Shown: positions 1-64,000 of the stretch, one piece after another | Layout: each line of letters starts with the position of its first letter | Position numbering within the stretch: position 1 is the stretch's first letter | Assembly (NCBI GenBank): GCA_013388905.1 | Contig: JACAEI010000031.1 | Coordinates: 1-64,000 of the forward strand | Direction: 5' to 3' | DNA from: Candidatus Bathyarchaeota archaeon | Lineage (GTDB): Archaea > Thermoproteota > Bathyarchaeia > Bathyarchaeales > Bathycorpusculaceae | DNA length: 64,000 nucleotides | Notes under the pieces: model-generated | The model's input: only the letters and a program-made list of their open reading frames with translations | What the model was told of the DNA's origin: nothing | Database searches by the model: none | Program-made: the position numbers and the translations under genes

Positions 1-98
1 CAATAGGGCTAATCGCGGAGGAGGTTTGTGAGCAGACGCTTAACGTTGGATCACGCGCATGACGGGCCCGCGGGGATTTGAACCCCGGGTCTCCGGCT

Positions 99-121
99 TT
101 CTTCCATGCCTGAGCAATTGT
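99..121 (-). other. tRNA-Arg intron 2 (position 37/38, 23 nt)
   Basis: This is the canonical archaeal site. The central helix CUCC/GAAG has one mismatch, the bulges are GGA and AAA, and the intron folds on a TGC-TCAG-GCA hairpin. Excision joins G37 (position 122) to A38 (position 98). The motif is weaker than that of intron 1, so the ends could move by one base. Confidence 0.78.
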
Positions 122-129
122 CCGGAGGC

Positions 130-156
130 TTACGCATCCTTCTTCACATTGGGATT
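130..156 (-). other. tRNA-Arg intron 1 (position 29/30, 27 nt)
   Basis: Bulge-helix-bulge geometry is visible. The exon strand GCGC pairs with GCGT near the intron 3' end, the 3-nt bulges are CGA and AAG, and the inner helix ATCC/GGAT is closed by a 12-nt loop. Cutting between the second and third bulge nucleotides gives exactly the junction needed to rebuild the anticodon stem. This predicts an archaeal splicing endonuclease with relaxed specificity, because 29/30 is not the standard site. Confidence 0.87.
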
Positions 157-228
157 CGGCGCCTTAATCCATACTGGGCTACGGGCCCCTCTGCATAGAA
201 TAATGCGCAACCCAAATTAACTATTGTC

Positions 229-236
229 ATATATTA
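229..236 (-). promoter_or_regulatory. Probable TATA box of tRNA-Arg
   Basis: Read on the minus strand this is TAATATAT, about 40 nt before the tRNA 5' end. Initiation about 25 nt downstream would leave a leader of roughly 15-18 nt. Confidence 0.4.
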
Positions 237-355
237 CCTCTCTAAACCTCTGGCCAGTTGAAGACTTTGATTTAATCTAAATATAAGACAGAAAATTTCT
301 GTGTTATCTATATATATGAGGGAAGTGCTAGAGCCTTCGAAGAGAGTCTTCTCCA

Positions 356-856
356 CTACATCTCAATTAATTCTTCGTTTATCCACCATGCCTTCTTCTT
401 GCCAGACCTCTCGCCCGCATAATATTCTATTATTGATTTGCCCAACTGCTTTCTCGAAGCTTTCTTCATCCTTCTTAATCGATTTAAAATTAGCCACCTA
501 TTTGTCTTCGTATATTCTGCCAACTCCGGTGTAGTTGCCCCTTTATAGTGAACTACATAATCTATTATTTTATGGTCTATCTCGTCTATACAAAAAGAGT
601 GCGGATTTATTTTACCTCGTTCAAACGTAAGCAATTCTAAATCTACAAGATACTTCTTTACCTCTGCCAATTCCCTTTCCACATTGACAACTCTCCGCTC
701 TAACTCCAGAATCTTGTCGGGTTTAGGTGTCTTCTCAAGTTTTTCCTTCACAGCATCTCGGATAAAATTGCTTCTCTCACCTTCTGGAATACGCAAAAGC
801 ATTTCTTTGTACATGTTTTCTGGTATTTTCACTGATATTACCCTTACCTTCTCCAT
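356..856 (-). CDS. RHH / coiled-coil / winged-helix transcriptional regulator
   Basis: Predicted DNA-binding protein of 166 aa. Residues 1-45 look like a ribbon-helix-helix (CopG/NikR-type) domain: a basic beta strand (KVRVISVKIP) then two helices. Residues 50-80 are rich in Glu/Leu/Lys and probably coiled coil. Residues 90-160 resemble a winged helix with a basic wing. The combination suggests a dimer with two kinds of DNA-binding unit; the ligand is unknown. An ATG at 865 sits directly after a GAGG and is too close to it. The ATG at 856 has that GAGG 9 nt upstream, so I use 856. It is divergent from fbp, which it may regulate. Confidence 0.7.
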   Translation of the reverse strand: MEKVRVISVKIPENMYKEMLLRIPEGERSNFIRDAVKEKLEKTPKPDKILELERRVVNVERELAEVKKYLVDLELLTFERGKINPHSFCIDEIDHKIIDYVVHYKGATTPELAEYTKTNRWLILNRLRRMKKASRKQLGKSIIEYYAGERSGKKKAWWINEELIEM

Positions 857-927
857 GAGCGCCATCCTCTCAAACTCTGATATGAAGCTTTTATTATTTC
901 ATAGTTTCTTTCCATCTCGTTTTAGGA

Positions 928-939
928 ATATTTTAAAAG
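928..939 (+). promoter_or_regulatory. Probable TATA box of fbp
   Basis: ATATTTTAAAAG lies about 55 nt upstream of the fbp ATG, in the divergent intergenic region shared with the RHH regulator. Initiation would fall near 957-962, leaving a leader of about 30 nt. Confidence 0.45.
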
Positions 940-991
940 TCACAAAAACTACAATGTAATTCTCGATTGAAACCACATTAAGTGATGTGTC

Positions 992-2113
992 ATGTCAATA
1001 AGAACCACAATCTCACTAATCAAGTGTGACGTAGGCTCATTAGCGGGACACCACATCGTTCCCCAACCCCTTTTCAAAATTGCCGAAAGAAACCTTCAAA
1101 AGGCAAGCGAAGATGGTTTGATAAATAGCTACTATGTTTTCAATGTTGGAGACGACCTTGAGCTGCTAATGGTGCATACAAAAGGAGAAACAAACCCAGA
1201 AATACACAAGCTAGCTTGGGATACGTTTAAAGAAGCAGCAAACAAAGCCCTAGAACTGAAGCTGTATGGCGCTGGACAAGACCTCTTGAAAACAGCTTTC
1301 AGCGGTAACATTCGCGGAATTGGACCAGGAGTTGCTGAAATGGAGATAGAAGAAAGGGGCTCTGATCCGATTGTAGTTTTTGGTGCAGACAAAACTTCCG
1401 CTGGTGCCTTTAACTTTCCACTCTTCCGAATTTTTGCAGACCCAATGAACACCGCTGGGCTTGTGATTGACCCTAACATGGCTGGAGGCTTCAAATTTGA
1501 AGTAATGGATACAGTGAAAAACAAGAAAGTTGTACTTAAATGCCCCGAAGAGATGTACGAGCTAATTGCTTTGATTGGCACAGTGCAGCGTTACATGATT
1601 TCTCGTGTTTGGCGAGCAAGAGACAACTTGATATGCGCTTCTGGCAGTGTAACCAGACTTTCGCAGATTGCTGGAAAATACGTTGGAAAAGACGATCCAG
1701 TCATGATAGTGAGGGCACAACATGGACTACCAGCCGTAGGAGAAATTCTTGCCCCCTTCATGCATAGCTATCTTGTTGAGGGATGGATGCGTGGAAGTCA
1801 CTGGGGACCCATAATGCCTGTGGGATTAAAAGATTCCAAATGCACACTTTTTGACGGCCCTCCAAGAATGGTTGCTTTAGGCCTTCAAGTTACAAACGGT
1901 GAAATTGCAAAGGATGATGAGGGCAAACCGATGATGGCTGATCTCTTTGACGATCCAGCTTTTGAATTAGCTAGACGCGAAGCCTTAGAAAACGCTGCCA
2001 TGCTTAGGCGTATGGGTGAGTTTGAGCCAGCGCGTTTAGGTCCTGACGAGATGGAATACACAACTATAGGGCAGATTCTGGAAAAACTTAGAGAACGCTT
2101 TAAACCCGCCTAA
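992..2113 (+). CDS. fbp: Fructose-1,6-bisphosphate aldolase/phosphatase (FBPA/P)
   Basis: Bifunctional, unidirectional gluconeogenic enzyme: it condenses DHAP and glyceraldehyde-3-phosphate and dephosphorylates the FBP product to fructose 6-phosphate, in the cytoplasm. The 373-aa length matches the archaeal class V FBPase family. Visible landmarks are the N-terminal metal/phosphate motif D13-V-G-S-L-A-G-H20, the GAGQDLL and GPGVAEME segments, ADKTSAGAFN, and Y230-V-G-K233, which correspond to the family's catalytic Tyr and Schiff-base Lys. The ATG at 992 is preceded by a GTGATG ribosome-binding-like stretch. It stands alone, divergent from the RHH regulator and convergent with the next gene. 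It implies growth on non-sugar carbon. Confidence 0.96.
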   Translation: MSIRTTISLIKCDVGSLAGHHIVPQPLFKIAERNLQKASEDGLINSYYVFNVGDDLELLMVHTKGETNPEIHKLAWDTFKEAANKALELKLYGAGQDLLKTAFSGNIRGIGPGVAEMEIEERGSDPIVVFGADKTSAGAFNFPLFRIFADPMNTAGLVIDPNMAGGFKFEVMDTVKNKKVVLKCPEEMYELIALIGTVQRYMISRVWRARDNLICASGSVTRLSQIAGKYVGKDDPVMIVRAQHGLPAVGEILAPFMHSYLVEGWMRGSHWGPIMPVGLKDSKCTLFDGPPRMVALGLQVTNGEIAKDDEGKPMMADLFDDPAFELARREALENAAMLRRMGEFEPARLGPDEMEYTTIGQILEKLRERFKPA

Positions 2114-2124
2114 ATCTGCTTGAA

Positions 2125-2688
2125 TCACATAGAGGCGCTTTCGTTTTTTCTTATCTTAGCTAGCTCTTCATATCTACTTTTGACAATTTCGTAAAGTTTT
2201 TGGCGCAGGTTCTCTCCAAAAATCTTTTGCTCTTTGAGCAGTAGCATTTTTCTAGATAGTTCAATGTCCCCTAAATCCATAAACCACACTTCAAAATCTC
2301 CGCGGTTGATGTGGAATTCCATTGAGGCTATATCAATTTTCAAAATTTTGTCGCAGAAGTCTTGGAGACTTGCTGCATGAATGTTTAATGGCTTTCCAAT
2401 GTCCACATAGAAGTGAAAAGACTTCTCCAAAGGCAGATAAGCTAAAATCTCGCTAGCTTTTTCATTTGTAATTTCTGGAAAACCTAACACTTTTCTGCCT
2501 TTTTCCGTTATTACATAATAGCCTTTTTCATGCTGTTTCACGTATCCCATGCGTGCAAGTCCAATTAAGTGCATCATGACGGTGGGAAAACTGAGTCTAG
2601 TGTCTTTTGATATTTCCGTAGCCTTAGCGGGTTTATCAAGCAGCCACATGGTTTCTAGAACCAGTCTTTTAACTGGAGATACACTCAT
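2125..2688 (-). CDS. Winged-helix regulator with DUF5752-like C-terminal domain
   Basis: 187 aa. Residues 1-75 form a clear winged helix: KPAKATEISKDTRLSFPTV is helix-turn-helix-like and HEKGYYVITEKGRKVL is wing-like. Residues 85-180 carry HFYVDIGKPLNIHAASL, then FHINRGDFEVWF and GDIELSRKM. From memory that resembles the archaeal DUF5752 family, whose function is unknown; I cannot confirm this without a profile search. A GAGTG ribosome-binding site lies 7 nt before the ATG at 2688. Only 11 nt separate its stop from the convergent fbp stop. Confidence 0.65.
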   Translation of the reverse strand: MSVSPVKRLVLETMWLLDKPAKATEISKDTRLSFPTVMMHLIGLARMGYVKQHEKGYYVITEKGRKVLGFPEITNEKASEILAYLPLEKSFHFYVDIGKPLNIHAASLQDFCDKILKIDIASMEFHINRGDFEVWFMDLGDIELSRKMLLLKEQKIFGENLRQKLYEIVKSRYEELAKIRKNESASM

Positions 2689-2819
2689 TTTGTTTCACTC
2701 TTACAATTTATTAAATATGTTATTAATATGTTTTTCAAGCCTACCATGTTCTAAGCTATTCGAAAAGCAACTGTAACTCACGGAATAATGCTTTAAGAAA
2801 AATCACGCAATAGGATTAA

Positions 2820-3488
2820 ATGGAAATTGGAAGATACAAGAGGGGAGAATTAGTGGCTAAGTGGGATAAAATACTCCGCGAGAAGTGGTATCGCCAAGAA
2901 AAACCCGACGAGCTAGTTGTCAACTTTTTCGCCTCACTTAAGAAGGAGAACAAAACATTGCGCATTTTCGATTTAGGATGTGGTGCAGGAAGAAATCTGG
3001 TTTATATGGCAAGCCAAGGATTTGAGGCTCATGGAATGGATATGTCTCAAACTGGTTTAGACCTTACAAGGAAAAGACTTGAAAAACGAAATTTGAAGGC
3101 GCATGTTGTAAAAGGCGATATGCATTGGTTGCCATATATGAATGCATGCTTTAACGTTGTTATATGCCTCTTCGCAATCTATCATCAGAAACTCGAAGAT
3201 ATTAAAGTAACAATTTCTGAAATCCGTAGAGTGTTAAAGAAAAAAGGCGTTCTACTCGTCAATTTCCAATCAAAAAACAGCCAAATGTATGGAAAAGGAA
3301 TAAAAATTGAAGAAGACACTTTCATTCGGCAAGACGGTCCAGAAAAAGGCGTTCCCCATCACTTCACCGATAAGCAAGAAATAATGAAACTGTTAAAGGA
3401 TTTCCAAACCATAAATATTGAATTACACGAACGAACGTCTGCGGATGGTTATTTTCAAAGCCGCTGGGCGGTTGTAGCAACAGCGTAA
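2820..3488 (+). CDS. Class I SAM-dependent methyltransferase
   Basis: 222 aa, single Rossmann methyltransferase domain. Motif I is FDLGCGAGRN (about residues 50-59), followed by an acidic strand end (GMDMS) and the motif II/III region VVICLFAIYHQ. The substrate cannot be read from the sequence; the fold is closest to small-molecule methyltransferases (UbiE/TehB-like). The ATG is close to the likely transcription start and has no clear ribosome-binding site. The neighbouring genes do not point to a pathway. Confidence 0.8.
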   Translation: MEIGRYKRGELVAKWDKILREKWYRQEKPDELVVNFFASLKKENKTLRIFDLGCGAGRNLVYMASQGFEAHGMDMSQTGLDLTRKRLEKRNLKAHVVKGDMHWLPYMNACFNVVICLFAIYHQKLEDIKVTISEIRRVLKKKGVLLVNFQSKNSQMYGKGIKIEEDTFIRQDGPEKGVPHHFTDKQEIMKLLKDFQTINIELHERTSADGYFQSRWAVVATA

Positions 3489-3594
3489 ACTTGTTAATTC
3501 CTTATTAACAGTCGAAGCACGCGCTATGATAACTGTTTTAGAAACATAAATAAGCAATACTTCCATAAGCAATAGAGCACCAAATTAAAAGATA

Positions 3595-4857
3595 GTGAAA
3601 AAGCAGATGAAAATAGCAGTGCTCGTTTACGAGTATCCGCCGAAGATTGTTGGTGGTTTAGGAACCTACGCAGCCGAAATCACGCGAAAATTTGTTCTAA
3701 TGGATCATGATGTTACAGTTTTTACAATGAACGATGACGCTGGAAGCCTCCCAACACGTGAGATTTGGCGCGGCATAGAAATCCATCGTCCTTTACACAT
3801 TGATGTTTCTGATTCTCTCCCAGATGTGCTCGCTGAAGACATTAAAAAGTGGGGCAGAGGGTTACATCTCTTCTCCAAGATTCTTGTCTACAATTATCTA
3901 AGCGCCTCAAAACTCGTTAACGAGCTTATTAGAAAAGAGGCCTTCAAGTATGATATTGTAGTTGCCCATGACTGGCTTTCGGCAATAAGCGGAATAACTG
4001 TCAAAAAAGAAGTCAACTTACCCTTTGCTTTTCACGTTCACTCCACCGAGAAAGGAAGAACTCTTGGAAACGGCTCAGAAGTTGTAAGCAACATAGAACT
4101 TCATGGCGCTAAAGCAGCAGACCTTATTGTAACGGTTTCGTACGCTATGAAAGACGAACTTGTGAAACTTAGTTTTCCAAAAGAAAAAATCCAAGTCAGC
4201 TACAACGGCGTTGACCCACAAAAATACGATCCAGAAAGCGTAGATGCTGAGCAGATTAGGAAACTCAGAGTGTTTTATGGCATAAAGGACGACGAACCTA
4301 TGATTCTTTTTGTTGGAAGGCTTGTAGGCGTTAAAGGCGTTGACAAATTGGTAATGGCCATGCCGCATGTTTTACAGAAAATACCTAAAGCAAAACTTGT
4401 CATCGTGGGCGTTGGCGACTTACAAGAATATCTGTCTAACCTAGTTAAAATGACTAGATTGCAAGATTCAATAAAACTAAACTTTGAATTCGTTTCCGAA
4501 GAATCACGTATTCTCCACTACGCAGCATGCGACGTAGCAGTTTTTCCAAGCCTATACGAACCATTTGGAATCGTGGCCCTTGAAGCTATGAGCATGGAGC
4601 GCCCAGTAGTAGTAGGCGCAGCAGGCGTAAGTGGAATGCGGGAAATAGTGGTCTGCTGCGGTGAAGAACAATGCGGTTACCACATAGACCCAAATAATCC
4701 TGCTGACATTGCGTGGGGAATAAGTAGCGCTCTCGAAAACCCTGAGAGGCGAAAATGGCTTGGTAAGAATGGAAGGCGTAGAGTTTTAGAAGAGTTTTCG
4801 TGGGATAAGATAGCTGAAAAAACGATAGAAATATACTCCCAAATAACAAAACGTTAA
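3595..4857 (+). CDS. GT4-type glycosyltransferase (archaeal glycogen synthase-like)
   Basis: 420 aa, GT-B fold. The N-terminal half begins KIAVLVYEYPPKIVGGLGTY, where the glycine-rich loop binds the nucleotide sugar in starch/glycogen synthases. The C-terminal half has LFVGRLVGVKGVD and the E-x7-E motif EPFGIVALE (about residues 322-330). It probably uses ADP-, UDP- or GDP-sugar to extend a glycan; a glycogen synthase-like or surface glycosyltransferase role are both possible. GTG start at 3595. The nucleotidyltransferase gene follows 31 nt downstream, suggesting co-transcription. Confidence 0.8.
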   Translation: MKKQMKIAVLVYEYPPKIVGGLGTYAAEITRKFVLMDHDVTVFTMNDDAGSLPTREIWRGIEIHRPLHIDVSDSLPDVLAEDIKKWGRGLHLFSKILVYNYLSASKLVNELIRKEAFKYDIVVAHDWLSAISGITVKKEVNLPFAFHVHSTEKGRTLGNGSEVVSNIELHGAKAADLIVTVSYAMKDELVKLSFPKEKIQVSYNGVDPQKYDPESVDAEQIRKLRVFYGIKDDEPMILFVGRLVGVKGVDKLVMAMPHVLQKIPKAKLVIVGVGDLQEYLSNLVKMTRLQDSIKLNFEFVSEESRILHYAACDVAVFPSLYEPFGIVALEAMSMERPVVVGAAGVSGMREIVVCCGEEQCGYHIDPNNPADIAWGISSALENPERRKWLGKNGRRRVLEEFSWDKIAEKTIEIYSQITKR

Positions 4858-4888
4858 ACAAATCTTTAACCAAGTTTATGGTGAGCTT

Positions 4889-5506
4889 TTGAACATTGGT
4901 ATACAACAACTAAGAGAAAAAATTGCGCGAGAAGCCGCCAGCCTCCTATATACAGGCGCTGAGAAAGAGTATAAGCAAGCTAAGCTGAAAGCTGCACATG
5001 CATTCCAATCAAAGTTTCTTCCAACAAACCTTGAAGTTGCAATAGAACTTGACAGACTAGCCGAAGAAAATGAAGGATCAGCCAGACAAAAGCGCTTAAT
5101 CCAGATGCGCAAAGAAGCCTTAAAACTGATGCAGATTCTTAGAGCATACAAGACTCTCCTTATTGGAAGCGTCTGGCGTGGCACAATACATTACGACAGC
5201 GATATAGACATTATTGTCTATCACGATAAACACGAAGACATTTTAGGCATCTTAAAGCAAAAAGGCCTTAAAATAACGCATACTGAATGGACAACAGTGA
5301 CAAAGAAAGGAAAACGAATGGGCGCTTTTCATATTTATGCTGAATTAACCACAAAAGAAAAAGTTGAAATCAAAATAGTTCCAAGCTCAGAAACCTATAG
5401 GAAAGCAACATGTGAAATTTACGGAGATGAAATCACTGGTCTTTCTAGGCAAGTATTGGAAAGAGTGCTAAAAGAAAATCCAACGCAACGTTTTCTTTCC
5501 ATCTAA
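4889..5506 (+). CDS. Minimal nucleotidyltransferase-fold protein
   Basis: 205 aa. The centre carries the polymerase-beta/CCA-type nucleotidyltransferase signature: LIGSVWRGTIHYDSDIDIIVY, with G-S followed by D-S-D-I-D (about residues 102-106). A third acidic residue may be in VEIKIVP. The N-terminal 85 residues are helical and Lys/Glu-rich. It is shorter than CCA-adding enzyme and lacks its later domains, so the substrate (RNA, protein or antibiotic-like molecule) is unknown. TTG start, with GGTGAG 4-9 nt upstream. Confidence 0.7.
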   Translation: MNIGIQQLREKIAREAASLLYTGAEKEYKQAKLKAAHAFQSKFLPTNLEVAIELDRLAEENEGSARQKRLIQMRKEALKLMQILRAYKTLLIGSVWRGTIHYDSDIDIIVYHDKHEDILGILKQKGLKITHTEWTTVTKKGKRMGAFHIYAELTTKEKVEIKIVPSSETYRKATCEIYGDEITGLSRQVLERVLKENPTQRFLSI

Positions 5507-5538
5507 CTGTCTACGATCAACTCTAGATTTTATAGACG

Positions 5539-5546
5539 TTTAAATA
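5539..5546 (+). promoter_or_regulatory. Probable TATA box for the DUF2095-like gene
   Basis: TTTAAATA sits 54 nt before the ATG at 5600; initiation near 5570 gives a leader carrying the strong ribosome-binding site GAGGGTG at 5588-5594. Confidence 0.5.
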
Positions 5547-5599
5547 CGTGACTTCTTATAATGTAATTCGATGATCCAATAGCCTCTGAGGGTGCAAAC

Positions 5600-5944
5600 A
5601 TGGAATTTGACAAAGCAAGATTCAAGAAAATGTTTCCCAACCTAGCAGAGGAGCTAGAATCTGGAGAGCACAAAGTTTCAACGAATTCTGTTCGTACAGA
5701 TGCTCAAAAAGGAGAAAGTGCAGCCTCGAAAAGATTTGTTCATTACATACCGGACGTGATAGACTTTATTCGCCGGTGCGACACAGAAGAACAGGCAGAG
5801 GAAATAATTGCGTTCATGGAGAAAAGAGGTGAAATAAGAAAGCAATACGCTAAAAGACTCAGAAGGCAACTCAGAGATAAAGGAGTAAGAAGCTTTGGTT
5901 CAAAAAAAGAAGAAAATTTCTACTTAAAACACGGTCAAAAATAA
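5600..5944 (+). CDS. DUF2095-like conserved archaeal protein
   Basis: 114 aa, soluble and highly charged. It begins with FDKARFKKMFPNLAEEL, which resembles the archaeal DUF2095 family as I remember it. The middle (FVHYIPDVIDFIRRCDTEEQ) is helical and the C-terminus is strongly basic (QYAKRLRRQLRDKG), which would suit RNA or ribosome binding; that is inference. No catalytic motif is visible. It has its own TATA box and a GAGGGTG ribosome-binding site with 5-nt spacing. Confidence 0.6.
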   Translation: MEFDKARFKKMFPNLAEELESGEHKVSTNSVRTDAQKGESAASKRFVHYIPDVIDFIRRCDTEEQAEEIIAFMEKRGEIRKQYAKRLRRQLRDKGVRSFGSKKEENFYLKHGQK

Positions 5945-6066
5945 TTAGCTTTATTGAGTCTATTTAGAATGTTGTTTCTCTAATAAATAATGTTGCAAAA
6001 GAACTTTGGCTATTCGACGTATAAGTATATACGTAACCTAAATTGTCTAATTCTAAAAGTAAATAA

Positions 6067-7860
6067 ATGTGCTCATCAATAAATAAAAGCCTAAAACTTG
6101 GAAAAGAAGCGAGGGAAAAAACTTTGAAAAAAACCGCTTTGACATTGGTAGTTGCGACAGTCGTAATGATTCTTATCTCAATTCCATTAAGCATAAGAAC
6201 CGTGGAAGCTGCAAACGGTGATTACAGTATAGAGCGTGTAAATCACACAGTAAATATTCTGTATAATGGCTACATTCTAATAAACGACACAATAAGAATA
6301 ACTGGGCAAGTGTCTGACGGCTTTCTTATGGGTTTTCCTTACAAATACGGGCCATACATTCTCAAAGCTTTAGCCTATAATGAGTCTGATGTTTTTCCTG
6401 TGACTCTGAATGTGCGTCTGGAAGACCGTATTGGCTTTTACGGCATCAAAATAGACCTTCCACAAGGAGTTCCACACGAGTTCACTGTAGGATTTATATT
6501 ATCAAACAATCTTATTTCGCAAAGTGCTCAAAACAAAAGCCGTTATCTTCTTGATTTTCCGGCATACCCAAGTTTCACTAAACCAACCGGCATTTGTAAT
6601 GGGTCAGTTGTTTTACGAGGAGCAAGCTATATTAGCAGTACGATAGTTGATATTAACGGTACAGTAGCTAATTTCACATACCAGCAACAAAACTTGCCTG
6701 CTTTCACTTTTGCGCCTGCAAATGTGACTTTTCTGTCTTCTGGCGAAGGGCTCCAATTATCTGATGTAAAAGAGCTAAAACGAGAGATAATTCTAAATGA
6801 AGTAGGCGAAATCGCCGGCAAAGACTCGTATTATATAATAAATAAGGGGCTGAATGAACCTAACTCTATTGAGGTTGTTTTACCGCCTAACGCTTCTAAT
6901 CCGAGAGCTGAGGACCAGTTTGGCAGAACATTGGCTGGGTCGTCGTTTGTAGAACAAAAATCGGGTCGCTACAAGATTCTCTTTACGTTGCCGCTGAGAA
7001 CTAATGAATCCACAAGATTCGCTGTACAATATTCTTTACCAAACCAAGTCTATATCATTACACAAGACGGAACCAACCTTTGCAATTTCACATCGCTGCA
7101 GTTCCTAAATGTAAGCTACTACATAGATCAAGCATCGTTAACTTTTGTTTTGCCAGAAGGCGCCAAAATCTTAACTTACGAAAACTTTGGCATAACAAGA
7201 GGTGCTTTTCAAGAATCACTAACCTTAAATTTTGTAGGCATAAGCCCACTTGAAGACCTTTTTGTCTCAATGAACGCTTTGCAGGTTACATATCAATATA
7301 ATCCTTTGTGGTTAGCCTTCCGACCCACTCTTTGGATGTGGGCTATAACGATTATAAGTTCAGCAGTTTTCATGATAGGGAAAAGACCAAGGGCTCCAAC
7401 AAAGATCCCTACAATGCCTGTGATGGTTACCGCAAAACTTCGTCCAGAAGATGTCAGATCTTTCGTAAGTGCGTATGAAGAGAAAAGAAAATTAATCTTG
7501 AACTTAGAATCTCTTGAGAGTAAGTTGCAGAAAGGAAGGATTCCAAGGCGCCGATATAAGGTGCAGAGAAAAACTTTGGAGACTCGTCTTAACAGCCTGT
7601 CTAGGACTATAAACGAGTCTAAAGAAAAGATGCGCGTTGCTGGCAGTCAATATGCAGAATTAATGCGGAGCCTAGAAAGCGCAGAAACAGAAATTCACGA
7701 AGTTGAAACCAGCATCAAGAATATTGAGGCACGTCATAGCCGTGGAGACCTCTCATTGGAAGCCTATCGAAAACTTTTGGTGGACTACCAACGTAGGAGA
7801 GAGAAGGCTAACATAACCATTGACGGAATTCTTCTGAGACTTCGTGAAGAAAGCCGTTAA
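6067..7860 (+). CDS. Membrane protein: large ectodomain, C-terminal TM, cytoplasmic coiled coil
   Basis: 597 aa, family not recognised. Residues about 18-46 form a hydrophobic signal segment ending in a possible cleavage site (VEAANG). Residues 47-410 are beta-rich with many N-x-S/T sequons, as in an extracytoplasmic glycoprotein domain. A second membrane helix lies at about 417-440 (LWMWAITIISSAVFMIG). Residues 460-597 are a basic/acidic coiled coil with heptad-like Leu. Topology would be N-terminal anchor or cleaved signal, outer domain, then an inner coiled coil: a possible envelope-to-cytoplasm connector. TATA-like bases at 6020-6030 imply a short leader. Confidence 0.65.
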   Translation: MCSSINKSLKLGKEAREKTLKKTALTLVVATVVMILISIPLSIRTVEAANGDYSIERVNHTVNILYNGYILINDTIRITGQVSDGFLMGFPYKYGPYILKALAYNESDVFPVTLNVRLEDRIGFYGIKIDLPQGVPHEFTVGFILSNNLISQSAQNKSRYLLDFPAYPSFTKPTGICNGSVVLRGASYISSTIVDINGTVANFTYQQQNLPAFTFAPANVTFLSSGEGLQLSDVKELKREIILNEVGEIAGKDSYYIINKGLNEPNSIEVVLPPNASNPRAEDQFGRTLAGSSFVEQKSGRYKILFTLPLRTNESTRFAVQYSLPNQVYIITQDGTNLCNFTSLQFLNVSYYIDQASLTFVLPEGAKILTYENFGITRGAFQESLTLNFVGISPLEDLFVSMNALQVTYQYNPLWLAFRPTLWMWAITIISSAVFMIGKRPRAPTKIPTMPVMVTAKLRPEDVRSFVSAYEEKRKLILNLESLESKLQKGRIPRRRYKVQRKTLETRLNSLSRTINESKEKMRVAGSQYAELMRSLESAETEIHEVETSIKNIEARHSRGDLSLEAYRKLLVDYQRRREKANITIDGILLRLREESR

Positions 7861-7926
7861 TGGACCTAAATGCTTTTATTTTAGCGCTTGAATTTCAATG
7901 AAACTCTGAAAATAGAGGAATCAAGT

Positions 7927-8109
7927 ATGGTGAAGATTGTAATTGATAATGATAAGTGCACTGGATGCGGCACATGTGTAGATACTTGCCCTGTAGCTGT
8001 TTACGAAATCAAAGATGGAAAATCCGTCGCTGTAAAGCCCGAAGAATGCTTAGTATGCAGAGCCTGCGAAGTTCAATGCCCAGAAAACGCAATTCAAGTA
8101 ATCGAATAA
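7927..8109 (+). CDS. Small 2[4Fe-4S] ferredoxin
   Basis: 60-aa soluble electron carrier. Two classical clusters are visible: C-T-G-C-G-T-C-V-D-T-C-P and C-L-V-C-R-A-C-E-V-Q-C-P, each CxxCxxCxxxCP. A TTG at 7888 is in frame, but the ATG at 7927 follows GAGGAA (7915-7920) by 6 nt and gives the normal ferredoxin length. It stands alone, with an AT-rich promoter-like stretch near 7868-7882. It is a plausible acceptor for the AOR enzymes encoded in the last 12 kb of the window. Confidence 0.95.
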   Translation: MVKIVIDNDKCTGCGTCVDTCPVAVYEIKDGKSVAVKPEECLVCRACEVQCPENAIQVIE

Positions 8110-8116
8110 TCTATCT

Positions 8117-9178
8117 CTATATGTTCCAAAAAGCACTGTGAATTTCCTTTACCTTCTCTATAATCTTTTCGCCTCTTCCAGCAATACGCTTGTCGGTTTT
8201 GGGAGCCTTATCATTCACAGAATAAACTGCTCCACACATTTTAGCAATAGCCGTAGACGCTATTTTTCCCACAAATTTGAGACTATAACCGCCCTCGAGA
8301 ACTGAAACAAGCCTTCCCATGCAAGTTTCTGATGCCAAGTTAACTATCGTTTCATAAATGTTTTGGTAAGCAAATAATGTTAGAGAAAGGTTCGCTACTA
8401 GATCAGTGTAATGCCCATCAAAACCGGCAGACACTAACATGAATTGGGGCTTATACTGCAGTATTATTGGCGTTACAATTTTCTTCATCGCCTTTAGATA
8501 AACGCGGTCGCTTGTTAAGGGTGGAAAGGGGATGTTAACGTTGTAACCTAATCCTTTTCCTTTGCCTATCTCGTCTACGAATCCGGTCCCCGGAAAAATA
8601 CGGGGGTCTTGGTGCAAGCTTATGCATAAGACTTTATCAGTTTTATAGAAGGTTTCTTGTGTGCCATTCCCGTGATGTGCGTCTATGTCCAATATTAGGA
8701 TTCGTTTTAGTTTATATTTTGTAAGCAAGTGTTGTGCAGCTATGGCAATGTTGTTGAAAATGCAAAAACCTAGTGAACGAAGCTTTTCTGCGTGATGACC
8801 AGGTGGTCGCACCAAAGCAAAAGCATTTTCAAACTTCTTTTCCATAACGAGGTCAACAGCTTTAAGCGCTCCACCAACTGCATAAAGAGCCACTTCAAAG
8901 CTTTCGGGAGAAACCACTGTGTCTTCCAAATCTAGGAGACCTCCCCCAGATTTGCAAAAGGTCTCAATAAACCTGATGTACTCTATATCGTGAACCAGCT
9001 CAACATCTTGAATGCGAGCTTTTTTCGGTGCAACAAACTGCCAGCACTTACTCTTTGAAAGCTTGCCCCTTTTTAATTCATTGACGATCGCGCCTAGACG
9101 CCTTGCGGATTCCGGATGACTTTTGCCAGAATTATGTTGGTAATATTTTGGCGAAAAAACAACTGCCGTCTTACTCAT
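8117..9178 (-). CDS. Histone deacetylase-family (AcuC/HDAC-like) amidohydrolase
   Basis: 353 aa, Zn-dependent deacetylase fold covering the whole protein. Visible are the active-site His pair in RPPGHHA (about 124-130), the Zn ligands in DIDAHHGNGTQ (about 164-174), the SAGFD motif with the second Zn Asp, and the C-terminal LEGGYS containing the usual active-site glycines and aromatic. The substrate may be acetyl-lysine proteins, acetylpolyamines or another N-acyl amide. Its start overlaps the end of the AsnB-like gene by 8 nt, so the two are co-transcribed and translationally coupled. That is unusual enough to suggest a shared substrate. Confidence 0.9.
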   Translation of the reverse strand: MSKTAVVFSPKYYQHNSGKSHPESARRLGAIVNELKRGKLSKSKCWQFVAPKKARIQDVELVHDIEYIRFIETFCKSGGGLLDLEDTVVSPESFEVALYAVGGALKAVDLVMEKKFENAFALVRPPGHHAEKLRSLGFCIFNNIAIAAQHLLTKYKLKRILILDIDAHHGNGTQETFYKTDKVLCISLHQDPRIFPGTGFVDEIGKGKGLGYNVNIPFPPLTSDRVYLKAMKKIVTPIILQYKPQFMLVSAGFDGHYTDLVANLSLTLFAYQNIYETIVNLASETCMGRLVSVLEGGYSLKFVGKIASTAIAKMCGAVYSVNDKAPKTDKRIAGRGEKIIEKVKEIHSAFWNI

Positions 9179-10631
9179 CTGACTCTGCTTCCTTGAAAAA
9201 TGTTTGAAATGTCTTTTGCAAATACTCTTTCACGGATAATCCTTTTTGTGTTGCTAGTTTCTTAAGCACTTTGTTAACACCTGTTGCATATTGTATCGCT
9301 TTTTTGGGCTTTTCAACAATAAACTGCGGTAGGCTAAGGTTTCGCGCGACTTGTCTTAGAACTAGTTTTCGCAGTCCATTTTCTTTTCTTTCCATCTTTA
9401 ACTCTATTGGTAGTTCCATGGCAAATTTTGCTATTTGAAACGTTGCAAAAGGTAGACGTAATTCAACGTTATGAAAATTGCATATTTTGAAATCTCGTTC
9501 AAAATTAGTTTCATGCATCTTTAAAATATCATTACAGATTGTTCGACGTGCTTTCTCACCACCATAACGTAGGTATTCGCTTATATAGCGCTTGTAACCC
9601 CCAAAAAGTTCATCAGCGCCCTGCCCCGCCAACAGCACTTTAAGATTCATTTCAACTGCTTTTTCTGCTGTCCAATAGAAAGGAATGCCAACGCCTACTT
9701 TAACAGAGTCTGGTTCCTCAATCAGCCAAAGAACCTTTGGAATAACCGTTTCCACATCTTTTTCCCTAAAAAGATAGGTGCATATTGGCAGGTTCAGCTC
9801 CTCCGCTGCCTCTTGCGCGTATTGTGTTTCACACTGATTTTCTAAGCTTACATGGATTAGGCGCACATTTACTCCTAACTTCTTAGCTAGAAACGCAATT
9901 AGGCTACTGTCTAATCCTCCCGAAAAAGCCACTGCAACTTCCTTCAACCCATAAACTTTCTCCTTGACTGAATGTTGTAAAAGTTTTTGGAGTTTTTGTG
10001 CTGCAGCCTCTATTGTTGTCTGTTTCGACTTCGAATAAATCAGAGTCTTTGCAGGTTTAAATTTGAAACCATTTCTGTCAACAAGCACCAAGTGTCCTAA
10101 CGGAAACGGATTTACAGTTTTTATTCCAATCCGCCATAACGCTTTACGCTCTGAAGCCAGAGCCGCGAAGCTTCTGTTTTCACCATAATAGAACGGATAA
10201 ATGCCAACAACATCTCTACCTGCAACAATTTTTTCTGGTTCAGCTACTGCAAAAGTGTAGCTGCCTTCAAGCTTTTTTATAAGCTTTTCAATGGGTTCTT
10301 TTCGGGCAAGTTTTTTTGCAACAACTTCTGCATCAGAAATTCCTGTCTTATTCGAATAGGCTCTTCCCTCAAAAACTAGCGCGGCATTTCCAAGTTTTAT
10401 TGGCTGAGGCTTGTCATGCGGAAAAATTTGTGAGAAAACATGGCCAACAATTACTGGCGAACGTGCATCTTGATTTTGTAGCGTTGTAATTTTCTTTTCT
10501 GTGCTCACAGTTGTAGCTGAGGCTATTCCCAAAGAATTAACGTTCCCATGTGCTAGCATGCTGAGCATGAAGATTGCGGTATCTATTGCATTTTCGCCTT
10601 TCTTACTTACAACTGCTATTATTGCTCCCAT
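9171..10631 (-). CDS. Asparagine synthetase-like protein lacking the Cys2 nucleophile
   Basis: 486 aa with the AsnB two-domain layout. Residues 1-190 match the Ntn-type glutaminase fold (VFEGRAYSNKT, EGSYTFAVAEPE), but the protein starts M-G-A-I instead of M-C-G-I, so the N-terminal Cys needed for glutamine hydrolysis is absent. Residues 200-480 are the ATP-pyrophosphatase synthetase domain, with the PP-loop AFSGGLDSS (about 238-246) and GQGADELFGGYKRY. It probably adenylates a carboxylate and transfers ammonia or another amine; the product is unknown. It is translationally coupled to the HDAC-like gene. Beta-lactam-synthetase-like amide formation is an alternative. Confidence 0.85.
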   Translation of the reverse strand: MGAIIAVVSKKGENAIDTAIFMLSMLAHGNVNSLGIASATTVSTEKKITTLQNQDARSPVIVGHVFSQIFPHDKPQPIKLGNAALVFEGRAYSNKTGISDAEVVAKKLARKEPIEKLIKKLEGSYTFAVAEPEKIVAGRDVVGIYPFYYGENRSFAALASERKALWRIGIKTVNPFPLGHLVLVDRNGFKFKPAKTLIYSKSKQTTIEAAAQKLQKLLQHSVKEKVYGLKEVAVAFSGGLDSSLIAFLAKKLGVNVRLIHVSLENQCETQYAQEAAEELNLPICTYLFREKDVETVIPKVLWLIEEPDSVKVGVGIPFYWTAEKAVEMNLKVLLAGQGADELFGGYKRYISEYLRYGGEKARRTICNDILKMHETNFERDFKICNFHNVELRLPFATFQIAKFAMELPIELKMERKENGLRKLVLRQVARNLSLPQFIVEKPKKAIQYATGVNKVLKKLATQKGLSVKEYLQKTFQTFFKEAESDE

Positions 10632-10721
10632 ATAACCGCGCCTTTCAATTACACCACATTACGCATTGCTATCGTAAAACATTAATCTTTAATTGTCCTA
10701 CCTTCTCGCGAGGAGAAAGAT

Positions 10722-12110
10722 TTGCCCATTCTGCCCATAAACACAGGCCCAATTGATACAGGTCGCTATGGCACTGCCGAAATGCGGAAAATATTCGAAG
10801 AGGGAGCTCGCGTTCAGAGACTGCTTGATGTGGAAGCAGCCTTGGCATGGGCGCACGCTGAAGTTGGCAACATACCGCGGAAAGATGCTGAAAAAATTAT
10901 GGCTATGGCTTCGACAAAACATGTTAAACTAAGCCGTATAAAAGAAATTGAAAGCGAAATAAAACATGACGTTGCCTCTTTAGTGAGAGCCTTAGCAGAA
11001 GTTTGTGATTCAAGCGGAAGATATGTGCATCTGGGGGTGACAAGCTACGACATCGTGGACACTGCTAACGCACTTCAATTAAAGGATGCGTTGGGGCTCA
11101 TTGAGAGGAAGCTAAACGAATTTGAGAAAACTCTGATGGGAAAATCCTTGCAGTATAAAAACACATTAATGATAGGTAGAACACACGGTCAGCATGCTTT
11201 GCCAATAACTTTGGGATTTAAATTTGCAGTTTGGATGCGCGAGATTTCGAGACACATTCGAAGACTTGAGCAATGCAAGGAACGTGTTTTGGTTGGAAAA
11301 ATAAGCGGCGCCGTTGGCACTCAAGCGGGGTTAGGTGTTCACGCCATGAAAATTCAAGAGCTTGTTATGCAACGTTTAGGAATCAAACCCGCCGAAATTT
11401 CCACGCAAATCGTGCAAAGAGACCGCCATGCAGAACTTACATGTCTGCTGGCATTAATTGCTTCTACGCTTGACAATTTTGCTACAGAAATTCGAGAGTT
11501 GCAGAGACCAGAAATTGGAGAGCTTTTTGAACGTTTTGAAGTCGAGAAGCAAGTTGGCAGTTCAACCATGCCTCAGAAGAGAAATCCGGAGCTTTGCGAA
11601 AGAGTTTGCGGTTTAGCCAGAATTGCCAGAAGCCTCGTTATTCCAGCTTTAGAAAATGTTGTAACGTGGCATGAACGAGATTTGACGCAGTCTTCTGTTG
11701 AACGGTTCATACTTCCAGAAACATGCATTTTGGTTGATTATATGCTCTTTCTAATGACTAATATTGTGGCTGATTTGCGAGTTGACGAGAAACGCATGCT
11801 TGAGAACATTGACTTAACTCAAGGGCGCACAATGGCAGAAACAATTATGATGGCTTTAACACGCAAGGGTATGAGTCGCCAAGAAGCTCACGAGTTGCTT
11901 AGAAAACTAACCATAAAAAGCGAAACAGAAAAGCAGCCTTTTAGAGAAACTCTTCTGAAAAACAAGACTATATGTGGAAAACTAAGCAAGAAAGAAATTG
12001 ATGAGGCTTTAAATCCGCGAAACTATCTGGGCACTGGAATAGAGCAAGTTGAGCTTATGATTAAAAAGACTAGGGAAGAACGAAGAGCTAGAGGATTAGG
12101 CAACGGGTGA
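10722..12110 (+). CDS. purB: Adenylosuccinate lyase
   Basis: Homotetrameric cytoplasmic lyase of purine synthesis, acting on SAICAR and adenylosuccinate with release of fumarate. 462 aa. The fumarase/aspartase superfamily signature GSSTMPQKRNPELCE (about residues 278-292) holds the flexible catalytic loop. THGQHALPITLG and HLGVTSYDIVDTAN supply the catalytic His and substrate-binding segments. TTG start, supported by AGGAG at 10711-10715 with 6-nt spacing. A small Cys-rich gene follows after 6 nt. Confidence 0.97.
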   Translation: MPILPINTGPIDTGRYGTAEMRKIFEEGARVQRLLDVEAALAWAHAEVGNIPRKDAEKIMAMASTKHVKLSRIKEIESEIKHDVASLVRALAEVCDSSGRYVHLGVTSYDIVDTANALQLKDALGLIERKLNEFEKTLMGKSLQYKNTLMIGRTHGQHALPITLGFKFAVWMREISRHIRRLEQCKERVLVGKISGAVGTQAGLGVHAMKIQELVMQRLGIKPAEISTQIVQRDRHAELTCLLALIASTLDNFATEIRELQRPEIGELFERFEVEKQVGSSTMPQKRNPELCERVCGLARIARSLVIPALENVVTWHERDLTQSSVERFILPETCILVDYMLFLMTNIVADLRVDEKRMLENIDLTQGRTMAETIMMALTRKGMSRQEAHELLRKLTIKSETEKQPFRETLLKNKTICGKLSKKEIDEALNPRNYLGTGIEQVELMIKKTREERRARGLGNG

Positions 12111-12116
12111 ATAAAG

Positions 12117-12425
12117 ATGAGCGAAAAAGAACGGATTTACATTGCGGCTTGTGGAGTTTGCTGTAGTGTTTGCGGATTATTTGTTAAGGGAATATGTCTT
12201 CCATGCGGTTCTGGTCTTCCAGCAGACAGTGATATTGTTGAGAAGAAGATGGCTGAACAGAGAAAAAATTTAGGCAGAACGTGCTCTCGACTTCAGTGCG
12301 TAGTCGATAAAGGCGTTGGCTATTGTATGCGAGACTGTCCAGAGTTTCCATGCAAAATGTACAAGGAAACAACATTTCCATATTCTGAACGATTTATTGG
12401 CATGTATGAACGAAGAAACAGATAA
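12117..12425 (+). CDS. DUF3795-like small Cys-rich protein
   Basis: 102 aa with about a dozen Cys. The sequence runs ACGVCCSVCGLFVKGICLPCG, then CSRLQCVVDKGVGYCMRDC and FPCKMY. That order (CGxxC, a kgxCxxC knot, gvxYC, CxxFPC) is how I remember the DUF3795 family of probable metal-binding proteins. No enzyme motif is seen. It starts 6 nt after purB and is likely co-transcribed, but the link to purine synthesis is not evident. It is convergent with hel308 at a 10-nt distance. Confidence 0.7.
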   Translation: MSEKERIYIAACGVCCSVCGLFVKGICLPCGSGLPADSDIVEKKMAEQRKNLGRTCSRLQCVVDKGVGYCMRDCPEFPCKMYKETTFPYSERFIGMYERRNR

Positions 12426-12435
12426 GAAAAACAAT

Positions 12436-14667
12436 TTAATACTCAGTAAGCGCTTTTTGCTTCCATGCCTCTTCTTTCTCGAGTTTCTCCCAAGTTTCTT
12501 TTTTAACGAAACCGCCTACTTGCTCTTTAATTCGCCTTGCCACTTTCGGTCCTATTAGTGGCAAATTCACTAAGTCTTCAATGGGTGCGGTTTTTATGTC
12601 TTCTATTGTTTTGTACCCAGCATTGTATATTATGCGTCCACGTGCTCTTCCAACTCCTTCAAGCTTAACTATTGGCAGAAGTTCTTTCCTTACGCCTTTT
12701 TCAACTCTTTTCATAAGTTCTAGTGTCTGTGGTAAGACTTGTTTATTACCAAAAAGCGACGCCAACTCATGCGAAGCATATAGTAGCCACTTTGCGTTTT
12801 CAACAGTCCTATAGAGGTCGCCTGGTTGTGCTCTGAACTTTTCAATTATTTCGTCTTCACTTGCCTCTTCAATCCATGCCTTTAAAACCATGGCTGTTTT
12901 CACTTCGCCCAGAAACTGTTCGTAGGTAATGCGGTCTTCCCACTCCTCTGGCACACTTATCAGAAACTCCTCTTGGTGCTGTTCCGTGAAAACTGCTATT
13001 TCATCTAGTTCATGCGAGTATGGACGTAATATTGGACCCATGTCCGGTGTGTGTGCTATCATGTGGAGAAGACTCAAATCGGTTACATACGCCGGTTTTC
13101 GTCTTAATGCATCGCGAATTATAACAGCTGAAACCGGGTCGACGTAAAGCTCGCTTACTCTTTTTCCAAAGTTTGTAGCAAGAATGTTTTCGCCACTAAC
13201 CTCAATCATTTCTTCGTCATAAAGGTACTTGAGAATTTTGGCTATTATGCTCTTAATAGCTTCTACTTCGTATTGATAGGCATAGAAGGTTTTGCCGAAA
13301 AACTCGTAAATGCCCCTTTCCGTGTGAGCAAAATCTGCAGCAATTGTTGCCAATACATGAGATCTTAAAATTCTTTCAACAGCAAGCCTTGACCAAATCC
13401 GCTCTGGACATGCAAGAATATAGTTCGTCATTAGATAATCTGATTCATCAGCGGTCTTCGCAATAAGTATTGCTTCACCCACTTTGTCATATTTTGGTCG
13501 CCCAGCCCTTCCAGCCATCTGCTTATACTCTAGAACACTGATAGGATAATATCCATATCCAGGCTCGTATCGTCTATAATCTTGAATGATAACAGTTCTG
13601 GATGGCAGGTTTACGCCAAAAGCCAATGTTGGTGTGGCTGTTAAAACCTTAATCTTTCCATCTCGAAACGAATCTTCTATTAATTTGCGATGTCCACCGC
13701 CTAAACCTGCATGGTGAAAAGCTGTGCCTAGTTTAACAAGCTCCGCTAGCGATTCGCTTATTCTTGTTTTTTCACCTGTAGCCAAAATCCTTTCTGCTTC
13801 TTGTTCCAGAACCCGTTTAACAGGTTTGAACAACACTTCTTCAATTTCGCCTGCGGTTTTCTTTGCAAGGGCAACAGCGTTTTTGCGTGTGGATGCAAAG
13901 ATTAGCGCTTGACCACCAGATTTAACGGTATTCAGTGCCAAGTTTATGGCTGAGTTTTTTGTCGTTTCTTCTATTTTGCGTGCATCTCCATCCTTGAATT
14001 GTATTTCGTAATGTAACAGAACCCCTTCTCTTAGAGGAATAGGCCTCCATTCAGTTGCGACGTAGTCTGCTTTGAGCCATTCTGCAATTTCTTTTACATT
14101 GTTTATGGTCGCGCTCAAAGCCAAAATCTGAATGTCTGGATTAATCTGCATAAGCCTTGCCAAAACAACCTCAAGAGTAGGGCCACGTTCAGCATCATTT
14201 AGCAAATGTACTTCATCAGCAACTATAAGCGAAATATCATCTATCCATTTGGCTCGGTGCCGCAAAAGTGAATCAGCCTTCTCATTTGTCGTTATAATTA
14301 TGTCGTACCTTTCTAACCATGGATCACTACTGTCAAAATCGCCCGTGCTTATCCCTACTCTCACGTGTTTTCCATTGCTTTTGCATATCTGTGTGTATTT
14401 CTTAAATTCGTCAAATTTTTCATTCGCCAAAGCCCTCAAAGGTGTCAGATAGATTATTTTTCCGCTCTTTTCTAAAATGTGCTTGAGAGCGCAAAACTCA
14501 GCTACTAAAGTTTTTCCAGAAGCAGTTGGACTGGCTAAAACGAGGTTTTTTCCTTCGAGAGCTCCCGCTTTTATAGCTTCCTCTTGCGGTGGATAAAGTT
14601 CAATAATTCCAGATTTAATTATGATTTCTTTAATTGATTCTGATATTGGTAGCTCTGTTATCTTCAC
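12436..14667 (-). CDS. hel308: Hel308/Hjm superfamily 2 DNA helicase
   Basis: 743-aa 3'-5' DNA helicase acting at stalled forks and Holliday-like structures. Motifs in order are Walker A ASPTASGKT (about 44-52), LTPLRALANEK (Ia), DEVHLL (about 147, II), LALSATINN (III), LIFASTR (IV), GVNLPSRTVI (V) and QMAGRAGRP (about 380, VI). These are followed by the winged-helix and ratchet domains. The C-terminal 100 residues have helix-hairpin-helix repeats (GVGRARGRIIYNAG, LPLIGPKVARRI). The length is in the usual 700-750 range. No partner gene lies beside it. Confidence 0.96.
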   Translation of the reverse strand: MKITELPISESIKEIIIKSGIIELYPPQEEAIKAGALEGKNLVLASPTASGKTLVAEFCALKHILEKSGKIIYLTPLRALANEKFDEFKKYTQICKSNGKHVRVGISTGDFDSSDPWLERYDIIITTNEKADSLLRHRAKWIDDISLIVADEVHLLNDAERGPTLEVVLARLMQINPDIQILALSATINNVKEIAEWLKADYVATEWRPIPLREGVLLHYEIQFKDGDARKIEETTKNSAINLALNTVKSGGQALIFASTRKNAVALAKKTAGEIEEVLFKPVKRVLEQEAERILATGEKTRISESLAELVKLGTAFHHAGLGGGHRKLIEDSFRDGKIKVLTATPTLAFGVNLPSRTVIIQDYRRYEPGYGYYPISVLEYKQMAGRAGRPKYDKVGEAILIAKTADESDYLMTNYILACPERIWSRLAVERILRSHVLATIAADFAHTERGIYEFFGKTFYAYQYEVEAIKSIIAKILKYLYDEEMIEVSGENILATNFGKRVSELYVDPVSAVIIRDALRRKPAYVTDLSLLHMIAHTPDMGPILRPYSHELDEIAVFTEQHQEEFLISVPEEWEDRITYEQFLGEVKTAMVLKAWIEEASEDEIIEKFRAQPGDLYRTVENAKWLLYASHELASLFGNKQVLPQTLELMKRVEKGVRKELLPIVKLEGVGRARGRIIYNAGYKTIEDIKTAPIEDLVNLPLIGPKVARRIKEQVGGFVKKETWEKLEKEEAWKQKALTEY

Positions 14668-14817
14668 TTTGATGCGCCTATATATTCAACTGTTTTTACA
14701 ACATAAGCAATTATAAAAATATTACATACAAGTGGTGTTTTCTCTAGGGTATGTTTTTTTATTAGATAATTGATACTACAATTGAAAATGCTGTTCGCTC
14801 CATAGGATTGAATCAGA

Positions 14818-16041
14818 ATGATTGAAAACGTTAAGGAACTTCTTAAAGCTCATGAAGGTTTAAAGCATGAAGTCTATTTAGACCTAGAAAACTCCAGCAC
14901 AGTTCCCAAAGAAGTAATTGAAGCAATGTTGCCATATTTCAGCCAACGAGCTTATGGCAACCCGACACTAACTCATAAGCCTGGTTGGGAAGCCTTCGAG
15001 ACAATAATGGAATTGACACAGAAGATTGCCCACTTCTTGGGATGCAAAACACTTGAAGAAGTCAACTTCACGCCTGGAGAAACAGAAGCCAACAATCTGG
15101 CGCTTATAGGAACCGCTTTTTCAATGAAAGACAAGGGCAAAAAACTTGTAATTTCAGAAGTTGAACCCATAAGCATCTTACACGTTACTGAACTGCTCCA
15201 AAAATACGGTTTTAAAACCACAAAAGTCCCAGTAGACAAGGAGGGCTTCATAAACCTTGAGAAGTTAGGAGAAGTAGTCGACAAAGAAACAATTCTTGTA
15301 AGCCTGTCTGCTGCAAATCACGAAATTGGAACAGTGCAACCAATAAAAGAGGCTTTGGAAATTGTTAAGGACAAGAACTCAGGCACAATTTTTCACACTG
15401 ACGCTTCTGATGCTTATGGTAAAATCCCTTTTACAGTTAAAGATTTAGGCGTGGATTTAGCCACAGTAAGCAGTTACAAGATTTTGGGTCCTCGGGGTAT
15501 AGGCGCGCTGTATGTTCGGCAAGGGGTAAATGTAGAGCGAATCTTGGAAGGACAAATTGGAACACAGAAGCTCTGGCCTGGAGTTGAGAATACGCCACTT
15601 ATTGTAGGTTTTGCTAAAGCATCTGAATTGGCGTTTCAAAATTTTGAAAATAACGTGAACCACATGCAGAAATTGCAGGACAAACTGTTGGCTGGAATAT
15701 TCGGGAGGATATCTGATGTCAAGCTCAATGGACCCAAAGGTGATAGAAGGGCGCCTGATAATGCAAATGTGAGCTTTTTGAAATGTGAAGGTGAAGCACT
15801 GACAATCGAATTAAGCCTTAGCGGCGTCTATGTTTCAAGTGGAAGTGCATGTACAAGAAGGATTCTCCAGCCTAGCCATGTTCTTGTTGCTATAGGTAGA
15901 AATTTCGAAGAAGCGCATGGGAGCATATTGATGAAGATTACAAGATATCATACTGAAGAAGACATAAACTATGTTTTAGACGTGATTCCTAAAGCTGTGG
16001 AAAGAATAAGAGAGATAACTGGCTCTACAGGAGTGGAATAG
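14818..16041 (+). CDS. NifS/IscS-like cysteine desulfurase
   Basis: 407-aa class V aminotransferase fold enzyme that should take sulfur from cysteine as a persulfide. The PLP Lys is K221 in SSYKILGPRGIG, where the usual His before Lys is Tyr. The mobile-loop Cys is C345 in SSGSACTRR. The N-terminus (VYLDLENSSTVPKEV) aligns with the cysteine desulfurase start, but the usual NAAT-type motif reads ENSS. It leads an operon: 2 nt before the IscU gene, then SufS. The departures from consensus leave room for a specialised role, such as tRNA thiolation or selenium handling. Confidence 0.85.
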   Translation: MIENVKELLKAHEGLKHEVYLDLENSSTVPKEVIEAMLPYFSQRAYGNPTLTHKPGWEAFETIMELTQKIAHFLGCKTLEEVNFTPGETEANNLALIGTAFSMKDKGKKLVISEVEPISILHVTELLQKYGFKTTKVPVDKEGFINLEKLGEVVDKETILVSLSAANHEIGTVQPIKEALEIVKDKNSGTIFHTDASDAYGKIPFTVKDLGVDLATVSSYKILGPRGIGALYVRQGVNVERILEGQIGTQKLWPGVENTPLIVGFAKASELAFQNFENNVNHMQKLQDKLLAGIFGRISDVKLNGPKGDRRAPDNANVSFLKCEGEALTIELSLSGVYVSSGSACTRRILQPSHVLVAIGRNFEEAHGSILMKITRYHTEEDINYVLDVIPKAVERIREITGSTGVE

Positions 16042-16043
16042 CA

Positions 16044-16538
16044 TTGTCAAGAATGCCTCTACCCTATAATCCGAAAGTTCTGGAGCTTTTCAGAAATCCC
16101 AAAAACCTTGGAAAAATGGAAGACGCCACAGTTGTAGCAGTGGCAGGAAACCCTGCATGTGGCGACATGATAACCTTTTACCTAAAAATCAGCGATCAAG
16201 AAGTCATTGAAAAAGCATCCTTCGAAAGCTACGGCTGCGCGGCAAACATAGCAACCGCAAGCATCGTCACAGAAATGATTAAAGAAATGAAACTCGAAGA
16301 TGCTTGGAAAATTACTTGGAAAAGCGTAGCCGAAGCGGTCGGTGGACTACCAAGCATAAAATTCCATTGCGGTATCCTCGCTGTAGGAGCATTAAAAAGA
16401 GCTATAAGAGCTTATTGTAAAAACAAAAGGCTTTCCCCTGGTTGGCTGCCCGAAGAACTCAGTTTTGAAGAGAAACAAGCATTGGAAGAAGAGGAACTAT
16501 CTAGAATACTTTCAAAAAGAATGCGAACAGAGGAATAG
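16044..16538 (+). CDS. iscU: IscU-type Fe-S scaffold protein
   Basis: 164 aa. The three scaffold Cys are C39 in GNPACGD (with the adjacent Asp41), C65 in SYGCAANIATAS and C109 in IKFHCGILAV. This is the IscU/NifU N-terminal domain, on which a [2Fe-2S] or [4Fe-4S] cluster is assembled before transfer. The C-terminal 40 residues are an acidic helical tail longer than in bacterial IscU. It is sandwiched between two cysteine desulfurase genes (2-nt gaps), so it probably accepts sulfur from one or both. TTG start; an ATG three codons on is possible. Confidence 0.92.
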   Translation: MSRMPLPYNPKVLELFRNPKNLGKMEDATVVAVAGNPACGDMITFYLKISDQEVIEKASFESYGCAANIATASIVTEMIKEMKLEDAWKITWKSVAEAVGGLPSIKFHCGILAVGALKRAIRAYCKNKRLSPGWLPEELSFEEKQALEEEELSRILSKRMRTEE

Positions 16539-16540
16539 AA

Positions 16541-17776
16541 GTGTTTGACCCACACAAGATTCGAGAAGATTTTCCAATATTGAAGAGGAAAATAAACAAT
16601 CATCCGCTAGTTTATTTGGACAATGCTGCAACCTCGCAAAAACCAAGACAAGTCATTGAAGCTATCAAAAACTTCTATGAAAACCGCAACGCAAACGTTC
16701 ACAGAGCGGTTCATACGCTTTCGCAAGAAGCATCAGAACTTTACGAAAAAGCACATGAAGAAGTTGCTGACTTCATAAACGCAGACGGAATAGAAGAAAT
16801 AGTTTTTGTGAGAGGAACAACAGAAGCAATAAACCTCGTTGCTTACTCGTGGGGTCTCCGCAATCTAAAGAAAGGCGACGAAGTAATAGTGTCGCTGATG
16901 GAACATCATAGCAACATCGTCCCATGGGAGATTCTTTCAAAAATAAACGGGTTCAGTATAAAATATGTAGGACTAAACGACGAGGGTGGCCTAGATTATG
17001 AAGCTTACGAGGAATTAATTACCAAAAAAACCAAGATTGCGTGTTTTTCACATGTTTCAAACTTTAGCGGAATAATAAACGATGTGAAGAGAATCGCTAA
17101 AATTGCACATGACCATGGTGCCTTAACCCTTATTGATGGGGCGCAGTCTGTTCCACATTTGCCTACTGATGTTAGAGATTTAGACGTAGATTTTCTCGCC
17201 TTTTCTGGACATAAGATGTTAGGTCCAACTGGCATAGGTGTCCTCTATGGTAAGCGCGACATTCTTGAAAACATGGAGCCATTTCAAGGCGGAGGCGAAA
17301 TGATACGAGAAGTTCTCTTCGACAGTATCACACAACGATGCACAATCACTTGGAATAATTTGCCATGGAAATTTGAAGCTGGAACACCCAATATTTGTGA
17401 CGGTGTTGGGCTTATGGAAGCTGTAAAATATTTGAGAGCGATTGGTATGGAGAATGTTCAAGCACATGAACATGTACTGACAGAGTATGCAATGAAGCGC
17501 ATGCTGGAATGCCGAAACGTCGAAATTTACGGACCCAAGGATGCTTCTCTTAAATGTGGCATTATTCCCTTTAATGTAGAGGGGTTCAGCTCTCATGACG
17601 TAGCCTTGTTTCTGGATAATTATGGAATCATGATTAGAAGTGGCTTCCACTGTACTCAACCATTACACACAATATTCAAATTAAAATCTTCAGCCAGAGT
17701 AAGCTTCTACATCTACAATACACGCGAAGAAGTCGACAAATTCATGGAAGCCCTAATGGAGATTGAGCAAATCTAA
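16541..17776 (+). CDS. sufS: SufS-type cysteine desulfurase
   Basis: 411 aa, group II cysteine desulfurase. It shows VYLDNAATSQKP, HRAVHTLSQEA, EHHSNIVPWE, the PLP Lys K225 in SGHKMLGPTGIG, and the active-site Cys C371 in RSGFHCTQPLH, all in the standard SufS order. It would deliver persulfide sulfur for Fe-S assembly. GTG start 2 nt after the IscU stop, and the next gene overlaps its stop by one base, so translation is coupled. No sufBCD lies in this window. Confidence 0.95.
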   Translation: MFDPHKIREDFPILKRKINNHPLVYLDNAATSQKPRQVIEAIKNFYENRNANVHRAVHTLSQEASELYEKAHEEVADFINADGIEEIVFVRGTTEAINLVAYSWGLRNLKKGDEVIVSLMEHHSNIVPWEILSKINGFSIKYVGLNDEGGLDYEAYEELITKKTKIACFSHVSNFSGIINDVKRIAKIAHDHGALTLIDGAQSVPHLPTDVRDLDVDFLAFSGHKMLGPTGIGVLYGKRDILENMEPFQGGGEMIREVLFDSITQRCTITWNNLPWKFEAGTPNICDGVGLMEAVKYLRAIGMENVQAHEHVLTEYAMKRMLECRNVEIYGPKDASLKCGIIPFNVEGFSSHDVALFLDNYGIMIRSGFHCTQPLHTIFKLKSSARVSFYIYNTREEVDKFMEALMEIEQI

Positions 17777-18042
17777 TGACAACAGAAGATTATGTCGCCA
17801 GAATCGAAGAAACATGCGGAGCAGAAAAAGATTTCATCGTCATATTTAGATACGACAAAAAAGAAGAAGTCATCAAAAAAATCCTCCAAAAAGCAAAAAA
17901 AGAAAAGGCGATATCAACCATAATTTTTGAACTAACTTTCCAAAATACTTCTTTCCGTCTATACGGAACAGGAAAAGCCATCTTTCGAAATTTGAAAGAT
18001 AAAAATGAACTGCAAAAAGTTTTAAGTGATTTGCTGTTGTAA
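17776..18042 (+). CDS. Small protein coupled to sufS, function unknown
   Basis: 88 aa, not recognised. It is charged, with predicted alternating helix and strand: KDFIVIFRYDKKEEVIKKILQK, then STIIFELTFQNTSFRLYGTGKAIF. A single Cys (residue 15) is present. Its ATG shares the last A of the sufS TAA stop, so it is the fourth member of the sulfur operon. It might be a small adaptor for one desulfurase (compare SufE or Isd11 in other systems), but no homology to those is visible. Confidence 0.55.
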   Translation: MTTEDYVARIEETCGAEKDFIVIFRYDKKEEVIKKILQKAKKEKAISTIIFELTFQNTSFRLYGTGKAIFRNLKDKNELQKVLSDLLL

Positions 18043-18082
18043 TTGTGCGGATTAATTTAATGTCTTGAATCGTGAGAAGTAA

Positions 18083-18091
18083 TATTTAAAT
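18083..18091 (+). promoter_or_regulatory. TATA box for the MoxR-VWA operon
   Basis: TATTTAAAT centred at 18087 predicts initiation near 18112-18116. The leader to the CTG at 18138 would then be about 25 nt and would contain GGAGG at 18126-18130. Confidence 0.55.
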
Positions 18092-18137
18092 CTGCTCTCT
18101 ACAAACTATCTAATGAATAAACCTCGGAGGGACTATT

Positions 18138-19223
18138 CTGTCAAGTAACAAACAGAAATCAACAGAAAAATCGTCAGCTGAGGCTGTCGGTTTCGGATTT
18201 CAAGGCGGAAAGAAAAAGAAGGATTATGCAACCTATCTTGTGGAAGAACAAATAAGAACTGCTGTGAAAGACACACGATTGTCTGTATCAATAACAAAAT
18301 CAGCGAATGTGAATTCAACTTCGCGAGTTGACCTTGTCGAAAAATATCGGATAGCAAAGTATGATTTACATCCAGGGTATGTGTTCCCGGGTGCCGTGCA
18401 ATCACTTATACCCCGCGGCACTCCAGAGTATATTGACAAAGGATTTAATTATGTGGAGAGAATAACCCGCGCGCTCTTTTATTTTAAACAATGCGCATTA
18501 ATTGGGCCCAGTGGCACGGGAAAAACGCACATCGTGTATTTGGTGGCAGAGCTTTGTGGTCTTCCTATGTGGGAAATAAACTGCGGTTTACAAACATCCG
18601 CCTACGATTTGTTTGGAAGATACATTGGCCTTGGAAAAGAAAACTGGATTGACGGGCAAATAGTAATGTGGTGCAGACAAGGTGGCTTACTTTATTTGGA
18701 CGAGGCTAACATGATGAAACAAGACATAGCAACAAGGCTGAACCCTGTTTTGGACACAAGAGGACACATTGTCCTAACAGAAAAGGACAACGAAATAATA
18801 AAAAGACACCCACACGGTTACCTCATAATCTCAATGAACCCTTTCTCAGCTGAATTCATTGGAACAAAACCGTTAAATGCTGCTTTAAGAAGGCGAATGT
18901 CTGTATGGATAAATTTTGACTACTTGAGCATTGGTGATAAAATATCCAGCGACGAAATAGAACTTCTTGTGGAAAGAAGCGGCATAGACAAAAAAATAGC
19001 TGAGAAAATAGTCCGCGTCGGCGCAGAATTGCGAAGGCAATACAAAAATGGCGACTTACCATATGGACCTTCACCTGGAGACTTGATCAATTGGGCGACA
19101 CTAGTTGCAGACGGATGCGACTCCATAGAAGCGGCGGGCGAAACAATAGTTGGAACAACAAGTGATGATGTAGAAGTACAAGCTTCTGTAAAACATGTTG
19201 TCGAATCAATATTCAAATCATAG
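18138..19223 (+). CDS. MoxR/CbbQ-like AAA+ ATPase (probable CTG start)
   Basis: 361 aa from the proposed start. AAA+ domain: Walker A GPSGTGKT (about 123-130), Walker B LLYLDEANM (about 184-192), sensor-like IISMNP, and an Arg-rich ALRRRM. This pattern belongs to the MoxR class (CbbQ, NorQ, GvpN) that remodels proteins together with a VWA partner. The first in-frame ATG/GTG/TTG is GTG 18240, but the frame is open upstream to CTG 18138, which has GGAGG 7 nt before it and a TATA box at the right distance. The extra 34 residues are Ser/Lys/Gly-rich. The VWA gene follows after 16 nt. Confidence 0.88.
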   Translation: MSSNKQKSTEKSSAEAVGFGFQGGKKKKDYATYLVEEQIRTAVKDTRLSVSITKSANVNSTSRVDLVEKYRIAKYDLHPGYVFPGAVQSLIPRGTPEYIDKGFNYVERITRALFYFKQCALIGPSGTGKTHIVYLVAELCGLPMWEINCGLQTSAYDLFGRYIGLGKENWIDGQIVMWCRQGGLLYLDEANMMKQDIATRLNPVLDTRGHIVLTEKDNEIIKRHPHGYLIISMNPFSAEFIGTKPLNAALRRRMSVWINFDYLSIGDKISSDEIELLVERSGIDKKIAEKIVRVGAELRRQYKNGDLPYGPSPGDLINWATLVADGCDSIEAAGETIVGTTSDDVEVQASVKHVVESIFKS

Positions 19224-19239
19224 AACATGGTTTTAAACA

Positions 19240-20922
19240 TTGAACTTTTTTGATTTTGCATGGTCAACAACGACTCGAATAACAAAAATGCCACATGACA
19301 AACTGAAAATTCTTTTGCATGATGATTTGAAGTACCCATATCTCGGAAGAGACAGCATAGGATTCGTTCTTCACCTTGTTAAACCTAAAAAATTGGAAAA
19401 CAAGCAAGTTTATTTTCAAGGATTAAAACTTGACCCCCAGAATACCGCTCATAAGAAACTTATTTGGTGCATATTTAAAGCGTCAGTTTATCATCTAAGC
19501 CTACATTCGCTTCTATCGAATTTTTCTATCTATTCTAAGTGGGCAAAAGAAAAGCATTCCAACTTGTCTACATTTGTAATTAGCTTGGTCGAAGATGCCA
19601 TAATAGGTAAGCATCTTAAGCAGTCATTTCAATGGGCACTTCCTGAAATAGCCTACGCAAACGTGGTTTCTTTTCTTCGAATGAAAAATGTCAAAGATCT
19701 GTCAAATAATTTATCTCGTGTCATGACTTCGACTCTTCTAAACTTCCACGTAGGGAAAGTTAAGGGAGATTTAAACGAAGAGATGCTTCCAGATGTTCAA
19801 GCGATCACTTCCATTCTGCAAAAAATGGAAGAAGCCCCAACAACTGAAGCAAGGTTAGACGCTACAACAAAGATTTATAATGCTTTAGCTATATACGGCG
19901 AAACATTTGAAGTTCCATCGCTCCTATATACGGAAAGTCACGGAACAAACGACCTTTTTTATAACCGATATGTCCCTAAAGAGGAAGAAATAGAGCCACT
20001 TCTATCTGACGCATTTAATATCCTTAGCCCTGATATGTCGGATAAAGAGCAGTTGAGAAACACGCATAAAGACAGCGAGGCTCAGCAAGTTTTGACAGAT
20101 TGGCTAGAGTATGAAAACGCTAAACTTAAGATTTTACAGAATTATATTGAGATAGGAAAGGACACAAGGTTTGAAGATGTCGAATTTCCTATTGAAAATT
20201 ATGCTGACTACCTAAGAAAAAGGACACTTCTAAGCAGTCCCATCAGACGTGTGCTACATCAACTGCGACTTCTGAAAAATGTTGGTGGAGAAGACTTTAG
20301 ACAAGAAAGCGGTTTCGTTGATTTGCAAGAAGCCATACAGGTTATAGCCAGCAAAAGTCAGCGAACCGACATATTTGCACGAGAAGAGCTTCAAACACGG
20401 GAAGACGCTTGGTCTATACTAGTAGACGCAAGCCACAGCTTAAACATGTTTCATGGAGAAGTTCGCGGCATAGCAGTATGCTTGGCTGAAGTCGCGAAAA
20501 CACTTATTCTTGATCAGAATTCTTGGGGCATGTACGCCTTTAACAACAAATTCTACATAATCAAAGATTTTACTGAACGATATAATACGTGTGTAAAAGC
20601 GAGAATAGGGGGCTTAACCCATGGAGGCTTCACGTATCTACCTGACGCAGTTTTGCTAGCGGCGCAAGCATTAATCAAGCGTATAGAGGAAGCTAGAGTA
20701 TTGGTTGTAGTCTCAGATTTCTTTCCAGCCGGATATGATGAGACTGAGGAAAAACTGGAGGAAAATTTTAGAAAGATTGAGCGCTTGGGAGTAGGCATTA
20801 TAGGTATCGGTGTTAATAGCCGCGCAGTAAAGCAGTATATCCGTACGAGTTGTGTTGTTGAAGGACCCTATGATTTGATGAAGAAGTTCACTAAAGCATT
20901 CATTGAATATAGTTCGGGTTAA
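19240..20922 (+). CDS. VWA-domain protein, partner of the MoxR ATPase
   Basis: 560 aa. The C-terminal 175 residues are a von Willebrand A domain with the MIDAS motif D396-A-S-H-S, a Thr/Gly-rich loop (GGLTHGGFTY) and the later Asp in VVSDFFP. The N-terminal 380 residues are helical and not recognised; this layout matches the CoxE/NorD/YehL-type partners of MoxR ATPases. The pair would act as a metal-dependent chaperone on an unknown client. TTG start; an ATG at 19288 is equally possible because neither has a clear ribosome-binding site. Confidence 0.8.
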   Translation: MNFFDFAWSTTTRITKMPHDKLKILLHDDLKYPYLGRDSIGFVLHLVKPKKLENKQVYFQGLKLDPQNTAHKKLIWCIFKASVYHLSLHSLLSNFSIYSKWAKEKHSNLSTFVISLVEDAIIGKHLKQSFQWALPEIAYANVVSFLRMKNVKDLSNNLSRVMTSTLLNFHVGKVKGDLNEEMLPDVQAITSILQKMEEAPTTEARLDATTKIYNALAIYGETFEVPSLLYTESHGTNDLFYNRYVPKEEEIEPLLSDAFNILSPDMSDKEQLRNTHKDSEAQQVLTDWLEYENAKLKILQNYIEIGKDTRFEDVEFPIENYADYLRKRTLLSSPIRRVLHQLRLLKNVGGEDFRQESGFVDLQEAIQVIASKSQRTDIFAREELQTREDAWSILVDASHSLNMFHGEVRGIAVCLAEVAKTLILDQNSWGMYAFNNKFYIIKDFTERYNTCVKARIGGLTHGGFTYLPDAVLLAAQALIKRIEEARVLVVVSDFFPAGYDETEEKLEENFRKIERLGVGIIGIGVNSRAVKQYIRTSCVVEGPYDLMKKFTKAFIEYSSG

Positions 20923-20945
20923 ATGCGGAGAAAAGCTTGCATTAA

Positions 20946-21494
20946 TCATGAAGCTTCTTTTGCTATTGAAAAATCAGCCACAAACTCGAATTTTTCTGTT
21001 ACTTCGCTATCTTTTTTTGGCTTAAAAACTATTTTTTCTGGAATGCCATCATGTATATATGTTACGAAGAGCAAGTCTTTTCCTAAGCCATAGCGTTCCA
21101 GATCAATTAGGGAGTTTTTGGCTTTTTCTAACTTGTCAATTTTGTTCCTTAGCTCTTCTGTGGCTTCAAAAAGCATTTCTGCTTCTCCTAGATTTTCGGC
21201 ACACAGCAACACATCCTTGAATTGAACCCATTCTGTAGAAATGCCAGTCTTTTTTTCTTCTTTTTTAGTTCCCTTTCTGCCTCCTGTTTTTAACACCCTT
21301 TGCAACTCTGCAGTTTTTTTTGTCCAATCCTGGTTTTTTGCAGATTCCGGGTTTCTAAGCAAGCTTCCCAACCATTGGCTATAATCTTCATAAAGTAACC
21401 TGTATTGATTCAACTCTACTTCTACAAATTCTCTGATTTCCTTAAGCGAATAGAACGTTCGTATTTCAGTCAAAAACCCGTCCAAATGCAACAC
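20946..21494 (-). CDS. Coiled-coil protein of unknown function
   Basis: 182 aa, not recognised. The N-terminal half is helical (FLTEIRTFYSLKEIREFVEVEL), followed by a Lys-rich linker near 80 and a second helical block. A beta-rich tail follows (LLFVTYIHDGIPEKIVFKPKK). No membrane segment or enzyme motif is seen. GTG start 7 nt after the stop of the upstream minus-strand gene, so the two form an operon convergent with MoxR-VWA. Confidence 0.55.
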   Translation of the reverse strand: MLHLDGFLTEIRTFYSLKEIREFVEVELNQYRLLYEDYSQWLGSLLRNPESAKNQDWTKKTAELQRVLKTGGRKGTKKEEKKTGISTEWVQFKDVLLCAENLGEAEMLFEATEELRNKIDKLEKAKNSLIDLERYGLGKDLLFVTYIHDGIPEKIVFKPKKDSEVTEKFEFVADFSIAKEAS

Positions 21495-21501
21495 CAGTAA
21501 G

Positions 21502-22164
21502 TTAGCCTTGGTTTTCGGTCTTCACTGATTCCTGTACAACGTCTATCATTTGTTCTTCATCAGTATCGGCTGAGCCTTCTTTTCCAACTATCGCCTTGAC
21601 AACGCTTTTTAGCTCCTTCTTTACCTTTCCAAAGAAATTAACCCGGGTGCTTATTTTCTTCCTATACAACATCACAACTTTGGCGAGTTCTGGCATTATA
21701 ATCCACAAGGCTGCCATAACAATTTCAGGTGGATACTCTGCCAAAAAAGCGGAATTAACCTCACCTTTTTCGTAAACAAGTATCAAATGTCCCTCTTCAT
21801 TTAGGATTACTTTTTTAATTCTTTTTTGAAGTGGTAAATCTTGCGGAGGAATGTTGAAGGAAATATTTAGTTTCTTTAGAATATGTCTAAGCGATATGCA
21901 AAGTTCTTTCAAAAGCTTGCTTTCTTCCATCAAAAATTCACTCAACTGTAAAGTCTCCTCGTTGATACTCTTCAAAAGCTCTTGCAGTTTCTGTTCGATC
22001 TCAACTTTAGATTTCTCAATTTCCTTTTCGTCTAAAATTTCTTCGCCTCTTTCTGAAAGCTGCACTGGATGGAAAAAGTGTGCTTCTTCAACCGTTTCGC
22101 TTTGGTTTTCTTGATTTGGCGGCTGCTCTGTTTTTTCTTTAGGGTTAGTATTTTTTTCTGCCAT
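21502..22164 (-). CDS. Acidic coiled-coil protein of unknown function
   Basis: 220 aa, not recognised. Residues 1-45 are low-complexity (Asn, Glu, Gln, Pro) and probably disordered. Residues 45-110 are long Leu/Glu helices likely to form a coiled coil. Then comes a compact segment containing HLILVYEKGEVNSAFLAEYPPEIV, a short hydrophobic patch (MAALWIIMPELAKVVML) and a disordered acidic tail. It could be a scaffold protein. It is the first gene of the two-gene minus-strand unit. Confidence 0.55.
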   Translation of the reverse strand: MAEKNTNPKEKTEQPPNQENQSETVEEAHFFHPVQLSERGEEILDEKEIEKSKVEIEQKLQELLKSINEETLQLSEFLMEESKLLKELCISLRHILKKLNISFNIPPQDLPLQKRIKKVILNEEGHLILVYEKGEVNSAFLAEYPPEIVMAALWIIMPELAKVVMLYRKKISTRVNFFGKVKKELKSVVKAIVGKEGSADTDEEQMIDVVQESVKTENQG

Positions 22165-22261
22165 AAATTTTTCTTCCCAGTTTCTTCGATAATTTAACGT
22201 TTACAAAGTGTAATCAAACTGTTAAAGATAATAGAGTTAGTATGTTACGATCTGCTACACA

Positions 22262-22792
22262 CTAACCTTTCGTTGTCATTTTTGATTTATGAGGCTTAAC
22301 AAATAGAAACGCCATGAGCAAATAGAGAGAAGTGCCGAGAATTTGCCGCGTTAAGGCGGAAGCATTCCAGAACCAGCTAGCGCCTCCGCTAAAATGTAGC
22401 CCTCCAACGAACCACGCAAACACAAAATCCACAAAAGGCTCAATGAATAAAGCGGTTTTAGGCGCAAGCTTCACAATATGAGAATCTAAAGTCAAAGTTA
22501 TGTAGATTGGCAGATTAGCCACTAAAACAAATAAAGTCAGTCCTAAAGGTATGCCCAAATTTTCCATGAAAATCCTCGTATACATGTTGGCTTCTTCGCT
22601 TGGAGCACGACAAAAAGCAAGCGTTGACAAATAATCAAACATTACAAAAACAAAAATCAAAGCAAGTCTCTTTAACCAATGGTTTCTTCTAGGCAAGAAG
22701 AAAAGCTTTAAACTAAGCATAATGTCTAGTTTACTCTGCGTTTCCTTCTCCTCCCCAAATTTTAACAGCTTACTGCATAGGGCTTTATTCAA
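22262..22792 (-). CDS. Polytopic membrane protein (possibly DUF5658-like)
   Basis: Up to 176 aa with four likely membrane helices: LIFVFVMFDYLSTLAF, LGLTLFVLVANLPIYITL, an FVDFVFAWFVGG segment and LGTSLYLLMAFLFV. The FDYLSTL...EANMYTRIF pattern resembles the DUF5658 idea of a D-x-x-T helix followed by E-x-N, but this is from memory. The TTG at 22792 lies almost on an upstream TTTAAATAA box, so translation may start at ATG 22720 instead (152 aa, keeping all helices). Confidence 0.55.
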   Translation of the reverse strand: MNKALCSKLLKFGEEKETQSKLDIMLSLKLFFLPRRNHWLKRLALIFVFVMFDYLSTLAFCRAPSEEANMYTRIFMENLGIPLGLTLFVLVANLPIYITLTLDSHIVKLAPKTALFIEPFVDFVFAWFVGGLHFSGGASWFWNASALTRQILGTSLYLLMAFLFVKPHKSKMTTKG

Positions 22793-22923
22793 TGTTATTT
22801 AAAAGTTTTGAAACATGGATTATGGATTCATATTTTGTATTCAGAAGTATAAAATATAGTAGCAAACAGAATCGGATTCCACTTCAAAATTCGAATAAGG
22901 AGTAAGGCTGCCAGAGGGTCTAA

Positions 22924-23796
22924 ATGGAAATATCCGTGGAAAAACCCGAAAACATCATGAAACTCTACGACGAGGACACCGGCGCGTGGAGATTCGTTAA
23001 AACAGATAAAGGGCTATCCAAGTCCTTAGAATTAATTGATAAAACCCTACATAGGCTTGGCTTATCAAAAAACGAGATAAGAGTTTACATCTACATTGCA
23101 AGAACAGGCGAACATAAGGCAAGCGAGATTTCAGAGGCGTTATCCCTTCATAGAACCGAAACGTATAGAATCTTGCGTGATTTAGAGAAGAAAGGATTAA
23201 TATCTTCTGTTTTCGAAAAACCCTTAAAATTTATTGCTACACCATTTGAAAAGGCATTGGACGTACTTATCGAGACTAAGAAAATGAAGATAAGCCTTTT
23301 TGAAAAAAGAAAAGAGAGTCTAGTTGATCTTTGGCTTTCTCTTCCTAAACAGGAAATAGAAAATGAGAGAAAAGAAGTATTCCAGATATTGGAGGGTGAA
23401 GAGCAGATCAGTTTGAAAGCAGATGAAATACTTAGCAATGCTAACAAAGAGATTTTGATATATGCTTCGGAGCATGATATAGCAAGCTTTTATCATTCTG
23501 GTTTTTTAGATAAACTTGAGAAAACCTCGAAAGAAAACGTAAATGTTCAGCTATTAGCCAATTACTCTCCAAAAAGCTGCTTTTTTATCGAAAAAATTAA
23601 AGTAAAAAAAGCCAAGTATTCGCTTCTAGCTGTTGATGAACTGCCCACTTTTATTATCACTAACGATGAGCACTTGCTTCTGTTGATTAGGAAGAATAAC
23701 GGGAAAAAGAAAGTTGCGGCTTTATGGACAAACTATGAGGCATTCATAAAGGCATTAAAAACGTTGTTTCTTGAATTATGGAAAAATGGTAGCTAA
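22924..23796 (+). CDS. TrmB-family transcriptional regulator
   Basis: 290 aa. The winged helix at about residues 40-105 matches TrmB (LGLSKNEIRVYIYIARTG, HKASEISEALSLHRTETYRIL, KKGLISSV). A coiled-coil linker and a C-terminal PLD-like sensor region (ILEGEEQISLKADEIL, KEILIYASEHD) follow, as in sugar-responsive TrmB proteins. GAGGGT lies 4 nt before the ATG. Its 3' end overlaps the convergent flippase gene by 21 nt, and it sits at the edge of the glycan locus, which it could regulate. Confidence 0.85.
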   Translation: MEISVEKPENIMKLYDEDTGAWRFVKTDKGLSKSLELIDKTLHRLGLSKNEIRVYIYIARTGEHKASEISEALSLHRTETYRILRDLEKKGLISSVFEKPLKFIATPFEKALDVLIETKKMKISLFEKRKESLVDLWLSLPKQEIENERKEVFQILEGEEQISLKADEILSNANKEILIYASEHDIASFYHSGFLDKLEKTSKENVNVQLLANYSPKSCFFIEKIKVKKAKYSLLAVDELPTFIITNDEHLLLLIRKNNGKKKVAALWTNYEAFIKALKTLFLELWKNGS

Positions 23797-25293
23797 TTTG
23801 TTAAATATATTTCGGATTTCTTGCAGTACAGCTTTAACCAGTTCTCTTGCTTCTTTGTCAATTGCCATCAATAATGTTAAGTAAACAACTCCGCCGACCA
23901 CTGCTACGCTTAGGGTTGTAGTTATCCTTGTTGGATGTGGAAGCACATACAGCAGGATTGCCATTACAGCAGAGACGAAAACATATTTTGAGATGCTTTT
24001 CCAAGGAATAGAAAATAACACCGTTTTTCTCACGATTAAGTACAGTATAAGAAACATTAAAAATCGCGCTGTCATGTTTATTATGGTCACATACATTGCT
24101 GCTTGAATAGGCTGGTTAACTGCAAAATTCGCTAGCACGTAAAACGCTGTTGGCAGCGTTATCATTGAATGAATATACGGTAGTGTAAACACCTTGAATA
24201 TGTGGCTTTTTGCAAGCTGTTTTAAAGGTATTTTTGCCTCTTCATCAAACTTCTCTATTCCAAATAGCACAAAAATGTAAAATTGGGAAATCGTTGCTAC
24301 AAGCGCATCGATGGCTAATAACACAAGTATCGGTGAAGCTTGTCTGTAAGTTTCGTCCAATATCGTTAAAAATGAGTCTGGTATAGCCATAGCACCTGCT
24401 GCCATAGGAATTGCAAACATTAAAACCGTTTTTAGCGATGTTGTTATATCTTCTAGATTTTTCTCTGTCAACAATTTCGGGTATAAAGCAAATGACAAAA
24501 GAGAAGAGTACATCACTATGTTTGCAATCGTCACTGCTGCTTGGTAATTTGCTCTAGCCACCGGACCTACTTGGGAACCGCCATACATGAACAGCAATAT
24601 TAATATGAATACTGCAATTTGGTTTCCCACGAGATAATAGATGTTCGCAATTGAACCTTTCAACCATTCTTTCAAGTAGTTCCACATGATTTTTTGTTCA
24701 AAATCTTTTGACACCAAACTAGTGTAATATATTATTTGAATAGAAAAACCTGCTATAAGACCTACCATTGCGCCCAAAAGCGGTTGTTGAAATATAACAA
24801 TTAGAATATACGCAATGAAAACTTTGAATATCTCTTCTATGAGTAAACCATATCCCACTGTCTGAGGTTTCGTTGCACGCAAAACCGCTTCTAAAACATT
24901 AATCAAGTAAAGTTCAATTATATGCATGGACGCAATTAAATATACAATCAAGTAAGAACTGCTGATATCAAACAGCGAAATAAATAGCGGAACTAGAGGC
25001 ATATAAAGCGAGACTGAAACTAAGGCTATCATCAAGTTTGCAATAAATCCAGTCTTTGCAGCTCCTTCTTTTCCACGGGCTACAAATCTTGTTGCCCAAA
25101 ATGGAATAGCTGCAGCTAAAATAGCAAAGTATGCAATTAGGTCAAACACGTTTGACCAAATGCCATATTGCTCTTGCGTTGTGTTCCTTGTTATTAAAAG
25201 AGTAAAGATCATTCCAGTAGCTACGCTGATCATTCTAGCTGCAAAAATAACAAAACCCGAATATTGCAGTCTGATTTCGGTTTTTTCCAACAC
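23776..25293 (-). CDS. Wzx-type polysaccharide flippase (MOP superfamily)
   Basis: 505 aa with about 12-14 hydrophobic helices spread over the whole length, the RfbX/MurJ-like pattern. The start (FVIFAARMISVATGMIFTLLITRN) and the mid-protein segment VGPVARANYQAAVTIANIV are typical of O-antigen and archaeal lipid-linked glycan flippases. It should move a lipid-linked glycan across the membrane, closing the pathway encoded by the following genes. TTG or ATG at the N-terminus; upstream bases are AT-rich with a TATA-like box near 25340. Confidence 0.85.
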   Translation of the reverse strand: MLEKTEIRLQYSGFVIFAARMISVATGMIFTLLITRNTTQEQYGIWSNVFDLIAYFAILAAAIPFWATRFVARGKEGAAKTGFIANLMIALVSVSLYMPLVPLFISLFDISSSYLIVYLIASMHIIELYLINVLEAVLRATKPQTVGYGLLIEEIFKVFIAYILIVIFQQPLLGAMVGLIAGFSIQIIYYTSLVSKDFEQKIMWNYLKEWLKGSIANIYYLVGNQIAVFILILLFMYGGSQVGPVARANYQAAVTIANIVMYSSLLSFALYPKLLTEKNLEDITTSLKTVLMFAIPMAAGAMAIPDSFLTILDETYRQASPILVLLAIDALVATISQFYIFVLFGIEKFDEEAKIPLKQLAKSHIFKVFTLPYIHSMITLPTAFYVLANFAVNQPIQAAMYVTIINMTARFLMFLILYLIVRKTVLFSIPWKSISKYVFVSAVMAILLYVLPHPTRITTTLSVAVVGGVVYLTLLMAIDKEARELVKAVLQEIRNIFNKLATIFP

Positions 25294-25455
25294 ATCACCT
25301 TTTTGTGAGAATTTTAACGATATGATTCGAACTACATATATTTTAATTGGTTAATTATGGCTAAAAATATGCATTAGGTTAAAAATAGCTGTGAAAGTGT
25401 AAAAACCAAAACTTATTAAGTTTTTTCATCATGACTTCTAAGGAATTGGGAGCAA

Positions 25456-26403
25456 TTGTCAATGAAGATTGTTATGATTAATGATTGTGCTTATGTTGGT
25501 GAAACCTTGGTTAAGAACTTTCCCGCTGACGTTAAAGCAATTCGCATAAAACGTTCAAGGAGAATTTGGGATAAAACATTTGGCGTTGCTTGTAAAATTT
25601 TGAGGGCAAATGCAGATGTTTATCATATTCATTATTTGCTTCAAGACTGTTATCTTGCGTTGAAGTTTGGAAAGCGGCCACTGATCGGTCATGCGCATGG
25701 AAGCGATTTAAGATCTAGTTTGCGTCATCCAGTCTGGGGCAGGATTGTAAGATATAATTTGAAGAATTGTGACAAAGTGATTGTTAGCACGCCTGACGTT
25801 CTAGGTTGTGCGAGGAAATATAGAATTGACGCTGAGTATCTGCCTAACCCAGTCGATACAGAGCTTTTCTATCCTAAGCCTCTTTTGAAAAATGATGGAA
25901 AGAAGCGTGTACTTATTGCGAGCGATTCTAATTGGAACGTTAAAGGTACTGATATGGCTATAAAGGCGCTGGCTGAAATCAAGGACGAAGTAAATGTTAG
26001 CATAATTGCTCATGGCGTCGATTTCTATAGAACTGCAGCTCTTGCTTCTTCTCTTGATTTGCATTTGACTATTCTGCCCAAGGTTCCTCATGAGAGACTT
26101 AACGAATATTATTGGAATGCCGATGTGGTAATTGACCGATTTAAGCTAGGGTCTTTAGGCATGGTTTCCTTAGAGGCGACTGCATGTGGCAGACCAGTTG
26201 TTGCTTATGTTTCATCGAATTTTCCAGAATACGACGATTTCCCATTGAAAGATGTTAATACCATCAATGCAATTGTCGGGACAGTCAAAGGAGCTTCACA
26301 AGATTTATGGAATGCTGAAATCAAGTACTTGGCTAAGCATCACGATGCAAAAAAAGTGGTTCAAAGGCTGATTAATACTTATTTATGTTTATTGAAAAGA
26401 TAA
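25456..26403 (+). CDS. GT4-family glycosyltransferase
   Basis: 315 aa, a compact GT-B enzyme. The N-terminal Rossmann half contains ADVYHIHYLLQDCYLALKFG and GHAHGSDLR. The acceptor/donor cleft is marked by YLPNPVDTELFYPKP, and the C-terminal half ends with GSLGMVSLEATACGRPVVAY, the retaining-GT4 E-x7-E region. It probably adds one sugar to a lipid-linked glycan. TTG at 25456, or ATG at 25462 two codons later. Confidence 0.8.
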   Translation: MSMKIVMINDCAYVGETLVKNFPADVKAIRIKRSRRIWDKTFGVACKILRANADVYHIHYLLQDCYLALKFGKRPLIGHAHGSDLRSSLRHPVWGRIVRYNLKNCDKVIVSTPDVLGCARKYRIDAEYLPNPVDTELFYPKPLLKNDGKKRVLIASDSNWNVKGTDMAIKALAEIKDEVNVSIIAHGVDFYRTAALASSLDLHLTILPKVPHERLNEYYWNADVVIDRFKLGSLGMVSLEATACGRPVVAYVSSNFPEYDDFPLKDVNTINAIVGTVKGASQDLWNAEIKYLAKHHDAKKVVQRLINTYLCLLKR

Positions 26404-26480
26404 AGACAAGATAGTATGTCTTCTGGAAATTGACGCAGTGGGATGCATTAACGAGAAGTTTCATGAGGTAGTGTATGTGC

Positions 26481-26489
26481 TTATATATT
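26481..26489 (+). promoter_or_regulatory. TATA box, leaderless start of the GT2 gene
   Basis: TTATATATT is centred 22-25 nt before the ATG at 26507, so the transcript is likely to begin at or next to the start codon. It would be the head promoter for 26507-29785. Confidence 0.55.
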
Positions 26490-26506
26490 TTTGAGTTTGT
26501 TATTTA

Positions 26507-27601
26507 ATGAGTTTCATGAGAACAAACTACAAGAAATTGGTAAGCATTGTAATTCCCGCATATAACGCGGAGAATTTCATTGAATGTGCTTTAAAATCTT
26601 GCTTGACGCAGACATATAGACCAATGGAAATAATAGTAGTAAATGACGGTTCAACGGATTCCACAGCGCGTCTGGTTAAAAACTTCTCCGAAGTAACGTC
26701 GGATAATGGATTAGAAATAAAAGTATTGGAAGTTGGTGAAAATAAAGGCGCGGCGAACGCCTTAAATGTTGGTTTCTCAAACGCAAAAGGGTTTTATATC
26801 TGTTGGCTTAGCGCTGATGATGCATTTATAGATAAAAGAAAAATTGAAAAACAAGTGGATTTTATGGAAAAAACGAGTGCATCATGGAGTTATTTCCAGG
26901 ACTTTTACCAAGGAACAGATTTATCAAAGGCGGTTCTTATGAAATGTAGCTATTTACGATATCTGCGTATTCTAGACCCGGTATTCATACAAAACTCAGA
27001 TTTGCGGTTGATGATGCTGATGTTTCAAAATCCTATAAATGGAAGTTCAATAATGGTTAAGAAAGATTGTGTAAATAGATATGGTAATTTCGACCCAGTT
27101 TTGCGCAATGTGGATGGTGACGGTGATCTTTGGATGCGATATAGTGTTTTAAAGCTTAAACTTGCTTTGCTAAAAGGTGCCACGGTTTTTTATCGCGTGC
27201 ATTCTGCACAGACTTCTCAGAAAAAGACAGTTATGATGCATGGTTGCGAGTTAACCCGAATGAGGATATTATTGACATTGGAGAGAATGAGTAGCTTAAC
27301 TAGCATGATCAAGCAGTTCACACCTTTTTTCTTAGTCATTTTATTGACTAAGCAATATCTCGCAAGATCTTTCGTTTCGGAATTTTTGTTCGATCACATC
27401 CTGAACCACAAAAATGAGTTCAATCCAGTTTTCTTACATTATGTTCAAAAATCATTAAACATTGTTAGAAAACATGCAAATTATCGTGTGCTAAATAAAG
27501 ATAAGTTTTTGAGCGACCTCAAGGTTTTAAAGGAAAGCTATACCTTTAAAAAGTTCGAAGAAATCTTAACATCACAAAACAATTGCGTGATAATTAAATG
27601 A
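26507..27601 (+). CDS. GT2-family glycosyltransferase
   Basis: 364 aa. GT-A fold signature at the N-terminus: VSIVIPAYNAENFIECALKSC and VVNDGSTDSTARLV, then the DxD-like SADDAFIDKR. The C-terminal 130 residues are basic and helical and could be a membrane-surface or acceptor-binding part. It is an inverting transferase of a surface-glycan pathway. Its last four bases overlap the start of the next gene (ATGA), showing translational coupling to the nucleotide-sugar dehydrogenase. Confidence 0.88.
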   Translation: MSFMRTNYKKLVSIVIPAYNAENFIECALKSCLTQTYRPMEIIVVNDGSTDSTARLVKNFSEVTSDNGLEIKVLEVGENKGAANALNVGFSNAKGFYICWLSADDAFIDKRKIEKQVDFMEKTSASWSYFQDFYQGTDLSKAVLMKCSYLRYLRILDPVFIQNSDLRLMMLMFQNPINGSSIMVKKDCVNRYGNFDPVLRNVDGDGDLWMRYSVLKLKLALLKGATVFYRVHSAQTSQKKTVMMHGCELTRMRILLTLERMSSLTSMIKQFTPFFLVILLTKQYLARSFVSEFLFDHILNHKNEFNPVFLHYVQKSLNIVRKHANYRVLNKDKFLSDLKVLKESYTFKKFEEILTSQNNCVIIK

Positions 27602-28845
27602 ACAAGAAAGTTGTAGTTCTAGGAGTAGGTTATGTAGGTCTACCACTTGCGATCACACTAGCCAAAGTAGGTTACAAAGTAATTGGAGTGGACGTCAACA
27701 AAAAGATTGTTAAAGCTATAAACGATGGTTCACTCCCAATAAAAGAAAAAAATATTGAAAACTTTTTCATAGATAAGAAAGTTAAAGAAAACTTTACTGT
27801 TAATGAAAAACCAGATTATGCAGATGTTTTTATTGTGTGCGTACAGACTCCTATCGATCAAGTTAGTAAAATGCCAGATTTGTCCCATACTATTTCTGCA
27901 ATAGAGTCTATTGCTCCTTTTTTGAAGAAAGGAAATTTAGTGATACTCGAGTCTACATTGCCCCCATTTACATGCCGGCGAATTATTAAGCCTTTAATAG
28001 AAAGCAGAACGAAACTAAAAGTTGGGAAAGACGTATTCTTAGCACATTGTCCTGAAAGAGTTATGCCTGGAGAAACATTTTATGAATTAATTCATAACAA
28101 TCGAGTGATTGGAGGCATTAATTCAAAATCAGCACACCTTGCTAGAGAAATATATGCTTCATTTGTAAAGGGTGATATTGATTTAACTGACGATGTCACA
28201 GCTGAAATGGTTAAATTAATGGAAAACACGTATCGCGATGTTAACATAGCCTTAGCAAATGAATTTTCACTTGTCGCAGACACGCACCATATAGATATTA
28301 AGAAAGCAATTGAATTTGCAAACAAGCATCCAAGAGTAAAAATACTAAACCCAGGAATTGGCGTTGGGGGTCATTGTTTACCTAAAGACCCCTGGTTTCT
28401 GATACATTCCGACCCCAAAAATGCAAGCCTAATCTTAACAGCGAGAAAAGTAAATGAACTTATGCCTGAAAAAGTAGCTGCCAAAATAAGGAGGATTTTA
28501 AAAAATATAAAAAATCCGAAGATAGTTGCACTTGGCTTAACGTATAAGCCCGACTCTGATGATTTAAGGGAAAGCCCCTCTCTTGAGGTAATAACACTGT
28601 TAAAAGAAGATGGTTACAATGTTGTTTCTTATGATAATTTTGTTAAAGGTCATAAATATCGTTCAATAGCAAACATAGCAAAGGGCGCTGATTGCCTAGC
28701 TGTCTTAGTTGAACATACCGCAATAAGAGAAGAATTAGAAAAATATGAAGCTAAAATAAAATCTCTAATGAGAACTCCTATTATACTTCGCATTGGAACA
28801 AGTTATAAACCAGACTTTTTTGATATTAAAAAAGATGAGAAATAG
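27598..28845 (+). CDS. WecC-like UDP-ManNAc/UDP-hexosamine 6-dehydrogenase
   Basis: 415 aa, NAD-dependent four-electron oxidation of a UDP-N-acetylhexosamine to the uronic acid. The Rossmann motif is VLGVGYVGLPLA; the catalytic Cys is C260 in GVGGHCLPKDP, the form found in UDP-ManNAc and UDP-GlcNAc dehydrogenases rather than UDP-glucose dehydrogenase. The C-terminal ALGLTYKPDSDDLRESPS closes the substrate domain. It could be the WbpA-like first step of the diacetamido-uronate pathway suggested by the downstream genes. Confidence 0.88.
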   Translation: MNKKVVVLGVGYVGLPLAITLAKVGYKVIGVDVNKKIVKAINDGSLPIKEKNIENFFIDKKVKENFTVNEKPDYADVFIVCVQTPIDQVSKMPDLSHTISAIESIAPFLKKGNLVILESTLPPFTCRRIIKPLIESRTKLKVGKDVFLAHCPERVMPGETFYELIHNNRVIGGINSKSAHLAREIYASFVKGDIDLTDDVTAEMVKLMENTYRDVNIALANEFSLVADTHHIDIKKAIEFANKHPRVKILNPGIGVGGHCLPKDPWFLIHSDPKNASLILTARKVNELMPEKVAAKIRRILKNIKNPKIVALGLTYKPDSDDLRESPSLEVITLLKEDGYNVVSYDNFVKGHKYRSIANIAKGADCLAVLVEHTAIREELEKYEAKIKSLMRTPIILRIGTSYKPDFFDIKKDEK

Positions 28846-28855
28846 GTGACTTAAC

Positions 28856-29785
28856 TTGGCATCAATTTTGGTTATTGGTTCCGGAGGAACAATAGGCCGC
28901 CATCTTGTTCGTGAGCTTCTGAATCGGGGACATATAGTAACAACGTCGGACAGTAAGCACGCAAGTAATCCAAATCATATTAGATGCGATATTTCTATTT
29001 ACAGACAAGTTGAAAAACTTTTAGATGCTGGAAACTTTGAATATGTTTATAATCTTGCAGCAGAGTTTGGCAGAAAAAACGGGGAGGACTACTATGAACA
29101 GCTTTGGGAGACAAATGTCATAGGTTTAAAAAACATATTGAAAATGCAGGAAAAGAAGAGATTCAGGTTAGTCCACTTTTCCAGTTCGGAAATATATGGA
29201 GAAATAAAAACCAAAGATGGATACCTCAAAGAAGAATTAAGCGAAAAAGTACCTTTGAAGCAAAACAACGATTACGCCATATCCAAATGGGTAAATGAGC
29301 TACAAATAAGAAATTCTATAGCTACGCAGAAAACTGAAACATTAATTGTAAGACTTTTTAACGCATATGGACCTGGTGAATATTTTACACCTTATAGAAG
29401 CGTAGTATCACAATTTATTTACAAAGCCTTGCATAACTTACCGTACGAAGTTTATTTAGATTATTACCGAGTTTTCATGTACATCGATGATTTAATCCCA
29501 ACTCTTTGCAACATAGTGGATAAATTCAAGCCTGGAGAGGTATACAACATCGGCGGAGAAGAGTATGTTGAAGTGAAAAAGGTTTCTGATATGATTCTTA
29601 ATTACCTGGGGAAGAATGATTCACTTGTACGATATTTGAGTATAGATGTTCATAATGTGGTTAGTAAGCGACCTGACATTTCTAAGGCGAAGAGAGATTT
29701 GGGACATAAACCAATCACACCATTGTCTGTTGGTATTCCTAAGACTATTGAGTGGTACAAAAAAATTTATATGAATAACAAGTAG
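28856..29785 (+). CDS. NAD-dependent nucleotide-sugar epimerase/dehydratase (extended SDR)
   Basis: 309 aa. Cofactor loop VIGSGGTIGRHLV, the active-site YAISKWVNE (YxxxK), and the substrate-loop segments LFNAYGPGEYFTPY and YIDDLIP. This is the GalE/RmlB-like extended short-chain dehydrogenase family; sequence alone does not tell a 4-epimerase from a 4,6-dehydratase. TTG start with AGGTGA 5 nt upstream, 10 nt after the dehydrogenase gene. Confidence 0.85.
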   Translation: MASILVIGSGGTIGRHLVRELLNRGHIVTTSDSKHASNPNHIRCDISIYRQVEKLLDAGNFEYVYNLAAEFGRKNGEDYYEQLWETNVIGLKNILKMQEKKRFRLVHFSSSEIYGEIKTKDGYLKEELSEKVPLKQNNDYAISKWVNELQIRNSIATQKTETLIVRLFNAYGPGEYFTPYRSVVSQFIYKALHNLPYEVYLDYYRVFMYIDDLIPTLCNIVDKFKPGEVYNIGGEEYVEVKKVSDMILNYLGKNDSLVRYLSIDVHNVVSKRPDISKAKRDLGHKPITPLSVGIPKTIEWYKKIYMNNK

Positions 29786-29847
29786 CCTATTCGTTCATTA
29801 ACCTTTATCTTTTACTTTCTAAAAGTTCTTGTAGAGGAATATAATGT

Positions 29848-31197
29848 ATGTATAGGGTTTCCTTCGTTGGTTTGGGGCCTGTTGGGCTTTGTACTGCTGT
29901 ATGCTTTGCAACAAAAGATATTGCTGTTATTGGTTCTGAAATGGATACGGCTAAGGTTAAACAGATAAAAAGTATAAACCCGCCGTTCTACGAACCCAAC
30001 TTAAAAGAACTGCTTCATAAGGCGATAAGAAGTGGAAACTTGAAGATTGTGACAAACAATGAAGAAGCAGTTCTAAAATCCGACATAACATTCATTACTG
30101 TTGGGACACCGTCAAATCGCGATGGAAGTATAAGCCTTCAATACGTGATAGAAGCTTCAGAAGAAATTGGAAAAGCCCTAAAAAAGAAAACAGCTGTGCA
30201 CCTTGTAGCAATAAAAAGCACTGTGACTGCTGGTACCACTCTAAATATCGTGAAGCCTATATTGGAAAAAAATAGTGAGAAAAAATGCGGTAAAGACTTT
30301 TTCTTATGTGTTAATCCCGAATTTCTGAGCGAAGGCAACGCAATCAAAGGTACATTTAACCCAGATTACATAGTGATAGGAGGATACAACGAAAAATCTG
30401 CAGAAACGCTAGAAAACCTATACAAAGATTTTCACAAAGAAAACCTGCCCCCAATACTGAAAACAAACATTCCAACTGCGGAGCTTATAAAATACGCTAA
30501 CAACACATTCTTAGCGACAAAAATAAGCCTAATAAACACAATTGCAAACATATGTGAAAAAACACCAGGCGCCGACGTTACAAAAGTGGCTGAAGCCATC
30601 GGAAAAGACCATAGAATAAACCCTTACTTCTTAAATGCTGGATTGGGTTGGGGAGGAAGCTGTTTTCCTAAGGACTTGAAAGCCTTTATTGCCTATTCGA
30701 AAAAACTTGGTTATAACCCAACCTTAATACAAGCAGCATACAAAGCCAACCAAGACCAAGTGAAATTCACCATAGAGAAAGTGAAAGATAATCTAAAGAC
30801 GCTGAAAGGAAAGAAAATTGCCATTTTAGGTTTAGCCTTTAAGCCAAACACAGACGATATAAGAGAAGCTAGATCACTGAAGATAATCAGCCAACTGCTG
30901 AAACAAGGAGCAATAGTAACAGCATATGATCCAATGGCAACAGCTAATGTTAAAAAAATCTTGAAAAAAAGGATAAATTATGCCTCTTCTGCGATTGAAT
31001 GTTTAAGAAATGCGGACTGCGCAATCTTGGTGACCGAGTGGGAAGAATTCAAAAAACTGAAGCCAAAAGACTTTGCTGAGAACATGAGAAAACCAATTTT
31101 GATAGATAGTAGAAGAATTTATGACTATGAAAAGTTTTCCAAAAGACTGCGTTATATTGCAGTAGGTTTAGGCGAACCTTTAAAACCGCAACCTTAA
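29848..31197 (+). CDS. UDP-glucose 6-dehydrogenase family protein
   Basis: 449 aa. The Rossmann motif is FVGLGPVGLCTA, the catalytic Cys is C272 in LGWGGSCFPKDL, and IAILGLAFKPNTDDIREA marks the C-terminal domain. The WGGSCFPKD form is typical of UDP-glucose dehydrogenase, so it likely makes UDP-glucuronate. It is followed after 36 nt by GalU, the enzyme that makes its substrate. It is distinct from the WecC-like gene 1 kb upstream (different Cys-loop). Confidence 0.9.
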   Translation: MYRVSFVGLGPVGLCTAVCFATKDIAVIGSEMDTAKVKQIKSINPPFYEPNLKELLHKAIRSGNLKIVTNNEEAVLKSDITFITVGTPSNRDGSISLQYVIEASEEIGKALKKKTAVHLVAIKSTVTAGTTLNIVKPILEKNSEKKCGKDFFLCVNPEFLSEGNAIKGTFNPDYIVIGGYNEKSAETLENLYKDFHKENLPPILKTNIPTAELIKYANNTFLATKISLINTIANICEKTPGADVTKVAEAIGKDHRINPYFLNAGLGWGGSCFPKDLKAFIAYSKKLGYNPTLIQAAYKANQDQVKFTIEKVKDNLKTLKGKKIAILGLAFKPNTDDIREARSLKIISQLLKQGAIVTAYDPMATANVKKILKKRINYASSAIECLRNADCAILVTEWEEFKKLKPKDFAENMRKPILIDSRRIYDYEKFSKRLRYIAVGLGEPLKPQP

Positions 31198-31233
31198 TTT
31201 CGCCTAAAAACAGAAACTACATGAGGCTTAACT

Positions 31234-32085
31234 TTGCTTAAGAAAGCAGTAATTCCAGCCGCTGGACTTGGCACAAGACTTTTGCCGATAACAAAAGAAA
31301 TGCCAAAAGAAATGCTTCCAATAGTTGCTTTGATGAAAAACGGGCAACCATGCCTAAAGCCAATGTTGCAAGCAATCTTTGAGCAACTGTATGATTCAGG
31401 CTTAAGAGAATTTGCGTTCATAGTTGGAAGAGGCAAAAGGGCAATAGAAGACCACTTTTCACCAGACGAAGACTTCATACAGAATCTAAAAGATAAAAAT
31501 AAAGAAGACCTTGCGTGTGAACTGCAAGAATTTTACAGCAAAATAAACAACTCAACTATAGTCTTCATAAATCAGCCCAAACCAAAAGGCTTTGGTGACG
31601 CGGTTAACCGCGCTGCAATATTCACTGGAAACGAAAACTTTCTTATGCAAGCAGGCGACGACTTAATACTTTCCAAAAGCAATAACCACCTTAAAAGAGC
31701 AACTGAAACCTTCGAAAAATATGATGCCGATACTTTATTTTTGGTCGAAGAGGTTCAAGATCCTACAATGTATGGCGTTATAACTGGAAAAGAAATAAAG
31801 CCCGACGTTTTCCAAGTCACAAACATTGTTGAAAAACCCAAAAAGCCCCCGTCAAACCTCGCTATAATCGCCTTTTACATTTTTAAACCTATAATCTACA
31901 AAGCCATCGGCGAAGTTGAGCCTGACAAAAACGGAGAAATACAGCTTGCAGATGCTCTCAAGATTTTAGTAGAGTGTAATTGCAAAGTTTATGGTTTAAA
32001 GTTGCATCCATCGGAGAAAAGAGTAGACATAGGCACAGCTGAATCCTACTTAGCTATGCTGAAATCTGTGGCACTACGCAAATAA
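31234..32085 (+). CDS. galU: UTP-glucose-1-phosphate uridylyltransferase
   Basis: 283 aa nucleotidyltransferase making UDP-glucose from UTP and glucose 1-phosphate. The N-terminal signature is AVIPAAGLGTRLLPITKEMPKEMLP with the activator loop; later come QPKPKGFGDAV, MQAGDDLI (the metal Asp) and VEKPKKPPSN. The length is that of GalU without extra domains. TTG start with GAGG about 8 nt upstream. It abuts the convergent DegT aminotransferase gene (stop codons adjoin). Confidence 0.92.
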   Translation: MLKKAVIPAAGLGTRLLPITKEMPKEMLPIVALMKNGQPCLKPMLQAIFEQLYDSGLREFAFIVGRGKRAIEDHFSPDEDFIQNLKDKNKEDLACELQEFYSKINNSTIVFINQPKPKGFGDAVNRAAIFTGNENFLMQAGDDLILSKSNNHLKRATETFEKYDADTLFLVEEVQDPTMYGVITGKEIKPDVFQVTNIVEKPKKPPSNLAIIAFYIFKPIIYKAIGEVEPDKNGEIQLADALKILVECNCKVYGLKLHPSEKRVDIGTAESYLAMLKSVALRK

Positions 32086-33189
32086 TCAGCTGTGGCTTTT
32101 TACAAATTCTGCTATTTTACTAGATACGTATTCAACTTCTTCGCTGGTCAATTTTGGATGCATAGGTATTGAAAGCACTTCCTTGGCTATTTTTTCAGTA
32201 TTCTTCAATTTTGGTTGGATGCCCAAAATGCCAGTTATGGCAGGCTGCTTATGGATTGGAATAGGATAATGCACAAGCGTAGATATTCCGTGGAGTTTCA
32301 TAAATTCCATAAGTTTGTCACGTTTTTCATTTCTTATCACATATACATGATAAACATGCTTAGCCCATGGCTCTTCAACGGGTGTAATCACCACATTCTC
32401 TAAGGCTTCAGTATACATCTTGGCAATTTTTCGTCTCATTTCATTCCACTTTGGGAGCTTTTCCAACTGTTTTATTCCAATGGCGGCCTGAATCTCATTA
32501 AACCTTAGGTTATATCCCATTAAATCAAAGACATACTTGTCTGCTCTTCCATGATCTCTAAGCTTCCTAACTTTTTCTGCAATTGCCTCATCATTGGTTA
32601 ATACAGCGCCACCGTCGCCGCATACTGTCATGTTTTTTGATGGATAAAAGCTGAAGCATGCTACATGTCCTATTCCGCCGACACGTTTACCTTTGTATTC
32701 TGCACCATGGGCTTGGCAAGCGTCTTCAATTACAAAGAGGTCGTTTTCCTCAGCTGTTTCTAAGATTGGATCCATGTTAGCAGGATGTCCATACAAGTGT
32801 ACAGGCATAATAGCCTTGGTTCGCTTACTGACCGCCTTTCTTATTTTTTCAGGATTTATAGTGTATGTCTTTGAGTCAATATCTACGAAAATGGGTTCAG
32901 CGCCTACAGCGATGATTGATGTAGCTGTGGAAATGAATGAAAAAGATGGAATTATCACCTCATCCCCACGTTTGATATCTAAGGCTAATAATGAGAGAAA
33001 AATGGCGGCTGTTCCAGAACTAACACACACAGTGTTTTTTACGCCGCAGAAGTCAGCAAATTTTTTTTCAAATTCGCGCACTTTTTCATGTAGAATGTAC
33101 CATCCACTATCTAAAACTTCCAAGACTGCCCTTTTTATGTCATCATCCATGTAAACCTTAACTAATGGTATGTTCATTTTTTTCGCCAT
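32086..33189 (-). CDS. DegT/DnrJ/EryC1 sugar aminotransferase (WbpE-like)
   Basis: 367 aa PLP-dependent transferase. SSGTAAIFLSLLALDI opens the family pattern; VIEDACQAHGAEYKGKRVGG precedes the PLP Lys in FSFYPSKNMTVCGDGG (Lys about 185). It moves an amino group to a 3- or 4-keto nucleotide sugar. Because it is the last of a minus-strand trio with a Gfo/Idh oxidoreductase and a hexapeptide acyltransferase (16-nt overlap), the best guess is 3-amination as in WbpE. Confidence 0.88.
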   Translation of the reverse strand: MAKKMNIPLVKVYMDDDIKRAVLEVLDSGWYILHEKVREFEKKFADFCGVKNTVCVSSGTAAIFLSLLALDIKRGDEVIIPSFSFISTATSIIAVGAEPIFVDIDSKTYTINPEKIRKAVSKRTKAIMPVHLYGHPANMDPILETAEENDLFVIEDACQAHGAEYKGKRVGGIGHVACFSFYPSKNMTVCGDGGAVLTNDEAIAEKVRKLRDHGRADKYVFDLMGYNLRFNEIQAAIGIKQLEKLPKWNEMRRKIAKMYTEALENVVITPVEEPWAKHVYHVYVIRNEKRDKLMEFMKLHGISTLVHYPIPIHKQPAITGILGIQPKLKNTEKIAKEVLSIPMHPKLTSEEVEYVSSKIAEFVKSHS

Positions 33190-33857
33190 GAGTAAACCTC
33201 TCCTTGCTTGTAAAATCCTAAGGGGCAGTCAATTTCCTCAATCTTCTTAATAACTTTAGCGGGATTGCCAGCAACAAGGCAATTAGGTGGGGTGTCCTTA
33301 GTAACTACAGCCCCAGCGCCGACAAGAGAGCTCTCGCCTATAATTATTCCAGGCAAGATCACGGCTCCAGCGCCTACCACCGCATTTTCTTCCACAATAG
33401 GTCCATGACAGCACTTCTTGCCTTTAACTGGTGCATATCTTTTAAACGCTGGGCATGGTGGATGTAAGACATTTGTCATAATCACACTTGGACCAATCCA
33501 CGCATTTTTCTTAATTATTGTGTATTCGGGTATGAAACAGCTTGAATGAATTTTCACGTTATCCATTATCTCGCAATCACGTTCTATGATCGAACCCGCG
33601 CCTATGCTGACGTTGTTGCCTATGCGGTTTTTTTCTCTTATCCTAGCGTTATCACCTGTTTGAAAATGGTTTCCAATAGTGTTTCCAGTATAAATTATGG
33701 TTCCAGATCGTATGACGGGGAAATCGCCTACAACTAGTTTCATTTTGTTGTTTTTTGCTTTTGTAGGTGGTTTCCCTAGAATAACAAAATCTTCGATAAT
33801 TGGGTCTTTTCCGATTTCAACTGGCTCATAAACAACTACATTTTTATTTAGTTTCAC
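33174..33857 (-). CDS. Left-handed beta-helix acyltransferase
   Basis: 227 aa. Repeated hexapeptides ([IV]-G-x) run through most of the chain (IGNHFQTGDNARIREKNRIG, VGAGAVILPGIIIGESSLVG), ending in the usual NCLVAGNPAKVI. It is a trimeric acetyl- or acyl-CoA N-transferase for amino sugars. It overlaps the upstream Gfo/Idh gene by 14 nt and the downstream aminotransferase by 16 nt, so the three form a tight operon. Confidence 0.87.
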   Translation of the reverse strand: MKLNKNVVVYEPVEIGKDPIIEDFVILGKPPTKAKNNKMKLVVGDFPVIRSGTIIYTGNTIGNHFQTGDNARIREKNRIGNNVSIGAGSIIERDCEIMDNVKIHSSCFIPEYTIIKKNAWIGPSVIMTNVLHPPCPAFKRYAPVKGKKCCHGPIVEENAVVGAGAVILPGIIIGESSLVGAGAVVTKDTPPNCLVAGNPAKVIKKIEEIDCPLGFYKQGEVYSWRKK

Positions 33858-34842
33858 TTATTTTCACGCTTCTTTTCAAACGGGCAGATTCTAATGCTTT
33901 CTCTGCAATCATAATTGTTTTCGCAGCTGCATGCCCGTCGGCTATAAGTTGTCTTCCAGTTTTAACACATTCTAGAAAGTCTTTAAGCTCTAGTTTAAGT
34001 GGTTCTTCAAATTTTACGTCTATGCTTTTTGTTCCTCTATCTACAGCTTTGAACATGTTGTCCTTTTTTTCCATATAGATGTCGTGAAGAACTAGTGTTT
34101 GTTTTCCTATGTCAGAGGTTATGCTTTTTTTGCTTCCGACGATTGTCAAGTCTCTACAATTGCCGGGTGGTAGCCAACTACTTTCGATGATTCCTACTGT
34201 ACCATTCTCGTATTTCAAAAAAAGGAGTGCAAAATCTTCAAAGTTTTTCCTTCCTAAGAAATGTGCTACACTGCATGTGACTTCTTCTGGAATTTTTTCC
34301 ATCAGATAATTGTAAATGTCAATATGATGTACGGCAAAATTCAGTAATGCGCCAACATCCGTTCGAGGTTCTTTGAAACCCATATAATGTCCAAACATGT
34401 AGTAAACTTTTCCTAATTCGCCACTGTCGATTAATTCCTTTATTTTCCTAACAGCTGCGTTATATCTATAGATTAGTCCAACAGCCAAAATTAGATTTTT
34501 TTCGGCTGCAAGCTGTACAAGCTTGATGGCTTCTGCGTAATTTGTGGCTAGGGGTTTTTCTACAAAAACGTGTTTTTTTGCAAATAAGCATTGTTGGCAC
34601 AGTTTAAAGTGGGTGTCTCCCGGCGTTACGATATCCACAGCGTCGATATCAGTTTTTAAGAATTCGGTTAAATCTGAAGCTGTTTCTAAGTCATAGTTTT
34701 TTCTAATGTTTTCCAAAATTTCCTTTCGATTGTCGACTACACCATAAAATGTGCATAATCCTTCTTTTTCTAGCTCTCTAAGCACGCGTAGATGATTTTT
34801 GCCGAATTTTCCTGCGCCTATAAGGGCGATTTTAGGTTTCAT
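33844..34842 (-). CDS. Gfo/Idh/MocA oxidoreductase (WbpB-like)
   Basis: 332 aa. NAD(P)-binding IALIGAGKFGKNHLRVL at the N-terminus, the catalytic-loop EKPLATNYAEA with its conserved Lys, and the C-terminal substrate domain with HHIDIYNYLM. It should oxidise a UDP-sugar at C3 (or reduce a keto sugar). Head of the operon with a hexapeptide acyltransferase and DegT aminotransferase, the order that makes WbpB the nearest model. AT-rich promoter-like bases lie between it and the divergent acetyltransferase. Confidence 0.88.
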   Translation of the reverse strand: MKPKIALIGAGKFGKNHLRVLRELEKEGLCTFYGVVDNRKEILENIRKNYDLETASDLTEFLKTDIDAVDIVTPGDTHFKLCQQCLFAKKHVFVEKPLATNYAEAIKLVQLAAEKNLILAVGLIYRYNAAVRKIKELIDSGELGKVYYMFGHYMGFKEPRTDVGALLNFAVHHIDIYNYLMEKIPEEVTCSVAHFLGRKNFEDFALLFLKYENGTVGIIESSWLPPGNCRDLTIVGSKKSITSDIGKQTLVLHDIYMEKKDNMFKAVDRGTKSIDVKFEEPLKLELKDFLECVKTGRQLIADGHAAAKTIMIAEKALESARLKRSVKISETK

Positions 34843-34947
34843 AGTAATGTCATTGTTCCTTTTTTGCTTTTAATACTGATGAAGTGTTAAATATATATTA
34901 TTTAATTTTGTATTTTGAATTGTTGAAATAATGAAGGAGTGAGAAAT

Positions 34948-35454
34948 ATGGCGCAGCTACGACCTAAGCTGGGTAAAGGTGTTGTTATAGGCAAGGGTGC
35001 CCAGTTTGGAAAAGATGTGGTTGTCTGGAATTATGTTGTTATAGGCGAAGGTACCAAAATCGGCGACAGAACAAGAATAGGTAGTTTTTGCGATATTGGT
35101 AAAAACGTGATAATAGGCAAAGATTGCAATATACAAGCACATGTAACCATTTCTAATGGGTGCAAAATAGGCAACCAAGTGTTTATAGGTCCGAATAGTA
35201 CACTTCTAAACGACAAGTTTCCACAATGCAATTACATAGCACCGCCCATAATCAAGGATGGCGCAGTTATTGGAGGAGGCGCGGTGATACTTCCAAAAAT
35301 CACGATTGGCAAAAATTCAGTGGTAGCCGCAGGTAGTGTAGTTACAAAAAATGTTGCGTCTGGAATTGTTGTTATGGGAGTACCAGCGAGAAAGATGATG
35401 ACAAAGAAAGAATATGAGGCAAAGAAAAAGGTTTTCGTTAAAGGCAGAATATGA
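34948..35454 (+). CDS. WbpD-like hexapeptide N-acetyltransferase
   Basis: 168 aa left-handed beta-helix. The hexapeptide run covers residues 10-100 (VVIGKGAQFGKDVVVW, IGDRTRIGSFCDIGK), followed by NDKFPQCNYIAPPIIKDGA and the CoA-end segment VVAAGSVVTKNV, as in WbpD/PglB-type transferases. The GTG at 34939 is too near the ribosome-binding site AAGGAGT (34934-34940); the ATG at 34948 has 7-8 nt spacing and is preferred. It is divergent from the WbpB-like operon. Confidence 0.87.
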   Translation: MAQLRPKLGKGVVIGKGAQFGKDVVVWNYVVIGEGTKIGDRTRIGSFCDIGKNVIIGKDCNIQAHVTISNGCKIGNQVFIGPNSTLLNDKFPQCNYIAPPIIKDGAVIGGGAVILPKITIGKNSVVAAGSVVTKNVASGIVVMGVPARKMMTKKEYEAKKKVFVKGRI

Positions 35455-35484
35455 GCAAATAATGTCTTTAACTTTGGTGGTAAT

Positions 35485-36528
35485 ATGAGAGTTTGGTATG
35501 ATGCTTGTACTGGAAAACAAGTTAGATATGCCGCAGCGATTGCTAAAAGACTCAGAAAATCAGGACATGAGGTAATACTGACTACACGAGAACATCCTGA
35601 TACATTGTCGTTGGCTAAATATCTTAAAGAAAATTTCCAAGTTATAGGAAAATATGCCCCTGCTTCATTTTTTACACGCTTAGAAGCAAGCGCTGAACGA
35701 GTGCTTGAGATGTCCAAGCTATTTCAAGACAATGCTCCAGACTTGGCGATTGCCCACCAGTCAGTTGAGTTATGCCGTGTAGCTTTCGGATTAAACGTTC
35801 CAATAATTTTAACTGCAGACACGCCATACGCAGACGCAGTCAATAGACTAACTATTCCATTGGCAGATACCCTAGTAGTATCTGAAGCTATTCCACAACG
35901 ATTTTTCAAAAATTTTGGGGCCAAAACAATTGTTCAATTTAAAGGTGTTGACGAGGTTGCTTGGATTAAAGATTTTGTGCCGTCAGAGAAGTTTGATTAT
36001 AAAAAGCCGCTAATTGTTCTTAGACAAATGGAAACTAAAGCAGCTTACGCTCTTGATAAAAGCGATTTAACTGAAATTCTAGCAAAGAAATTAGCATCTC
36101 TTGGCACTGTTCTCTTGCTTCCCCGATACAACTCCCGTCCAAGAAAAGACTTACTAGTCCTCCAAGCGTTCGTTGATTCCCTTAATCTTGCAACCTATGC
36201 TGACCTCATCATTAATATGGGTGGAACGATGGCCAGAGAAGCCGCCCTTTTAGGCACGCCTAGCATAGTAATCTCTACATTTACAGGTTCTCACGTTAAC
36301 GAGTATGTCGCTAATAAGGGCTTTCCGTTGTTTATCGTTGATTCATCAAAAGTCATGAGCTATGCTAAAAAATTCGTTGGACGTAAATGGAACGTAAAAG
36401 AAAAGCTGGATGAACTAGAAAACCCAATAGACGTGATAGAGAAGATCGTACAAGAAAAGACTGCGGAAACAAACAAAAAACTAAAAACTGGACATAGCTC
36501 TGATATGCCAAAAGGGCCGGTCGTCTAG
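35485..36528 (+). CDS. DUF354 family protein (GT-B / UDP-GlcNAc 2-epimerase-like fold)
   Basis: 347 aa. It starts MRVWYDACTGKQVRY and contains VILTTREHPDT, APDLAIAHQSVEL and IINMGGTMAREAALLGTPSI, the COG1817/DUF354 pattern that resembles UDP-GlcNAc 2-epimerases and GT-B enzymes. In this locus it may epimerise or transfer an acetamido sugar; that is inference. The final 15 nt, including the TAG stop, overlap the 5' end of tRNA-Val. It probably shares a transcript with the acetyltransferase 30 nt upstream. Confidence 0.82.
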   Translation: MRVWYDACTGKQVRYAAAIAKRLRKSGHEVILTTREHPDTLSLAKYLKENFQVIGKYAPASFFTRLEASAERVLEMSKLFQDNAPDLAIAHQSVELCRVAFGLNVPIILTADTPYADAVNRLTIPLADTLVVSEAIPQRFFKNFGAKTIVQFKGVDEVAWIKDFVPSEKFDYKKPLIVLRQMETKAAYALDKSDLTEILAKKLASLGTVLLLPRYNSRPRKDLLVLQAFVDSLNLATYADLIINMGGTMAREAALLGTPSIVISTFTGSHVNEYVANKGFPLFIVDSSKVMSYAKKFVGRKWNVKEKLDELENPIDVIEKIVQEKTAETNKKLKTGHSSDMPKGPVV

Positions 36529-36591
36529 CTTGGTTAGGACATTGGCTTTACGAGCCAAAGGTCGTCGGTTCAAGTCCGACCCGGCCCACCA
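36514..36591 (+). tRNA. tRNA-Val (anticodon UAC), CCA encoded
   Basis: Acceptor GGGCCGG (36514-36520) pairs with CCGGCCC (36581-36587), followed by A and an encoded CCA. D stem GTCT/GGAC, anticodon stem TTGGC/GCCAA around loop TTTACGA, T arm GTCGG-TTCAAGT-CCGAC. There is no intron. The first 15 nt are also the last codons and stop of the DUF354 gene, so any promoter must be inside that gene or transcription must be shared. No integrase or copy of its 3' end is seen downstream. Confidence 0.96.
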
Positions 36592-36931
36592 ATTAGAATT
36601 TGCGTTAATCTCGTATGAGTGATGAAAACCTTCAATCGCAATAACCAATATAGGCAAACAAGAATACTATAACAAGCAAAGTTAGAATCGACTTCCTCAT
36701 ATACTAGCATTTACATATCTGATATCAGTTTTTGTGATTGTTGAATAATAGCACGCACAAGTCTAAGAAAAATGTTTTAAATTCTAACAAACTATACGTT
36801 TTTAGAATTTCAAATATACACTTGTAATTGCAATATCACACGCGTCAATCTAGAAATTAGAATTTAAAAAGTTAAAGGTGTAAATAAAAAACTGACAGGT
36901 GTGGAGAACTATTTACAAAAAGGTAATGTAA
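36592..36931 (+). other. AT-rich stretch without a gene
   Basis: 340 nt between tRNA-Val and a broken gene. I see no ORF of interest, RNA fold or repeat array. An 11-nt AT-rich direct repeat (AATTAGAATTT at 36591 and 36856) is too weak to call an attachment site. It opens a strip of decayed genes. Confidence 0.5.
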
Positions 36932-37296
36932 AATGTATTCAATTTACTCTGACATGAAAAGGTCTGAGAAAGAAGTTGCCAATTACCTTAAAGATAGGTC
37001 TTTACTGGATTTTTGAATACCCTGTTTTCATGTATAATGAAAAAGATAGACCAAGAGTTTGGGCTCCTGACTTCTACATACCATTACTTGGAATTTACGT
37101 AGAAGTGTGTGGTTCAGAAAGATTTGATTACCAGTACAGAGAAAATATTTACAAGAAAAACGGCTATTCAGTCATTTTCATCCATTTTTATAAAGAAAAA
37201 GAGAAATGGAAAACTTATCTGGTGAGGAAAATGAGAGAAATCGAAGAGAATAGACATGCTGAAGCGATGAAAAGGATAGGCTCTTGGCACTGTTAA
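36932..37296 (+). pseudogene. Frameshifted PD-(D/E)XK nuclease-like gene
   Basis: Starting at ATG 36932, one frame reads MYSIYSDMKRSEKEVANYLK and stops at 37014-37016. A second frame continues the same protein from about 36995: GLYWIFEYPVFMYN, WAPDFYIPLLG and IYVEVCGSE. Together they look like a compact restriction-endonuclease-fold protein (Glu in SEKEV, then PD, then E-V-C where the family usually has ExK or EVD). One lost base near 36992-36996 would explain the break. Intact length would be about 120 aa. A sequencing error is possible, but the next two genes are broken as well. Confidence 0.7.
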
Positions 37297-37404
37297 ACTA
37301 TTCTTTGATTAAGTCTTTAATCTGTGAAATTTCATCAAACTGACAATGCGCGCCAGAGTAATGAATACGTAAATATAGAAGATTCCAGAGGTTTCTACGA
37401 CGAG

Positions 37405-37545
37405 ATGGTGCAGAAGATTAGTGAATGTCCAAACTTAGAAATCAATCTTAAAGAATGCGCATGTACATACCCTGTAATCTAAAAGGCAGATGCTGCGAGT
37501 GCATAAGAAAGCATAGACGTCTACGCGTCCAAACATGCGAGCTAT
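37405..37545 (+). pseudogene. Frameshifted DUF6485-like Cys-rich protein
   Basis: ATG 37405 opens KISECPNLEINLKECACTYP; after a one-base shift near 37470 the other frame gives CNLKGRCCECIRKHRRL and a last Cys. The combined pattern (C-x-C-T-Y...C-x3-G-x-CC-x-C-x3-H) is the one I recall for DUF6485, a small probable metal-binding protein. It lacks a C-terminal end and runs directly into transporter sequence. Confidence 0.55.
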
Positions 37546-38154
37546 GGCACGAACTAACCCAAGCTGCCATTCTAGTCTTACTTCTGTCACCAATTATCAT
37601 AAGCGCTCTTTCTGTCATAATGTTCAACGAACATTTCACGAGAAAGCAGATTTTGGGCCTTGGAATTGCTGCGCTTGGCACGTTTATTATTATTACAGGC
37701 GGCACTATACACTCTTCAGGTAGCGGAGACTTCCTTCTTGGAAGCTTGATTTTGCTTTCCGCTCCAATTCTCTGGGCCACTTACAGCCTTATTGGAAAAA
37801 AGATAATAGAGCGATACAGTCCTTTTCTTGTTGCAGTTTACGTAAACGCATTAGGAGGCTTATGTCTAATTCCATTTTCTTTGGCAGAACACTCTTTCTA
37901 TCAGCTTTTTACAATAAGTCTCAATGGTTGGTTTGCCATTCTCTTCTGGCCGTTACATGTTCACTGTTAAGCTATTATATTTGGTTACATGTGATGAAAC
38001 ATGTGGGCGCAGCGATTACAAGTTCATTCTTGTTTGCAGAGCCGTTAGTCACTGTATTATTTGCCACCATATTTGTTGGAGAAGAATTAGGCATTTTTAT
38101 TCCTGTGGCGCTTTTCTAATTTTTATAGGAGTCTACTCAGTCACTCGGAAATGA
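37546..38154 (+). pseudogene. EamA/DMT transporter remnant, N-terminus lost, two frameshifts
   Basis: From about 37546 the reading frame gives transporter helices of the EamA family (SPIIISALSVIMFNEHFT, GLGIAALGTFIIITGG, FLLGSLILLSAPILWATYS). The protein then needs a frame change near 37950 (continuing SLLSYYIWLHVMKHVGAA, LFAEPLVTVLFATIF) and another near 38112 (FLIFIGVYSVTRK, stop at 38152-38154). About 150 N-terminal residues are missing, replaced by the DUF6485-like remnant. It cannot make a functional 10-helix carrier. Confidence 0.85.
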
Positions 38155-38914
38155 ACAAAGCTGAATAGCCTAGAAATCCTAGCACCCTTTTCGGACTAAA
38201 TACTGTAAAGGTTGCGCTTCGTAGGTTTTTACCAATTTTTGGAATCAATCCGGCAGCATCTGTCCCAAGCTTGCATGTTACTGCAAATTCAAATAATCCT
38301 AAAGGCTCCACGTTTAATACGTCTCGGTTTAAACCAGCTTTTTGTAGGGCCAATCTAACATCATAAAACGACGAGCCTAAGATTATTAATTGATCCAGTA
38401 GAGACTTCATCCAGTTTCTATACTGAGTGAGCTGCTTCTCTGAAAGAATAGCCTCAACACAATTTTTCTCCTTATCTACTTTCAGAATTTTGATAGTTAA
38501 TGGCAAATTTACGCAAAAACCAAAAAGCTCAATCAGTTTTCTAAGAGCAAGTTTTCTACCATCAGCAAACTGTGCTTGTAAATGCTCTAAAGAGATTATC
38601 GTATTCACTGATATTCCTATATCGGCGTACATTTGATCTCTGTTTTTTTCTAGGACCATCAAGCGACTTCTGAATTCTAAGAACTTTTTTATATTTGCTA
38701 AACTAGTTGGACAAATCCCTACTTCATCAGCTAGATAATGCATTGCCACCTTTTCATCATCACCGGAGACATCAATTTGAACCCAACCGTGAGAAGTGAC
38801 CCCACTAATCTTGACTTCTACCTGCAAGCCTTTGAGCTTGGTCTTCAAAATCTTGCTAACAAGCTTTAGTTGTGAATCATTATGGATTTTTGTAGACAAG
38901 GTCACTGTGGGCAT
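38141..38914 (-). CDS. DUF2110 family conserved archaeal protein
   Basis: 257 aa, soluble. Segments such as GWVQIDVSGDDEKVAMHYLA and TDAAGLIPKIGKNLRSA fit my memory of the archaeal DUF2110 (COG4048) family, whose function is unknown. The fold looks like alternating alpha/beta units with a middle helical linker. Its start overlaps the end of the HD-domain gene by 13 nt, making it the third gene of the TFE operon, which suggests an RNA- or transcription-related job. Its 3' end overlaps the EamA remnant by 14 nt. Confidence 0.7.
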   Translation of the reverse strand: MPTVTLSTKIHNDSQLKLVSKILKTKLKGLQVEVKISGVTSHGWVQIDVSGDDEKVAMHYLADEVGICPTSLANIKKFLEFRSRLMVLEKNRDQMYADIGISVNTIISLEHLQAQFADGRKLALRKLIELFGFCVNLPLTIKILKVDKEKNCVEAILSEKQLTQYRNWMKSLLDQLIILGSSFYDVRLALQKAGLNRDVLNVEPLGLFEFAVTCKLGTDAAGLIPKIGKNLRSATFTVFSPKRVLGFLGYSALFISE

Positions 38915-39438
38915 TTACAGTCGCCCATTAAAACCAACATTTCTCTATGTAGTCTGCGTATTCTTGCGATTGCCGAAGGCGGCAATTCCCTAGAAAAATT
39001 ATCAATAGCCCTTTCAATAGGCACTCTCTTTGAGCCTTCTATTAACTTGTCTGCATATGAAACAATCTTTTCTTCGATGGTTTGTGGAATGTAAATGCTG
39101 TTTGACCATCCCAATTTTTTTGCTTCGTTGGCTGTTATTCCGCCACCAACATGTCTTTTTATTATTGAAATTAATGGCTCGGATAATCCAAGCGATTTTG
39201 CAATTTTAGCTCCTACTACTGCGTGGTGGACACTGTGGGTCTTTGCCCGTCCAATATCATGTAAAAGAGCTCCTATCTCTACAAGCTCTAAATCAACTTC
39301 AACTCCATTTTTCTTGCAAGCTTTCGCGATTTCAACTGCAAGTTCAGCTACAGCCTCGCAATGTTTAACAACATTTCTTGAACAGCCACTTTGGCGAAGG
39401 AATTGCAGTGCTTGTTCTCTAGAAGGAAGATTTCTCAC
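38902..39438 (-). CDS. HD-domain phosphohydrolase-like protein (TIGR00295-type)
   Basis: 178 aa. HD superfamily metal motif: HCEAVAELAVEIA, then LLHDIGRAKTHSVHHAVVG, IIKRHVGGG and a later KIVSYADKL. These supply the H...HD...H...D ligands for a one- or two-metal phosphohydrolase acting on a nucleotide or phosphate ester. The overlaps with TFE (4 nt) and DUF2110 (13 nt) show translational coupling. As I recall, TFE, this HD protein and DUF2110 are neighbours in many archaea. Confidence 0.82.
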   Translation of the reverse strand: MRNLPSREQALQFLRQSGCSRNVVKHCEAVAELAVEIAKACKKNGVEVDLELVEIGALLHDIGRAKTHSVHHAVVGAKIAKSLGLSEPLISIIKRHVGGGITANEAKKLGWSNSIYIPQTIEEKIVSYADKLIEGSKRVPIERAIDNFSRELPPSAIARIRRLHREMLVLMGDCKCPQ

Positions 39439-39947
39439 TCGCCCAATTCCTTCCTCAGCTGCTCAATTTTTTTCGCTAACGTCTGAACAATTTTGCCATT
39501 GTCGTAATGCATCAACGGTTTACCGCATATTGGACATTTAAAAACCAATTCAATAGCCTCTTCGAACGGAATGCGCCGACATCCCGGCGTATAACAATAG
39601 TAGAAGTCATGTTTTTTCTCATATTCAAATCGAATGTTAAGCTTTTCCAATACACGCCTTTTTTGGCTCAGAATAAAGCCTTCAAGCTGATCTGGCTGTA
39701 GTCTCCAGTGAAATATGAACCATCCAGTTTTAGGGTCTCTTGTTCTTCTTAAACTAACAAGTGAATGATCATAAAGTTTGTAGAGAATTTTGCGCACAGA
39801 GTTCAGTCTTATGCCGGTTTTGTTAGCAATTTCATCGTCTGTTATTTCATTCGAGTTTTTTAGAATTTCAATTAGCTTAACAGCCTCTTCTTCACCTAAT
39901 GCTTCTGCAACTTTCATTAAAGTGGCATCGTCTATGGTCGATAACAT
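39435..39947 (-). CDS. tfe: Transcription factor E, alpha subunit
   Basis: 170 aa. N-terminal extended winged helix (ALGEEEAVKLIEILKNSNEITDDEIANKTG, VRKILYKLYDHSLVS) that helps open promoter DNA, and a C-terminal zinc ribbon with Cys in CYTPGCRRIP and FKCPICGKPL. It joins RNA polymerase with TBP/TFB during initiation. First gene of the minus-strand TFE-HD-DUF2110 unit, starting 61 nt after the Trm56 gene's end. Confidence 0.94.
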   Translation of the reverse strand: MLSTIDDATLMKVAEALGEEEAVKLIEILKNSNEITDDEIANKTGIRLNSVRKILYKLYDHSLVSLRRTRDPKTGWFIFHWRLQPDQLEGFILSQKRRVLEKLNIRFEYEKKHDFYYCYTPGCRRIPFEEAIELVFKCPICGKPLMHYDNGKIVQTLAKKIEQLRKELGE

Positions 39948-40008
39948 AGTGAACCTTTTGCTTAGCTGTTGAACATAGCTTCTATAATATATATTTGTAA
40001 GCTTTAAT

Positions 40009-40599
40009 TTAAATCTCTTTATGAAAGATTGGTTTTTTCACTATCTTTTTTCCTCTTTTTTGTGGAATTATCTTCAACCTTGCATTTTCAAATGTCTTTT
40101 CCAACGCTTTTCCCTCGAATAAACGATCTAAGAAAACAGCTAAACTTGCACATTCGGAATGGGGCTGGTTTCCAATCGCTACGTTAAAGTCTGAAAAAGT
40201 CTTGGAAAAGAATTCTTTAGGAACTTTCTGGCTTCCTACAAGAATTAAGATGTCTTTTCCAGTTTTCTTAATCCGTTGTAGCACATCGCTTGTCTGGATG
40301 TTTTCTCCGTAGGCTGTTAAGTGTACTGTTATTCTGCCCTTTGCTTTCCAATTTTTAACAATTGTTTTCCAAGGTCTCCCCATTTCAAAAAAGAAAAGCC
40401 TGCCCCAATCATTTGAGACTTTTTCAACCGTTTCCTTGATTTTTTTGTCTTCTACGTCAGATAGTATAATGCCTGACGCTCCCAAAGCTCTAGCCGTTAA
40501 TGCGACATGAGTAGTTAATCTAGCATCTCTTTGCGGTCGATGACCCCATCTTAGCACCAAAACTTTGAGTGCACGCTTAGACTTTTTCGAATCTTCCAT
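40009..40599 (-). CDS. trm56: tRNA (cytidine-56-2'-O)-methyltransferase aTrm56
   Basis: 196 aa SPOUT-class enzyme that methylates C56 in the T-loop of archaeal tRNAs. The family landmark LRWGHRPQRDARLTTHVALTARALGA is at the N-terminus; the C-terminal knot that binds SAM is seen in ILVGSQKVPKEFF, VAIGNQPHSECASLAVFLDRLF. The start overlaps the end of hflX by 23 nt, so both are on one transcript with MBF1. Confidence 0.93.
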   Translation of the reverse strand: MEDSKKSKRALKVLVLRWGHRPQRDARLTTHVALTARALGASGIILSDVEDKKIKETVEKVSNDWGRLFFFEMGRPWKTIVKNWKAKGRITVHLTAYGENIQTSDVLQRIKKTGKDILILVGSQKVPKEFFSKTFSDFNVAIGNQPHSECASLAVFLDRLFEGKALEKTFENARLKIIPQKRGKKIVKKPIFHKEI

Positions 40600-41827
40600 T
40601 TAATTCTTCCACATGTTTTCTTACTTTTTCGGCAAACCATGGAGCTGCCTCAAAAACTATGTGAGCAAAATTGTCTGCGTATTTTACTGATTGTACGTCT
40701 GCGCTTTTGAAAAGCCATGATAGGAAAGACATGTTTTCGTTTGTCAATGGTATAGTGAATGATGCTTGCACATAATTTTTTAATATTTTAAGTGCGTCTT
40801 GTTTTAATGAGTCGAGATTAATTCTACGCAATGCGGATATTGGTGTAGGGTTTGGAGTTTTTTCTTTAAGCGCCTCTAGTTTTTGTTGAATTTCAGTTTC
40901 TGAGAGTAAGTCAATTTTGTTTAAGGCTGTTATTATTGGAATGCCTGATGCTCCAATACGCTCTATCGTTTCTAGGCAGACGGCAAGTTTTTTTTCGATC
41001 AGGTTTATCGGTTCGCTTATGTCCACTACAAGGAATACTAGGTCTGAATAGATTGTTTCTTCTAGAGTTGAATGGAAAGCTTCTATCAACGTTAAAGGTA
41101 AACGGTCTATAAAGCCAACAGTATCTGTTAACAAGAATTTTTTTCTGAAAAACTCGACAAGCCTTGTTGTTGTGGAAAGTGTTGTGAATAAGGCTTCATT
41201 TGCAGGCACCGTCTCTTCTGTTAAAGCGTTAAATAGTGAGCTTTTTCCCGCGTTTGTGTATCCAGCTAAGGAAATTGATGAAAACCCCAATTCTACTCTT
41301 CTTTCACGATGCAGAACTCGTTTTTCCCGAATCTTTTTTAATTTCTTTCGTATAGCGTGGACTTGCTTCTTTACAGCCTCGTAGTAGACTTCTACTTCGT
41401 ATGCTCCCAGTCCCATGAAGCCGGGTTGTTCACCCATTTTCGCTAATCTAACTCTTTCTTTTGCATGTGCCAGCTCGTATCGCTGTTTGGCTAACTGAAT
41501 CTGTAGTTGCGCTTCAGTCGTTGTGGCTCTTCTTGTGAAAATTTCGAGAATGAGTTGAAAACGATCGATTGCTTCTACACCTGTAGCTTTTGCCAAATTA
41601 TAGGCTTGAACAGTTTTCAAATGGTTGTCAAAAATTATTTTTTGAGCGCTTGTTTCTTTAACAAGTTCTGCAAGTTCGTTCACCTTTCCGGCGCCTATTT
41701 GATAACGGGAATCGGGTTCTCTGATCTGCTCTATTTTGCCAACAACCGTATATCCTGCGGATTCTGCCAGATTTTTAAGTTCTTCTAAGCTGGAGCTTTC
41801 AAAGTTTTGTCGGCGTTGAACTATTAT
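40577..41827 (-). CDS. hflX: HflX-type ribosome-associated GTPase, no canonical start codon
   Basis: About 416 aa from the proposed start. The N-terminal domain (NFESSSLEELKNLAESAGYTV, REPDSRYQIGAGKVNELAEL) matches HflX, then a coiled coil, then the G domain with AGYTNAGKSS (about 187-197), DTVGFIDRLP and NKIDL. The first ATG/GTG/TTG in frame is GTG 41683, which would delete the conserved first 48 residues. Upstream to the in-frame stop at 41861 there is only ATA at 41827 (and ACG at 41836). ATA 41827 overlaps the MBF1 stop as ATAA, so AUA reinitiation is the simplest reading. Confidence 0.85.
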   Translation of the reverse strand: MIVQRRQNFESSSLEELKNLAESAGYTVVGKIEQIREPDSRYQIGAGKVNELAELVKETSAQKIIFDNHLKTVQAYNLAKATGVEAIDRFQLILEIFTRRATTTEAQLQIQLAKQRYELAHAKERVRLAKMGEQPGFMGLGAYEVEVYYEAVKKQVHAIRKKLKKIREKRVLHRERRVELGFSSISLAGYTNAGKSSLFNALTEETVPANEALFTTLSTTTRLVEFFRKKFLLTDTVGFIDRLPLTLIEAFHSTLEETIYSDLVFLVVDISEPINLIEKKLAVCLETIERIGASGIPIITALNKIDLLSETEIQQKLEALKEKTPNPTPISALRRINLDSLKQDALKILKNYVQASFTIPLTNENMSFLSWLFKSADVQSVKYADNFAHIVFEAAPWFAEKVRKHVEELNGRFEKV

Positions 41828-42357
41828 GGCTTTCGTTCTGCTAAATCCTCCCCTTTTTTCTTATTTAGCTGAACTAGGTCTCCCAAGGTTAGTTCGCGAT
41901 TTGCTTGTTGGGGAATGTTTTTTTGCAGAGTTTTCTCTTCTGTAACGGGGACTAGTAGCTTGATTTTAAGGGCGTACTCCAATTTTGTTGCAAGCTTGTT
42001 GTTTGGCGTCATTTTTCCTGTTTCGATTTTTTTGAGCAGAGAGACTTTTTCATTTATTTTTTTACCTAGGTCTTTTTGTGATAGTCCAATTTTTTCTCGC
42101 GCTTGTCTTATTTTCTGATCGAAATTTCCAATGAGCTCTACTGATGTATCCAAAGATGTTTCTGGTTGTTTCTTGCTTTGGATTTTTAACGGATGCAGGA
42201 TGGCTTTTGGTTTTGACGCTGGAGTTTTGAGGTTTTCTTCTTCCCAAGTTACTTTTCCATGTTTTGCGCATTCTTTGCATACTGTTAGCTTTGCCCCTTC
42301 AATTACAACCAGTAAGGGTTCGCCGTAGATTTTTCGCCCACAGACTTCACATTGCAA
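41824..42357 (-). CDS. Archaeal MBF1-like (TIGR00270) zinc-ribbon HTH protein
   Basis: 177 aa. A four-Cys zinc ribbon opens the protein (CEVCGRKIYG ... VCKECAKHG). A linker follows, then an HTH of the Cro/C1 type (IRQAREKIGLSQKDLGKKIN, VSLLKKIETG) at about residues 80-135. Archaeal MBF1 has been linked to ribosome binding as well as transcription. The stop codon overlaps the presumed AUA start of hflX, so translation of the two is probably coupled. It is divergent from the PUA gene. Confidence 0.9.
   Translation of the reverse strand: MQCEVCGRKIYGEPLLVVIEGAKLTVCKECAKHGKVTWEEENLKTPASKPKAILHPLKIQSKKQPETSLDTSVELIGNFDQKIRQAREKIGLSQKDLGKKINEKVSLLKKIETGKMTPNNKLATKLEYALKIKLLVPVTEEKTLQKNIPQQANRELTLGDLVQLNKKKGEDLAERKP
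41847..41853 (-). promoter_or_regulatory. Ribosome-binding site before hflX
   Basis: GGGGAGG read on the minus strand, inside the end of the MBF1 gene. It is strong but lies 10 nt from ACG 41836 and 19 nt from ATA 41827; no ATG, GTG or TTG is at a usual distance in the hflX frame. Confidence 0.5.
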
Positions 42358-42443
42358 TTGCAGAGCACCTAAACTGTTTTTTATTGCTTGGTTATCTTTA
42401 TAGTTGTCGAATTGCTATATGGCTAATTGATGGTGTTACCAAC

Positions 42444-42914
42444 TTGGAAATCCCGCTGAGACGAATCAGAAGTGTAGCGGACTATCAGTTTGGTAAAGGC
42501 GTGGGTGTCATACTTTTTCCAAAAAATGTCAAAATCGCATATTCGAAAAGAACTGGAAGAATACGCTACGTTTATCTTAATGGCAAAAGGCTTGTAACTC
42601 TCCGTCCGATAGACGGTTTATTCTCCTTAAGTATTGCCTGTGCAAAAAGAATTGCCGAGAATAGACGTTTTGCAAAGTGTTTTGTTAAGATCCAAAATGA
42701 TGTATCCGAGTTTATTGCTAAAGGCGGTGATGTATTTGCAGTACATGTGATCGCGGCTGATGACGAAATTCGTTCTAAAGGCGACGTTATCGTTGTCGAC
42801 GAGGCGGGCAAAGTTTTGGCTGTTGGACGTGCAATGCTATCAGGCGAGGAGATGCAAACTTTCAAGGTTGGCGTCGCAGTTAAGGTAAGGCGTGGTTATT
42901 TGGAAGAGAGTTAA
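42444..42914 (+). CDS. PUA-domain RNA-binding protein
   Basis: 156 aa. The C-terminal 80 residues are a PUA domain (GGDVFAVHVIAADDEIRSKGDVIVV, GKVLAVGRAMLSGEEM) as in archaeosine transglycosylase and pseudouridine synthases. The N-terminus (RRIRSVADYQFGKGVG) is the preceding pre-PUA region found in stand-alone archaeal PUA proteins. The frame is open to 42264, but TTG 42444 with GGTG 8 nt upstream begins the conserved part. NAC follows after 44 nt, a neighbour pair I recall in other archaea; a role near the ribosome is plausible. Confidence 0.8.
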   Translation: MEIPLRRIRSVADYQFGKGVGVILFPKNVKIAYSKRTGRIRYVYLNGKRLVTLRPIDGLFSLSIACAKRIAENRRFAKCFVKIQNDVSEFIAKGGDVFAVHVIAADDEIRSKGDVIVVDEAGKVLAVGRAMLSGEEMQTFKVGVAVKVRRGYLEES

Positions 42915-42958
42915 GTATATGAGGCTTGAATAGTAAATGTTTGGTGTAGGCGAATCTT

Positions 42959-43318
42959 ATGCATAAGCGTGTAAGCCCACGAGAAGCGAGGCGCATGATG
43001 CAACGCATGGGATTGAGCATGGATGCAATATCAGACGTAGAACAAGTCATTATCAGAACAAGTGAAAAAGAAATTACCATTGAAAAGCCAGAAGTAGCTG
43101 TCCTCGAGATGCAAGGACAAAAAATTTTCCAAATAGCTGGCGGGAGAATGAGCGAAAAAGCTGCAGAACGCGAGAAAATCGTAGCGACTATACCTGAAGA
43201 AGACGTGCAGCTTGTGGCAGATCAAACAGGAAAAAGTCTCGAAGAAGCAAAGAAAGCACTGGAAGAATGTGGAGGAGATTTGGCTAAGGCAATCCTTTTG
43301 CTTCAATCAAAGATTTAA
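42959..43318 (+). CDS. nac: Nascent polypeptide-associated complex protein (alpha-NAC type)
   Basis: 119-aa homodimeric chaperone at the ribosomal exit tunnel. The NAC domain is visible at residues 10-70 (MMQRMGLSMDAISDVEQVII, ITIEKPEVAVLEMQG), and the C-terminal UBA domain at 78-119 (VQLVADQTGKSLEEAKKALEECGGDLAKAILLL). ATG at 42959; a second ATG at 42995 is less likely. It ends 4 nt inside the convergent GNAT-like gene. Confidence 0.95.
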   Translation: MHKRVSPREARRMMQRMGLSMDAISDVEQVIIRTSEKEITIEKPEVAVLEMQGQKIFQIAGGRMSEKAAEREKIVATIPEEDVQLVADQTGKSLEEAKKALEECGGDLAKAILLLQSKI

Positions 43319-43677
43319 AGTCCTCTTGTAAGGCGTTTTAAGGCATAGGGACAGCATAATACTTCTGTTTTCACATCGTCTAAATATTCGAGAAGTTTTG
43401 CTTTAAGTAAGGCTAATGCCTTTTTGTTTCGTTGAATTTCTTTTACGTGGAAATCTTCGATTTCGAAAACTTTTTTCTGTGGATGCAGAACCATGGCTGC
43501 AACAATTTGTTTATCAGCATTTTCCACAACATAGCAATGCTGGGGCACAATTTTTAAATGATCTAGCGTGTGGTCTCTGGCTTTTTTATAACCTTTCTCT
43601 AGGCTATTATCATGATCTAAAGCGACCATGCGCGCAACGGCTTCAACATCATCTACTTTCATATTACGAATTTCCAT
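43315..43677 (-). CDS. Small GNAT-fold acetyltransferase-like protein
   Basis: 120 aa, short for GNAT. The N-terminus (IRNMKVDDVEAVARMVALDH) is the first strand-helix unit of a GNAT, and CYVVENADKQIVAAMVLHP is the central beta hairpin. The CoA pyrophosphate loop is not evident. It may be catalytically limited or a binding protein. The earlier ATG (43692) sits within the ribosome-binding site GGAGGTGA (43683-43690); ATG 43677 has the correct 5-nt spacing. Confidence 0.6.
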   Translation of the reverse strand: MEIRNMKVDDVEAVARMVALDHDNSLEKGYKKARDHTLDHLKIVPQHCYVVENADKQIVAAMVLHPQKKVFEIEDFHVKEIQRNKKALALLKAKLLEYLDDVKTEVLCCPYALKRLTRGL

Positions 43678-43856
43678 TAACATCACCTCCACTTACCAGA
43701 TTAAACATTCAGAAGACACTCAAAACAGATTTTAGGCGGACTTGAACGGTGAACATTTGGCGATTATGAAGATTTCATCTTTGTCGCTCCCAAAGGAGGC
43801 TGTAACAATATTTTGATTTGGCAAATAAAAACTTAATGTAGGAACAGCTATAGTAT

Positions 43857-44798
43857 ATGAACGCGAAGTGGGGGCTTAAAGCGCTGTTTGACGTAGTTCC
43901 GGTGGGGCATTTAAGCATAGACCATATTTATCTCCCTGAAAAGAGCGCACCTTTTGTTGTTTTGGGTGGTTCTGTCGCTTATGTTTCCTTTGCCGCTAGG
44001 CAATTAGACGCGAGAGTTGCCATTATCTCCAAAGTTGGGAGAGATTTTCCTGCTGCTTACATGTGGTGGCTTAAGCAAGAAGCTATCGATTTATCAAGAG
44101 TGACCAAAGTTGAGAATGCACAGACCACGTGTTTGGAGCTAAAATATAACGCTGACTTGTCTAATCGCACTTTGCGATTGAGAACGCGGGCACCTTCTAT
44201 TGCCATCAAAGAATTGCCAAATTCTCTAAAAGCCAAAGCCATTCATATCGCGCCCATAGTAGGTGAAATAACATACGACATAGTTGAAAAATTGAGAAGT
44301 TGCGCCGAAGTTTTGTCCATTGACCCGCAAGGACTATTACGAAATTTTGACGAAAATGGAAATATAACTCTCAAATCTTTAATGGACACTCGAATATTAA
44401 CGCTTGTTGACATTTACAAGTCCTCTTTAAAGGAAATTCAAGTCATAACAGGTTTATCAGACGTTAATTCGGCCATTAAAGCAATTCACGAATATGGTCC
44501 TAAAATGGTAATTGTTACATTAGGCGCAGAAGGCGCCTTAGTTTTTGTTGAAGACAAAATCCACACAGTCCCGGTCTATAAAACTGAAAAGGTAGTTGAT
44601 CCTACAGGCGCAGGCGACGCGTTTATCGGTGGTTTTTTGGCAGAGTATATTTACGGTGAGGATTGCGCTTGGTGTTCATGTGTGGGTTCCGCAGTGGCCT
44701 CGCTTGTTGTTGAAGGTGTTGGTCCAACCTTTTTTGGCGAAAAAGAGGAAATTTATCGGAGAGCTAGGTTTCTTTATGAAAAAGAAATTAAGGAATGA
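43857..44798 (+). CDS. PfkB-family carbohydrate/nucleoside kinase
   Basis: 313 aa ribokinase-like kinase. VVLGGSVAYVSFAARQL is the sugar-binding GG motif near the N-terminus. The anion hole and catalytic base lie in VVDPTGAGDAFIGGF (Asp248 opening the motif; the D of GDAF is the base). Substrate could be a sugar, a nucleoside or another alcohol; the short N-terminus without a lid insert leaves this open. ATG start 43857. A small basic protein gene and thrS follow on the same strand. Confidence 0.87.
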   Translation: MNAKWGLKALFDVVPVGHLSIDHIYLPEKSAPFVVLGGSVAYVSFAARQLDARVAIISKVGRDFPAAYMWWLKQEAIDLSRVTKVENAQTTCLELKYNADLSNRTLRLRTRAPSIAIKELPNSLKAKAIHIAPIVGEITYDIVEKLRSCAEVLSIDPQGLLRNFDENGNITLKSLMDTRILTLVDIYKSSLKEIQVITGLSDVNSAIKAIHEYGPKMVIVTLGAEGALVFVEDKIHTVPVYKTEKVVDPTGAGDAFIGGFLAEYIYGEDCAWCSCVGSAVASLVVEGVGPTFFGEKEEIYRRARFLYEKEIKE

Positions 44799-44845
44799 TG
44801 TGCATATTTGCGTTAAAGCGCTTAAAAATGTGAGAGGTTTAAACT

Positions 44846-45055
44846 TTGGGGCGTGTTGATAAAGGCGTTAAGTGTAGCATGTCTGGCTATGGTAAAGAAG
44901 CCGTTCGTTCGCTTCCAACTGAGAAGGTTAAGTCTGCTGGATTAAACGTCGGCAGCAATGAAAGGCGTTCCTACCTATGTAAAGAGCATTACAAAGAATT
45001 TAAGAAGAAAACCAAAAAGGATAAACAGCTTGAAAAATGGCGTTACAGTAGCTAA
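44846..45055 (+). CDS. Small basic protein upstream of thrS
   Basis: 69 aa, highly basic. GRVDKGVKCSMSGYGKEAV, then RRSYLCKEHYKEFKKKTKK. C10, C45 and H48 could be zinc ligands with another residue; a fourth is not obvious. It is the kind of small archaeal protein found near translation genes and might bind RNA or the ribosome; this is inference. TTG start with GAGAGG about 8 nt upstream, 15 nt before thrS. Confidence 0.55.
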   Translation: MGRVDKGVKCSMSGYGKEAVRSLPTEKVKSAGLNVGSNERRSYLCKEHYKEFKKKTKKDKQLEKWRYSS

Positions 45056-45070
45056 AAAGAGGCGCGGTTC

Positions 45071-46942
45071 ATGCGAATATTGCAATTGCATTCAAACTTT
45101 ATCGAGTACATGCCAATTCAGAAAGAAATCGCTTTGGCTGAAAAAGCTGAAAAGAAAATGAATCGCCTTGAAGAAATCGTTGTTCTGTTTACAGCGGTTG
45201 AAGAAGGCGACGATATTTCAGTAGCCAAAAAAGCAATAGAAGAGGTTCAAGCTTTTCTCGAAAAGCTGAAGGTGAATCGAATTTTAATCTATCCCTATGC
45301 CCACTTAAGCAGTAATTTAGCACCACCATCAGAAGCATTGAAAATAGTTAAGAATATGGAATCATATGCAAAGGAAAGAGGTATAGAAACACACCGCGCA
45401 CCTTTTGGATGGAACAAACAATTCACAGTTTCTATTAAAGGGCATCCGCTCGCAGAGCAATCTCGTGTATTCTTGCCAGCAGAAGCCAAAACAGAAGTAA
45501 AAGAAGAAAAAGTTTCGGAAGCAATAAAAGCAGAGGAAAAACTAAAATCGTTCTGGCGCATTCTCCAACCAGATGGCAAACTAGTTTCTGTTAAAGATTT
45601 CGATTTTAAAAGGCATAAGAATCTTGAAAGATTCGCAAAGTATGAGAGTTCTAAGGTTAGGGCAAGCCAACAGATGCCACCGCATGTACCTTTGATGAAA
45701 AGGCTGGAGATAGCTGATTACGAGCTTGGAAGCGATCCGGGAAATATTCGCTGGTATCCTAAAGGACGGTTAATCAAATCTCTACTTGAACAATTTGTCA
45801 CGGCTAGAATAATTGAATATGGCGCTATGGAAGTTGAAACTCCAGTTATGTATGATTTTCATCATCCAAGCTTGGCAGACTATATAAGCCGTTTTCCAGC
45901 AAGGCAATACCTGCTAAAATCAGAGGATAAAGAACTTTTTCTGCGGTTTGCTGCATGTTTTGGGCAGTTCTTAATGGTTCACGATACGCAATTCTCTTAC
46001 AAAAACATGCCGCTGAAAGTTTACGAATTAACGCGTTACAGTTTCAGGAGAGAGAAAAGCGGAGAGGTCGTAGGTTTAAGACGTCTGAGAGCTTTCACCA
46101 TGCCAGATTGCCATGCCTTTTGCACTGATTTAGAGCAAGCCAAAAAAGAATTCATAATAAGGTTCAAACTGTGCATACAAATTCTTGAAGAAATCGGTTT
46201 GTCCAAAAACGACTATGAAGCAGCAATACGATTCACAAAAGATTTCTACGAAGAAAATGAACAGTTCATCAATTCCTTAGCAAAAATCTTCAATAAGCCA
46301 GTATTAGTAGAAATGTGGAGCGAACCCTTCTTCTATTTTAGGCTGAAATGGGATTTTAACTTTATAGACAACCAGAACAAGGCTGCTGCTCTCTCAACAG
46401 ACCAAATAGATTTCGAAAACGCAAAAAGATATGACATAAGTTATGTTGACGAAAAAGGCGAAAAACGTTTCCCACTAATTCTCCACTGCTCACCAAGTGG
46501 AGCAATCGAACGATGCATTTACGCATTATTAGAAAAAGCCTACAAAGAACAGCAAAGTGGTAAACCTCCAATGCTTCCAGTGTGGCTTTCACCAACGCAA
46601 ATACGCATGATTCCGATGTCAGAAAAATATCACGAGTATGTGGAAAAACTAGTTGATACCATCGAGAAACATTGCATACGTGTGGATATTGACGAGCGTC
46701 TATTAACTTTGCAAAAAAGAATTCGCGAAGCGGAAATGGAATGGGTTCCCTACGTAATTGTTGTTGGGCAGCAAGAAGTCGAATCTGACATGCTTCCAGT
46801 AAGAGATAGAAAGACTGGAAAAATCCTCAAAATGAAACTTGAAGAACTAATAAGTGAAGTTGAAAAAACAATAAAGGACAAACCTTTCAAGCCATTACCA
46901 TTGCCAAAACAGCTTTCCAGAAGACCACAATTTTATGGCTAA
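45071..46942 (+). CDS. thrS: Threonyl-tRNA synthetase, archaeal type
   Basis: 623 aa class II synthetase. Residues 1-140 are the archaeal editing domain related to D-aminoacyl-tRNA deacylase (MRILQLHSNFIEYM, RILIYPYAHLSSNLAPP), replacing the bacterial TGS/N2 domains. The catalytic core shows motif 1 near RIIEYGAMEVETPVMYD, motif 2 RREKSGEVVGLRRLRAFTMPD and motif 3 CSPSGAIERCIYAL. The C-terminal 110 residues are the anticodon-binding domain (MLPVWLSPTQIRMIP). ATG start at 45071. Confidence 0.96.
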   Translation: MRILQLHSNFIEYMPIQKEIALAEKAEKKMNRLEEIVVLFTAVEEGDDISVAKKAIEEVQAFLEKLKVNRILIYPYAHLSSNLAPPSEALKIVKNMESYAKERGIETHRAPFGWNKQFTVSIKGHPLAEQSRVFLPAEAKTEVKEEKVSEAIKAEEKLKSFWRILQPDGKLVSVKDFDFKRHKNLERFAKYESSKVRASQQMPPHVPLMKRLEIADYELGSDPGNIRWYPKGRLIKSLLEQFVTARIIEYGAMEVETPVMYDFHHPSLADYISRFPARQYLLKSEDKELFLRFAACFGQFLMVHDTQFSYKNMPLKVYELTRYSFRREKSGEVVGLRRLRAFTMPDCHAFCTDLEQAKKEFIIRFKLCIQILEEIGLSKNDYEAAIRFTKDFYEENEQFINSLAKIFNKPVLVEMWSEPFFYFRLKWDFNFIDNQNKAAALSTDQIDFENAKRYDISYVDEKGEKRFPLILHCSPSGAIERCIYALLEKAYKEQQSGKPPMLPVWLSPTQIRMIPMSEKYHEYVEKLVDTIEKHCIRVDIDERLLTLQKRIREAEMEWVPYVIVVGQQEVESDMLPVRDRKTGKILKMKLEELISEVEKTIKDKPFKPLPLPKQLSRRPQFYG

Positions 46943-47030
46943 TAATAATGAAAAATAACCATGTTTGCCAAAAACTATATCAAACAATAATTCAATAGAC
47001 TAAGTTCTCCAGTTGGGAGAGGGTACCGCC

Positions 47031-47921
47031 TTGGAAAAAGAGTTACTAGTCTATATAGACGGGAAATATTATCCAAAATCACAAGCGAAAGTCTCAGTTT
47101 ATGACCATGGGCTTCTATATGGAGACGGAGTATTCGAAGGTATCCGCGTTTATGATGGCATTGTGTTTAGACTAAAAGAGCATATTGACCGGCTTTATTG
47201 TTCGGCTCATGCCATAATGTTAGAAATTCCCATGACAAAAGAAGAAATGATAAAGACCGTTCTGGAGACTCTACGGAAGAACAATTTAAAAGATGCTTAC
47301 ATTCGTTTGGTAATTACCAGAGGAGTTGGAGATTTAGGATTAAACCCGAAGAAATGCGCAAAACCAACAATAATTATAATCACCGACACTATCTCATTAC
47401 ACAAGAGTGAAGCAAAAGAAAAGGGCGTAACAGCCATGCTTTCATGGGTCAAAAGAGACCCCGTCGATGCAACATCCCACGAAATAAAGTCGCTCAACTA
47501 CCTTAACAGCATATTAGCAAAAATTGAAGCCAACATAAGCAATGTGGACGAAGCAATATGCCTAGACAAAAACGGATTCATCTGCGAAGGTGTAGCAGAA
47601 AACATATTCATAATTAAAAGAGGAAAAATCTTCACACCGCCAAGCTATACAGGTGCATTGCCAGGGATAACAGCCGAAGCAGTGATGAATCTCGCCCGAA
47701 AAATGGGATATGAAGTTAAAGAGAAAAATATAACGCCATATGAATTGTTCACTGCAAATGAAGTCTTCTTTACTGGAACAGCAACAGAAATAGTGCCTGT
47801 GCGCGAAATAAACAAAAGAACAATCGGCAATGGAGCCCCAGGCGTAATAACTAAAAGACTGATGGCAGAATTCTCGAAGATGGTTAGAGACCCCGAAGAG
47901 GGCATATCTATTTACAAATAA
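47031..47921 (+). CDS. ilvE: Branched-chain amino acid aminotransferase
   Basis: Fold-type IV PLP enzyme, 296 aa from the preferred start, transferring amino groups between 2-oxoglutarate and Leu/Ile/Val keto acids. Signature VSVYDHGLLYGDGVFEGIRVY, the PLP Lys K153 in SHEIKSLNYLNS, and FFTGTATEIVPV at the cofactor-phosphate end. TTG 47013 is in frame, but GGAGAGGG (47016-47023) is placed for the TTG at 47031, which starts at the point where the family usually begins. Confidence 0.93.
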   Translation: MEKELLVYIDGKYYPKSQAKVSVYDHGLLYGDGVFEGIRVYDGIVFRLKEHIDRLYCSAHAIMLEIPMTKEEMIKTVLETLRKNNLKDAYIRLVITRGVGDLGLNPKKCAKPTIIIITDTISLHKSEAKEKGVTAMLSWVKRDPVDATSHEIKSLNYLNSILAKIEANISNVDEAICLDKNGFICEGVAENIFIIKRGKIFTPPSYTGALPGITAEAVMNLARKMGYEVKEKNITPYELFTANEVFFTGTATEIVPVREINKRTIGNGAPGVITKRLMAEFSKMVRDPEEGISIYK

Positions 47922-47952
47922 AGCCAAATCAAAGACGAGTCAAACTCACGCT

Positions 47953-49158
47953 TTATTTATTCTTCTTCATGAAGCGCTCAAGCTCGTTTAAGGCTTCTTT
48001 AAGTGTTTCTATTGGCGGAAGAAAGACGCCGCGAACATGTCCTGCGCCATACACCGAGTCAAATCCGGATCCATGCACTAAAAGCACTCCGGTCTCTTTC
48101 AAAAGTGCTAATACAAATTCCCTGTCAGTTTCCCATCTTCGTCCTATGCCGTGAATTTTTGGGAAGAAGTAGAAGGCTCCCTCTGGCTTAGCACAGCTAA
48201 CATTGTCTATTTCGTTCAGTCTTTTCCATGCGTAGTCTCTTCGTTGCCGAAGTTTTTCCACAGTTTCCTTTATGTGTTGTTGTGGGCCATTTAAGGCTGC
48301 TACACCGGCTTTCTGAACCGGTGTGTTTACACACAGTCTAATTCTTGCTTCTTTTTCAATACATTGTTTCAACTCTCGCAGTTGTTCTTCTTGGTCGTGG
48401 AAATATATGTAGCCAAGTCTCCATCCGGTCATCAAATATGCTTTCGAGAATCCGTTGAATCCAATGATTGGGATGTCTCTGGCTAGATGGGCTGTACTGA
48501 CAAATTTCTTCTCGTAAATTATTTGGTCGTAAATTTCGTCTGACAAAACTGGAATTTCGTGTTCACCCGCCAAGTCCAATATTTGTTTCACAACTTTTTC
48601 CTCATAAAGTGCGCCACAAGGATTGTTTGGATTGATAATCACTATCCCTCGAGTTCTCTTAGAAATCTTGCTTTTCAAATCTTCAAGGTTTGGCTGCCAA
48701 CCGCTTTCTTCAGCTGTTTCATAAGTTATCGGTTTCCCGCCGAAAAATTTGGCATATGAAATGTAAGGCGGATAAGTTGGTCCGGGCAAGAGAATTTCGT
48801 CTCCCGTATCAAGAAGAGCCGCCATAACCATTTGGATGCCTTCTGAAATACCGGACGTAACAATTATGTTATCAGCAGAAACGTCGACATTGTTAACTCT
48901 TTTTTCTTTCTGGCTTATGGCTTCTCTGAGTTCTGGCAATCCCTCAGAAGGTGAGTAAGCGTTGGCGCCTTCCTCAACAGCCCTTATTAATGCATGTTTG
49001 ATATGTTGTGGTGTGTCGAAATCAAACGCGACTGGATCTCCTATATTCAAATAGTAAATTTTTTTACCGGTTTTGGCAAGTTGTTTTGCATGAACAATAA
49101 CGTCGCGGATAGCATACTCAATGGTATTTGCTCTTTCTGTAACTTTTATCTTTGTCAA
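47953..49158 (-). CDS. Class I/II aminotransferase (alanine/aspartate type)
   Basis: 401 aa, fold-type I. The family pattern is seen in IYYLNIGDPVAFDFDTP, IIVTSGISEGIQMVMAALLD, VIINPNNPCGALY, and the PLP Lys K239 in FNGFSKAYLMTGWRLGY. The Arg that binds the substrate carboxylate would be in the C-terminal part. Amino-acid range is not set by sequence; alanine, aspartate or aromatic acids are all possible. It supplies keto acids for ferredoxin-linked oxidation in this setting. Confidence 0.9.
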   Translation of the reverse strand: MTKIKVTERANTIEYAIRDVIVHAKQLAKTGKKIYYLNIGDPVAFDFDTPQHIKHALIRAVEEGANAYSPSEGLPELREAISQKEKRVNNVDVSADNIIVTSGISEGIQMVMAALLDTGDEILLPGPTYPPYISYAKFFGGKPITYETAEESGWQPNLEDLKSKISKRTRGIVIINPNNPCGALYEEKVVKQILDLAGEHEIPVLSDEIYDQIIYEKKFVSTAHLARDIPIIGFNGFSKAYLMTGWRLGYIYFHDQEEQLRELKQCIEKEARIRLCVNTPVQKAGVAALNGPQQHIKETVEKLRQRRDYAWKRLNEIDNVSCAKPEGAFYFFPKIHGIGRRWETDREFVLALLKETGVLLVHGSGFDSVYGAGHVRGVFLPPIETLKEALNELERFMKKNK

Positions 49159-49235
49159 TTTCCCCTTTCCCCCACTTTAGAATTTAGGCTAAAGCCCAGA
49201 AAAGAAATAAATTTTATGGAATTAGATTGAGGGGC

Positions 49236-50918
49236 TTATACTTGAAACGTCTTTGATACTACGAAACCTTCCTGTGTGTAAACGATTATCTCTATTTGGG
49301 CGTCGCGTGCACTGTATCTCGTCCAGTCCCATTCACACATGAATGTTGTTGTTTCGCCTATTTTAAGAATGTAGCCACTTGAACCCAGCTTGGGATATGT
49401 TAGGTTATATTCAATCTCGAAGGTGGTGTTTCCGGTATTAAGGATTATCCCCATTATGGTTACGTTTCTAAGGGAGTTGTTCGAATTTGAAATCGTGAGG
49501 TTGAAGTAGGGAATCGGAAATGGAGTGGTAGTGTTAAGATATTGCTGGCCTAAATCCTCAAAAAAGCTTGCGTTCAAAAGTTTCAGTCCAACAGGAGATA
49601 TTTGTATAGTTCTGGAAATGTTAGCTGCGCTATCTCTGGTAACGGTGATGTTAACGTTGCTTCCTATGAAGGGTTGCCAATAATATGTGCAGTTAATAGC
49701 TTTCTGTTCACCTGGTTGCAAGACTGTTTGATTTAGAAGTACTGGAATTTGGTTTAGCCGTATCTGTGTAATAGTTATGTTGTGAAGCGAAGCCTTAAAA
49801 TTCGTTACATTTACCAAAAAATGGCTTATGTCGTCTAAGTCAAATTTTATATCTGTTACGTCCCAAACAACTTCTGGTGGGGTGGTAGCGTTTCTACTAG
49901 CTTTGAAACCTTGCCTCGTGTAAACCTCCACAGAAATCCTCTTATTGCGGTATGTGGTCCAGTCCCAATTAAATCTGAGTGGTGTTGTATAATTTGGAAG
50001 AAGGTAGACTGTTTCTGTTATGTTAAATGTAATTGTTGTCCCATCTTCTTGAGTCAGATTCGTTTTGTCCAACACAACAAATCCTATGTAACCTCCTGAC
50101 CTTCTAACATCCACGTTGAAATATGTCGTATTTGTATAGTCAAAACCAACCTCTTCAATCGAAAGTGATACGCTAGGAAGACTTTGTGTTGTATAAGACG
50201 TTTCATATCTTTCGGCGGTTTTCACAGTCAATGTAACATTCTGTCCTCTTAAGTTATCCCAGTTATAATCAAATTGAAACGTCTGCGTTTGGTTTACTGG
50301 TAAAACATAAGGAAGCGTCGGAGTTGCATTTAAGGAAGCTGCAAATAGTAATATTTGCGAGATAGTGAGGTTTGTAATTGATTGTGAATTTTCTATTGTT
50401 AGGTTGAAGTGTTCAATGCTTTCTGAAGGATCAAAGTGCGGGGTCAATATTAATTTTAGTTTTGGCACAGCATAAAGGCTGCTACTTATTAAGACATCAA
50501 CTGCCACTGGTTCAATTCTCACAGTTTCTCCAGCGAAGTTGCTCCAATTCTGTTCGCATTTAAAAGTCTGCCTCGTTCCTCTTCCCATGGTTGCAAGTGC
50601 AGGTTCCGTAGATGTAATGTTGTATATTTTGTTTTTGCCTTCCACAATTAGGCGGATTGCTGTAATGTTAATGTCTGAAGCCGAGTTTGAAGGGTTTAAA
50701 AGTGTTACATTAAAATAGCTTGCGTCTACTATTGGCGAAAATGGGGGAACTGGGAAAACAACATTTTCAACTATTAGAAATCTGGTGTTTTCTGGCATGT
50801 TGTAATAGCTTGTCATAACTCCCAAGTATGCTATTATGGCTCCAAAAACTGCGGAGCACAGCATTAATATTATCAATATAAATATCGAAACAGCCTTTTT
50901 ATCAATTGGTATACGCAT
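49236..50918 (-). CDS. Membrane-anchored surface protein with five Ig-like repeats
   Basis: 560 aa, family not known. Residues 10-35 are a membrane helix (FILIILMLCSAVFGAIIAYLG) preceded by basic residues, so the rest is outside. Five similar beta-rich repeats follow; each has N-L-T/N-I-T strand pairs and ends in an aromatic motif near residues 124 (NWSNF), 218 (NWDNL), 317 (DWTTY), 414 (YWQPF) and 531 (DWTRY), about 95-115 residues apart. There are many N-x-S/T sequons, so heavy glycosylation is likely. No C-terminal anchor is seen. Confidence 0.75.
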   Translation of the reverse strand: MRIPIDKKAVSIFILIILMLCSAVFGAIIAYLGVMTSYYNMPENTRFLIVENVVFPVPPFSPIVDASYFNVTLLNPSNSASDINITAIRLIVEGKNKIYNITSTEPALATMGRGTRQTFKCEQNWSNFAGETVRIEPVAVDVLISSSLYAVPKLKLILTPHFDPSESIEHFNLTIENSQSITNLTISQILLFAASLNATPTLPYVLPVNQTQTFQFDYNWDNLRGQNVTLTVKTAERYETSYTTQSLPSVSLSIEEVGFDYTNTTYFNVDVRRSGGYIGFVVLDKTNLTQEDGTTITFNITETVYLLPNYTTPLRFNWDWTTYRNKRISVEVYTRQGFKASRNATTPPEVVWDVTDIKFDLDDISHFLVNVTNFKASLHNITITQIRLNQIPVLLNQTVLQPGEQKAINCTYYWQPFIGSNVNITVTRDSAANISRTIQISPVGLKLLNASFFEDLGQQYLNTTTPFPIPYFNLTISNSNNSLRNVTIMGIILNTGNTTFEIEYNLTYPKLGSSGYILKIGETTTFMCEWDWTRYSARDAQIEIIVYTQEGFVVSKTFQV

Positions 50919-51063
50919 TTTATTTCCCCATTACTGAATGTTTGCTATATCTCATATTCCACGCAAATAAATAAGCATTCTTATTGAACAAAACGATGCT
51001 CTAAGAGTTAATCTTTATAATCATCATTACATCTTTTTAGAATTCTGTATCTGAGGAAAATTG

Positions 51064-52350
51064 ATGTTAGAGTGGGATGCAGTCATAGTAGGCGCAGGAA
51101 TTCTTGGTCTGTCAACAGCCTATCATATCAAATTATCGCATCCTGACCAACGTATTTTAGTTGTGGATAAGTTTAATGCTGCTGGTCAGGCGAGTACAGC
51201 CAAAAGCGCTTCTGCCTTCCGTTGTTTATTCTCTTCATATACGAATTACGTTCTCGCAGACTCTTCTATAGAATTTTACCGGCATCTGCAAGAAGATTTA
51301 AACGTTGATTTGAAACTGCAGTGGACTGGATACCTATGGCTTCTGAATGAAGCAGATTGCGACGAGGTTCTTCCAATATTGAGGGACTTATCAAAAAAAG
51401 ATTTTGAGTACAACGAGTATGATGAGGAGGAATTGGCTCAAAGATTATTCATGCGGACTAATTTGACTAATGATGAAGAAGCTCAGATGATGAAATTAGG
51501 AAATGTGCTCAAGGGCATTTTTATCCCAAAAGCTGGTGTGGTTGACGCCGATTGCCTTGTGAAGTTCTATGAAGAAGAATTTCTGCGGCTGGGTGGGGAA
51601 ATTAAATACGGCGTAAAAGTGGAAAATGTTGTCGTTGAACCTTGTGAGTCTTTAGGAATTCCGGGTGAACCTTATTTTTGGCAAGATTCAAGAATTGCAG
51701 GTCTAAACACAAGTAACGGATTTATCAAAGCGAAGAAGACAATTTTGGCGGCTGGAGCATGGATTCCCCAACTTTTGGATGCGGTTGGTATTGAATGTTT
51801 CATCAAACCTAAGAAGCGGCAACTCTTCACTATTCCAGCCAAAGATGCCGAGTTAAAACAGCTACTGTTTACAAAGGGCTTCAATTCTGTTGGTTGCCTA
51901 CCTTTCACGATTCTGCCCAGCCCAAGAATACTTATCAGACCTTTCCCAAACGAAGGCGTTTTCTGGCTCGGTTACGCTGACAATTTTCCAAGAGCATTTA
52001 AAATCGAAGACGATCCACAACCAGAGAAGAACTTTTACCAATACGGAATATATCAGGTTCTAATGAAATATTTCCCACAGTTCAAGGATTGCCGACCCAC
52101 CTCAGCTTTCTCAGGGTTATACGAAATTAACACTTTAGATGGCCAACCAGTGATTTTTGAAGAAAATGACTTAATCGTTGTTGGCGGCGCAAGCGGCAGT
52201 GGAATAATGAAAGCAGATGCCATAGGACGAATTGCTACTGCCATCTACAACGACGAAGAATATGCTCTTCTCTACGGAAACAGAAAATTCAAAGTAAGCG
52301 ACCTCGGACTAAAGAAAAGACACGTAGAACAAGAGAAACTTCTAATCTAA
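51064..52350 (+). CDS. DAO-family FAD-dependent oxidoreductase
   Basis: 428 aa. Dinucleotide-binding VIVGAGILGLSTAYH at residues 7-21, then DKFNAAGQASTAKSA, as in sarcosine/glycine/D-amino-acid oxidases. The C-terminus repeats the FAD-binding signal (LIVVGGASGSGIMKADAIGRI). It probably oxidises an amine or 2-hydroxy/amino acid to an imine or aldehyde-type product. TTG 51061 is in frame, but ATG 51064 has GAGG 7 nt before it. AOR1 lies 100 nt downstream in the same direction. Confidence 0.85.
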   Translation: MLEWDAVIVGAGILGLSTAYHIKLSHPDQRILVVDKFNAAGQASTAKSASAFRCLFSSYTNYVLADSSIEFYRHLQEDLNVDLKLQWTGYLWLLNEADCDEVLPILRDLSKKDFEYNEYDEEELAQRLFMRTNLTNDEEAQMMKLGNVLKGIFIPKAGVVDADCLVKFYEEEFLRLGGEIKYGVKVENVVVEPCESLGIPGEPYFWQDSRIAGLNTSNGFIKAKKTILAAGAWIPQLLDAVGIECFIKPKKRQLFTIPAKDAELKQLLFTKGFNSVGCLPFTILPSPRILIRPFPNEGVFWLGYADNFPRAFKIEDDPQPEKNFYQYGIYQVLMKYFPQFKDCRPTSAFSGLYEINTLDGQPVIFEENDLIVVGGASGSGIMKADAIGRIATAIYNDEEYALLYGNRKFKVSDLGLKKRHVEQEKLLI

Positions 52351-52450
52351 ACAAAAAATCCAACCACACTTAACTTTCCAAACCCTCCAGCAAATACAAT
52401 ATTTTTATTTAGCCGCACACAGCAATACTTAACCAACTTCCGGATGGTTC

Positions 52451-54289
52451 ATGCTAATGTTTGGTTGGAATGGTAAATTTCTTCACATAAATTTGGGCAA
52501 AGAAAAGGCGGTTGCAACAGAGTATGAAGCAAAAATCGCAAGACGTTTTCTTGGTGGCAGAGGTTTTGCCGCTAAAATCTTGTGGGACGAAATTAAGCCA
52601 AGAATCGCCCCTTTGTCACGTGAAAATAAACTAGTTTTTGCTGCTGGCCCATTAACAGCCTTCGCTTTGCCAAGCAGCGGCAAACTTGTTGTGGCTGCAA
52701 AGAGTCCTTTGACTGGAGGTTATGGTGATGGAAACATTGGGACTCTTGCCTCTGTTCAACTGCGTAAGGCTGGTTATGATGCGGTAATCGTGGAAGATAA
52801 AGCTGAAAAACCTGTAGTTTTACTTATCCAAGACCAGATCGTCGAGTTTCTTGACGCTAAAGACTTATGGGGATTGAACTCTTTTGAAACTGAGAAAAAA
52901 CTGCGAACTATCTATGGGCCTGCTTCTGGTATACTCTGTATTGGTCAAGCTGGAGAGAACCTAGTAAAATTTGCAAACATAGTTTCTCAAGAGGGACGCG
53001 CCGGTGGTAGACCTGGAATGGGCGCAGTTATGGGTTCCAAAAACTTGAAAGCTGTAGTCTTCATCGGTTCCAATGAATTGTCTGCGGCTTATCCTAAGGA
53101 AATGAAAGAATTAGGCTTAGACGCATACAGAGAGGTTTTGACCAAGCCAAGCTATGCTTTTTGGAAGCGGCAGGGTACAATGATGACTATTGAATGGAGT
53201 CACGAAAACAGCGTTCTTCCAACATGCAACTATAGCGAAGGAATTTTTGAAAAAGCGGAAGCCATTGGAGGCTTTACTATGGAAAAGTTTAAGGTTTCTA
53301 ACCGCGGTTGTCCTCAGTGCAACATGACTTGCGGCAACGTCATAAAAGATTCAAACCGCAAAGAATCTGAGCTAGACTATGAAAATGTTGCAATGTTAGG
53401 GTCAAACATTGGACTGGGCAATTTGAAGCAAGTTGCCGCTCTTAACAGGGTTGCTGACGAATTCGGCTTAGACACGATTTCTTTGGGCAATGTAATTGGT
53501 TTTGCCATGGAAGCTTCAGAAAAAGGATTAATCAAAGAAAAGGTTCAGTGGGGCAAATTCAAAGAAACCAAAGCTTTGATTGAAGACATTGCCTATAGAC
53601 GCGGTTTAGGCAACATATTGGCTGAAGGAGTGCATTCTGTTGCTGAAAAAATAGGTGGAGACGCACATCGTTGGGCTATGCACATAAAATGCTTGGAAAT
53701 TTCCGCTTACGATTGTCATGCTGCACCAGCGATGGCTTTGGCTTATGCAACAAGCTCAATTGGAGCTCACCACAAAGACGCTTGGGTTATTTCTTGGGAA
53801 GTCAAAACAGGACGCGAAAGCTACGGCGAAGAAAAAGTTGACAAGGTCATCGAACTACAGCGTATCCGTGGAGGAGTTTTTGAGTCGCTAACTGTTTGTA
53901 GGCTTCCATGGATTGAGTTAGGCTTCGAACTCGAATGGTACACAAAGTTTTTGCACGCTGCTACAGGCTTAGAGTTGACATGGGATAACTTAAACTGGAT
54001 TGCTGATAGGACGTTCAATCTTATTCGCGCCTTCTGGATTCGTGAGTATGGCGACAATTGGACTAAAAACATGGATACCCCGCCAGCAAGATGGTTTGAA
54101 GAACCATTAACTAAAGGACCATTGAAAGGTGCAAAGCTTGACAGAACAAAATACGATGTTATGTTGCAGAAATACTATCATAAGAGAGGCTGGGATGAAC
54201 GTGGCATACCAACAAAAGCAACTCTACAAAAGCTAGGATTAGAAGATGTCGCAAAACAACTTCAAAAATACGTAAAGCTATACGAGTAG
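52451..54289 (+). CDS. Aldehyde:ferredoxin oxidoreductase family protein (AOR1)
   Basis: 612-aa tungsten/molybdenum bis-pterin enzyme oxidising aldehydes to acids with ferredoxin. N-terminal AOR domain: GWNGKFLHINL, ARRFLGGRGFAAKIL, GMGAVMGSKNLKAVV (pterin contacts). The [4Fe-4S] Cys are C287, C290 and C294 in GCPQCNMTCG plus C483 in VCRLPW, the same spacing as in the Pyrococcus AOR. Starts at ATG 52451, or ATG 52457 with better ribosome-binding spacing. Substrate is unknown; the adjacent FAD oxidoreductase may supply it. Confidence 0.93.
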   Translation: MLMFGWNGKFLHINLGKEKAVATEYEAKIARRFLGGRGFAAKILWDEIKPRIAPLSRENKLVFAAGPLTAFALPSSGKLVVAAKSPLTGGYGDGNIGTLASVQLRKAGYDAVIVEDKAEKPVVLLIQDQIVEFLDAKDLWGLNSFETEKKLRTIYGPASGILCIGQAGENLVKFANIVSQEGRAGGRPGMGAVMGSKNLKAVVFIGSNELSAAYPKEMKELGLDAYREVLTKPSYAFWKRQGTMMTIEWSHENSVLPTCNYSEGIFEKAEAIGGFTMEKFKVSNRGCPQCNMTCGNVIKDSNRKESELDYENVAMLGSNIGLGNLKQVAALNRVADEFGLDTISLGNVIGFAMEASEKGLIKEKVQWGKFKETKALIEDIAYRRGLGNILAEGVHSVAEKIGGDAHRWAMHIKCLEISAYDCHAAPAMALAYATSSIGAHHKDAWVISWEVKTGRESYGEEKVDKVIELQRIRGGVFESLTVCRLPWIELGFELEWYTKFLHAATGLELTWDNLNWIADRTFNLIRAFWIREYGDNWTKNMDTPPARWFEEPLTKGPLKGAKLDRTKYDVMLQKYYHKRGWDERGIPTKATLQKLGLEDVAKQLQKYVKLYE

Positions 54290-54354
54290 AATATTTCACT
54301 TATAGGTTAACTTTGAAAGAAAAAGAGACTTTTTTATGCCTCTTTACAAGTTGC

Positions 54355-55803
54355 TTAGTACGCTCTTGCAAAATAAACCACTTCTCCTGCTTCTTCGCCA
54401 CAATATACGCATTTTGAAAATACCCTTTCTTTTGTGAAAGGTATTAGTCTAATTGTTGCGCCTGTTTCTTCTTTAATTTTTTCTTCGCATGTTGAATTAG
54501 CGCACCAGCATGCTCTTACGAACCCACCCTTCTCCTTCAAGGTCTCTTTGAATTCACTGTAGGTTTTCACTGTCGTAATATTGTCATCTAACGCTTTTTT
54601 GGCTTTGTTAAACAAATTGCTCTGAATCTCCTCCAACAATTCAGTCACAGCATTCGCTATTTCTTCATTTCTTATTGCTATTCTTTTAGAAGTGTCTCGT
54701 CTGGCTAATGTTATTTGTTTCTGCTTTACGTCTCTCGGACCAATTTCTATTCGTATAGGCACACCTTTTAGTTCCCACTCGTTGAATTTCCAGCCAGGAG
54801 TGTATTCAACCCTATCATCCAATGTAACTACTATCCCCTTATTCCGCAATTCTTCGAAGGTTTTTCTAGCTTTTTCCAGTATTACTTCTCTATCAGCGTT
54901 TTTGTAAGTTATGGGGATTATGACCACTTGTATTGGGGCAATTTTTGGAGGCAAAACTAAGCCTTTGTCGTCTCCGTGAACCATGGCCAAAGCGCCTATG
55001 AGTCGTGTAGATATGCCCCATGAAGTTTGCCAAACATAATGGTCTTTTTCGTCTTCTCCGATGAATTTTATGTCAAAGACTTTGGAGAAGTTTTGCCCAA
55101 GATTATGCGAGGTTCCCATCTGTAATGCTTTGCCGTCTGGCATCATGGCTTCTAATGTTGTTGTGTATAAGGCGCCTTTGAACTTCTCTTTTTCAGTTTT
55201 CTTTCCAGTAAGCACTGGAATAGCCAAATAGTCTTCCATTAAATCTTTGTATGTGCCTAGTATCTCCATGACTTCTCGGTCTGCTTCTTCTTTTGTTGCG
55301 TGAGCTGTGTGCCCTTCCTGCCAGAGAAATTCTCTTGTTCTGAGGAAAAGTTTAGTGGCACTTGTTTCCCATCTTACAATGTTGCACCACTGGTTCAGTT
55401 TTATTGGTAAGTCTCTCCAACTTCTGATCCATTTTGCATACATGGCATACATTATTGTCTCTGATGTAGGTCTTACAGCGAGTCTTTCTTCTAGTGGAGT
55501 GTCTCCTCCCACGGTGACCCATGCGACTTCTGGAACAAAACCGGCAAAGTGCGCTGCTTCTTTTTTAAGAAAGCTTTCTGGTATGAACATTGGAAAATAC
55601 ACGTTTTTGTGCCCTGTCAGTTTTATTTTTTGATTAAAGATTTCTTGGATTTTTTCCCAGATAGCATAGGAATGTTCTCTGAAGACCATGCAACCTTTAA
55701 TTGGGGCGTAGTCAGCCAATTCAGATTTTATTATGACTTGAGTGTACCATTCTGAGAAGTCTTCAGCCTTTTTTATTGTGATGCCTATGTCAGACATTTT
55801 CAT
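54355..55803 (-). CDS. proS: Prolyl-tRNA synthetase, archaeal/eukaryotic type
   Basis: 482 aa class II synthetase without the bacterial editing insert. The motifs are in order: EHSYAIWEKIQEIFN (motif 1 area), VRPTSETIMYAMYAKWIRSW, then NIVRWETSATKLFLRTREF (motif 2), and SWGISTRLIGALAMVHGDDKG (motif 3). A C-terminal zinc domain contains the Cys pairs CWCANSTC and CVYCGEE, and the protein ends in Tyr as in this type. It stands alone, facing AOR1 in convergent orientation. Confidence 0.96.
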   Translation of the reverse strand: MKMSDIGITIKKAEDFSEWYTQVIIKSELADYAPIKGCMVFREHSYAIWEKIQEIFNQKIKLTGHKNVYFPMFIPESFLKKEAAHFAGFVPEVAWVTVGGDTPLEERLAVRPTSETIMYAMYAKWIRSWRDLPIKLNQWCNIVRWETSATKLFLRTREFLWQEGHTAHATKEEADREVMEILGTYKDLMEDYLAIPVLTGKKTEKEKFKGALYTTTLEAMMPDGKALQMGTSHNLGQNFSKVFDIKFIGEDEKDHYVWQTSWGISTRLIGALAMVHGDDKGLVLPPKIAPIQVVIIPITYKNADREVILEKARKTFEELRNKGIVVTLDDRVEYTPGWKFNEWELKGVPIRIEIGPRDVKQKQITLARRDTSKRIAIRNEEIANAVTELLEEIQSNLFNKAKKALDDNITTVKTYSEFKETLKEKGGFVRACWCANSTCEEKIKEETGATIRLIPFTKERVFSKCVYCGEEAGEVVYFARAY

Positions 55804-56059
55804 CTCTCCAAATGTTCTATACTAGTTGAATATAATTCTAATGAAAAATCAATCCTAATAAGGGCTAAACAACACGAAAATTTAGCAATGTGGAACGCAA
55901 TCGCCCATTTTGCACCACTTTCCATGTTAATAAGAAAAGAAACTATTAAACATTTTCTTTACGCCTTCTTTCAATGAACCCAAAAAAATGATTGGATACG
56001 TAAATATTTTAACCACATAGAATCTAATTCAATGCATACTCGAAGATGCGTGTATTCAA

Positions 56060-57298
56060 TTGAAATCGTTACTAATTGTTTGCGATGGAATGAGTGACAG
56101 ACCGATAAAGGAGTTAGGCTGGAAAACACCTTTGGAAGCAGCTCGCAAAACATCGTTAAATCAAATAGCAAAAACTGGTATCTGCGGCATAATGGACTTA
56201 ATAGCACCTGGAATTCCTCCGGGAAGCGATTCAGCCACATTGGCGCTTCTAGGCTACGATATCCTTAAGATTTATTCCGGGAGAGGAGCCTTAGAAGCTA
56301 TAGGCTCAGGCGTTAAAGTTTCACCTAACGACGTTGCTTTTAGATGCAACTTCGCAACAGTGAATGAAAAACTTGTTGTTTTGGATAGGCGGGCTGGAAG
56401 AATTTCAAATGAAGACGCAAGTAAATTGGTAGAAAGTCTTCAAAGAATCAAGTTGGAAACGCCTTCTGTTAGATTCCTTTTCAAAAACACAATACAACAT
56501 CGCGCGGTTCTCGTGATTCATGGACCAAAGCTTTCAACAGCCGTTAGCGACTCAGACCCAGAAAAAATAGGAGAAAAAGTTCTGGAGATAAAACCTTTAG
56601 ACACAAGCTTGGAAGCGCAGCATACAGCAAAAATTCTTAGCGAACTTGTACATAAATTTCATGAAGTTTTAAAGAAACATCCAATTAACAAACAAAGAGT
56701 TAAACGAAAACTGTTGCCAGCCAACTTTATTTTGTGTAGAGGCGCCGGGGTCATCCCAAAAATTAGACCTCTATCAGAGTTGTATGGAATAAAAGCTGCG
56801 TGCATAGCGGCTACGTCACTAATAAAAGGTGTTTGCAAAGTTGCGGGCATGAAATTGATTTATGTGAAAAATGCCACTGGAACGCCTCAAACAGATTTTC
56901 TTGCCAAAGCCAAAGCTGCAGTTCAAGCGTTGAAAACATTTGATTTTGTGCTTCTGCATGTCAAAGCAACTGATGTCTCCAGCCACGATGGAAACATTCA
57001 ACAAAAAGTTGAAATGATTGAAAAAATCGACAACATGGTCAGCTACATACTTAACAACATGGATTTAGACTCAAATTACTTGGCCATAACTGCAGATCAT
57101 ACAACATCGTTAGTCACCGGCAATCATGAGGGCGACCCAGTTCCAATTGCCATAGCGGGTCCTTACGTTCGTAGTGATGATGTTGAAAAGTTTGACGAAC
57201 GGTCTTGTGCTAAAGGCGGGCTCCACAGAATCAGAGGCACGGATTTGATGCCTACTTTAATGAGCTTACTTGGCAAAACCAAGAAATTCGGAACATAG
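56060..57298 (+). CDS. apgM: Cofactor-independent phosphoglycerate mutase, archaeal type
   Basis: 412 aa, alkaline-phosphatase superfamily, interconverting 3- and 2-phosphoglycerate. CDGMSDRPIKELGWKTPLEAA holds the first metal Asp; IPPGSDSATLALLGYD contains the phosphorylated Ser; DVSSHDGNIQQKVEMIEKID and the final ADHTTSLVTGNHEGDPVP give the remaining metal ligands. The order and length match ApgM. TTG start. With fbp at 1 kb it gives the window two steps of glycolysis/gluconeogenesis. Confidence 0.94.
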   Translation: MKSLLIVCDGMSDRPIKELGWKTPLEAARKTSLNQIAKTGICGIMDLIAPGIPPGSDSATLALLGYDILKIYSGRGALEAIGSGVKVSPNDVAFRCNFATVNEKLVVLDRRAGRISNEDASKLVESLQRIKLETPSVRFLFKNTIQHRAVLVIHGPKLSTAVSDSDPEKIGEKVLEIKPLDTSLEAQHTAKILSELVHKFHEVLKKHPINKQRVKRKLLPANFILCRGAGVIPKIRPLSELYGIKAACIAATSLIKGVCKVAGMKLIYVKNATGTPQTDFLAKAKAAVQALKTFDFVLLHVKATDVSSHDGNIQQKVEMIEKIDNMVSYILNNMDLDSNYLAITADHTTSLVTGNHEGDPVPIAIAGPYVRSDDVEKFDERSCAKGGLHRIRGTDLMPTLMSLLGKTKKFGT

Positions 57299-57303
57299 CT
57301 TCG

Positions 57304-58437
57304 CTATTTAATGAGCATTAGTCGCCACTCTTTGTAGTCTGTGATGACTCTGATGTATCCTCTGAGCATGTTGTCAGCTTCAGCGTCGCCAGTATCAACC
57401 CTTAAGACGCTTCCTTCAATGCTCTGAAGCTTGTTTTTAGTCGCGGCAACAATTATCCGCTGTTTTCCGACGCGTTTGATGATTTCTGGGCTTATCTGCT
57501 GATTTCCTCTTCCTAAAAGGATTCCTTGACGCCCGATTGGAGAAAGAATAATCCAAACATTTTGCCAATCCTCTATTTCATTCTGGATTTTTTTCTCGTC
57601 GACATCAAGTATAACCTTGCCTTCTTTGTAAATGTCTACGCCTAAAACAGTCTTTTTGATGCCAAGCAGTTCGGCGATGCATTTGACAGTTGTCCCAGGG
57701 CCAAGAATATATGTTGCTGTTGGTTGCATTCCTTCAATTATAAATCTTGCGATCGCTGTTTGGTTTTCCTTTTCACTTGTTGTTTCTGGGCTTATTTGTT
57801 TGCTTCCTTGAATATGTGCTGGAAGAAAAGGTCCCTTTAGAAACCCGTAAAGTTTTACCGCAAAAGTGTCACTTCGAATTGCGTTTTCGTCAGCATCCAT
57901 TACTTCGAATTCCGCTTGTTCTACCTGGTCTTCTGCGAAAGCCAGAACAACGTCTGCAGCGTCTGAAGTGTTAACTGCAAAAATGCCACTATACATCTTT
58001 ACTCCGGAGGGCACACCTAAAACTGGAATTTTATCATTACCTCGCATAGCATCAAAAATGTCTTTAGCAGTGCCGTCTCCACCGACAAAAACTATTAAAT
58101 TGACATTCGCAGCAGTTAGCAGTTTAACGGCTTTTTTCGTATCTTCAGCGCTTGTTTCTCTTCCAATTTTCATGGGTAAAATGTGGACAATTAAGCTTGC
58201 AGTTTTCGCTTCATTTGCGCCCATAATCCCGGGGCAAGCTAAGACTTCAATTTGTTTATCCCCAAAATTTTTTTTGAGTCTATGCAGGAATTCTATTGCT
58301 CTTTTTGGCGCTATAGGTTTTGCTCCTCTTGCAATAGCCTCTTCTAAGACGCCATCTGTTCCTTTAAGTCCAACCTTCCCTCCCATGCCCGCAATTGGAT
58401 TAACGATAAAACCCAACTTCATATTCTGTACATCCAT
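57304..58437 (-). CDS. ATP-NAD kinase-like protein (COG3199 type)
   Basis: 377 aa. Diacylglycerol/NAD-kinase fold with KLGFIVNPIAGMGGKVG at the start and the GGDGT loop at about residues 118-122 (VFVGGDGTAKDIF), both used for phosphoryl transfer in this superfamily. The middle has PSGVKMYSGIFAVN. It is longer than canonical NAD kinases and matches the COG3199 variant, whose substrate is less certain. ATG 58437, or ATG 58422 where similarity begins. Confidence 0.82.
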   Translation of the reverse strand: MDVQNMKLGFIVNPIAGMGGKVGLKGTDGVLEEAIARGAKPIAPKRAIEFLHRLKKNFGDKQIEVLACPGIMGANEAKTASLIVHILPMKIGRETSAEDTKKAVKLLTAANVNLIVFVGGDGTAKDIFDAMRGNDKIPVLGVPSGVKMYSGIFAVNTSDAADVVLAFAEDQVEQAEFEVMDADENAIRSDTFAVKLYGFLKGPFLPAHIQGSKQISPETTSEKENQTAIARFIIEGMQPTATYILGPGTTVKCIAELLGIKKTVLGVDIYKEGKVILDVDEKKIQNEIEDWQNVWIILSPIGRQGILLGRGNQQISPEIIKRVGKQRIIVAATKNKLQSIEGSVLRVDTGDAEADNMLRGYIRVITDYKEWRLMLIK

Positions 58438-58513
58438 TCAGAAGATTTGTTAAGCATGCTATAAACTATTTCAGCGATGCCACCCATTTAAGTTGATAGC
58501 GCGAGGGTTGCTA

Positions 58514-59125
58514 ATGAATAGGGTAGATGGAACTTTCTCTATACTTGCTATATCGCCAGATTCCAAGTTTATGGGTGTTGCAGTAGCTTCTGGCTCCACT
58601 TCAGTAGGTGATAGGGTGCCCTATGCAAAACCTGGAGTAGGTGTAATTGCCACACAAGCCTACACAAACGTTATCTATGGAATTAGAGGGCTCGATTTGC
58701 TTGCTAAAGGCTTGTCACCTCAAGAAGCATTAAGTAAACTTTTGAGAGAAGATTCTGAAAGAGATTTTAGGCAAGTGGCAATAATGGACTTTAAGAAGAG
58801 AAAAGCTGTTTTTACAGGCGCTAAGACCCCAGAATTCAGTGCGGAAAAGGTTGGACAGAATCACATTGTTATTGGGAATTTTCTTTCTAGCAATGAAGTA
58901 GTCAACAACATGGTAAGGCATTTTGAATTTTCTTTAGGCGGCTTGGCTTGGAGAATGGTAGGCGCATTGAAAGTTGGAAGCGAAAGTGGCGGAGATAAGC
59001 GGGGCGAAAAATCAGCAGCGCTACTTATAGTAGGTGCTGAAAAGGTAGAAGTGGAAATAAAGATTGCCTTACACAAAAATCCTATTGAGCAGTTGTCTCA
59101 AAAGCTCAAATCACTAACAACATGA
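58514..59125 (+). CDS. DUF1028 (Ntn-hydrolase-like) protein
   Basis: 203 aa. The DUF1028 pattern is present: FSILAISPDSKFMGVAVASG near the start, VGVIATQAYTNVIYG with the ATQA motif, GLDLLAKGLSPQEAL, and a tail with GDKRGEKSAALLIV. The family looks like an Ntn hydrolase, but it does not start with a Thr/Ser/Cys nucleophile here as seen. Biochemical function is unknown. TTG 58493 is in frame; ATG 58514 with GAGG 7 nt upstream is preferred. Confidence 0.83.
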   Translation: MNRVDGTFSILAISPDSKFMGVAVASGSTSVGDRVPYAKPGVGVIATQAYTNVIYGIRGLDLLAKGLSPQEALSKLLREDSERDFRQVAIMDFKKRKAVFTGAKTPEFSAEKVGQNHIVIGNFLSSNEVVNNMVRHFEFSLGGLAWRMVGALKVGSESGGDKRGEKSAALLIVGAEKVEVEIKIALHKNPIEQLSQKLKSLTT

Positions 59126-59203
59126 AAAAAGCCTTCTAATCTGAAAATTCTTATATGTCAAAAGTTTTTAACATCCTTTTCCCACGATAATTGAGGTTAT
59201 AAA

Positions 59204-60181
59204 ATGCCGAGAAAAAACATGAAAAAGATTCTTGTGACAGGCGCCACTGGGCAAATAGGTTCGGAACTAACAATCGAGTTGCGAAATAGGTATGGTAAAG
59301 ATAATGTTATCGCAGCTGGGCATAAAAGGAAGCCTGGTGGCAAATTGTTGGATTCTGGCCCATTTGAGCATATTGACGTTACTGAAAAGGAAAATATTGC
59401 AAAAATTGTTAAAAAATATGATATTGACACAATCTATCATTTAGCCGCTGTTCTATCCGCTGTTGGTGAAGAAAATCCGCAACTCGCTTGGCGCGTAAAC
59501 ATGGACGGTCTTTACAATATACTTGAAGTTGCAAGAGAACACGGCCTAGCTAAAGTTTTTTGGCCAAGTTCAATCGCAGTTTTTGGTCTTAAGGCTCCTC
59601 GTGTTAACACGCCTCAGGACGCTGTTTTGATTCCAAGGACAGTTTATGGTGTAACAAAGGTTGCAGGAGAGCTTTTGTGCAATTATTATTACAGCCGATT
59701 TGGTTTAGATGTGCGCAGTGTACGTTACCCAGGGGTCATAAGCAGCGAGACGCCGCCAGGCGGAGGCACCACAGACTATGCTGTTGAGATGTTTTATGAA
59801 GCAATAAAGAAGAAACACTACGTGTGCTTTGTTAAGGAAGACACTGTTCTACCAATGATGTACATGCCAGACTGCATGAAAGCGGCCATAGACTTGATGG
59901 AGGCTGACGCCTTAAAGATAAACCATCACACTAGCTACAACGTAACTGCAATGAGCTTCTCTGCAGGTGAATTAACAGCTGAAATTAAAAAGTATATTCC
60001 GGATTTCAAGTGCGAATACAAGCCAGATTTTAGGCAAAGAATTGCAGATTCATGGCCTATGTCAATAGATGATAGCGTAGCTCGCAAAGAATGGGGTTGG
60101 AGACCCTCTTATGATTTAGCTTCTATGACAAAAGACATGATAGAAAAACTTTCTAAGCGTTTCGCTGAAAGCAAGCTTTAG
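59204..60181 (+). CDS. tdh: L-threonine 3-dehydrogenase, SDR type
   Basis: 325 aa extended SDR. NAD loop ILVTGATGQIGSELTIEL, the active-site Y148-G-V-T-K152, and PSSIAVFG with the catalytic Ser/Thr. This GalE-like type of threonine dehydrogenase makes 2-amino-3-ketobutyrate from threonine. The call is supported by the Kbl gene 51 nt downstream, which uses that unstable product. Another epimerase activity is possible by sequence alone. Confidence 0.88.
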   Translation: MPRKNMKKILVTGATGQIGSELTIELRNRYGKDNVIAAGHKRKPGGKLLDSGPFEHIDVTEKENIAKIVKKYDIDTIYHLAAVLSAVGEENPQLAWRVNMDGLYNILEVAREHGLAKVFWPSSIAVFGLKAPRVNTPQDAVLIPRTVYGVTKVAGELLCNYYYSRFGLDVRSVRYPGVISSETPPGGGTTDYAVEMFYEAIKKKHYVCFVKEDTVLPMMYMPDCMKAAIDLMEADALKINHHTSYNVTAMSFSAGELTAEIKKYIPDFKCEYKPDFRQRIADSWPMSIDDSVARKEWGWRPSYDLASMTKDMIEKLSKRFAESKL

Positions 60182-60232
60182 GGATAAAAGAGTTTAAGAG
60201 AGTGAATTAAAAATTAAAGAAGCGAGGTATAA

Positions 60233-61432
60233 ATGAGAATGCGAAATCCAACAGCTTTCTTGCGAGAAGAATATGAAGATTTGGTGAAAAACGAGCTTGA
60301 TTGGAAACTGAGAGTTTTACAGGGTCCAAGCACTCCTTGGTGTATTGTTGATGGTAAAAAAGTTCTGATGTTTTGTTCTAACAACTATCTGGGTTTAAGC
60401 AACCATCCTAAGCTGAAGGAAGCAGCAATAAAAGCTGTTCAAACTCACGGTGCAGGTTCAGGATCTGTTCGTCCTATTGCTGGAAACATGGATATACACA
60501 TAGAGCTTGAAAGACGTCTGGCAAGATTCAAACATGCTGAAGCCTCGCTTGTCTATCAAACAGGTTTTGCAGCTAATGCTGGCTTGATTTCTCAGTTGGC
60601 TGGTAAAGGCGATTTAATTGTAAGCGATGAGCTTAATCATGGTAGCATAATTGACGGCGTTAGACTGTCACATGCAGAAAGAGCGGTCTACAAGCATTCC
60701 GATATGCAAGATTTGCAACGAGTCTTAGAGGAAGCAGAGAAACACCAGCCGCCATACAGACGAATCCTCGTAATAACAGACGGCGTTTTCTCCATGGACG
60801 GCGACATAGCGCCCCTAAATGAAATCGCTAAGCTTGGTGCTGAACACGGCGCAATGGTTTATGTGGACGACGCCCACGGAGAAGGCGTATTAGGCGAAGG
60901 CGGAAGAGGCATAGTCTCACACTTTAAGCTTGGACGTGACAAGGTTCACGTCGAAATGGGCACGTTCTCGAAAGCTTTTGGTGTGGTAGGTGGGCACATC
61001 TCTGGTTCTAAAGACCTAATTAACTTTGCATATAACAAGTCCAGGACATGGCTTCTCAGCGGTTCACATCCGCCAGCAGTTGCTGCAGCATGTATAGCAG
61101 CTATTGACGTCTTGGAAAAAGAACCGCAACATGTTCAGAAATTGTGGGAAAACACTAGATACTTCAAGAAAGTCATGAAGGATTTAGGGTTCAACATAGG
61201 CAACAGCCAAACCCCGATAACTCCAGTGATCGTCGGCGAAAGTGGTGTCGCGAAGAAATTGAGCACGCGACTTTTCGAAGAACAGATTTTTGCTTTACCA
61301 ATTGTTTATCCAATGGTCGCACGAGATAAAGCTCGAATAAGAACAATCATGAACGCTGCTTTAACAAGAGAAGACTTAGACTTTGCCATAAATGCTTTCG
61401 AAAAAATCGGAAAAGAACTGCACATAATTTGA
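60233..61432 (+). CDS. kbl: 2-amino-3-ketobutyrate CoA ligase (glycine C-acetyltransferase)
   Basis: 399 aa alpha-oxoamine synthase. The PLP Lys is K247 in MGTFSKAFGVVGGHISGS; other family segments are CSNNYLGLSNHPKLKEAA, GSVRPIAGNMDIHIELE and VYVDDAHGEGVLGEGGRG. With Tdh it splits threonine to glycine and acetyl-CoA. ATG start with GAGGTA 4-5 nt upstream. A serine palmitoyl-like alternative is unlikely with this neighbour. Confidence 0.93.
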   Translation: MRMRNPTAFLREEYEDLVKNELDWKLRVLQGPSTPWCIVDGKKVLMFCSNNYLGLSNHPKLKEAAIKAVQTHGAGSGSVRPIAGNMDIHIELERRLARFKHAEASLVYQTGFAANAGLISQLAGKGDLIVSDELNHGSIIDGVRLSHAERAVYKHSDMQDLQRVLEEAEKHQPPYRRILVITDGVFSMDGDIAPLNEIAKLGAEHGAMVYVDDAHGEGVLGEGGRGIVSHFKLGRDKVHVEMGTFSKAFGVVGGHISGSKDLINFAYNKSRTWLLSGSHPPAVAAACIAAIDVLEKEPQHVQKLWENTRYFKKVMKDLGFNIGNSQTPITPVIVGESGVAKKLSTRLFEEQIFALPIVYPMVARDKARIRTIMNAALTREDLDFAINAFEKIGKELHII

Positions 61433-61510
61433 GACAAAAAAGATGCGACGCAATCATTGTTGCTCTGAAAAATATCTGCATTCGCGATTAAATGAAGTTA
61501 ATGCTTTTTC

Positions 61511-61849
61511 CTATCGTACGGTACTTGCTGTTTTACCTATAGCTTTGTAAGCCGCTTCTTTGCTGCCTTCTGCTTTGGATACCTCTTCTTTCAGTTGTTT
61601 AATGTCCATAGGGCAATTTCTGGATACTTCTTGGACGAATTCTCTCAATTCTTTTTCGTTCATGTGACAGCTTAGTGTTAGTTCTTCGATGATCTCTTTT
61701 GAGGTTTTTGCGTCTCCGTAACAGCTTTCGCTTAACTCTTCTAATGTAAGTTGCAAAACTTTTGGATCTATATTGCACTTTAGACTCAATTCTTCTGCCC
61801 ACTTTGAACTCAAATTTTCACTTCCTAGATAGAAGGTTAAATAGCTCAT
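61511..61849 (-). CDS. Small helical protein with four Cys at exact 18-residue spacing
   Basis: 112 aa, not recognised. Four tandem 18-residue units each carry E-E-L/V-S/T then two residues, Cys, and a polar turn: Cys at 25, 43, 61 and 79. The units are C-NIDPKVLQ, C-YGDAKTSKE, C-HMNEKELR and C-PMDIKQLK. This could be a helical hairpin repeat placing all Cys on one face. It is 19 nt after AOR2 on the same strand, so it is in that operon. ATG 61849 is used; TTG 61813 with AGGAAGTGA before it would keep all four repeats. Confidence 0.7.
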   Translation of the reverse strand: MSYLTFYLGSENLSSKWAEELSLKCNIDPKVLQLTLEELSESCYGDAKTSKEIIEELTLSCHMNEKELREFVQEVSRNCPMDIKQLKEEVSKAEGSKEAAYKAIGKTASTVR

Positions 61850-61868
61850 TTTATTTAAGCATTAACTT

Positions 61869-63740
61869 TTAACCGCGTAGTTTTTCTAACGCCTTGTCAA
61901 CGTCTTCAAGGCCAAGCTTTTTGAGTGTCTTTGTTTTTGGAATGCCGTTCTTATCCCAACCTACTGCATTATAATATTTTATCTTGTACTCTTCCACCTG
62001 AGTCTTATTAACAGCTTTTCCCTTGTATGGTCCCGAAGGTAGTGGTTCATAAAATCTTGGCGGATTTTCATCGTGAATTTTAGGTTTCCATTTCACGTCT
62101 GGACCACCTAAAAGCAGCATTGCCCTCTGTAACTGCAATATGCGCAAAGCTTTTGTTTTATACCATTCTTCTTGTGTTAATTCTATGTCAGTTATTGCCT
62201 TGTAAAAGTCGAATTTAACTTTGCGCGGGACACCGAAAACGTTAAAGTTGCAGTGGACACCTGAATCGTTGAAAATTTCGCCCAACTCGCTTCCTGGTCC
62301 ATCTAACGGTAAAGCAGTCGTGGATGTGTGGTCTCCACCTTGAACTGAACAAGTATAGGAAATTGGTTCAGGGTAGTCTTTTCCGCTACGGATTCCGTGG
62401 GCACCAATGCCAATTCCCTTAGACTGAACAGCGTATTTTAGAACGTCTGTTTTTTTCTTTTCTCCGATTTTCAACGCTGCGCGATATGTTCCCTCCGCTA
62501 ATAAGTCACCTATGCCCTCTCTATAAGCAATTTTTTTGGCTAAGACAGCAAAAACTTCTGCGTCCCCCCAATGAAGTTCTATTCCATCTAAATCTTCCTT
62601 TGTCAATATTCCTCTTTGAAAGAGCTCAGCGGCAAATCCCATCACATTTCCTGTCTGTATGCCACAAAATCCTAAATCGTCAGCAAGCGATGAGAGAAAC
62701 ACGTTTTCTTCGGGAGTAAAAATTCCCAAGTTTGGACCCAAATATGCTTGCATTTCATAATCTGGATTGTCTGTTATCGCTCCTTTAAATTTTCCAGTCT
62801 TAACCATAGCTATCTTTAAGCAACAGGTTGGACAGCCAAAATCGCTCCAAGACTGTTTTATCCATACTCTATTTTCAAATTGGTCTACGCCGTAACTTTT
62901 TTCGTCGTGCCACTCATCCTGCCAATTCCGAACTGGCTCAGAGCTTGTTTTCGCTCCAACCTCGTAGCCACCTGAACCTGTTCCCCAGCGTCGCCACAAA
63001 ACATTTTCATATACATTATCATTTACTGCTTTAATTAGTCGTTTTATTTCCTTTATGTTTGCCACTTCTGGCAATGGTCCGGTGCCTTTAACTGCTATTG
63101 CTTTTAATTTTTTGGAACCCATTACTGCGCCATAGCCACCATAGCCCGCAGCATGTGTCCATTTTGCTGCAACCACAGCGGTGCGCACCCTATTCTCTCC
63201 AGCAGGTCCGATATACAGAAATGCTGGTTCTTTCAATTCGCCAAATTTTGGATAACGTTTTCTCAAAAATTCTTTGCTGTCGTTTGTAAGCATTGCTACT
63301 GTTTGCTTTGCATCTTTCCCCCATATATGACGAGCATCTTTAATTTCGACATCAGAATCCTTAATAAAAAGGTAAACAGGCGTTTCTGATTCACCAGTCA
63401 CTATGACACCATCATACCCTGCACATCTTAGCTCAACGCCAAATTCTCCAGCAACAGTTGATCCTACGACACCGTTGCTTTGCGGCGATTTGCCTGAAAC
63501 ACAAATTCTTCCACCTGGGTAATATCCTGTTAATGGACCAGTTAAGAATAGAAGAATGTTTTCTGATTTTAAAGGGTCTATTGTTTCCCATTTTTTGCCA
63601 AGTCTGTCCCAAAGAATTTTTGTTGCTAGACCTCTGCCGCCAATGTAGTCTTTTAGGATGCCATCTTCAATTTTTGTTTCTTTGATTGTTTCTGTTGAGA
63701 GGTTAACTTCTAAAATTTTTCCGGCATATCCCAGAATCAT
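61869..63740 (-). CDS. Aldehyde:ferredoxin oxidoreductase family protein (AOR2)
   Basis: 623 aa. N-terminal pterin-binding domain: GYAGKILEVNLSTETI, YIGGRGLATKILWD, GYGAVMGSKKLKAIAV. The cluster ligands differ from the canonical set: C303 and C306 are present (GCPTCCLKI), the third site is I310 although C307 is adjacent, and the fourth is C497 (VHCNF). A mononuclear W or Mo site with a [4Fe-4S] cluster is expected. It overlaps the upstream ferredoxin gene by 4 nt and is followed by the Cys-repeat gene. The substrate is unknown. Confidence 0.92.
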   Translation of the reverse strand: MILGYAGKILEVNLSTETIKETKIEDGILKDYIGGRGLATKILWDRLGKKWETIDPLKSENILLFLTGPLTGYYPGGRICVSGKSPQSNGVVGSTVAGEFGVELRCAGYDGVIVTGESETPVYLFIKDSDVEIKDARHIWGKDAKQTVAMLTNDSKEFLRKRYPKFGELKEPAFLYIGPAGENRVRTAVVAAKWTHAAGYGGYGAVMGSKKLKAIAVKGTGPLPEVANIKEIKRLIKAVNDNVYENVLWRRWGTGSGGYEVGAKTSSEPVRNWQDEWHDEKSYGVDQFENRVWIKQSWSDFGCPTCCLKIAMVKTGKFKGAITDNPDYEMQAYLGPNLGIFTPEENVFLSSLADDLGFCGIQTGNVMGFAAELFQRGILTKEDLDGIELHWGDAEVFAVLAKKIAYREGIGDLLAEGTYRAALKIGEKKKTDVLKYAVQSKGIGIGAHGIRSGKDYPEPISYTCSVQGGDHTSTTALPLDGPGSELGEIFNDSGVHCNFNVFGVPRKVKFDFYKAITDIELTQEEWYKTKALRILQLQRAMLLLGGPDVKWKPKIHDENPPRFYEPLPSGPYKGKAVNKTQVEEYKIKYYNAVGWDKNGIPKTKTLKKLGLEDVDKALEKLRG

Positions 63741-64000
63741 AAGTATTCCTCTGCTTGTTCGCCGTACATTTTGGTAGCCAAATCTTTTGCTATTTGCTCT
63801 GGCGTGCGCGCATAAAGTTTGTATGGACGTGTTCTTCTATGAACCATGGTTAGCACATTCCAGCCGCCTTCTTGGCATACTTTTACACATTGAGGATTGC
63901 CATTACACAAATCACAAATTACAACATGATTTTCCGTAGGATGCATGTGGGGGATTCTGCCTGGGCAAGCGTCTATGCATTTTCCACATGCAATGCAGGC
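63737..64000 (-). CDS. Ferredoxin-type 4Fe-4S protein of the AOR2 operon (5' end outside window)
   Basis: Partial: the gene runs off the window end, and the last 87 codons are seen. Two cluster motifs remain: C-I-A-C-G-K-C-I-D-A-C-P, then C-D-L-C-N-G-N-P-Q-C-V-K-V-C (C-x2-C-x5-C-x3-C). The tail is helical and ends EQAEEYL. It is the first known gene of the unit and its ATG-overlapping stop couples it to AOR2, so it is the likely electron acceptor or dedicated subunit. Further clusters may lie upstream. Confidence 0.85.
   Translation of the reverse strand, partial: ACIACGKCIDACPGRIPHMHPTENHVVICDLCNGNPQCVKVCQEGGWNVLTMVHRRTRPYKLYARTPEQIAKDLATKMYGEQAEEYL

Follow-up and report, generated by a model that had tools for sequence, protein, structure and literature searches.

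A small archaeal protein with four cysteines 18 residues apart: a putative helical-repeat family of Bathyarchaeia

Short tandem helices with regularly placed cysteines are described for the SEL1/TPR-type repeats of the Helicobacter Hcp proteins, and the same work describes the CagY repeat-2 modules, which are tandem, helical and Lys/Glu-rich, also carry regular cysteines and are 38–39 amino acids long (PMC2581425). A different arrangement of thiols is that of the Csp copper-storage proteins, four-helix bundles lined by thiolates (PMC5171941).

We analyzed a four-cysteine protein encoded near the end of a 64,000-nucleotide stretch (the window) of contig JACAEI010000031.1 of Candidatus Bathyarchaeota archaeon. 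Like the Hcp repeats, it appears to be built of short tandem helices with regularly placed cysteines, and two of its 18-residue units would equal one 36-residue helical hairpin of the Hcp kind, a lag of 36 residues also being strong in its self-similarity. Unlike them, it matches neither a Sel1/TPR profile nor a PDB fold, has one cysteine per helix end and is probably cytosolic; its pI is acidic (5.1). The Hcp repeats are its closest mechanistic analogue, with no family relation implied. The resemblance to CagY repeat-2, compared by description only, extends to the tandem helical modules, the regular cysteines and the Lys/Glu-rich composition, but CagY is a surface protein of a secretion system with longer modules and many repeats. 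With the Csp proteins it shares an all-helical prediction and thiols predicted on the buried face; whereas many cysteines line the helices of the Csp bundle, our protein has only four, at helix ends, and it lacks a profile match.

The earlier note on this DNA recognized no family for the protein, and our searches agree. Pfam and NCBIfam give sub-threshold matches only, and Foldseek of the predicted models against PDB and BFVD returns nothing at E <= 0.001. The best Pfam matches of the window protein are GatB_YqeY (PF02637; 18.5 bits, gathering score 27) and DUF2383 (PF09537; 17.2 bits, gathering score 30.8). We rejected the GatB_YqeY tail domain on this score and on an hhalign probability of 4% over 31 columns, and DUF2383 as non-specific: other small proteins in many genomes score alike or better, and in none of 61 genomes is the DUF2383 cut-off reached. 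A local match to recoverin, the best in PDB by sequence (E 0.05), was also rejected, and resemblances to a viral tail protein and to MTERF4 were treated as generic small-helix similarity. A literature search found no description of the family.

The four-cysteine gene and its repeat

The gene was first reported as an open reading frame with an ATG start, of which residues 1–12 are not conserved. Translation probably begins with the TTG at 61813, since a Shine–Dalgarno-like motif precedes this codon and homology sets in there; other homologues share the same start point. Translation of the minus strand confirms that the longer form contains only four cysteines, spaced by exactly 18 residues as the earlier note had read them (Table 1).

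Table 1. Features of the four-cysteine locus in the window
Feature	Coordinates	Strand	Remarks
Four-cysteine gene ("C18"), 100 aa, TTG start most likely	61511..61813	-	Start from homology, conserved Shine–Dalgarno motif and homologue starts
Long open reading frame, ATG start, 112 aa	61511..61849	-	First-reported form; residues 1–12 not conserved
Cys13 codon (Cys25 of 112-aa form)	61775..61777	-	Predicted C-terminus of helix 1
Cys31 codon (Cys43 of 112-aa form)	61721..61723	-	Predicted C-terminus of helix 2
Cys49 codon (Cys61 of 112-aa form)	61667..61669	-	Predicted turn after helix 3
Cys67 codon (Cys79 of 112-aa form)	61613..61615	-	Predicted turn after helix 4
Shine–Dalgarno-like motif GGAAGTGA, upstream of TTG	61818..61825	-	Kept in G001, G006, G035
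Archaeal TATA-box-like motif CTTAAATAA	61851..61859	-	In 55-bp gap between AOR2 and four-cysteine gene
AOR2, aldehyde:ferredoxin oxidoreductase family	61869..63740	-	Pfam AFOR_N and AFOR_C; neighbour, partnership only putative
Ferredoxin-type 4Fe-4S protein, upstream of AOR2	63737..64000	-	Pfam Fer4; runs past window end
Aminotransferase class I/II family gene, convergent	60233..61432	+	Pfam Aminotran_1_2

The probability that four positions drawn at random from 100 are evenly spaced is P = 4e-4, falling to P = 1e-5 for a spacing of exactly 18. In 371 kb of the source genome, with 339 putative genes, we counted cysteine sets as evenly spaced at a spacing of at least 8. Exactly four cysteines are encoded by 39 genes, and the four-cysteine gene is the only one among them with even spacing; the three other evenly spaced progressions in the survey all lie in proteins with 11–14 cysteines. 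The period persists when the cysteines are excluded: lag 18 then gives the strongest self-similarity in seven of nine homologues and is second to lag 36 in the other two, a level of period-18 self-similarity reached by none of 1000 shuffles. Outside the cysteines the four units are 18–30% identical to each other, and a fifth unit has Lys or Arg in the cysteine position.

Within a unit, hydrophobic residues occupy positions -11, -8/-7 and -4 relative to the cysteine, which is in register with them and so on the buried face. Position +2 is hydrophobic in three of four units, and +3 is usually Asp, Asn or Ser. The pattern has the look of an amphipathic helix followed by a turn and a helix cap, in keeping with the helix–turn unit of 18 residues envisaged previously. 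The E-E-L/V-S/T block said to precede each cysteine is recognizable in a loose form, as x-L-[SG], E-L-S, E-L-[TA] and x-V-[SA] in the successive units.

A profile search of 163 genomes of the order recovered 12 copies in 10 genomes, one in the source genome and 11 in nine others; the named records among the matches are Candidatus Bathyarchaeota MAGs. Across 257 genomes of the class and a 398-genome sample of the phylum nothing else matched convincingly, and the gene was not found in the viral contigs, phages or plasmids searched. Weak matches elsewhere in the phylum are partial, do not keep the cysteine pattern and were judged to be due to chance. By these profile matches, the family is confined to one order of Bathyarchaeia. 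One MAG chromosome (CP070791.1; L003, L005) has two copies of the gene with runs of N nearby, one resembling that of the MAG bin42 and the other that of bin106, possibly the result of chimeric assembly.

All 12 copies read retain the four cysteines at this spacing, which supports the earlier note on this point. The family is small and stems in part from MAGs with N gaps (L002, L003, L038), and with 10 rows and an Neff of 1.95 its alignment has little depth. The dN/dS ratio is 0.03–0.07 in three close pairs of homologues, and 0.11 in the pair G000/G001, in which synonymous sites are nearly saturated. Because the period of 18 persists without the cysteines and the close-pair ratios are this low, the gene encodes a real, constrained protein under purifying selection.

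Predicted structure and possible roles of the thiols

AlphaFold models of two family members (pLDDT 82–85, pTM 0.72–0.75) consist of six short helices, at residues 4–13, 17–31, 35–48, 53–65, 71–80 and 85–99 in the window protein and nearly the same in a member 53% identical to it. In either model the helix is interrupted at each cysteine. This excludes the reading as a single long helix, and the proposal that the thiols line up on one face of a five-turn helix is not supported. According to the models and the register, each cysteine falls on the hydrophobic side at the C-terminal end of its helix, and consecutive cysteines are at opposite ends of a predicted helix of 11–16 residues, about 20 Å apart as estimated from 1.5 Å per residue. 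This makes one four-thiolate site within the monomer unlikely, and with it the alignment of all four thiols as a single site suggested by the earlier note. With helices of alternating direction, Cys13 would instead pair with Cys49 and Cys31 with Cys67.

The best reading, which we hold with moderate confidence, is an order-specific helical-repeat scaffold, encoded by a stand-alone gene, with the thiols as structural pairs, and neither an AOR2 subunit nor a cofactor carrier dedicated to AOR2. Each unit of roughly 18 residues would form one short amphipathic helix ending in a cysteine, followed by a tight turn, usually with an Asp, Asn or Ser helix cap. Because the helices would alternate in direction, thiols 13 and 49 would be close to one bundle end, and 31 and 67 close to the opposite one. 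The two pairs may be packed together, joined as disulfides via protein disulfide oxidoreductase, or used as two-cysteine sites for a soft metal; in the biochemical role that we infer, they would stabilize a small binding scaffold.

Disulfides inside the cell are frequent in thermophilic archaea (PMC3177088). The source genome contains a PDO-like gene with CQFC and CPYC motifs (L090:12996-13640; G000:C45). Among proteins without CxxC in the sampled proteome, 88 have two, four or six cysteines versus 124 with one, three or five, by crude gene calls; a disulfide-rich cytosol is not indicated, because even cysteine counts are not in excess.

This lack of an even-cysteine bias argues against disulfides and favors a metal or Fe–S protein, a possible though somewhat unlikely alternative in which a soft metal (Cu(I), Zn(II) or Fe) would sit in single two-cysteine sites at the bundle ends, or these sites would combine across a homodimer into Cys4 sites, the protein being a small store, sensor or carrier of metal. 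The family alignment has four invariant thiols and no invariant histidine, and redox genes neighbor the gene in both of its genomic contexts, ferredoxin–AOR2 in the f1 genomes and flavin and disulfide oxidoreductase genes in the f6/f7 genomes. However, the protein has no CxxC or CxxxC motif and matches no metal-protein family, and, if the models are right, the placement of consecutive cysteines at opposite helix ends rules out a Cys4 site within one monomer.

We consider it unlikely that the cysteines are ordinary buried residues, small and hydrophobic, that fill the core at helix C-caps and have no redox or metal chemistry. They share a face with the core leucines, and since several of these are equally invariant, invariance alone does not tell whether the cysteines are functional or buried structural residues. 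Yet Ala, Ser or Val occurs at none of the 48 cysteine positions in the family, despite the low identity of the units elsewhere. Also quite unlikely, in our estimate, is a one-cysteine-per-helix family in which dimeric Cys4 sites would hold an Fe–S cluster or a soft metal, serving as a lineage-specific redox or metal carrier untied to AOR.

Gene order and the link to AOR2

The four-cysteine gene lies on the same strand as AOR2, separated by 55 bp that include a conserved TATA-like motif of its own, in addition to its own conserved Shine–Dalgarno motif. The TATA-like motif is identical at five loci (the source genome G000, G001, G003, G034 and G031) and reads TATTTAAAT in G006 and G035; the Shine–Dalgarno motif has the form GGAAGTGG in G031. 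The convergent aminotransferase gene we take, by reading, to be 2-amino-3-ketobutyrate CoA ligase-like (kbl-like).

The gene is found directly downstream of ferredoxin–AOR2, on the same strand, in six f1 genomes (G000, G001, G003, G006, G034 and G035), where this order sits within a wider syntenic block. In the f6/f7 genomes (G094, G106 and G160) it is located elsewhere, with FMN reductase/flavodoxin and pyridine-nucleotide disulfide oxidoreductase genes as neighbors, the latter convergent to it at L019:10403-11836 and L040:10563-11738. In G160 (L038:9312-10236) a second, more divergent copy adjoins a DUF1028 fragment, and the window has a full DUF1028 gene at 58493–59125, about 2.4 kb from the four-cysteine gene, which gives a hint of an older shared gene order.

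The earlier note inferred from its position that the protein might serve AOR2 in cofactor delivery or sulfur transfer. Consistent with this, AOR2 is encoded in each of the seven f1 genomes that carry the gene. However, 18 f1 genomes, some of them incomplete MAGs, have an AOR2 at least 70% identical but lack the gene, and the open reading frame next to AOR2 reads as formyl-THF cyclo-ligase-like at the loci inspected. The kbl-like gene lies downstream of ferredoxin–AOR2 at a further 12 f1 loci, where the four-cysteine gene is missing. Genomes with the gene cluster in a single f1-type subclade of the AOR2 tree; four AOR2 rows in that subclade come from genomes that lack the gene.

The gene also occurs without any link to AOR genes. 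G094 and G160 keep it but lack an AOR2 orthologue, having only AOR paralogues of roughly 35% identity, the absence from G160 being no proof because this genome is 85% complete. In G106 (69% complete) a 69%-identical AOR2 is more than 300 kb from both four-cysteine copies. In G031 the adjacent AOR2 is an in-frame remnant: a ferredoxin is fused in frame to the C-terminal 80 residues of AOR2 (G031:C109; L018:8300-8883), which looks like a deletion of most of AOR2, either natural or an assembly artefact. The downstream four-cysteine gene is intact and retains CTTAAATAA though only the remnant lies upstream. This case is suggestive only, because a complete AOR2 is present on another contig and the MAG is 8% contaminated.

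With AOR2 operons of close relatives lacking the gene, the gene persisting without AOR2, and conserved promoter-like signals of its own, delivery of a cofactor or sulfur to AOR2 is unsupported and, as a reading, very improbable and largely refuted. Since the whole neighborhood is syntenic, the adjacency carries little weight; the preferred interpretation is that the genes share a local order, not that they form a functional operon, and the link of the gene to AOR appears weak.

Significance of the family

The four-cysteine proteins constitute a real, previously undescribed family of small archaeal proteins. This orphan family is compact (100 amino acids, 12 copies in 10 genomes) and combines unusually regular thiols with strong selection, which should make its expression and testing straightforward. 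The case also illustrates that an operon partner suggested by conserved gene order may find no support once more genomes are sampled.
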